From the NCBI GenBank assembly GCA_001800675.1, contig MGVW01000035.1:172772-208593 (forward strand): a stretch of DNA of 35,822 nucleotides, given 5' to 3'. Source of the DNA: Euryarchaeota archaeon RBG_13_57_23. GTDB lineage: Archaea > Thermoplasmatota > Thermoplasmata > UBA10834. Every line of letters starts with the position of its first letter. Positions within the stretch are counted from its first letter, which is position 1. The notes beneath the pieces were generated by a model. That model worked only from the letters and a program-made list of their open reading frames with translations, ran no database searches and was not told where the DNA came from. Below are positions 1 through 35,822 of the stretch, piece after piece. Position numbers and translations under genes: made by a program.

Positions 1-942
1 TCCTACGACATAGCAGCGCGGGGATCCGCAACCGTGATCGCTCCCGGACAGGAGCCATTCGACTATCCCATGATAGGCTTCAGCGACCGGATGATCTCGG
101 GGGCGACATACACTCTGATGAAGAGGGCTCCCCAGTATGCAACGGATGTCGAGGCCTGGAACGCTATTCTTGAGGACCACAGCCTTGTCATAATGGACGG
201 TTCCGTGATCCCTTCTCAGTTCGGTCCGACCACATTCAGCAGCGTGAGTCTTGATGTCGGTGACGTTCTGACGATAAGGACTCCGCTGGGTGCAGAGGCG
301 AATGTGACCATTGTCGGGATCATGGACCAGTACTTCATCAGCGGGGTTTTCTGCTCGCATGAGTTCATCCACACGTTCAACCCGCTGGCCAAGGACACGC
401 TCCTGTACTTCGAGACTTTCGACCTTCCCGACGTTGCGGACTCCGACGTCTCCAAGAAGATGGAGCAGGTGTTCGTCGAGTACGGCCTGACGACGATGGT
501 TGTCAGGGACACCGTCGAGGAGGTCATGACGATGGTGGCCTCCGTCATGCAGCTGATGGAGATCTTCCTGGGGATGGGCCTCATAGTCGGCATCGCAGGG
601 CTCGGCATCATCACCATCAGGAACGTGGCGGAACGCAGGCAGGAGATCGGGGTGATGAGGGCGATAGGCTATCAGAGGGACATGATCTTGAAGGCATTCC
701 TGTTGGAGACCTCATTCACTTCCTTGCTTGGCATCATCGTGGGCACTCTGATGGGTCTGGGCATCTCCTACACGATATTCGAATGGGGCGGGTTCGCCAA
801 GATGTCGGAGTTCGTCATCCCGTGGGGAGAGATACTCATGGTGTTCGCCATCGCGTTCGTCATCACTCTGGCGGCTACATTGCCACCATCCAGGAAGGCG
901 GCCAGACTGGCTCCCGCTGAGGCTTTAAGAAGAGTGGACTAG
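1..942 (+). CDS. ABC transporter permease, FtsX/MacB-like, C-terminal part (5' truncated by window edge)
   Basis: Frame is open from base 1 (SYDIAARGSATVIAPGQ...); C-terminal FtsX-like TM segments with GIAGLGIITIRNVAERRQEIGVMRAIGYQRDMI and terminal PSRKAARLAPAEALRRVD, typical of MacB/LolC permeases. Confidence 0.85.
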   Translation, partial: SYDIAARGSATVIAPGQEPFDYPMIGFSDRMISGATYTLMKRAPQYATDVEAWNAILEDHSLVIMDGSVIPSQFGPTTFSSVSLDVGDVLTIRTPLGAEANVTIVGIMDQYFISGVFCSHEFIHTFNPLAKDTLLYFETFDLPDVADSDVSKKMEQVFVEYGLTTMVVRDTVEEVMTMVASVMQLMEIFLGMGLIVGIAGLGIITIRNVAERRQEIGVMRAIGYQRDMILKAFLLETSFTSLLGIIVGTLMGLGISYTIFEWGGFAKMSEFVIPWGEILMVFAIAFVITLAATLPPSRKAARLAPAEALRRVD

Positions 943-990
943 ATACCTTTCAGTTGGTAGCTGCACCACTCTAAATATCTCTCCGCGGTC

Positions 991-1710
991 ATGCTCACGC
1001 TGATGGCTTCAGCTGCCGTGCTAAAAGCTCTCCAGGAATTGAAGGAGGGACGATTCGTCCTCGTCTACGACGCGGACGGTCGTGAGGAAGAGACTGATAT
1101 GGTCATCGCCTCCGAGCGCGTAACGCAGAGCGCCATCAGGGCACTCCGGAAGGACGCGGGAGGCCTCGTATGCACGACTGCGGACACCCGCATCCAGGAA
1201 GCTTTGGGACTGCCGTTTCTCTCCGAGCTGTTTCTCGGCATGGTCGAGCACTATCCCGTGATGGGGAAGTTGATCCCGAACGACATACCCTATGACGTCA
1301 AGTCCGCGTTCGGCATAACGATCAATCACCGCAAGACCTTCACTGGAATAACCGACGAGGACCGTGCACTCACAATCACCGAGTTCGCCAAACTATCTGG
1401 GAAGGCGCTCACGACCGAGGATGGCTGGGCCAAGCAGGAGTTCGGGAAGAACTTCCGGGCACCTGGACACATTCACCTTCTCAACACGTCAAAGAGGATC
1501 CTCGAGACTAGGTTTGGCCACACTGAGCTCGCGACCGCTCTCGTTATCATGGCGGGGATGGTTCCGTCCGCGACCGTGTGCGAGATGATGGGAGACGATG
1601 GCAAGGCGCTCTCGAAGACGAAGGCAAGAAAGTACGCTGAGATGATGGGCTATTCCTTCCTTGAAGGGGCCGAGGTCATCGAAGCTTGGAGAGAACTCCA
1701 GACGAGGTGA
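991..1710 (+). CDS. ribB: 3,4-dihydroxy-2-butanone 4-phosphate synthase (start may be the ATG at 1003)
   Basis: RFVLVYDADGREEETDMVIASE and GHIHLL.. motifs of RibB; first gene of a riboflavin cluster. Confidence 0.93.
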   Translation: MLTLMASAAVLKALQELKEGRFVLVYDADGREEETDMVIASERVTQSAIRALRKDAGGLVCTTADTRIQEALGLPFLSELFLGMVEHYPVMGKLIPNDIPYDVKSAFGITINHRKTFTGITDEDRALTITEFAKLSGKALTTEDGWAKQEFGKNFRAPGHIHLLNTSKRILETRFGHTELATALVIMAGMVPSATVCEMMGDDGKALSKTKARKYAEMMGYSFLEGAEVIEAWRELQTR

Positions 1711-1716
1711 GTCCCC

Positions 1717-2633
<917 letters not shown>

Positions 2634-2657
2634 GGATAATGAAACGGAGGTAAGGAC

Positions 2658-3074
2658 ATGGCAAGAAAGATGAAAATCGGCATGGTCTGCAGTGAGTACA
2701 ACTACGACATCACGCAGATGATGCTGGAGAGGGCAAAGGAGCACGCGAAGTTCCTGGACGTCGAGGTCGCGAAAGTGGTAATGGTACCGGGAGTCTATGA
2801 CATCCCGCTCGCGGTCAAGACGCTCCTGAAGAACAAGAACGTAGACGGCGTGGTGTGCATAGGGGCCGTCATCGAGGGCGAGACCGAGCACGACCAGATC
2901 GTGATCGGCCAAGCGGCGAGGAAGATGACGGATCTGGCAGTCGAATACGAGAAGCCCGTAGGTCTGGGCATCTCGGGCCCCGGAATGTCCAGGCTACAGG
3001 CCGAGGACAGGATCGAGAGGGCGAAGGACGCTGTCGAGTCTGTTGTGAAGCAGTGGAAGGCGCTCAAGCAGTGA
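2658..3074 (+). CDS. ribH: 6,7-dimethyl-8-ribityllumazine synthase
   Basis: VPGVYDIPLAVKTLL, GAVIEGETEHDQ and GPGMSRLQAEDRIERA motifs of lumazine synthase. Confidence 0.94.
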   Translation: MARKMKIGMVCSEYNYDITQMMLERAKEHAKFLDVEVAKVVMVPGVYDIPLAVKTLLKNKNVDGVVCIGAVIEGETEHDQIVIGQAARKMTDLAVEYEKPVGLGISGPGMSRLQAEDRIERAKDAVESVVKQWKALKQ

Positions 3075-3118
3075 GTTTACTGAAAAGCCTATAATAAGGC
3101 CAGGCTCTCCGGAGAACA

Positions 3119-5032
3119 GTGGGCGCAGTCCATCTGGGCAAGATACACCTACGCTGGTGCGACAACTGCAGCGTGCCCGTGCTCGAACAGGAGTACTGCA
3201 GCATCTGCTCAGGCGGCACCGGACAGGTCAAGATAACCCCGCCGGGGGACGCGCGCCCAGCGTTCGAATCTGATCTCGTCAGGATGAGAAAGCTCATTGA
3301 CAATCAGTTCGGAGAAGGGACTGGGAAGCTCGCAATCCCTGAGGAAGTCATCGTTCTCCTCAACAAGGCGCCTGACATAGACCGCATGGATGAGGTCATC
3401 ATCGGCGGCGTAGTCATCGGAGCTTCCAGGTTCAGCATTGCGACCGGCGAGAGATTTCTAATCAGGCCCTCGGGCGCAGCTGCGATAGCGCCACGCGTCA
3501 GCAAAGGTTGGGTCGTGATTGACGAGGTCGCGGCCGAGGCGATCAGAACGAAGAGCGCAAGCACGCTGGCAGTTGGAGTGCTTGACTGCGATCCCGGCAT
3601 CAATGTCGGGGACGAGATCCTCGTCCTTGAAAGAGACCGCACTCCAGTCTCGCTGGGAGTCGCGAAGATGTCCTCGCGTGAGATGATGGAACACAAGAGG
3701 GGGACAGCCGTCAAGACCCGGTGGACCGTGGAGAAATCAGTCAAGAAGGTCGAGCCTCGAGGGGCATCCTGGAATGATGTGGTGAATGCGAATGCCGATG
3801 TCATCTCTAGGCGCGTTACCCAGGCGAAGGAGTTCGTTGCGAAGGTCGTCAGAGAGAACGACCTTCCCGTTGCCGTGTCGTACAGCGGTGGAAAGGACAG
3901 CCTCGCAACACTCCTCCTCGTGATGGAGGCCGGCATCAAACCGAAGCTCATCTTCGTGGACACTGGACTCGAGTTCGCAGAGACGAGAAAGAACGTGTCG
4001 GATACCGCGAAGCGATACGGCCTCGAGCTGATAGTCGAATCCGCAGGAGACTCGTTCTGGAGAAATCTGGACCATTTCGGGCCACCTGCCAAGGACTATC
4101 GCTGGTGCTGCAAGACATGCAAGCTCGGACCCGCCACCCAGCTCATCGCCAAGAACTTCCCAGACGGGGTCCTCTCCTTCATCGGCCAAAGGGCGTACGA
4201 ATCACAGCAAAGGGCCGAGAAGGGCAAGGTCTGGAGAAACCCCTGGACTCCCAATCAACTTGCGGCCTCGCCGATCCAGAAATGGACAGCGCTCCATGTC
4301 TGGATCTATCTATTCTCGAAGGGCGCGGCCTACAATCCCCTTTACGAACGCGGAATCGAAAGGATTGGATGCTTCATGTGCCCGGCCACGGACATGGCCG
4401 AGCTCAGAATCTCAAGAGAGCTGTCCGACGAATATGCAAGATGGCAGAAGTACCTCGATGAATATGCGAGCGCCAGAGGAAAGAGCAGGCCTTGGATCGA
4501 GAAGGATCTGTGGCGCTGGAAGAGACTCCCGAGTTCCGTCGTGGACGAGCTGACTCCTGGTGACCGAGAGATGCTCAACGCCTCGGTGCCCATTCCTGAT
4601 GCTGGCCCCCTGGAATTCAAGAGCACGAGTGGATACAACCCGTGCGTTGAGGGCCTGAGCATGGAGGGCATCTTCAGCAGGCCCCTCCCGATGGAGAGAG
4701 TTGCGAATCTGTTGAACATCATCGGCGAGGTGACGACATCCCCCGACGGCAACATTGCAGAGGTGAAGTCCATCACCGTGTTCCGAGAAGGGCCCGTCAT
4801 GATCAAAGCGCGGGACGAACAGGAGCTGAAGAGAAAGGCCGCCAGACTGAGAGAGGTAGTTTTCAGGGCGGTTGACTGTGCTGCGTGCGGGATCTGCGTA
4901 AGTAGGTGCGAGGCGAATGCGCTATCTCTTGACGGACAGGTACGAATCGACGTTTCGAAGTGCACGCATTGCGGGGCCTGCCTTGGCGCATGCCCGGCAA
5001 TCAGATTCAAGGAGAACGATCTGGACATCTAG
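3119..5032 (+). CDS. Multidomain PAPS-reductase-family protein: N-terminal zinc ribbon, PUA-like domain, PP-loop, C-terminal 2x[4Fe-4S] ferredoxin
   Basis: CDNC..CSIC zinc ribbon; PP-loop VSYSGGKDSLATLLL; CKTCK and CFMCPATDMAEL; C-terminal CAACGICVSRCEA...CTHCGACLGACP. GTG start just downstream of TATA-like cctataataagg. Confidence 0.85.
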   Translation: MGAVHLGKIHLRWCDNCSVPVLEQEYCSICSGGTGQVKITPPGDARPAFESDLVRMRKLIDNQFGEGTGKLAIPEEVIVLLNKAPDIDRMDEVIIGGVVIGASRFSIATGERFLIRPSGAAAIAPRVSKGWVVIDEVAAEAIRTKSASTLAVGVLDCDPGINVGDEILVLERDRTPVSLGVAKMSSREMMEHKRGTAVKTRWTVEKSVKKVEPRGASWNDVVNANADVISRRVTQAKEFVAKVVRENDLPVAVSYSGGKDSLATLLLVMEAGIKPKLIFVDTGLEFAETRKNVSDTAKRYGLELIVESAGDSFWRNLDHFGPPAKDYRWCCKTCKLGPATQLIAKNFPDGVLSFIGQRAYESQQRAEKGKVWRNPWTPNQLAASPIQKWTALHVWIYLFSKGAAYNPLYERGIERIGCFMCPATDMAELRISRELSDEYARWQKYLDEYASARGKSRPWIEKDLWRWKRLPSSVVDELTPGDREMLNASVPIPDAGPLEFKSTSGYNPCVEGLSMEGIFSRPLPMERVANLLNIIGEVTTSPDGNIAEVKSITVFREGPVMIKARDEQELKRKAARLREVVFRAVDCAACGICVSRCEANALSLDGQVRIDVSKCTHCGACLGACPAIRFKENDLDI

Positions 5033-5886
5033 CGAAGAATCGCCCGGAGAGCATCGGAAACCTCTTTGGCCCTCGCTCCCCATGGCACCACACCGTAGCT
5101 GCCCTTGACCTCGAAGCCCTCCTTCACCTTGCAGCATTTGAGGAGCACAGGCCCTTGGATGGAGTGCTCGCGGATGAGGTCCTGTGGACACATGTTGATC
5201 AGCCTCGGCCTTCTGCCATAGACGGCCTCGAAGATCCTCTCGGACAGACTGCAGCCGATCAACGTGACTTCGTCGAGCTGCTGCGGAGAGAGCTCAGGAG
5301 TCTCGTCGAGGTAGACCACATTCTTCCCCGCTTTCAACCCTGAGGCTCTGCATGGATACATCGTGATGCCTGATTCCGCAGAGTTGGCAAGCGAGTTCAG
5401 GTCCAGTGTCAGCACCTTGACCCTCACGTACCGATCCTGGAGATCAGTCTCCAGAACATTATGGACGAGGCCCTCCAACTTCGACGGCTCTGGGGGGACG
5501 ACATCGAAGATTGTCAGGTCGTATGGCGGTTCGTCGATGAAGAACGACACATGCTCAGACCTGCCCCTGACGACGATGCACTTCTTGTCCTTCGCTGCCC
5601 TCATCGCTCCCATGGAACTCGCGGACAGAACATCCAGTGAAGGGTCCTCGATGAACGCGGTGTCCTTGGGGAGAGAGAGGATGTGAACCGAAGCGATCTC
5701 CTGAAGAACGTCGTTCGACGTCTTCCTGACAATCAGGGCAACCGCCCAGTCAGACCCCGAGTTGAAGACGTAGTATCTGGTCCGGATGTAAGCCCTCTTG
5801 CCAGCGAGAAATCGTTTGATGTTCGCCTCGTTCAGCTCGAACGATACCGTCTTCACGCTCACTTCCTTGCAATGGACCGGGAACAT
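5029..5886 (-). CDS. Conserved archaeal protein of unknown function
   Basis: 285-aa ORF, convergent with the PAPS-reductase-like gene and sharing its stop (CTAG); no overlapping alternative gene; no recognised motif. Confidence 0.65.
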   Translation of the reverse strand: MFPVHCKEVSVKTVSFELNEANIKRFLAGKRAYIRTRYYVFNSGSDWAVALIVRKTSNDVLQEIASVHILSLPKDTAFIEDPSLDVLSASSMGAMRAAKDKKCIVVRGRSEHVSFFIDEPPYDLTIFDVVPPEPSKLEGLVHNVLETDLQDRYVRVKVLTLDLNSLANSAESGITMYPCRASGLKAGKNVVYLDETPELSPQQLDEVTLIGCSLSERIFEAVYGRRPRLINMCPQDLIREHSIQGPVLLKCCKVKEGFEVKGSYGVVPWGARAKEVSDALRAILR

Positions 5887-6054
5887 CCAACGACCCTTTG
5901 GTTGAAAGCGTTCAGGGCTCTAAAACGTTGCCCAGAAGTCTGAATATGGGCGGATTAGACGAAGAATTGTCTCCCACAGGATATTCTCTCCAGTGGAAAC
6001 GGGCCCAGCTACGACAAGATTCTTTAACCCCCCTCCAAATACCCCAAAGGTCGC

Positions 6055-7125
6055 ATGAAGGGGTTCCTCGTCCTCGAGGATGGCACAGTTTTTGAGGGCG
6101 AAGCTTTCGGCGCGTGCAGAGATGTTCTCGGAGAGGTCGTTTTCGCAACCGGCATGACCGGTTACCAGGAATCCTTGACAGATCCATCGTACTGCGGTCA
6201 GATCCTCGTGTCTTCGTACCCGCTGATTGGCAACTACGGTGTGAACAAGTACGACTCCCAGTCCGAATGCGTTCAGGTATGGGGGTACGCCGTCAAGGAG
6301 AAGTGCGTTGCGCCTAGCCACCGCGACTGCGACAGGACCATCGAGGACTTCCTGAAGCAGAACGAGGTTCCAGGCATCTGCGGGCTGGACACACGCGCCC
6401 TGATCAGGAAGCTGCGCAACTCAGGCACCATGAAGGGAGGCATCTCCACAGGCGACCCTGCCGAGGTGCTGGATAGAGTCAGGAAGATGGCGCATCCTGA
6501 GCAGAGCAACCTCGTCGCAAAGGTCAGCACCAAGAAGATTCTGCGCTTCGACGAGCAGCGGGCCAAGACGGTCGCCCTGTTCGACTGCGGCCTGAAGATG
6601 AACATAGTCACCGAGCTGCGCCGTCGGTTCAATGTCATCCAGATGCCGTTCGACACGACCGCGCGGGCAGTGAAGGAACTGGAACCCGACGGCATCTTCA
6701 TCTCCAACGGGCCGGGGAACCCCGCCCATCCCGAAATGTTGGCGACGACCGTGTCCACTCTATCCAAGCTCAAAGAGGACTATCCCATGATGGGCATCTG
6801 CCTCGGTCACCAGCTGCTGTCACTCGTGTTCGGCGCGAAGACCTACAAACTGAAGTTCGGACACAGAGGGATCAACCAGCCGGTGAAGCTAGAGGGTAGA
6901 GTCTACATCACTTCCCAGAACCACGGGTTCGCTGTGGATGCTGACTCTGCCGAAGACGCTGGCCTCGAGATCACCGTGACGAACCTGAACGACAACACCG
7001 TCGAGGGGATGAGGCACCGGGAGCTTCCGATCTTCTCTGTGCAGTTCCATCCTGAATCACATCCAGGCCCCCAGGACACAGGTTTCCTGTTTGACAGATT
7101 CGAAAAGACCTTGGGGGTGCGCTGA
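6055..7125 (+). CDS. carA: Carbamoyl-phosphate synthase small subunit
   Basis: GMTGYQESLTDPSYCGQILV; glutamine amidotransferase triad GICLGHQLL...FHPESHPGP. Confidence 0.96.
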   Translation: MKGFLVLEDGTVFEGEAFGACRDVLGEVVFATGMTGYQESLTDPSYCGQILVSSYPLIGNYGVNKYDSQSECVQVWGYAVKEKCVAPSHRDCDRTIEDFLKQNEVPGICGLDTRALIRKLRNSGTMKGGISTGDPAEVLDRVRKMAHPEQSNLVAKVSTKKILRFDEQRAKTVALFDCGLKMNIVTELRRRFNVIQMPFDTTARAVKELEPDGIFISNGPGNPAHPEMLATTVSTLSKLKEDYPMMGICLGHQLLSLVFGAKTYKLKFGHRGINQPVKLEGRVYITSQNHGFAVDADSAEDAGLEITVTNLNDNTVEGMRHRELPIFSVQFHPESHPGPQDTGFLFDRFEKTLGVR

Positions 7126-10100
7126 TGCCAAAGCGGACCGACCTGAAGAAGCTCATGGTCATAGGGTCGGGACCTATCGTTATCGGCCAGGCGGCTGAGT
7201 TCGATTTCTCAGGGTCGCAGGCGTGCAGGTCGCTGCGGGAGGAAGGATACACGACTGTACTGGCGAACTCGAATCCGGCGACGATCCAGACGGATCCCGA
7301 TACGGCCGACATCGTGTACGTCGAGCCGCTGGATGTGGAGACGGTCACGAAGATCATCGAGAAGGAGAAGGTGCAAGGCATACTCTCCGGGATGGGTGGA
7401 CAGACCGCTCTCAACCTCTGCTCAGAGCTCGCGGAGAACGGCACCCTCAAGAGGCTAGGCGTCGAGCTGCTGGGGAGTCAGCCGAGGGCGATTGCCCTCT
7501 CCGAGGACAGAGAGCTGTTCAGGGAGACGATGTTGGAGCTCGGAGAGCCGATCCCGAAGAGCAGGACCGCCAATTCGCTGGACGGGGCCAAGCAGGTCGT
7601 GAAGGAAATCGGTGGATACCCAGTCCTTGTGAGACCAGCATTCACCCTCGGAGGCACGGGCGGAGGGATCGCCCACGACGACCAAGAGCTGGAGGACATC
7701 GCGGGGAGAGGGCTAGCATACTCTCGCATTCGCCAAGTCCTGATCGAGGAGAGCGTCATCGGCTGGAAGGAGTTCGAATACGAGGTCATGCGAGATTCGA
7801 AGGACAACTGCATCATCGTCTGCAACATGGAGAATCTCGACCCGATGGGCATTCACACGGGCGAGAGCATCGTCGTCGCACCAGCCCAGACCCTGAGCGA
7901 CAAGGATCACCAGATGCTCCGGAATGCGACGATCAAGATCATCCGGGCACTGGGGATCGAGGGTGGGGCGAACATTCAGTTCGCCGTTAATCCGAAAAGC
8001 GGGGAGTACAGGGTCATCGAGGTCAACCCGAGGGTGTCCCGGAGCTCCGCCTTGGCGTCAAAGGCGACCGGGTACCCCATCGCTCGGGTGGCTGCGAAGA
8101 TCGCGGTCGGAAGGACTCTCGACGAGATACCGAATGCGATCACCGGAAAGACTTGCGCGGCCTTCGAGCCATCCATAGACTATGTCGTGATGAAGATCCC
8201 CAGATGGCCCTTTGACAAGTTCCGCACGGTGGACCGTCGTCTCGGAACCCAGATGAAGAGCACGGGAGAAGTGATGGCCATAGGAAGGAACATCCAGGAA
8301 TCCCTGCTCAAAGCCGTGCGGTCTCTTGAAATCGACAGGACTGGACTTGAGGCGGACAAGTGGACTGACGATGAGATCGAGAAAGAGCTCAGCAGCGCAA
8401 CTGACCTGCGCCTCTACATGATCGCAGAGGCACTGAGGAGGGGTAAGACCGTGGAATGGGTCTGCAACTGCACCGATTGGGATCCCTTCTTCGTACGCAA
8501 GGTTCAGGACATCGTCCAGATGGAAGATAGGATCAGGAAGGACCTGGACGACACGACACTGTGCGAGGCAAAGAGCCTAGGCTTCAGCGACGAGTACATC
8601 GGGATGATTGCTGGAAAAGAAGAGAGAACCGTCAGGAACATGAGAGCTGGCAAGAAGCTCAAGGCCACTTTCAAGATGGTCGACACGTGCGCCGCGGAAT
8701 TCGAGGCAGAGACACCCTACTTCTACTCGACTTATGAGACTGAGTGTGAGGCGAGGACCTCTACCAACAGGAAGGTGATTGTGGTCGGGGCAGGCCCGAT
8801 TAGGATCGGCCAAGGGATCGAGTTCGATTACTGCTGCGTCCACGGCGCTCTTGCGCTCAAGGAGGAGGGCATCGACGCGATCATAGTCAACAACAACCCG
8901 GAGACCGTTTCCACGGATTTCGATGTATCCAGCAGGTTGTACTTCGAGCCGATCACGGCGGAGGATGTGCTCAATGTCATCGAGAAGGAGGACGCCGATG
9001 GTATCATCCTGCAGTTCGGTGGGCAGACAGCGATCAATCTCGCGCTTCCTCTCCAGAAGGAGCTCAAGGACAAGAAGACCAAGATACTGGGGACATCTCC
9101 TGACTCCGTTGACCTGGCGGAGGACAGGAAGAAGTTCTCGAGGCTAATGGACGAACTCGGCATTAGCCAGCCGAAGTCCGGAACGGGGTTTTCCTTCGAA
9201 GAGGTCAAGACGCTCGCCAAGGACATCGGGTATCCAGTTCTAATCAGGCCCAGCTATGTGCTCGGCGGAAGGGCCATGGAGATCGTCTATGACGAGATCG
9301 AGCTGGAGACTTACATGAAGAGCGCCGCAAAGGTCTCCAAGAAGCGCCCGATACTCGTGGACAAGTATCTCACACACGCCATCGAGATCGATGTCGACGC
9401 TGTGTGCGATGGCAAGGAGGTCTTCATAGGGGGGATCTTGGAACACATAGAGGAAGCTGGTGTGCACTCGGGCGACGCGACGATGGTGCTCCCGCCTCAG
9501 ACTCTGGGCCCAGGGGTCATGAAGCAGATCAAGGAGATCACTCGGAAAGTCGCCCTCGCGCTGAATACGGTCGGGCTGATGAATTTGCAGCTCGCGTACA
9601 AGGACGGAGAGGTCTTCATGCTCGAGGCGAATCCGCGAGCAAGTCGGACGGTCCCGATCATCTCCAAGGCCACGGGGATTCCACTGGCGAAGGTCGCCAC
9701 GAAGATAATGCTGGGCAAGTCCCTCAAGGATCTGGGCCTCAAGGACATAGCGAAGATTGACCATGTAGCGGTCAAGGCCTCGGTGTTTCCGTTCCTGAAG
9801 CTTCCAGGTGTCGACAGCATCCTCGGTCCAGAGATGAAGTCCACGGGAGAGGTCATGGGCATCGACGCCGACTATCCCGCGGCCGTTTGGAAGGCACTGG
9901 TCGCTTCGGGGCAGAAGCTGCCGAAGACCGGGAAGGTCTACCTCAGCGTCAAGGACGAGGACAAGTCTGCCGCATCAAGACTTGGCAAGAAGCTCGGATC
10001 GCTCGGGTTCCAGCTCTACGCCACCAGAGGGACCGCAGAGGCGCTCAAAAGCGGAGGGGTAGATGCGACCACCGTGTACAGGATTTCGGACCACGGAAGT

Positions 10101-10334
10101 CCGGACGCGCTGTCCTTGATGAGAAAAGGTGATGTCCAGCTGATAGTGAACACGCCGACCGAAGCCTCGGGGGCTCGCAGGGATGGTTACATGATGCGGA
10201 GACTTGCCGTGGAGCTGGAGATACCAATTTTCACTACCATGCAGGGAGCGAGGGCTGCGGTGATGGCCATTGAATACGCATTGGCGAAGGAGATGACCGT
10301 CAGCGATCTCTCACATTTCCACAATCGCACGTGA
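7125..10334 (+). CDS. carB: Carbamoyl-phosphate synthase large subunit
   Basis: 1069 aa with duplicated ATP-grasp halves (GSGPIVIGQAAEFDFSGSQA / GAGPIRIGQGIEFDYCCVHG); 1-nt overlap with carA. Confidence 0.97.
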   Translation: MPKRTDLKKLMVIGSGPIVIGQAAEFDFSGSQACRSLREEGYTTVLANSNPATIQTDPDTADIVYVEPLDVETVTKIIEKEKVQGILSGMGGQTALNLCSELAENGTLKRLGVELLGSQPRAIALSEDRELFRETMLELGEPIPKSRTANSLDGAKQVVKEIGGYPVLVRPAFTLGGTGGGIAHDDQELEDIAGRGLAYSRIRQVLIEESVIGWKEFEYEVMRDSKDNCIIVCNMENLDPMGIHTGESIVVAPAQTLSDKDHQMLRNATIKIIRALGIEGGANIQFAVNPKSGEYRVIEVNPRVSRSSALASKATGYPIARVAAKIAVGRTLDEIPNAITGKTCAAFEPSIDYVVMKIPRWPFDKFRTVDRRLGTQMKSTGEVMAIGRNIQESLLKAVRSLEIDRTGLEADKWTDDEIEKELSSATDLRLYMIAEALRRGKTVEWVCNCTDWDPFFVRKVQDIVQMEDRIRKDLDDTTLCEAKSLGFSDEYIGMIAGKEERTVRNMRAGKKLKATFKMVDTCAAEFEAETPYFYSTYETECEARTSTNRKVIVVGAGPIRIGQGIEFDYCCVHGALALKEEGIDAIIVNNNPETVSTDFDVSSRLYFEPITAEDVLNVIEKEDADGIILQFGGQTAINLALPLQKELKDKKTKILGTSPDSVDLAEDRKKFSRLMDELGISQPKSGTGFSFEEVKTLAKDIGYPVLIRPSYVLGGRAMEIVYDEIELETYMKSAAKVSKKRPILVDKYLTHAIEIDVDAVCDGKEVFIGGILEHIEEAGVHSGDATMVLPPQTLGPGVMKQIKEITRKVALALNTVGLMNLQLAYKDGEVFMLEANPRASRTVPIISKATGIPLAKVATKIMLGKSLKDLGLKDIAKIDHVAVKASVFPFLKLPGVDSILGPEMKSTGEVMGIDADYPAAVWKALVASGQKLPKTGKVYLSVKDEDKSAASRLGKKLGSLGFQLYATRGTAEALKSGGVDATTVYRISDHGSPDALSLMRKGDVQLIVNTPTEASGARRDGYMMRRLAVELEIPIFTTMQGARAAVMAIEYALAKEMTVSDLSHFHNRT

Positions 10335-10349
10335 GGAGTTGGTCGCAAT

Positions 10350-11192
10350 CTACCACGATATCGTCGGTGCTCGGCCAAGACTTCGAATCAACTCAGCATG
10401 CTTCGAGCACAGTCCGGGAGCTCCCGACTGAGACAGAAGCAGATCCTCTTGCCAATGGGCGTTGAAGAGACGGCACTTCTTGTTAGGACAAGATGGTTTC
10501 AGAGTCAGGTGGTGAACGACCGCCTGAAGCGCTAGTCCCTTCGCCACCTCTGTCATCTTCGGAGAGCCGTAGTCCAGGAAACGTCCCTTGAAAGCTCGCT
10601 TCAGAAGCTCGGAGTCCATGGTCTCGTCGCCTGCGGATGCCAGCCTCTGCTTGAGGATATAGTACTGTCTCGGCTTCGCAGGTGCCTCTACTAATCCAGG
10701 TACAGAAACAATGCTCGGAAAGCCGTGGACTATCGTCCTCAGGTGGTGTCGGAGGTCATCGTACGAGTAGGTGGAGACGAGCCTGTCCGTCATCACTATC
10801 GTCGCCGTGTCAAGTCCGTTGCGAGTTCTCAGTAGCCCAATCAACAGCTCCTCTATGCGCCGAGCGTCGTACACGATGCCTCCGAGACGAGCGTCGCCGG
10901 TGAGCCCTCTGACTTCGTAGTCGACCTCGCCATACATAGGTTCGAAGGGTTCGAAAGGCCTCGAAATGTCCTTCACCCTAGATGATGCCAGAAAGCTCGC
11001 TGTTTTCTCAATGGCACGCGGCGTTAAGTCTCGGAAGGGCGTGGGCTTGACACTCACGCTCATCGAGGGAAAAATCGATGACAGGAAAGATGCCACTTCC
11101 GCGAGATCCACTTCGTTGGAACACTCGGGAGAACGTATCTCGATGCCACGAAGTCTTTTCTCACTTCTTCTTGAGGTACTTGTACGCGACAT
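10350..11192 (-). CDS. Archaemetzincin-like / putative metallopeptidase family protein with degenerate catalytic motif; exact start uncertain
   Basis: C-terminal [41 protein letters not shown] resembles the archaemetzincin region HExxHxxGxxHCxxxxCxM...CxxC but lacks the first His and the Glu. The start overlaps the 3' end of thi4. Confidence 0.55.
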
Positions 11193-11946
11193 CCGCTCCC
11201 CGCCTGCCAGAGAGGAGCATCGACCCAAATGTCGGCCCCATCCTTGGTAGGCCAAACGTGGTCGACACCGCCATCCCGATCACAATCAGTCCTGGGTGGC
11301 AGAATCCGCTGTGCTCCACGACGGCGTCCTCGCTCTTCTCGATCCACATCGGCCCGAACCCGGGCGTCTTGATCAGGCCCCGTTCCTCGAGCTTCTTCAC
11401 GACCATCGCATCATGTCCGGTCGCATCTATGACGAGCTTCGATTCAAGCGCAATGGGATCCACGCACGTGATCTGTCTGGGGAGTGCACCAACGGGGGTC
11501 CAATTCACCACGGCGCCGGCCACCCTGTTCTTCTCCCTGAGCACGATGTCATCGAACGAGGCCATGTTCAGAATGCTCACGCCTGCCTCACAGGCTGAAG
11601 CGATGAGTTTGGAGCATGCAAGTGGTCCTGGGGTCATGTAAAGCCCCTTCTCGTACATCTTGTACTTCACTTTCAGTTCGTCGAGTACCTTCTGGGCGGG
11701 TGCGCGGACTGTGATGGTGTTCATCAAGAAGCCGCCTATCCAGAAACCTCCTCCGAGATAGTTGTTCCTCTCGACCACGAGCACTCTAACACCCTTAAGA
11801 GCTAGATCGCGGGCTGCCATCAGGCCGCTTGGGCCGCCGCCGATGACGATGACATCAGTCTCGGCGTTCTCGTCCATGTCCTTCGCGAACTGGGATATTA
11901 TCGCTCTCGTGACAGCGCTCTCGGAGGATTTCTCGAATATCGGCAT
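11161..11946 (-). CDS. thi4: Thiazole synthase / ribose-1,5-bisphosphate isomerase family (Thi4)
   Basis: [46 protein letters not shown], then [23 protein letters not shown], then [18 protein letters not shown]. Confidence 0.92.
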
Positions 11947-12169
11947 GCTTCTTCACCGGATTGCGAAGTGCGCATACCAGCTCCCCGAATATAAGTATTC
12001 GCATTTGACCACTGGAGGCCTCGTTTCCGCGCAATCAGCCTGTAAGGGACAACGAATATCTCCTCTCCGAATGATATTAGCAGCTGCGGAGCGGAGCTGG
12101 AATCTTGTCTACGCCCCGCGAGCGAGAAGACCTGGCTCCGCTCCCACCACAGCAAAGGAGATGACAAGA

Positions 12170-12310
12170 ATGGCAATCGACCCAATATGCAAAATGGAAG
12201 TGGATCCGAAGACCGCGAAGTGGAAATCAGAGTACAACGGAAAGGAGTATTTCTTCTGCGCACCTGGGTGCAAGAAGGCTTTTGACAAGAATCCAGGGAA
12301 ATACGCGTGA
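12170..12310 (+). CDS. Small YHS-domain protein
   Basis: MAIDPICKMEVDPKTAKWKSEYNGKEYFFCAPGCKKAFDKNPGKYA, complete YHS domain; an alternative ATG lies at 12161. Confidence 0.88.
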   Translation: MAIDPICKMEVDPKTAKWKSEYNGKEYFFCAPGCKKAFDKNPGKYA

Positions 12311-12322
12311 ATTGAAAAATGA

Positions 12323-12976
12323 CTAGTGGGCGTGCACGGGGACTTCCTCAACCATGGGGGTCTTCACGATGCCCGCCGATTTCTTCAACTTCTCGTACTT
12401 CTCCCTGTAAAGCCTCTCGCAGACGCTGCAGCAGAGATAGTGGTACTTCCCGTCCAGCTTGATCTTCACGCCCTCGTCCCTCATCATGTGCCCACAATAG
12501 TAGCACTTGATCAGAAGGCCGGCCTCGTCCGTCAGAGCCGCCCTCGGACTTTCCTTGGGAACCCTCATGACCATCGAGTTGTCCATGCGGACAATCTCTG
12601 AGATCTTGCCCAAGGACTCGAGGAACTTCTGGTATTTCGTCTGGTTGAAGAACGCGAGGATGCATAGAATCCGCGAATCGGATAGGACGTAGATCTGCCT
12701 CACGATCTCCTCATCCTTGATCTTGTCGACGACCCTATCGATGTCAGCGGGTTTTGACTCGAGGGTTAGTGCGACCGATACCTGCCCGAGCATGTCGGCA
12801 TCCAGGACTGTCGAATACCCCTTGATCAGTCCGACGTCGAGCATAGCTTGAACCCTGGAGCTTACTGTGGGCGTGCTCACGCTAATCCGTGATGATATGT
12901 CCCTGAAGGACGCCCTTCCGTCCCTCTGGAGTTCTCTTAGAATCTTCCTGTCAACTTCGTCTAGGTTGAGAGCCAT
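12323..12976 (-). CDS. Lrp/AsnC-type transcriptional regulator with C-terminal TRASH metal-binding domain
   Basis: N-terminal LNLDEVDRKILRELQRDGRASFRDISSRISVSTPTVSSRVQAM (HTH); C-terminal CYYCGHMM...YHYLCCSVCERLYREKYEKL (TRASH cysteines). Confidence 0.88.
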   Translation of the reverse strand: MALNLDEVDRKILRELQRDGRASFRDISSRISVSTPTVSSRVQAMLDVGLIKGYSTVLDADMLGQVSVALTLESKPADIDRVVDKIKDEEIVRQIYVLSDSRILCILAFFNQTKYQKFLESLGKISEIVRMDNSMVMRVPKESPRAALTDEAGLLIKCYYCGHMMRDEGVKIKLDGKYHYLCCSVCERLYREKYEKLKKSAGIVKTPMVEEVPVHAH

Positions 12977-13120
12977 GAATGATGCTAGAACCAGGAGGGG
13001 GATATCCTTTTCACTTGAAAGGTACGGGTGCTAAAGCCAGACAAATATGTAAAGCGTTCAATCAAGCCCGGTTGCCAGCTCGGCAAGAAAGTTGCTTGGT
13101 TTTTCCATTTGAGGTCGGAG

Positions 13121-13366
13121 TCAAACCCCTCTCTTCTTAAGGGCTTCGATTTCCTTGTTCAACTCCAGTATTGCGCCCCAGACCTCTCGGAATTCCATGC
13201 CAATCCGGTGGCTATACGCATCCATTTCGCTGAGTTCGCGATGCGCCCAGTATTCTGGATCGATCTTGTTTGCGAACTCAGCCCTACCTGTTTCTTTAGA
13301 GATATCGATTCCCCCACACCTGAAGTGAGCTATCCCGTCTAAGGTTTTTCGGCCGTTGTGGACAGT
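13121..13366 (-). pseudogene. Start-less minus-strand open frame (81 codons) with protein-like coiled-coil C-terminus; gene remnant or unannotated small gene
   Basis: Not in the ORF track. Translates to TVHNGRKTLDGIAHFRCGGIDISKETGRAEFANKIDPEYWAHRELSEMDAYSHRIGMEFREVWGAILELNKEIEALKKRGV-stop; only internal ATGs. Confidence 0.35.
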
Positions 13367-13576
13367 TCAGCGTGGGTATGATACGCCTTCGCGACGCCTC
13401 GTCGTGCCTTCTTATCATGTATGAGGGCCTGAGATCGGAGACATTGCCGAACTCGCACCAATCGCGGATTGACGCGACCAAACCATTGCTGGCGATGCTT
13501 GACATACCGTTCACTCGAGAGATACGGTGGTGCGAGCTACAACAAGTGGCAGAACCGGTTGTGCGAACCGCGGAAT

Positions 13577-14494
13577 CTACTCTCTCAACTGTTCAGGCTC
13601 CCGGCCATATCCTCTCGCGAGCACTATGTAGAGTCCCAGAACCACTAGGGCTCCCCCCAGGATGATCCAGGTTCCCGGGATCTCGTTCGGAGGGAGCGCG
13701 AAGACCAGGATCGAGGCGCCCACGGGTTCTCCGAGCACGCTGGTGGAGATGATATGTGCGGGTAGCTTTCGAAGCGCGTAGTTGAACATGGTATGGCCAA
13801 GGATCGTGGGAATGATGGCCATGAGGAGGAATAGGGTGAGTTCCCTGCTATCGCTGACAAGAAGCTGGTCCCCTGCGACGAATGCTGAGATGAAGAGCAG
13901 CCCCGCCGAGAGACCGTATACGGAGAACGAGTACGGAATCACGGAAAGGGTCCTTCTGGCGACCCTGCCGGAAAGGAAGTAGATCCCGGCGCAGATGCCT
14001 CCCAGGAACGCCAGAAGATCCCCGAGGAGCGTGTCTGACCCATTTGAGTAGTCCGTTATGTATATGACAGCGACCCCGGAAAACGCGATGACTATCCCGA
14101 ACGCGGCAATGCGCCTCACGCGGTCCTTCAGCAGGAAGTGGGACACGGCTGCCACGAAGATGGGATGAGACGTGACGAGAATCACGGACGTGGCCACGAG
14201 GGTGAGCGACAACGACACTATCCAGAGACCGAAATGGAAGGTAAGCGCTATGCCGCTGAGGCCCACGAGCGCGAGCTCCTTCCTCGAGAATCCCATGATC
14301 TCCTTGAATCCGTGCGTGAACAGCAGATACGGCAGCAGTATGGCAGAGGTCATGGCGAGCCTGTAGGCCGCGATGATGAACGGTGGGCTCTCGCTCCACT
14401 TGATGAATAGAGAGGCGAAAGAAACGGAGACCATTGCGATTCCGACGGCGAGATATGCCTTCGAATTCTCGCTCATCGGTGGCATGTGTTTCAC
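13577..14494 (-). CDS. EamA/DMT family transporter
   Basis: Ten hydrophobic segments; FIIAAYRLAMTSAILLPYLL, LGDLLAFLGGICAGIYFLSGR, LGEPVGASILVFALPPNEIPGTWIILGGALVVLGLYIV typical of EamA repeats. Confidence 0.88.
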   Translation of the reverse strand: MKHMPPMSENSKAYLAVGIAMVSVSFASLFIKWSESPPFIIAAYRLAMTSAILLPYLLFTHGFKEIMGFSRKELALVGLSGIALTFHFGLWIVSLSLTLVATSVILVTSHPIFVAAVSHFLLKDRVRRIAAFGIVIAFSGVAVIYITDYSNGSDTLLGDLLAFLGGICAGIYFLSGRVARRTLSVIPYSFSVYGLSAGLLFISAFVAGDQLLVSDSRELTLFLLMAIIPTILGHTMFNYALRKLPAHIISTSVLGEPVGASILVFALPPNEIPGTWIILGGALVVLGLYIVLARGYGREPEQLRE

Positions 14495-14525
14495 GGGTCC
14501 GAAGAGTCGCTCTCCACCGTCCGAG

Positions 14526-15026
14526 CTAGTAGATGGTGACGCCCTTGACGCCCTTTGCCTGCCTAATCGCAGGTATCAGTTCAGAAGGCACTTGGCTTTC
14601 GGTCACGATGAACAGTTTGGGCTCCTCGGACGTCATGGGGTCATCCACAATGGCCTGCCTGATGCTGATGTTGCCCCTGGATAGTATGTCAGCCACCGCC
14701 GCGATGATGCCCGGTTCGTGGGCGTTCGTGGGGACTATCTCGATGGCGGTCCAACCCATGGCGGACGCAGCGTTCTTGAGATGGTTGGTCGGGAGTAGCT
14801 GAGAGAAGAACTTGAGCAGCGTTGGGTCGCCCTTGATGGTCTCGATTGTCGACTTCACGACTCTACGGTCGACGCCTGCAGCTCTTGCGAGCGCGGAATC
14901 TGCGATCTGCACATCACCGCACAGGACCTCGTCCCTCTCAATCCGCAGCCCGTACTTCAAGAGGTATCTGGCGACCTTCGCCTGGGACGGGTACTTCTCG
15001 AAGTAGTTCGCAATCTTGTCCCACAT
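14526..15026 (-). CDS. HTH + ACT-domain predicted regulator of amino-acid metabolism
   Basis: MWDKIANYFEKYPSQAKVARYLLKYGL...IADSALARAAGVDRRVVKSTIETI (HTH-like) followed by an ACT-like region (TAIEIVPTNAHEPGIIAAVADILSRGNISIRQAIVDD). The ORF-track extension to 15422 runs into the divergent gene; start taken at ATG 15026. Confidence 0.8.
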   Translation of the reverse strand: MWDKIANYFEKYPSQAKVARYLLKYGLRIERDEVLCGDVQIADSALARAAGVDRRVVKSTIETIKGDPTLLKFFSQLLPTNHLKNAASAMGWTAIEIVPTNAHEPGIIAAVADILSRGNISIRQAIVDDPMTSEEPKLFIVTESQVPSELIPAIRQAKGVKGVTIY

Positions 15027-15177
15027 ATCAATCGGATGATTACATGTGTACAGTAATAGATTAATATTGCGTCCAATGTACGCAATCGCACTCTGGCCCG
15101 GTAGCAAGGAGCTTATACATCCAGCTACATGGCGAACACATTGACACAGAATAGCACGGTACTTGAATGGTGAGGGC
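15027..15177. promoter_or_regulatory. Divergent promoter region with two inverted repeats (ATTAC-N9-GTAAT at 15039-15057; ATTGCGT-N7-ACGCAAT at 15066-15086) and AT-rich TATA-like elements
   Basis: Direct inspection: arms are perfect; TATA-like atattaatc (minus direction, ~15058-15068) and cttatacat (plus direction, ~15112-15120). Confidence 0.6.
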
Positions 15178-15963
15178 ATGATTGGAAAGACGATCAGGCT
15201 GAGGCGGATCTTCAACCAGAAGACAGGGAAGACCGTCATCGTGCCGATGGACCACGGGATATCATTGGGTCCCGTCCAGGGCATTGCTGATATCAAAACT
15301 ACTATAGACAAGGTCGCCGAGGGGGGCGCCTCCGCGATAGTCATACACAAGGGTCTTGTACCGTATGCGGGCCCCTCGCTCGGGGCGAAGCTCGGTCTGA
15401 TCGTGCACATATCCGCCAGCACTTCTGTCTCTCCAGACCCGAACTACAAGGTCCTCGTGGCCCGGGCGGACGCCGCCGCAGCGCTCGGGGCGGACGGGAT
15501 CTCCATTCACTGTAACGTGGGGTGCGACGCCGAGGACAAGATGATCTCCGACTTCGGCATGGTCTCGGACAGATGCAGGGAACTCGGCATGCCGCTTCTC
15601 GCGATGTGCTACCCGAGAGGGAAGAACATCAAGGACTCGTACGAGGTCGGAGTCGTCTCACACTGCGCCCGGCTGGCAGCCGAGCTCGGGGCGGACGTCG
15701 TCAAGACCAACTTCACCGGGTCCATAGATACTTTCAAAACGGTCGTCAAGGGCACCCCGATACCAGTGGTCATCGCAGGTGGGCCGAAGATGGGCTCGGA
15801 GTTCGACCTCCTCTCGATGGTCTACGATGCGATGCAGGCGGGAGCCATGGGCATATCGATCGGCCGGAACGTGTTCCAGCACGAGGATGTGGCCGGCATC
15901 ACAAGGAGACTCTCGCAGATAGTTTTCGAGGGCATGCCGCCCAAGGATCAGTACAGGCGGTGA
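15178..15963 (+). CDS. aroA': 2-amino-3,7-dideoxy-D-threo-hept-6-ulosonate (ADH) synthase / class I FBA-like aldolase
   Basis: MIGKTIRLRRIFNQKTGKTVIVPMDHGISLGPVQGI...GADVVKTNFTGSIDTFKTVV...PVVIAGGPKMGSEFDLLSMVYDAMQAGAMGISIGRNVFQ. ATG 15178 preferred over TTG 15163. Confidence 0.92.
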   Translation: MIGKTIRLRRIFNQKTGKTVIVPMDHGISLGPVQGIADIKTTIDKVAEGGASAIVIHKGLVPYAGPSLGAKLGLIVHISASTSVSPDPNYKVLVARADAAAALGADGISIHCNVGCDAEDKMISDFGMVSDRCRELGMPLLAMCYPRGKNIKDSYEVGVVSHCARLAAELGADVVKTNFTGSIDTFKTVVKGTPIPVVIAGGPKMGSEFDLLSMVYDAMQAGAMGISIGRNVFQHEDVAGITRRLSQIVFEGMPPKDQYRR

Positions 15964-15967
15964 TCAC

Positions 15968-16999
15968 CTGATCGACCGCCAAATCTGGGTCGGTGCCCTT
16001 TTCCAACCCAGTAGTGAAAGCAGGAAGAAGATAGTCCTCTCCGCTCTGGAGAACGGTTTCGATACCGTGGTCCTCGAGAGACGCGACCTCGATTTCACGG
16101 ACCTGGGCAGGTTCAGAGCGCTCGTCATCGACGGCAAGGAAATCAAGGAAGACGATGAGACGGTCGCGCACTTGGTCGAGATAAGGGGGAAAGCTGACGA
16201 ACTGCGCGCGAAGAAGCTGGCGGAGAGGGGCAAGACCGTCGTCATCTCGGCGAAGGACTGGAAGGTCATCCCTCTTGAGAACCTGATAGTCCACTTCCAG
16301 GGCTCCGGGTCCAAGCTCCTGATGCTCTCGAGAACGTCCGAAGAGGCTAAGCTCTTCTTCGAGACCATGGAGCGGGGCGCAGATGGGGTCCTGATTGTGC
16401 CCGAAAAACTGGAGGAGCTCGCCAAGCTGAGGAAGCTATTGGAGGAGCGCTCCCCCAAACTCGAATTGAAAGAGGCCAAGATAACCTCCCTGAGACAACT
16501 CGGCCTCGGGGACAGGGTCTGCATAGACACTTGTTCGATGCTCCAGATAGGCGAGGGCATGCTGATAGGCAACCAGTCATCATGCCTCTTTCTAATTCAC
16601 TCAGAGACCCTGGGATCGGAATACGCAGCGTCCAGGCCCTTCAGGGTGAACGCCGGGCCAGTGCATGCATATATATTGATGCCTGACGGAAGCACGAGAT
16701 ACCTCTCGGAGCTCCAGGGAGGAGACGAAGCGCTGGTCGTGGGTGCGGACGGGCACACAAGAAAGGTGGTGGTCGGGAGGACCAAGGTGGAGAGGAGGCC
16801 CCTCCTGCTCATCGAGGCAGACGCCGATGGGGAGAGATTCTCAACCATCGTCCAGAACGCGGAGACGATAAGGGTCTACTCGAAGGGAAAGGTCGTGTCC
16901 GTCTCGAAGCTCAAGCTGGGCGACACGATCCTCATCAAACTGGAGCGCGGAGGCAGGCATTTCGGGATGTATGTGAAGGAGACCATCCGGGAGAAGTAA
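15968..16999 (+). CDS. aroB': 3-dehydroquinate synthase II (AroB'); predicted non-canonical CTG start
   Basis: ORF-track start (GTG 16067) omits the conserved N-terminus; upstream in-frame codons read LIDRQIWVGALFQPSSESRKKIVLSALENGFDTVVLER. Body contains LRQLGLGDRVCIDTCSMLQIGEGMLIGNQSSCLFLIHSETL...FRVNAGPVHAYIL. Confidence 0.88.
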   Translation: MIDRQIWVGALFQPSSESRKKIVLSALENGFDTVVLERRDLDFTDLGRFRALVIDGKEIKEDDETVAHLVEIRGKADELRAKKLAERGKTVVISAKDWKVIPLENLIVHFQGSGSKLLMLSRTSEEAKLFFETMERGADGVLIVPEKLEELAKLRKLLEERSPKLELKEAKITSLRQLGLGDRVCIDTCSMLQIGEGMLIGNQSSCLFLIHSETLGSEYAASRPFRVNAGPVHAYILMPDGSTRYLSELQGGDEALVVGADGHTRKVVVGRTKVERRPLLLIEADADGERFSTIVQNAETIRVYSKGKVVSVSKLKLGDTILIKLERGGRHFGMYVKETIREK

Positions 17000-18475
17000 A
17001 TGACCATAATCGTCGCTTCTCTCGTCGGGGGAAGCATTGCTGGAGTTTCGGGCTCGTCAAAGGCAGCATTCAGACAGGGAGCAGATGCGGTGGAGGTCAG
17101 GCTGGATCACTTCGGCAACCTCAAACCGTCAGCCCTGCCCAGGATACGTGATGCGTGCCAGGGCTCGACGATCGCCACTCTTCGCTCGAAAGAAGAGGGC
17201 GGGAAATCGAAGCTGGGTCCGAAAGCCAGAGACTCGATGCTGCGGGAGATAGTCCGCGCTGGATTCCACGGCGTCGATCTTGAAATCGGAAGCGACCGCG
17301 CGCTGCTCAGAGAGCTCGGAGGGAGCAAGGATCGACCTGTGACGATCGCATCCGCTCATTTCTGGAACCCTGTTCCCGAAGGGCTGGTCGAATCGACCCT
17401 CAACCAAGCGTGCATGCTAGGCGATGTCGGCAAGGTGGCCATGCAGTGCGAGGACGCCGCTCAGGCAGTCATGCTGGCCAACATCGGCATGAAATACGCG
17501 ACCCGTGGGAAGCGATTCGTGATCATCGGCATGGGAGACCAGGGCAGGCTCACCAGAGTCTGCGCGAGCAGGATCGGATCCGCGATGATGTTCGCCTGCC
17601 TTGGCGGGAAGGAGGCGGCTCCTGGCCAGCTCGATGTGAATACCCAGAAGCTCTTCGATTCAGGGCCGCTGGTTTTCGGGCTCGTCGGGCACCCGGTCTC
17701 CCACTCCGTGTCAAAGCAGATGCACGAGGCGGCGCTCAAGGATTTGGGGCTCGTGGGAGCATACATTCCACTCGACTTCCCACCGGGCGCTTTCGACCAT
17801 CATGCATTAGCCACCCTGAGGACCATCGGCTTCCAGGGGCTCAACGTCACGATCCCGCACAAGGGGACGGCCTTCGAAATCGCAACCCGGACGGAGCAAT
17901 CGGCCTCCGCGACAAAGGCGGTCAACACCATCAGGTTCAAAGACGGTAAGATTATAGGAGAAAACACGGATGTGTTCGGCTTCTCAACTCTGGTTGAAGG
18001 AAAAATACACATCACCAAACACACCAGGGTCCTCATCGTTGGGGCAGGCGGTGCCTCTCGCGCGGTCGCGTACGTGCTCAGGAAGCTCGGGGCGAAATTC
18101 GAGGTCGCGGACATCGAGGCGTCCAGGGCGACGGACCTCGCGAGGATGTTCGGTGGAAGGGCGGTCTCAGTTCGCTCGGCCATGAGCGCTGATGAGCCAT
18201 ATGACCTAGTGATCAATTGCACTCCCGTCGGCATGAAAGGGATGCCCGGTAGCCCAGTGAAGGCGAACCTCTTCACGCGAGGCTCCGTGTACATAGATAT
18301 CGTCTACAATCCGGAGTCGACCGCTGCGATGAAGCTGGCCAGAAGGAAAGGCGCCAGGGTCTACGGAGGGCTCGAGATGCTCGTCCAGCAGGGGGCACAG
18401 TCCTTCAGGCTATGGACGGGGAGGGAGCCGGATGTGGGCGTCATGAGGAGCGTCGCGAGGAGGGCGCTGAGATGA
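17000..18475 (+). CDS. aroDE: Bifunctional 3-dehydroquinate dehydratase (type I) / shikimate 5-dehydrogenase
   Basis: N-terminal DAVEVRLDHFGNL, IASAHFWNPVPEG, GDVGKVAM, MGDQGRLTRV (type I DHQase); C-terminal VFGLVGHPVSHSVSKQMHEAAL, GLNVTIPHKGTAF, NTDVFGF, GAGGASRAV (AroE). Confidence 0.93.
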   Translation: MTIIVASLVGGSIAGVSGSSKAAFRQGADAVEVRLDHFGNLKPSALPRIRDACQGSTIATLRSKEEGGKSKLGPKARDSMLREIVRAGFHGVDLEIGSDRALLRELGGSKDRPVTIASAHFWNPVPEGLVESTLNQACMLGDVGKVAMQCEDAAQAVMLANIGMKYATRGKRFVIIGMGDQGRLTRVCASRIGSAMMFACLGGKEAAPGQLDVNTQKLFDSGPLVFGLVGHPVSHSVSKQMHEAALKDLGLVGAYIPLDFPPGAFDHHALATLRTIGFQGLNVTIPHKGTAFEIATRTEQSASATKAVNTIRFKDGKIIGENTDVFGFSTLVEGKIHITKHTRVLIVGAGGASRAVAYVLRKLGAKFEVADIEASRATDLARMFGGRAVSVRSAMSADEPYDLVINCTPVGMKGMPGSPVKANLFTRGSVYIDIVYNPESTAAMKLARRKGARVYGGLEMLVQQGAQSFRLWTGREPDVGVMRSVARRALR

Positions 18476-19341
18476 TTGGCAAAGCCGCCTGCAGAGGCGC
18501 AGCCACGATAGTGAACGCGATCGCGACCGGCAAGGGCGCTGCATTTGGGATCTCGCTCGAGGTCGATGCCGCAGTAGAGCTCACAGAGGGTCCCGGAGAG
18601 ATCACGCTGAGGGATTCCCGGGAGGGAGCCGACCTCGTCGCTGGGTGTGTCCGAGCCATTGCGAAGAAGGCACTCGGCAACAGGATGGTCAACGGCGAGG
18701 TCCATGTCAAATCCGAGATTCCAGTCTCCAGAGGCCTGAAAAGCAGCAGCGCTGTGTCCAACGCCGTCGCGCTGGCGACTGCTAAAGCCGTGGGAACGGA
18801 TCTTCCTGATATGGAGATCATTCTGGCCGGGATCGAGGAGTCGATCAAGGCGGGAGTCACTATCACAGGAGCGTTCGATGACGCATCCGCCTGCTACTTC
18901 GGCGGGGTCGTCGTGACGGACAACAGGAACTTCGCGATACTTCACAGGGGAACTCTTGATCCCGACCTCGAAGTGCTCCTGCACGTGCCCGACAGGAAGA
19001 TTACCAAGGCAAGCGTCAAAGGACTCGACTTCAGTCCCATAAGGAAGGAGGTAGAGAAGGCCTACGAGCTGGCCATGCAAGGCAGCTACCTGAAGGCGAT
19101 GGAGGTCAATTCCAGAGCGTATGCAAAGGTCCTCGACGTCTCAGAGGACGTCGCTGAGCTTGCCCGCAAGAAGGGAGCTCTGGCTGCTGGCATCTCGGGC
19201 ACTGGCCCCGCGACCGCGATCATATGCGACAAGGCGGATGTCGGAGTGCTCATGAGCGCGCTCCAGAATCATGATGGCGCTGTACTGAGAGCGCACATCA
19301 ACGACGTCCCAGCGAGGGAGGTGGTTCCACGCCTCTTGTAG
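18472..19341 (+). CDS. Archaeal (GHMP) shikimate kinase
   Basis: MIGKAACRGAATIVNAIATGKGAAFGISLEVDAAVEL, SRGLKSSSAVSNAVALA, SGTGPATAIICD; ATGA overlap with aroDE stop. Confidence 0.92.
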   Translation: MIGKAACRGAATIVNAIATGKGAAFGISLEVDAAVELTEGPGEITLRDSREGADLVAGCVRAIAKKALGNRMVNGEVHVKSEIPVSRGLKSSSAVSNAVALATAKAVGTDLPDMEIILAGIEESIKAGVTITGAFDDASACYFGGVVVTDNRNFAILHRGTLDPDLEVLLHVPDRKITKASVKGLDFSPIRKEVEKAYELAMQGSYLKAMEVNSRAYAKVLDVSEDVAELARKKGALAAGISGTGPATAIICDKADVGVLMSALQNHDGAVLRAHINDVPAREVVPRLL

Positions 19342-20600
19342 TCAAGTCATCTGTCGCGAAAGGGACGGTCACGGCTCCGCCCTCGAAATCCTACACTCAC
19401 AGAGCGATGGTGCTGGGTGCCCTCACCTACTCCAACTTCTCGCTCGTCAACCCGTTGATGTCGGAGGACACGAGGGCGACCCTGGATGCACTCTACTCCC
19501 TCGGGACCGATTTCAGGAGCAACGCGAAGGGTGTGATGATACAATGCGACGCCCTCAAGGGGGCCCGCGTGGTAATCGACGCCAAGAACTCCGGCACGAC
19601 CATCCGTCTGATAACCGGGGTCGCCTCGCTACTGCCCTCGACGACCACATTGACTGGCGATGAGAGCCTCGTCAGGAGGCCCATGGGTCCTCTTGTCGAT
19701 GCATTGACACAGCTGGGGGCCAAGGTCTCGTACCTCAGTCACGTTGGACGCCCACCACTCAGTATCACAGGGCCGATCACCGGCGAGCGCGCAGAAATCC
19801 CCGCCAACATCAGCTCACAGTTCGTATCCTCGCTTCTCATAGCATGTTCCCAGAAGAAGGACGATACCCAGATACAGCTGGAGGGAGAGCTACGGTCGAG
19901 GCCCTACGTCGACATCACCCTCCAGATGATGGAGGAGTTCGGAGCGCACGCGGAAGAGAACGAGGAGGGATTCTTTGTCGAGGGCCAGCAGCAGCTCTCC
20001 CGCGAGAGCTACACCGTACCAGGAGATTACTCGTCAGCGGCGTTTCCGCTTGCTGCAGCTGCGATATCCGGCGGCGACGTCACCGTCAGGAACTTGGACA
20101 AGGCCTCGCCGCAGGGTGACAAGGCTTTCCTGGACCACCTCAGATCCTTCGGGACCAAGGTCACTCGGACGGACAGCTCCGTCCGCGTCAAGTCGGCGGA
20201 CTTGAAGGGGATCGACATCGACGTGCGGAACACGCCAGACCTCTTCCCCATTCTTGCGGTAGTCGGTGCTGTCGCTGATGGCAAGACCGTCCTGAGCGGC
20301 GGGGAGAACCTCAGGGAGAAAGAGAGTGACAGGATCGCGACGACGACTCGGTTCCTCCTGGACATGGGTGCGAACATCGTGCCCAAGGAGGACGGGTGCG
20401 AGATCGTCGGCGTTCAGAAGCTCCACGGTACGACCGTCAAGACCGAAGGGGACCACAGAATACTAATGGCTGCAGCTGTTGCGTCTTTGGTAGCCTCGTC
20501 TGAGACGAGTATAGATGACACGGATTCATTCAACGTTTCATATCCAGGGTTCATCAGGGACCTTCATCAGCTAGGCTGCCGCCTCATGGTGAGAAAATGA
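19329..20600 (+). CDS. aroA: 5-enolpyruvylshikimate-3-phosphate synthase; start uncertain, no canonical start upstream of the conserved N-terminus
   Basis: Upstream in-frame TPLVVKSSVAKGTVTAPPSKSYTHRA carries the PPSKSYTHRA substrate motif omitted by ORF start 19407. Body: KNSGTTIRL, YVDITLQMMEEFGA, DYSSAAFPLAAAAI, REKESDRIA, GDHRILMA. Confidence 0.9.
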   Translation, partial: TPLVVKSSVAKGTVTAPPSKSYTHRAMVLGALTYSNFSLVNPLMSEDTRATLDALYSLGTDFRSNAKGVMIQCDALKGARVVIDAKNSGTTIRLITGVASLLPSTTTLTGDESLVRRPMGPLVDALTQLGAKVSYLSHVGRPPLSITGPITGERAEIPANISSQFVSSLLIACSQKKDDTQIQLEGELRSRPYVDITLQMMEEFGAHAEENEEGFFVEGQQQLSRESYTVPGDYSSAAFPLAAAAISGGDVTVRNLDKASPQGDKAFLDHLRSFGTKVTRTDSSVRVKSADLKGIDIDVRNTPDLFPILAVVGAVADGKTVLSGGENLREKESDRIATTTRFLLDMGANIVPKEDGCEIVGVQKLHGTTVKTEGDHRILMAAAVASLVASSETSIDDTDSFNVSYPGFIRDLHQLGCRLMVRK

Positions 20601-21673
20601 ACGAGTTCGGAGTGAAGTACAGGATAGGCATCTTCGGGTCCAGCCACGGACCGTGCGTGGGAGCCAAGATCGAGGGCTGTCCAGCAGGTGCTAGGGTCTC
20701 CGAATCGGCAATTCAGATAGAGCTCGACAGGAGGAGTCCAGGCAAGGGCCCGGTCACCAGTCCCCGAAGAGAGAGGGACAAGCTGGAGATTCTCTCTGGC
20801 ATAAGGAAGGGGAAGGCGACGGGTGGCCCGATAGTCGGGATGGTAAGGAATATGGACACCGACTCCTCCGCATACGACGCTTTCCTGAGAGTCCCCAGAC
20901 CAGGACATGCGGACTACCCCGCGCTGGTCAAGTACGGAGGGCACCACGACCACAGGGGCGGCGGGCAGTTCTCCGGCAGGATGACCGCGGGGCTCGTCAT
21001 AGGCGGAGCCATAGCCAGGCAAGTGCTCGAGAAGAAGGGCGTCGCATTCCTCGGCCAGACCGTTCAGATAGGATCGATTAGGGTGGAGAAGGACATCCCC
21101 TTCAGCATCGCAGAGAAGATCGTGAGGACCAGCCCTGTCGCATGCGCTGACAGGGGCAAGACGGAGGCGATGGTCGACGCGATCGTCAAGGCGCATGAGG
21201 CGAAGGACAGTGTCGGAGGAGTCGTGAAGTGCACTGTACTCGGGCTCCCCGTCGGCGTCGGTGAACCGTTCTTCGGATCCGTGGAGAGCATGCTCTCAGC
21301 AATGATGTACTCCATCCCTGGAGTGAAAGGAGTCGAATTCGGCTCGGGCTTCAAGGCCGCCTCGATGAGAGGCAGCGCCCACAACGACCCATACGGCGTG
21401 CGGAACGGAAGAATCATAACGAAGACGAACAACGCCGGAGGGGTGCTTGGTGGACTTTCCACAGGCATGCCGATCGAATTCAGAGTCGCATTCAAGCCGA
21501 CTTCTTCGATAGCGCGTCCCCAGATGAGCGTGGATGTCGTGGACAAGAAGCCTGTGGAACTTGAGATCAAAGGCCGACACGACCCGTGCATTGTCCCCAG
21601 GGCGGTTCCCGTCGTTGAGAACTCCACGGCTGCCGTAATCCTGGATCTCATGCTTCAGGGGGGGTTCACCTGA
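20597..21673 (+). CDS. aroC: Chorismate synthase
   Basis: GIFGSSHGPCVGAKIEGCPAG, GGHHDHRGGGQFSGRMTA, GSAHNDPY, GGVLGGLSTGMPIEFRVAFKPTSSI. Confidence 0.95.
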   Translation: MNEFGVKYRIGIFGSSHGPCVGAKIEGCPAGARVSESAIQIELDRRSPGKGPVTSPRRERDKLEILSGIRKGKATGGPIVGMVRNMDTDSSAYDAFLRVPRPGHADYPALVKYGGHHDHRGGGQFSGRMTAGLVIGGAIARQVLEKKGVAFLGQTVQIGSIRVEKDIPFSIAEKIVRTSPVACADRGKTEAMVDAIVKAHEAKDSVGGVVKCTVLGLPVGVGEPFFGSVESMLSAMMYSIPGVKGVEFGSGFKAASMRGSAHNDPYGVRNGRIITKTNNAGGVLGGLSTGMPIEFRVAFKPTSSIARPQMSVDVVDKKPVELEIKGRHDPCIVPRAVPVVENSTAAVILDLMLQGGFT

Positions 21674-22755
21674 CAAGAACGGAAATCGAGTCACTCCGAG
21701 ATGAGATCACGAAGATCGACTCACAGCTCTTGGATCTCGTTGCGAGACGGGCTGATGTGGCGGGGGAGATAGGTCGCATGAAGGCGAAGGACGGCCTCCG
21801 GACAAGAGACCCTGCCAGAGAGAAACAGATCAAGGCAGCTTTCGCCCGGAATGCGAGGAGACTCGGAGTCAACGAGAACCTCGCTACCGAACTCGCAGTC
21901 CTTCTCATCAACGACGCAGTCAAGATCCAGACCAGGAATGCCGCGAAGAACCTCAGAGGAAGATCGGCCCTCATCGTCGGAGGGTCTGGTCGAATGGGCG
22001 CATGGATGTGCAGGTTCCTGTCGGGCAGAGGAGCATCAGTGACCTTATGGGATCCGCGAGGTTCGCTACCAGGATACAGATCGGTCAAGTCAGTTCGCAA
22101 GGTGGCCAGCGAATCTGATCTCGTCGTTATCGCGAGCCCGTTGGGCGTTGCAGCCAAGGAACTCAGAGAAGTCCTTCGGTCGTCGCCTCAAGGGACCGTT
22201 TTCGACATCTGCAGCGTCAAGGATCACTTGGCCAAAGACATCAAAGCAGCAGCGGGAAGGGGTACCCGCATAACTAGCGTCCACCCGATGTTCGGCCCCG
22301 GCGTGGCCTCCCCAAGAGGGCGAAACGTGCTTGTCTGCAAGTGCGGCTGCGCTGGAGCGGATCGGGAGATCGTCGGTTTGTTCTCCTCGGCCGGAGCGAA
22401 GGTCACGAAGATTGGAGTGGACGGACACGACGAGCTGATGGCGTATGTGCTCGGCCTCCCGCATCTGTGCACGATCGCATTTGCCAGCACGGCTGAGAAG
22501 TCAAGAATCCCATTCGCCGAACTCGCACGGGTGCAAGGGCCTTCCTTCGACCGTCTAGCAAGGAGTGCCATCGAGCTTTCAAAAGAGAGCAGAAGAGTAT
22601 ATCATGACATTCAACTCCTCAACCCCAAATCCAAGGATATGATCTCAGGCATGGAGAAAGCTCTAGCCGAACTCAGGTTCGCGGCTCTTGCCAGGGATCC
22701 CGAGGCGTTCAGGACCATCATCGACAGATGTGAGGAATACCTAGAGGTGAGCTGA
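21670..22755 (+). CDS. tyrA: Chorismate mutase / prephenate dehydrogenase fusion; predicted non-canonical CTG start overlapping aroC stop (CTGA)
   Basis: In-frame upstream LTRTEIESLRDEITKIDSQLLDLVARRADVAGEIGRMK completes the CM helix; GRSALIVGGSGRMGAWMCRFLSGRG...SVHPMFGPGV is the prephenate dehydrogenase part. ORF-track start is TTG 21730. Confidence 0.88.
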   Translation: MTRTEIESLRDEITKIDSQLLDLVARRADVAGEIGRMKAKDGLRTRDPAREKQIKAAFARNARRLGVNENLATELAVLLINDAVKIQTRNAAKNLRGRSALIVGGSGRMGAWMCRFLSGRGASVTLWDPRGSLPGYRSVKSVRKVASESDLVVIASPLGVAAKELREVLRSSPQGTVFDICSVKDHLAKDIKAAAGRGTRITSVHPMFGPGVASPRGRNVLVCKCGCAGADREIVGLFSSAGAKVTKIGVDGHDELMAYVLGLPHLCTIAFASTAEKSRIPFAELARVQGPSFDRLARSAIELSKESRRVYHDIQLLNPKSKDMISGMEKALAELRFAALARDPEAFRTIIDRCEEYLEVS

Positions 22756-22756
22756 A

Positions 22757-23824
22757 ATGGCGAAGAAGAAAGCAGCAATACTTGGCTCAAGCGGAATGAT
22801 CGGCCAGCGATTCGCTCACATGCTGAACGACCACCCATACTTCGATGTCGTCGCTTACTGCGCCTCCGACAGGTCGGAGGGTAAGAAGCTCGCGGACGTA
22901 TGGAGACTGAGCGATCTGGACACCATCCCGGGGCTTTCGGAAGAGGTCATTCAGGCGACCGCAACCTCTGCGCTGATCAAGGAAGGCGTGGAGGTGGCGT
23001 TCAGCGGCCTTCCGTCCGATGTTGCGGGGCCCATCGAAAACGACCTCGCCGAGGCGGGCATAGCAGTATTCTCCAACGCCGCATCACATCGCATGGAACC
23101 GGACACTCCTATCCTGATACCGGAGATCAACGCAGAACACCTGGCCTCCGTGGAAGTGCAGAAGAGGAGGCGGAAGAAGGGTGGGTTCATCGTGACGAAC
23201 GCCAACTGCTCGGTCACTGGGCTCGCCCTTGGCCTGAAGCCATTGGTCGACAAGTTCGGATTCACAGAGATAGATGTCGCCACATATCAGGCGCTCTCGG
23301 GCGCTGGCTACCCGGGAGTATCTTCTCTCGACATCACCGGCAACGTCCTGCCATGGATCAAGAACGAGGAGGAGAAGATGGGCCTCGAGGGGAAGAAGAT
23401 CCTCGGCGCGTGGAAGAACGGCAGGTTCGTGGACAGCCCCGTGAACATCATGGCGTCTTGCGCCAGAGTCCACGTAAGGGATGGACACCTGGAAGCGGTA
23501 TTCATAAGGGATCGAGCCATCCCGGATGCGAAGACCATCGCGAAGGAACTCAGGAGCTTCAGGGCCAAACCACAGAAGCTGAAACTGCCGAGCGCGCCCG
23601 AGCAACCAATCATTGTCATGGATGAGCCGAACCGACCCCAGCCACTGCTCGACTCATACGCGGGAACACCTGATAGGGCCCGCGGTATGGCGACGGTGAT
23701 AGGCAGGATCCGAGTGACCGAAGGATGCCTCAGATTCTATCTCCTGTCACACAACACGATAAGAGGCGGAGCGGGAGGCTCGGTCTTGAACGCAGAACTG
23801 GCATTCAAGGAGGGAGTGATTTGA
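22757..23824 (+). CDS. asd: Aspartate-semialdehyde dehydrogenase
   Basis: AAILGSSGMIGQRFAHMLNDHPYF, IVTNANCSVTGLALGLKPL, ATYQALSGAGYPGVSS, CARVHVRDGHLEAVFI. Confidence 0.95.
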   Translation: MAKKKAAILGSSGMIGQRFAHMLNDHPYFDVVAYCASDRSEGKKLADVWRLSDLDTIPGLSEEVIQATATSALIKEGVEVAFSGLPSDVAGPIENDLAEAGIAVFSNAASHRMEPDTPILIPEINAEHLASVEVQKRRRKKGGFIVTNANCSVTGLALGLKPLVDKFGFTEIDVATYQALSGAGYPGVSSLDITGNVLPWIKNEEEKMGLEGKKILGAWKNGRFVDSPVNIMASCARVHVRDGHLEAVFIRDRAIPDAKTIAKELRSFRAKPQKLKLPSAPEQPIIVMDEPNRPQPLLDSYAGTPDRARGMATVIGRIRVTEGCLRFYLLSHNTIRGGAGGSVLNAELAFKEGVI

Positions 23825-25026
23825 GCACGACCGAAAAAAGCAAGAAGGGAAAACCCGGCGCGAAGAGCTACGAGGAGATCAGGAAGAAGATCGCCGACGG
23901 CGACGCCGTGGTCATGACGGCGGAGGAGTTCAAGCAGTTCGTCAAGTCGAACGGCACGAAGAAAGCCGCCGCAGAAGTCGATGTAGTGACCACAGGCACC
24001 TTCGGGGCCATGTGTTCCTCAGGGGCGTACTTCAACTTCGGACACACGGACCCTCCGATAAAGATGCAGAGAGTCTGGATGGACGGAATACAAGCTCACG
24101 CAGGCCTGGCGGCAGTGGACGCCTACCTGGGAGCGACCGAGCTGGATGAGACAAACAACATGATGCACGGGGGAGCCCACGTGATAGAGGATCTTGTTAG
24201 GGGCAAAGCGGTCCGCCTTAAGGCCACGGCATATGGGACAGACTGCTACCCCAGGAAGGAGATCGACACCTATGTCAGCCTCAGGACGGTCAACCAGGCG
24301 GTTCTCCTCAATCTCCGCAACTGCTACCAGAACTACGCCGTGGCTACGAATTCGTCCTCGCGAACACTCTACACGTACATGGGCAAGCTGCTGCCGGAGC
24401 TCGGAAACGCCACCTACTCCAGCGCCGGTGAGCTTTCGCCGCTGCTCAACGACCCGTACTACAGGAGCATAGGGATAGGGACGAGGATATTCCTCGGCGG
24501 GGGGCAGGGGTTCGTCATCTGGGAGGGAACGCAGTTCAACCCAGGAGTCCCCAGGACCCCGGAAGGAGTCCCGAAAAGGCCTGCTGGGTCGATCGCCGTG
24601 ATAGGCGACCTCAAGCAGATGTCCCCGGATTTCCTGCGCGGGCTGACCTTCACCAGGTATGGGTCGTCTCTCGGGTTGGGCATCGGCATCCCGATCCCGA
24701 TTCTCGATGAAGAGATGGCGCGTTCATGCGCGGTCACGAACGACATGATATTCACGGCCGTGTTCGACTACAGCCAACAGAGCAGGTCCAGGACGGTGCT
24801 CAAGGAGATCTCATATGCCGCGCTCAGATCTGGCGAGGTCGAGATCAAGGGCAAGATGGTCCCAACATCATCTCTCTCGAGCCTGTACAAAGCTAGGCAG
24901 ATAGCACAACTCCTGAAGACGCAGATCCTGAAGAAGGAGTTCATGATCGAGAAGCCCGTCCAGAACTTCTCGCTCGAGCGGGTCTTCAAGCCACTAGATG
25001 TCAGAACCGAGAAGGAGGCGATGTGA
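23821..25026 (+). CDS. Homocysteine biosynthesis protein (DUF39/HcyBio family); TTG start overlapping asd stop
   Basis: KSYEEIRKKIADGDAVVMTAEEFKQFVKSNG...DVVTTGTFGAMCSSGAYFNFGHTDPPIKM...IFLGGGQGFVIWEGTQFNPGVPRTPEGVPKRPAGSIAVIGDLKQM. Confidence 0.88.
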   Translation: MSTTEKSKKGKPGAKSYEEIRKKIADGDAVVMTAEEFKQFVKSNGTKKAAAEVDVVTTGTFGAMCSSGAYFNFGHTDPPIKMQRVWMDGIQAHAGLAAVDAYLGATELDETNNMMHGGAHVIEDLVRGKAVRLKATAYGTDCYPRKEIDTYVSLRTVNQAVLLNLRNCYQNYAVATNSSSRTLYTYMGKLLPELGNATYSSAGELSPLLNDPYYRSIGIGTRIFLGGGQGFVIWEGTQFNPGVPRTPEGVPKRPAGSIAVIGDLKQMSPDFLRGLTFTRYGSSLGLGIGIPIPILDEEMARSCAVTNDMIFTAVFDYSQQSRSRTVLKEISYAALRSGEVEIKGKMVPTSSLSSLYKARQIAQLLKTQILKKEFMIEKPVQNFSLERVFKPLDVRTEKEAM

Positions 25027-25428
25027 GTGAAGACCAAGGTAGTCCTCAACTTCAATCCGGAGCTTGCGAACCAGCCGATAACTCACAATCTGATCGCCAA
25101 ACACCACCTGATGGTCAACATCCTCAGGGCGGAGATCGACGAGATCGGCGGGAAGATGGTGCTCGAGCTCTCAGGGAAGGCGGATGACATCAGAAGGGGC
25201 ATCGACTATCTGAAGCATAACGGCGTCGGAGTCCGCCCCATCAAGGAGGGCGTCAGGCGGGATGACGATGTGTGCACCCACTGCGGGATGTGCGTGTCCA
25301 TCTGTCCCACGAAGGCCTTGGCCTACGACCCGAAGACGGGGAAGATCACTTTCACCGAGGAGAAGTGCGTCGCATGCGGAGTGTGCATCGACGCGTGTCC
25401 GCCGAGAGCGATGGAGATCCTGATATGA
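25027..25428 (+). CDS. NIL domain + 2x[4Fe-4S] ferredoxin protein (homocysteine biosynthesis partner)
   Basis: VVLNFNPELANQPITHNLIAKHHLMVNILRAEIDEIGGKMVLELSGKADDIRRGIDYL (NIL) + CTHCGMCVSICPTKAL...CVACGVCIDACPPRAM. Confidence 0.9.
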   Translation: MKTKVVLNFNPELANQPITHNLIAKHHLMVNILRAEIDEIGGKMVLELSGKADDIRRGIDYLKHNGVGVRPIKEGVRRDDDVCTHCGMCVSICPTKALAYDPKTGKITFTEEKCVACGVCIDACPPRAMEILI

Positions 25429-26204
25429 GTCTGTTCGTAACGGCAAAGGTCGAGATCCAGGAGACGGCAGCCACAATAGGCGCGGAGAGGGAGCTCATCT
25501 CCCTAGCAGTGGACGCCATCAAAGCGGCGCGTCTGGACATCGAGAGACAGATCAGGAAGGACCGCTTCTTCCTGACCACCCTTGAACCCTACGAGCCAGA
25601 CAAGCACTCGAGCCGCATCGTTCAGAGGATGTGCGAAGCATCCAATGTAGCCGGGGTAGGACCGATGGCAACGGTCGCGGGAACAATAGCGCAAGAGGCT
25701 TTGGAGGCAATGGAAGCCGCAGGATGCACCCACGGCTGGGTCGACAATGGGGGAGACATAGCGTTGATCCTGGACGACTCAGCGACACTCGAGGTCTTCT
25801 CCGAGCCCGGGAGCGATTCAGCATTCGCCCTGGAGCTCGAGCGTTCAGATAGGCACTTCGGGATCTGCACTAGCAGTGGGAGACTTGGCCACTCAATAAG
25901 CTTCGGAAACGCGGACGTCGTGGTTGTCATTGCGCAGGACGCAGTGATTGCAGACGCTCTCGCGACCGCTGTTGGCAACCGGATATCGCTGCCCGAGGAT
26001 CTGAGGACCTGCTTCGACGGTTTCAAGAGCACTCCGGGCCTGATCGGAGCGCTTGCGATGTGCGACGGCTCTGTGGCGACCCATGGACGCGTGCCCAGAA
26101 TCGTCGAGGTGGAGCATAACGCGGAGAGACTCACTGTACACACCAGGATGGCATCAAGCAAGTACCTGGGCGCTCAGCAGAAGCGTGCTGAGGTGAGGAC
26201 ATGA
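25425..26204 (+). CDS. UPF0280 (ApbE-like) family protein
   Basis: ATG at 25425 overlaps the previous gene; VGPMATVAGTIAQEALEAMEAAGCTHGWVDNGGDIALIL...GICTSSGRLGHSISFGNADVVVVIA. Confidence 0.85.
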   Translation: MSLFVTAKVEIQETAATIGAERELISLAVDAIKAARLDIERQIRKDRFFLTTLEPYEPDKHSSRIVQRMCEASNVAGVGPMATVAGTIAQEALEAMEAAGCTHGWVDNGGDIALILDDSATLEVFSEPGSDSAFALELERSDRHFGICTSSGRLGHSISFGNADVVVVIAQDAVIADALATAVGNRISLPEDLRTCFDGFKSTPGLIGALAMCDGSVATHGRVPRIVEVEHNAERLTVHTRMASSKYLGAQQKRAEVRT

Positions 26205-27598
26205 AGATACTGAAGTTCGGAGGGACGTGTCTCGCGTCTGAGGACACGCTCCACAGATTGACGAAGGTCGTGAAAGATACAGATGCGGACAAGGTTGTTG
26301 TCGTCTCCGCCGCGTCAGGGGTCACCAACTCCATCAAGGAATTCCTGTCCAAGCCCAGGCAAGAGAACGAGATCGATGATTTCCTGCTCAAGATCAAGCT
26401 CCGCCATGTCGAGATGCTCCCCAAAAAGGACGGGCAGAAGAGGAAGGAGGCCATCGAGCAGATCGAGGCTAAGGTGACGAAGCTCGAGAGGCTCCTCTAT
26501 GGCATCACGTACACGGAGGAGTTGACCCCGAGGACGAACGACCTCATCCTCAGCTTCGGCGAGCGGTTGTCGACCATAGTGGTCGCCTCGAGGCTCTCCC
26601 ACGAGGGCATGGACGCAGTACCCATGGAGACGGATGCCATAGGAATGATAACCAATGAGCAGTATGGGAACGCGATAGCCATCCTCGACAAGTGCGAGAA
26701 GAACATGGGTCCGGCGCTGCATGCTGCCGTGAAGAAGGGACAGGTGCCCGTCGTGACTGGGTTCTTCGGAATAACGGATTCAGGACACGTCACGACGGTC
26801 GGAAGGAGCGGGACGGACTACTCGGCCGCAGTGGTGGGATACTCCCTAGGCGCAGGACCGATCGAGATCTGGAAGGAGGTCGACGGATTCATGAGCGCGG
26901 ATCCGAAGCTGGTGAAGGATGCGTTCATGCTCGACACTCTCTCATACGAGGAAGCGGCTGAGCTGGCGTACTTCGGCGCGCAAGTGCTCCATCCAAGGGC
27001 GGTTCATCCGGCGAGACTGAAGGGAATCGACATAGTGATCAAGAACCTGTTCAAGCCTGAATCACCGGGCACGGTCATCGGAAAGAGCAAGATGACGAGG
27101 AAGGACATCATCAAGAGCGTATCCTATGTGCCCAATGTCGCCACCTTCAAGGTCTATGACACGGGTGCTGGATACAAATCGGGCTTTCTCGCCGATGTCA
27201 CTGACTGCTTCCACAAAGCGGGCATCAACATATTTTCGGCCGCCACCTCACAGACATGCGTCGCGGTGCTGATAGACGAGAACGACGTCCCTCACGCCAA
27301 GAAGGCGTTCAAAGTGCTAATGGGCACGATGGGTGAGAGCTACCACGTGGTCTCCAACATGGCGCTCATCTGTACGGTGGGTGAGGGCTTCGGGCAGACC
27401 AAGGGGGTCGCGGCCAGGGTCTTCAACGCCGTCGCGGCGAAAAGCGTCAACGTCGACCTGATATCAGCGGGCGCATCGATGGTCGCCTACCACTTCACGG
27501 TTGACAAGAAGGACCTCAAGAACACGGTTCAGGCGATACACGATGAGTTCTGGGGCAAGGAGCTGCACCAGAACACCGCGAACAATCCGGTCTCCTAG
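26201..27598 (+). CDS. lysC: Aspartate kinase (with ACT domains)
   Basis: MKILKFGGTCLASEDTLHRLTKVV; GRSGTDYSAAVVGYSLGAGPIEIWKEVDGFMSADPKLV; C-terminal ACT region. Confidence 0.95.
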   Translation: MKILKFGGTCLASEDTLHRLTKVVKDTDADKVVVVSAASGVTNSIKEFLSKPRQENEIDDFLLKIKLRHVEMLPKKDGQKRKEAIEQIEAKVTKLERLLYGITYTEELTPRTNDLILSFGERLSTIVVASRLSHEGMDAVPMETDAIGMITNEQYGNAIAILDKCEKNMGPALHAAVKKGQVPVVTGFFGITDSGHVTTVGRSGTDYSAAVVGYSLGAGPIEIWKEVDGFMSADPKLVKDAFMLDTLSYEEAAELAYFGAQVLHPRAVHPARLKGIDIVIKNLFKPESPGTVIGKSKMTRKDIIKSVSYVPNVATFKVYDTGAGYKSGFLADVTDCFHKAGINIFSAATSQTCVAVLIDENDVPHAKKAFKVLMGTMGESYHVVSNMALICTVGEGFGQTKGVAARVFNAVAAKSVNVDLISAGASMVAYHFTVDKKDLKNTVQAIHDEFWGKELHQNTANNPVS

Positions 27599-29538
27599 GC
27601 CACGCGTACAAAGGTCGAGTTGAAAGCCGAATTGCCTCCGTACTTCTGGACGAAGTCGGTCGTGAGGAAGTTCACGTTCTTGCCTCCCGAGAGCTTCGGC
27701 CAAAGCACCGAATACGAGACCATCACGCCTCTGGGGACATTGGCAGATATCTCCACCCTCACTGTCCAATCTCCGAACTCGTTGGCAAGCGTGACCGTCC
27801 CGCCATTCTCCATCTCCTCGTCCTCTGCGTCCTTCGCGTTGACGTAGACGACCGGCTGGATCTCAAGATGCATCTGATGGTATTGAGATCTCACCAGCAG
27901 CCTGTGCACCGGGGATAGGAGCTGGTAAGGGAGCTTCTTCTCCACGTCGACATGCACCGGGAGTCCTCCCAGCCCTTCCGAGATAGCCGCAGACGAGAAG
28001 AGCTCGATCTTCTTCGTGGGTGTGGCGTAGACGTTCCTGTTCGGTACCTTCATTCGCAGGAACCCCTTCTTCTTCAGGTCTTCGAAAGTCCCTTCGACCA
28101 CCTTGCTCTTGGAGATCAGGGTTCTGGCAATCTTCTCGTCCTCCTCGAACAGCTCCCTGGATATTAGGCGCATCGCCCCGGCAAGCGCCCGAAACAAGTC
28201 GCTGTTCGACTTGGCCTCCCCCAGGGGCTCGATCGCCTTCTCATTCAATGAAAGATACTGGTGCATGTATGATGTGTGGATGTCGAAGTGCTCGAAGAAA
28301 CTAGTGGCTGGCAGCACGATGTCCGCATAGTCCGCCGTGTCCGTCATGAACAGGTCATGGACCACCGTGAACACATCATCTCTGGCGAACCCTTTGCGCA
28401 CCAAAGTCTGGTTCGGCAGGGTGGCCAGCGGGTTGGAGTTGTAGACGAACATCATCTTGATCCTCCCGGACTCGAGGGTCCTGCCGATGTCGACCATGTT
28501 GTATTGGAGCTTCTTCCTCGAAGTGAGTGTGGTCCCCTCGAGATAGGCCCTATCGAAGTCGTCGATGTCCGTCGAGTAGAAGAATCCCCTGTTCTCACCT
28601 ATGAGCGCTGGCAGGATGCCTATCGCGCGTATCATCTCCCCGCCGTTCCTGTGCCTCTGCATCCCGTATCCCATCATGATGCAGTTGGGGCGCAGGGAGA
28701 CGTAGTCCGCGATGAAGTCCTCCATATCTCTCGTCTTCAGCCCCGTCAACCTCGCCATCGCATTAAGGTCGTACTTTCTGCTTATCTCAACGAGCCTCTC
28801 GAACCCCGTCGTGTTGAGCTTGACGAACTCCTCTGGATACAGCCGGTTCTCGATTATGTGATTGATGCAACCCAGCGCCATGGCGGCATCGGACATTGGT
28901 TTGATTTGAAGATGGACGCCCAACTCTGCGGTAGCGGTCCTTATCGGGTCGATGACGTATATCTTCGCCCCGCGCTTCTGGGCCTTCTTGATCATGTCGA
29001 TGCCGTGCGGAGTGCTCCACGCAGGGTTCATCCCCCAGACGACAATCAGCCTGCATTGCTCGATCTCCTCGGGAAGCATCCCCAGGCTCGAGCCCCAGAC
29101 TATTCCGAGAGCCTTGTCTCCCGCCCTCGAGCAAATGGTGTGTGTGATCCTGGAAGCGCCTATGGCGTTGAAGAACCGGCTGGGGAATTCCCTTTGGATC
29201 AAACCCATCGTCCCAGCATAATCGAACTGAAGCACGGAGTCCGTTCCGTACTTCGTTGACCGTTCCCTGATCTGGTCGGCAATGTCCTGGAGCGCTTGGT
29301 CCCAAGAAACCCGTTTGAACTTGCCCTTGCCCTTAGGGCCGTCCCTCTTCATCGGATAGAGCACGCGCTGCTTCGAGTAGACGTACTGGCTCAGCCCCTG
29401 GGCCTTCGGGCACAGGAATCCCTTTGTGAAGGGCTGCTTGTCGTTAGCCTCGATGGTGTGGAGCTTTCCGTTCCTGACCCGGGTCACGATGGAGCATGTG
29501 TCGTAGCAGTCTCTGGGACATGTGTTGAATATGTACAA
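27595..29538 (-). CDS. Molybdopterin (Mo/W-bisMGD) oxidoreductase, formate dehydrogenase/DMSO-reductase superfamily
   Basis: CPRDCYDTCSIV...FLCPKA [4Fe-4S] motif; ITHTICSRAGDKALG; VVWGMNPAWSTPH; DTADYADIVLPATSFFEHFD. Confidence 0.9.
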   Translation of the reverse strand: MYIFNTCPRDCYDTCSIVTRVRNGKLHTIEANDKQPFTKGFLCPKAQGLSQYVYSKQRVLYPMKRDGPKGKGKFKRVSWDQALQDIADQIRERSTKYGTDSVLQFDYAGTMGLIQREFPSRFFNAIGASRITHTICSRAGDKALGIVWGSSLGMLPEEIEQCRLIVVWGMNPAWSTPHGIDMIKKAQKRGAKIYVIDPIRTATAELGVHLQIKPMSDAAMALGCINHIIENRLYPEEFVKLNTTGFERLVEISRKYDLNAMARLTGLKTRDMEDFIADYVSLRPNCIMMGYGMQRHRNGGEMIRAIGILPALIGENRGFFYSTDIDDFDRAYLEGTTLTSRKKLQYNMVDIGRTLESGRIKMMFVYNSNPLATLPNQTLVRKGFARDDVFTVVHDLFMTDTADYADIVLPATSFFEHFDIHTSYMHQYLSLNEKAIEPLGEAKSNSDLFRALAGAMRLISRELFEEDEKIARTLISKSKVVEGTFEDLKKKGFLRMKVPNRNVYATPTKKIELFSSAAISEGLGGLPVHVDVEKKLPYQLLSPVHRLLVRSQYHQMHLEIQPVVYVNAKDAEDEEMENGGTVTLANEFGDWTVRVEISANVPRGVMVSYSVLWPKLSGGKNVNFLTTDFVQKYGGNSAFNSTFVRVA

Positions 29539-29681
29539 CTCTGGGTCCTCCGGTCGAAGAAGACGGGTGCTCCTCTGCGACTACTGGACTATGTTACGGG
29601 GATTTATAAATTACCTGGCCAGGGCATTCATCCCGACAAGGGAACAACAATTGCTCCTCGAGTGGCGCGAGGATGACTTGG

Positions 29682-30188
29682 TCATTTCCACTTCGAACCC
29701 CACTTGTCTCTGGAAAAGAGCTCGTCCAGCTGTTTCCTATTCCTGGTCGAAGGGTTCTGAGCCGGGTATCCGAGCGTCATGCAGATGTGCACCTTCTGGT
29801 TGCCGGGTATCCCCAGGATATTCTTGACCATCTCCGGGTCGAAGTCGCCGATCCAGCATGTGCCTAAGCCCAGCTCGACCGCCCTCAAGGATAGGTGGTC
29901 CAACGCAATTGCCAGGTCGATCGCATTGTAATCGTCCTCCGCCACTCCCACAAGATACGCGGAGCACTGCCCGACGAAGCTCTGGTTGCCGGAGGCGGGG
30001 ACGAGGCTGCTCCTCACGGCGTCATCAGTGACGACCACGATATTCCATGCCTGCAGGTTGCTCGAAGACGGAGCCAGTCTCGCTGCGTCAAGAAGCTCTT
30101 CCAGAACATCGCGAGGGATATCCTTGCTCTGATATTCTCTGATACTCCGTCTTGCTTTGATCGCGTCCTTGACTTCCACTTCGAACAC
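29682..30188 (-). CDS. Nitroreductase family protein
   Basis: VKDAIKARRSIREYQSKDIPRDVLEELLDAARLAPSSSNLQAWNIVVV...LGLGTCWIGDF. Confidence 0.9.
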   Translation of the reverse strand: MFEVEVKDAIKARRSIREYQSKDIPRDVLEELLDAARLAPSSSNLQAWNIVVVTDDAVRSSLVPASGNQSFVGQCSAYLVGVAEDDYNAIDLAIALDHLSLRAVELGLGTCWIGDFDPEMVKNILGIPGNQKVHICMTLGYPAQNPSTRNRKQLDELFSRDKWGSKWK

Positions 30189-30707
30189 CTACTTCAACAA
30201 CTCTCCGATGACCCTGTACTCGCCCCAATATAACATCATGTCCGCCTTGTCGTAGTGCGGATCCTGTCTTGCGGCGACTATCTCCCCTATGAACCACGTA
30301 TGATCGCCCGCCTCGACCTCCTTCACCTTCACGCATTCGATGTTGACAGGACATTCCGCGATCAATGGCGCGGAAATCTTGGATGCCTTCTCCCTCGTCA
30401 GGCCTGATGCCTCGAACTTGTCCACCCGCCTCCCTGACTTCGAGCCGCACACCTCCGTCTCCCTGAGGAGCCTGCGGTCTGGCACATTGATGGCAAAGTC
30501 CTTGCTCTCCTTGAAAAGCCGGTGGCTGAACCGCTTCGGCCCGATCCCGACTCCGATGTAGGGCGGCCTGAAGGAGAAAACATGGCACATGGCAAGCGTG
30601 ATTATGTTGTCTTTCTCGCCGCCGACCGTCCCCAGCACGACGGGAAACCCGGAGAAACAGTCCTCGGCCTCATCTGCAGAGATGCTCTTCTTCATCGACC
30701 CACCCAT
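30189..30707 (-). CDS. Flavin reductase-like (FMN-binding split barrel) protein
   Basis: FPVVLGTVGGEKDNIITLAMCHVFSFRPPYIGVGIGPKRFSHRLFKESKDFAINVP. Confidence 0.87.
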   Translation of the reverse strand: MGGSMKKSISADEAEDCFSGFPVVLGTVGGEKDNIITLAMCHVFSFRPPYIGVGIGPKRFSHRLFKESKDFAINVPDRRLLRETEVCGSKSGRRVDKFEASGLTREKASKISAPLIAECPVNIECVKVKEVEAGDHTWFIGEIVAARQDPHYDKADMMLYWGEYRVIGELLK

Positions 30708-30734
30708 GGGAGCGTAAGTCCTGAAACCCTCAGC

Positions 30735-31118
30735 TCACTCGCCGACCAGCTTCTTGTACTCGTCCGCGGACATGAGCGCCGACAGCTCGCCCGGATCGCT
30801 CATCTCGATGACCGCGATCCACCCTTGGCCGTACGGGTCCTTGTTCAGAAGCTCCGGGGAGTCCACGAGCTTGTCATTTGCCTCCTTGACTGCGCCAGAG
30901 ACGGGCGCGAAAACCTCAGACACGGTCTTCACCGACTCCACATTGCCCAATATCTCGCCGACTTTCAGATCCTTGCCTATCGTCGGAAGCTCCACGAAGA
31001 CAATCTCAGTGAGCTCCGCCTGGGCGTGATCCGTGATCCCGATTTGAGCGAGCTTTCCTTCGGCCTTGACCCACTCGTGGTCCTTGGTGTACTTGAGACC
31101 TGGAAGAACTACCGACAT
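30735..31118 (-). CDS. gcvH: Glycine cleavage system H-like lipoyl carrier protein
   Basis: YTKDHEWVKAEGKLAQIGITDHAQAELTEIVFVELP...GNVESVKTVSEVFAPVSGAV (lipoyl-Lys motif). Confidence 0.93.
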   Translation of the reverse strand: MSVVLPGLKYTKDHEWVKAEGKLAQIGITDHAQAELTEIVFVELPTIGKDLKVGEILGNVESVKTVSEVFAPVSGAVKEANDKLVDSPELLNKDPYGQGWIAVIEMSDPGELSALMSADEYKKLVGE

Positions 31119-31227
31119 AACTGGCCTCCCACGACGCGCGGGATGTTGTTATCCGAATTTATAACTTCTCCCTCTGGCCCGAAAGGGAGTAAACCGGTTC
31201 GGCAAGGTTCGAGGAGCAAGTCTGCAA

Positions 31228-32406
31228 ATGCATGAAACAGATAGAATTATCTATTGTCAACCTGATGCGCGCGACAAGGTGGCAGATTTGACTGACCAGC
31301 AAGCGATGGAATTCCTTGAAGAGCTATGCAATTGCTTCGGACCTTCGGGGTTCGAAAGAGAGCCCGCCATTATTGTCAGGGAGTATGTGTCCCGATTCTC
31401 CGACGAGGTCTTCACGGATCGGCTCGGATCGCTCATGTTCAAGAAGAAGGGCACCGCCGACAGCCCGATTGTGCTCCTACCTGGCCACATCGACGAGGTC
31501 GGGTTCATAATTTCCTCGATCAACAAGCTCGGATACCTCACGTTCAACCCGCTGGGCGGATGGTTCGACCAGGTGCTCCTCGGGCAGAGGGTCAAGGTCA
31601 GGACTGCCAGAGGCATCGTGCCTGGGATAATAGCCGCGAAGCCTCCGCACCTACTGACCGCGGAGGAGAGAACCAAGGTGATCCTGAAGGAGAAGATGTT
31701 CATCGACATAGGCGCCTCCAACGAGGACGAGGCGAAGGAGATGGGCGTGAGGGTCGGAAACCCCGTCATTCCTGACTCTTCGTTCTCGACGATGCAGAAG
31801 AAAGTGTTCAAGGACGGAAAAAGGAAGGGCGTCGACACTCTGGCCTTCGGGAAAGCCTTCGACGACAGGATCGGCGCTTGGATCGCTGCCGAGACTGTGC
31901 GCACGCTGTTCGACAAGAAGATCAAACATCCGAACACGGTTGTCGGCGCAGCGACGACTCAGGAGGAGGTCGGCCTCCGCGGTGCGAGGACGACCGCATG
32001 GGTGACGAAGCCCGATGTGTGCATCACGCTCGAAGTTGACATTGCGGGAGATGTGCCCGGGATCGAGGCACACGAGGCGGCAGCCAAGATCGGCATGGGC
32101 CCTTCTGTCACCACCTATGACAGCTCGATGATACCCAACCAGGACCTGGTCGAGTTGGTCATCCGGACCGCTGAGAAGAACAAGATACCGTACCAGCTCT
32201 CCCAGGTCAAAGGAGGGACCGACGCTGGCGCCATACACATGTCTTACGCCGGTTGCCCGAGCGTAGTCCTCGGAGTGCCAACCAGACACATCCACTCTCA
32301 CGCCGGCATCATGAGCATCTCGGATGCCGAGAACTGCGTGAAGCTCATCGTGGAACTCGTCAAGAAGCTGGACAAGAAGACCGTCGAGGGTCTGACCAAG
32401 GTCTGA
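31228..32406 (+). CDS. M42 family metallopeptidase (start may be GTG 31279)
   Basis: GPSGFEREPA, LLPGHIDEVGFIISSI, AFDDRIGAW, ATTQEEVGLRGARTTAW, KGGTDAGAIHMSYAGCPSVVLGVPTRHIHSHAGI. Confidence 0.92.
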   Translation: MHETDRIIYCQPDARDKVADLTDQQAMEFLEELCNCFGPSGFEREPAIIVREYVSRFSDEVFTDRLGSLMFKKKGTADSPIVLLPGHIDEVGFIISSINKLGYLTFNPLGGWFDQVLLGQRVKVRTARGIVPGIIAAKPPHLLTAEERTKVILKEKMFIDIGASNEDEAKEMGVRVGNPVIPDSSFSTMQKKVFKDGKRKGVDTLAFGKAFDDRIGAWIAAETVRTLFDKKIKHPNTVVGAATTQEEVGLRGARTTAWVTKPDVCITLEVDIAGDVPGIEAHEAAAKIGMGPSVTTYDSSMIPNQDLVELVIRTAEKNKIPYQLSQVKGGTDAGAIHMSYAGCPSVVLGVPTRHIHSHAGIMSISDAENCVKLIVELVKKLDKKTVEGLTKV

Positions 32407-32420
32407 TGTAAGGTGTTGAA

Positions 32421-32999
32421 ATGGGCGTCTCGCTCGATCCGGGCCTGATAAGGGACTTGATTGAGGCGAAAGCCGCGGTTGCGAGACACGGCATAGTCCT
32501 GATCAGATCGATCGAGAACGACCTCGCCCCCGCGATAGTCTCGGAGGCGAGGGACTCGATGGCCGCATCGCCAAGGAAGCTATCGCAGATGACCGAGGGA
32601 GAGCTGGACAAGTACTTGCTGAGACTCCGCAAGAAGGCGATGAGGACTTCGGACGATCTCGCGGAACTGTACAAACGCCTACTGTCGCGGCTCGGAACGG
32701 ACAACATGATCGATCTCCAGAAGGACCTTGAAGGCATCGGACAACTGTACTCCTGGGAGCGCATCGCCAAATCTGTGGAAGAGGTCAACCCAATCCTGAC
32801 GGAGAGAGGTTTTGGACGAATAGACCTCGGAGATCCGTCTTCCCTGTCTGAGGAGTTCGCAATCGAGCTGCAGCAGAAGTGGCCGGTCGCCTTCGGCAGG
32901 TTCTCGAAGCTGGCAAAGGAAGCGTCGGATGAGCTCCAGCGTGAGGATGAGGTCGCAGAGAGACCCCCGAAGGGCAAGAAGCCTTCGAAGCGCGGGTGA
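32421..32999 (+). CDS. Conserved archaeal helical protein of unknown function
   Basis: 192-aa ORF in a continuous same-strand gene run; helical, Lys-rich tail; no recognised motif. Confidence 0.7.
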   Translation: MGVSLDPGLIRDLIEAKAAVARHGIVLIRSIENDLAPAIVSEARDSMAASPRKLSQMTEGELDKYLLRLRKKAMRTSDDLAELYKRLLSRLGTDNMIDLQKDLEGIGQLYSWERIAKSVEEVNPILTERGFGRIDLGDPSSLSEEFAIELQQKWPVAFGRFSKLAKEASDELQREDEVAERPPKGKKPSKRG

Positions 33000-33003
33000 G
33001 CGG

Positions 33004-33501
33004 GTGGCGGTCCTGTCAGACAATGACATACTGGGGATGCTGAAGGACGGCAGTCTCAGAATCGACGGGTTTCGCGAAAGCAATCTGACTCCCAACGGCT
33101 ACGACGTCACGATAGAGGAGATTTGGGTCCCTTCGACCGATCTCCGCAAGAAGGACGGTGTCGTCAATGTGCCGGCCCGATCGTGGTTCGTCATCGGGAC
33201 GAAGGAGTACCTCGTCCTTCCCGAGACAATCGTAGGCGAGATATGGATCAGGACGACTTGGGTGAGGAAAGGCATATTGTCCTCTTTTGGGAGAATCGAT
33301 GCTGGGTTCAACGGGAACCTGACCTTTTCAGCGTACAATGCATCTGGAGACGGGGTGGAAGTGAGAATCGGTGACAGGTTTGCGCAGGTGGTCTTCGAGG
33401 AGCTGCGCACCCCTCCCGCAAAGGCATACAAGGAACGCTCGGGTAACTACCAGGGACAGAGGGGCATAACACTTCAGCCCAAGCGTGATCAGACGAACTG
33501 A
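33004..33501 (+). CDS. dUTPase / dCTP deaminase superfamily protein
   Basis: VAVLSDNDILGMLKDGSLRIDGF...NLTPNGYDVTIEEIWV...IWIRTTWVRKGILSSFGRIDAGFNGNLTFSAYN; GTG start 33004 rather than ORF-track 32929. Confidence 0.8.
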   Translation: MAVLSDNDILGMLKDGSLRIDGFRESNLTPNGYDVTIEEIWVPSTDLRKKDGVVNVPARSWFVIGTKEYLVLPETIVGEIWIRTTWVRKGILSSFGRIDAGFNGNLTFSAYNASGDGVEVRIGDRFAQVVFEELRTPPAKAYKERSGNYQGQRGITLQPKRDQTN

Positions 33502-34493
33502 AGGTCCAATCCGTAGAAGTTCATGGTTGGGGAGTAGCTCTTGACCTTTCTCCTGGCCAACTCCTTCATCACTCGACTTTCCCCCCTTGCCAGGTTGGCA
33601 ATCATGTCCAGTCGCTCACCGAGCTTGGAGTCCTCGAGTATCTCGTAGTAGTGCACGACACCGGAAGGCTTCAGCGCTCTTATCGCGTCGGAGATGAAGT
33701 CGCTCGCCTGGTGTGGCAGGTTCATGATAATCCTGTCCGCCTTCTCCAGCCCCGCAATCTCCGCCCTCGCATCTCCGAGAATGGGCGTGACCGACGCCAC
33801 CTTGTTGAGGGCTAGATTCTCTTTCATGAGCGAGATGGCGTCGGGGTTCACATCGATGGCGTAGACTACTTTCGGCTGCCTCGTCTTTGCGATCATGATG
33901 GCAAATGGTCCGACGCCAGAAAACATGTCCACGACGACCTCGCCGGGCTTCACCTGATTGGCGACTATGTCCCTCTCCGTCGCGAGCCGGGGCGAGAAGA
34001 AGGCCTTGGCGACATCGATCTTGAAGACCATTCCGTACTCCCTGTGGAGGGTTTCGGTCGTCTTCTCTCCTGCGACGACCTTGACGTTCCGCGTCCTGAA
34101 CTGATCTATCACACCTGCATCCTGGCACACAGTCTTGATCGATTTCTGAGTGGCAATAATCGCCTGTCCTATCTGCTTCGCGAAGGGCGCGACCTCGTCT
34201 GCCATCTTGACGACTGCTATGGTTCCGAGGGTATCGTAGGATGAAGGCAGCAGGGGCCGGAGCTCGTCTGGGATGTCGACGAGCACGCGGTAGTCCGTCA
34301 CCTGCTCCTCGGACTCCTTGAAGTCCGCAGTCTCGATCGGGAGACCGAGGTCTATCCTCTGAGAGATGGGGAAGTAGACGTTCTTCTTGTCGGAGCGTAT
34401 CTGGAGCTCCTTTCTCAGGATGCCCTTCTCCATCAGCTTCCGACGGATCGGCTCCGCTCTCATCTTCGGAACCACGAGACACAGGGATTCCAT
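33489..34493 (-). CDS. trm5: tRNA (guanine(37)-N1)-methyltransferase, Trm5 family
   Basis: VVDMFSGVGPFAIMIAKTRQPKVVYAIDVNPDAISLMKENLALNKV...IIMNLPHQASDFISDAIRALKPSGVVHYYEI. Confidence 0.9.
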   Translation of the reverse strand: MESLCLVVPKMRAEPIRRKLMEKGILRKELQIRSDKKNVYFPISQRIDLGLPIETADFKESEEQVTDYRVLVDIPDELRPLLPSSYDTLGTIAVVKMADEVAPFAKQIGQAIIATQKSIKTVCQDAGVIDQFRTRNVKVVAGEKTTETLHREYGMVFKIDVAKAFFSPRLATERDIVANQVKPGEVVVDMFSGVGPFAIMIAKTRQPKVVYAIDVNPDAISLMKENLALNKVASVTPILGDARAEIAGLEKADRIIMNLPHQASDFISDAIRALKPSGVVHYYEILEDSKLGERLDMIANLARGESRVMKELARRKVKSYSPTMNFYGLDLQFV

Positions 34494-34567
34494 CGAGGGA
34501 GCAAATCAGACTACTCGATAGATAACTCAATCGGAGACCGCCTTCGAGAGAAGACTACATTACTCGG

Positions 34568-35395
34568 ATGCCCAATCAAGGGATGATGGCGCTAGCTGAG
34601 GGCAGGCTGGTGTTTGTGGGCCTGGGCCTGCACGACGAGCGGAGCATCACGCTTCGAGGGATGGATGCGATACGGCAGGCCGACGTGGTCTTCGCGGAAT
34701 CGTACACCTCCATCCTTTCGGAGGGGTCTCTCTCCCGACTCGAATCTGCCACTGGCAAGAAGATCCAGTTGCTGGACAGGACGGCCGTCGAGGATGGGAA
34801 GACGATACTCGATGCATGCAAATCCAGCAGGGTCGTGCTCCTTGTCGTGGGAGACCCAATGATGGCTACGACCCATGTCGATCTACGCCTACGGGCCGAG
34901 ATGCAATCCGTCAGCACTGAGGTCGTCCACGGGGTTTCCGTGCTGACGGCCGTGCCCGGGTCGCTCGGCCTCCAACACTACAAGTTCGGCAGGACGACAT
35001 CCCTGCCATTCCCCCAAGAGGGATATTCGCCAACGAGTCCATACGACACCATCGCGGAGAACCTCTCGCGCGGACTGCACACACTCGTACTGCTTGACAT
35101 AGATGCCGAGAACTCGAAGTACATGACTGCGAACGAGGGCCTGCACTTACTTCAGGACATGGAACGCAGGACCTCCAAGCTCATCATCACAGAAGCGACC
35201 TTGGTCTGTGTGGTTGCGCGCGCAGGGTCACCAGAGGCATGTGTGAGGGCCGGACGAATCTCGGGCCTTGTGAACATGGACTTCGGGCCAACTCCGCACT
35301 CGATTGTCATCCCCGGTCGCCTTCACTTCATGGAGGAAGAAGCACTTAGAACGCTGGCTGACCACAACGCTGCACTTTCACCAGAGAAAGAATGA
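34568..35395 (+). CDS. dphB: Diphthine synthase
   Basis: LVFVGLGLHDERSITLRGMDAIRQADVVFAESYTSIL, VVGDPMMATTHVDLRLRA, TTSLPFPQEGYSPTSPYDTIAENLSRGLHTLVLLDI. Confidence 0.93.
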   Translation: MPNQGMMALAEGRLVFVGLGLHDERSITLRGMDAIRQADVVFAESYTSILSEGSLSRLESATGKKIQLLDRTAVEDGKTILDACKSSRVVLLVVGDPMMATTHVDLRLRAEMQSVSTEVVHGVSVLTAVPGSLGLQHYKFGRTTSLPFPQEGYSPTSPYDTIAENLSRGLHTLVLLDIDAENSKYMTANEGLHLLQDMERRTSKLIITEATLVCVVARAGSPEACVRAGRISGLVNMDFGPTPHSIVIPGRLHFMEEEALRTLADHNAALSPEKE

Positions 35396-35397
35396 GG

Positions 35398-35435
35398 ACC
35401 GGACGGAGAACCTCCAAACGCTCCATCCGTCCGGT
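35398..35435. terminator. Perfect 10-bp inverted repeat between convergent genes; candidate bidirectional terminator or processing hairpin
   Basis: ACCGGACGGA (35398-35407) / TCCGTCCGGT (35426-35435), 18-nt loop, between dphB stop (35395) and the 35454 stop. Confidence 0.5.
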
Positions 35436-35453
35436 GAAGGCTAAGGCTAGACT

Positions 35454-35822
35454 CTAGAGAGCTTTGATCTCCTGTTTCACCTCGATTCCCTTGGGAGCTA
35501 GTCGATCGACGAACTTCTTCGCCGGAAGCTGTTCGGGCACGATGAGCCCCTTTTCCTTCACATCGCCTGCCAGGAAGAGCTCAGCGCCGACAGCGCCTCC
35601 CACGCCCACCAGATAGCCCGTGGCGTTGCTTCGGCATATGTCCCAGGCCTTCTCGTGAGACATGGTCATCCAGATCTTGACCATGGTCCTCTTGCCGTTC
35701 TTGATCCCGATGACCTCGACCACCAGTCCGGCGTATCCCTTGACCTTGCCAGCCAGCTCGACGGGTCTAGGCATGAGCGCAACGACCACATCTATCGGCC
35801 TCACCTTGACGCCCTTGACATC
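35454..35822 (-). CDS. Saccharopine dehydrogenase-like protein, C-terminal part (5' truncated by window edge)
   Basis: RPVELAGKVKGYAGLVVEVIGIKNGKRTMVKIW...SNATGYLVGVGGAVGAELFLAGDVKEKGLIVPEQLPAKKFVDRLAPKGIEV. Confidence 0.75.
   Translation of the reverse strand, partial: DVKGVKVRPIDVVVALMPRPVELAGKVKGYAGLVVEVIGIKNGKRTMVKIWMTMSHEKAWDICRSNATGYLVGVGGAVGAELFLAGDVKEKGLIVPEQLPAKKFVDRLAPKGIEVKQEIKAL

Follow-up and report, generated by a model that had tools for sequence, protein, structure and literature searches.

Initiation of translation at codons other than AUG, GUG and UUG is rare in prokaryotes. A review of archaeal initiation names these three codons only (PMC7531240), CUG accounts for 0.024% of bacterial starts (PMC11497404), and reconstructed switches from AUG to CUG amount to about 3 in 100,000 (PMC5622118). 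The rare near-cognate initiation at CUG, AUU and ACG in bacteria and archaea depends on a Shine-Dalgarno (SD) sequence and involves a mismatch at the first or second base of the initiator anticodon pairing. Initiator tRNAs almost universally carry three GC pairs in the anticodon stem; G1338 and A1339 make A-minor contacts with pairs 29-41 and 30-40 in archaeal and bacterial initiation complexes, with G29-C41 contacting G1338 (PMC7005279). In E. coli, swapping G30-C40 reduces discrimination against CUG (PMC11497404). A second system with a bearing on unusual starts is termination-reinitiation at ATGA and TGATG overlaps, described in Haloferax and E. coli; archaea are known to use such coupling (PMC6728339, PMC10666635).

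The window analyzed here, a stretch of 35,822 nucleotides from Euryarchaeota archaeon RBG_13_57_23, carries an aro operon on the plus strand in which comparison of sequences indicates that three genes, tyrA, aroB' and aroA, very probably start at CUG 21670, CUG 15968 and ACG 19329, respectively. The neighboring genes aroDE (17000..18475), the archaeal shikimate kinase gene aroK (18472..19341) and aroC (20597..21673, in an ATGA overlap with the aroA stop) all begin with ATG, and these three, together with asd, have canonical starts throughout the family. The gene after asd begins with TTG (23821..23823) in a TTGA overlap, and its relatives have CTG, ATA, ATG or GTG in the same column, the ATA occurring in genome G018 within an ATAA overlap. 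At the aroC start column of Methanomassiliicoccus UBA6 (L067) stands CTG, its relatives having ATG, GTG or TTG, so that CTG starts exist outside the order as well.

The tyrA product is a fused chorismate mutase/prephenate dehydrogenase of 361 aa when read from the CTG (21670..22755), with the same type II chorismate mutase and prephenate dehydrogenase domains and the same catalytic residues as known TyrA proteins of this kind, from which it differs solely in its start codon. Its matches to PF01817 (58.6 bits), PF02153 (38.8 bits) and PF20463 (30.3 bits) are all above cut-off. The CTG (21670..21672) overlaps the aroC stop TGA (21671..21673) as CTGA. Although 17 codons are open upstream of it, ATG, GTG and TTG are absent from the tyrA frame between the upstream in-frame stop and TTG 21730, the first canonical codon of the frame, which corresponds to residue 21. 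This TTG (21730..21732) is the start picked by mechanical ORF calling. A start there would be costly: residues L9, R10, I13 and D17 of the catalytic helix are all encoded upstream, as the preliminary description had argued for the chorismate mutase helix, and R10, I13 and D17 are invariant in an alignment of 19 homologues. R10, the N-terminal catalytic arginine of helix 1, is present only if translation begins upstream of the TTG. The match to CM_2 (PF01817) spans profile positions 1-79 with the CTG start and falls to positions 14-79 and 39.8 bits with the TTG start, which moreover has an SD score of 2; TTG 21730 was accordingly rejected as the start of tyrA.

For tyrA, 17 genomes from the window genome's own family and two from a sister family supplied the loci compared; these and the other relatives are Thermoplasmata/Thermoplasmatota genomes, both draft and complete. 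In the column of CTG 21670, 10 of the 17 family genomes have CTG, five ATG and two GTG, and both sister-family genomes have CTG; the codon overlaps the aroC stop in every case and always has a G-rich or purine-rich SD stretch 5' to it. The swapping of CTG, ATG and GTG at one column indicates that it behaves as a start codon, and the start on the aroC stop suggested by the preliminary description thus stands. CTG also occupies the tyrA start column of G038, a genome outside the order. The first base of this NTG doubles as the third codon position of aroC, so the C found there is partly set by composition.

The tyrA SD, AGGGGGGG (21657..21664), has a score of 5.6 and lies 5-7 nt from the CTG. 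It includes a run of seven G at 21658-21664, AGGGGGGGTT, which had earlier been misread as six, AGGGGGGTT; in some ATG-start relatives the SD is replaced by AGGAGG. The same run raises the prospect that tyrA has no start of its own: ribosomes (or RNA polymerase) could slip by -1 on the heptamer G_GGG_GGG where aroC ends, yielding a joined AroC-TyrA protein. The sequence CAG GGG GGG TTC fits the X_XXY_YYZ pattern perfectly and is exactly in phase for such a fusion, and G_GGG_GG(A/G) is kept in most CTG-start relatives and absent from several ATG-start relatives. The heptamer is, however, retained in relatives with ATG (G011) and GTG (G010, G012), and it is not conserved wherever a canonical tyrA start is missing, since sister-family genome G020 keeps the CTG behind ACA GGG GGT, which is not slippery. 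As the G run doubles as the SD, and as no slippery site is found at aroB', aroA or the PurF and FeS cases described below, slippage is a very improbable account.

The start of aroB' (3-dehydroquinate synthase II) is CTG 15968..15970, where eight of ten genomes have CTG, one TTG and one (locus L055) ATC, and PF01959 begins at residue 4 of the protein. An upstream stop, TGA 15961-15963, is followed by 4 nt and then by the CTG, which therefore lies past that stop, and its first base is no codon position of another gene. The aroB' SD, AGGCGGTGATC (15955..15965), scores 7 at a spacing of 7. In aroA, encoding EPSP synthase, the start ACG 19329..19331 lies within the end of aroK and is preceded by GGGAGGTGGTTCC. 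The codon is ACG in 16 of 18 genomes of the order and GCG in two, and the SD, GGGAGGTG (19316..19323; score 8.9, spacing 7), is kept as GGAGGTG in all 18. The ACG is also kept in the sister family, where the end of aroK differs, and in Methanomassiliicoccales outgroups the aroA ATG aligns with ACG 19329. The two genomes with GCG are G017 and G008 (loci L057 and L058); GCG has two mismatches to the initiator anticodon, which makes the true aroA start in these two doubtful. Across genes, near-cognate start columns exchange with canonical codons in tyrA, a CooC-like gene and the gene at 23821, whereas aroB' has TTG once and aroA has ATG in outgroups only.

Scored over spacings of 5-9, the three SDs (aroB' 7.0, aroA 8.9, tyrA 5.6) match or surpass those of most canonical starts within the operon, and the rejected canonical codons score 2-3. 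Out-of-frame codon positions in the 3' ends of genes reach these scores in 0.22% (aroB'), 0.03% (aroA) and 1.1% (tyrA) of cases. A spacing of 7 nt, found at aroB', aroA and an HdrC-like CTG gene, is also the commonest value among clean ATG genes of the window genome. The view that one operon holds three conserved non-canonical starts with good SDs is thereby upheld.

Two further readings would dispense with near-cognate initiation altogether. Because the window genome is a draft assembly, 75% complete, the odd starts could stem from faulty reads or assembly, from pseudogenes, or from translation that truly begins at a canonical codon further downstream; the same start columns recur, however, in more than 17 genomes assembled independently of one another, conserved residues precede the canonical codons and the frames are intact, so that this reading is scarcely credible. 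C-to-U editing of the mRNA (CUG to UUG, ACG to AUG, GCG to GUG) would turn every CTG and all 18 aroA codons, 16 ACG and two GCG, canonical. Yet such editing could not repair the ATA of gene 23821 in G018 or the ATC of aroB' at L055, and the free interchange of CTG, ATG and GTG at start columns speaks against it; it seems extremely unlikely.

Starts of the same kind were sought elsewhere, as the preliminary description had proposed, by applying intrinsic criteria to 669 kb from the window genome and to samples of three relatives. The survey uncovered more of them: sampled family genomes have CTG starts outside the aro operon in CooC-like, UbiD-like, CDP-alcohol transferase, uL13, PurF and FeS genes, bringing such starts to about 1% of sampled genes. 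Known near-cognate starts are isolated genes, in contrast to this order-wide occurrence, which includes essential biosynthesis genes. In the CooC-like ATPase the P-loop lies 8 residues past the CTG, and the column is CTG in three genomes and ATG or GTG in others. The CooC-like gene of G009 (L264) has an in-frame TGA CCA TTA ACG ACC TTC before the P-loop and lacks a canonical start after that TGA, so that ACG or TTA must initiate. CTG starts were found in two genera for both the UbiD-like and the CDP-alcohol transferase genes, and PurF and the 4Fe4S gene have stop-bounded starts of the form 'TGA GGT CTG'. Where a 4-nt NTGA overlap is not followed by a later canonical codon, the overlap reads CTG in 12 of 57 family cases and in 0 of 21 from an outgroup (Fisher p=0.016, uncorrected for false cases). 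Unexplained starts occur in the outgroup sample too, and the difference between family and outgroup is one of degree.

The survey can overlook genes that lack a homologue for comparison, and the genomes were mostly drafts read in part. A comparative scan with gene boundaries covered 334 genes, most of which, except the clear ones, had one partial relative only; its clear non-canonical starts were limited to aroB', aroA and tyrA, with possibly one GTPase. A version without boundaries was set aside, since most of its signal came from conserved genes lying upstream in different frames. Many intrinsic candidates, especially from G006, were antisense shadow frames or runs of N and were discarded; CTGATG overlaps are ATG starts, and the candidate L134:13331 probably begins at an upstream TTG. 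A tally of SD-directed codons was too noisy to give a rate.

These additional genes also bear on termination-reinitiation, according to which a post-termination ribosome must restart at the stop and the identity of the codon barely matters. The aro operon has the same 4-nt overlaps and tight spacing as the systems of Haloferax and E. coli but with CTG and ACG as start codons, and the starts of aroB', aroA, tyrA, HdrC-like, CooC-like, uL13 and CDP-alcohol transferase genes all lie no more than 13 nt from an upstream stop, whereas 17-32% of clean canonical starts have one within 20 nt. This enrichment is biased, since the scan favors stop-bounded genes. The upstream stop is distant from the CTG starts of the UbiD-like gene (over 1.7 kb) and PurF (205 nt), so that some cases have no need of coupling, and canonical starts in the operon sit equally tightly on stops (the ATGA overlaps of aroK and aroC, TTGA at 23821). 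Coupling may aid many near-cognate genes but is not required, and as the cause of these starts, which the preliminary description had suggested, it is unlikely.

Direct SD-guided initiation is therefore left as the preferred reading, and a possible reason for its tolerance appears in the initiator tRNA, one of the components that had been recommended for inspection. In all 19 genomes of the order in which it was read (L298, at G000:C1:7926-8000, and L299-L316), the initiator has A29:U41, its anticodon stem being TCAGG/CCUGA, whereas G29:C41 is present in 11 of 11 genomes representing nine further Thermoplasmata families. A pattern search for A29:U41, which would miss tRNA genes containing introns, matched 19 of 300 genomes of the class, all in this order. 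Measured against the canonical initiator (A1:U72, G29:C41, G30:C40, G31:C39), the order deviates at 29:41 and keeps the other features. The other components are unremarkable. The factor aIF1, also recommended for inspection, was identified in the window genome and the majority of its relatives with its basic loop RRYGK conserved, neither loss nor a change of this loop being seen among them, and thus offers no explanation. Likewise, no change of G1338/A1339 or of the anti-SD was found in the 16S rRNAs read, which were those of relatives of the window genome in the family and sister family; the GGA motif and GGATCACCTCCT are intact.

The mechanism envisaged for tyrA would be ordinary SD-directed initiation at CUG, with the methionyl initiator tRNA tolerating a mismatch at the first base; the CUG of aroB' and the ACG of aroA would be read in the same way, and methionine would presumably be inserted at each. 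Substitution of A29:U41 for G29:C41 may weaken the inspection of the anticodon stem by the ribosome, and CUG or ACG codons with a good SD could then be accepted. Taken as a whole, SD-guided near-cognate initiation permitted by a relaxed initiator is a likely explanation. Its two halves differ in strength: direct SD-guided initiation is well supported by the conserved columns, the SDs and their spacing, the lack of canonical codons and the further CTG-start genes, while the relaxed initiator is a correlation within a single clade, which amounts to one evolutionary event. That A29:U41 is the cause of near-cognate tolerance in the order can be proposed only tentatively. The closest parallel is the E. 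coli initiator variant M1 (C30:G40), in which, as here, an altered GC pair of the anticodon stem is tied to discrimination against CUG. M1, however, is a laboratory mutant in which initiation is cut about 20-fold, and the pair A29:U41 is natural and fixed in the order. Two points count against the tRNA as cause: in E. coli M1 changes the pair 30-40 instead of 29-41 and depresses initiation overall, and CTG occupies some start columns outside the order (aroC of L067, tyrA of G038). A more general reading, in which fixation of A29:U41 has relaxed start selection across the order, so that CUG serves routinely as a fourth start codon and aroA keeps a conserved ACG start, is similarly possible but rather doubtful.

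If the reading is true, standard gene callers truncate or miss about 1% of the genes of this order, and its gene models need additional start codons. The question why GUG and UUG serve as start codons and CUG hardly ever does is still open; the initiator's three GC pairs are thought to impose this preference. A natural lineage with an altered GC pair and conserved CUG and ACG starts would make this question testable by evolutionary comparison and by reporters, and for this uncultured archaeal order it offers a testable link between an unusual initiator tRNA and a looser choice of start codon.
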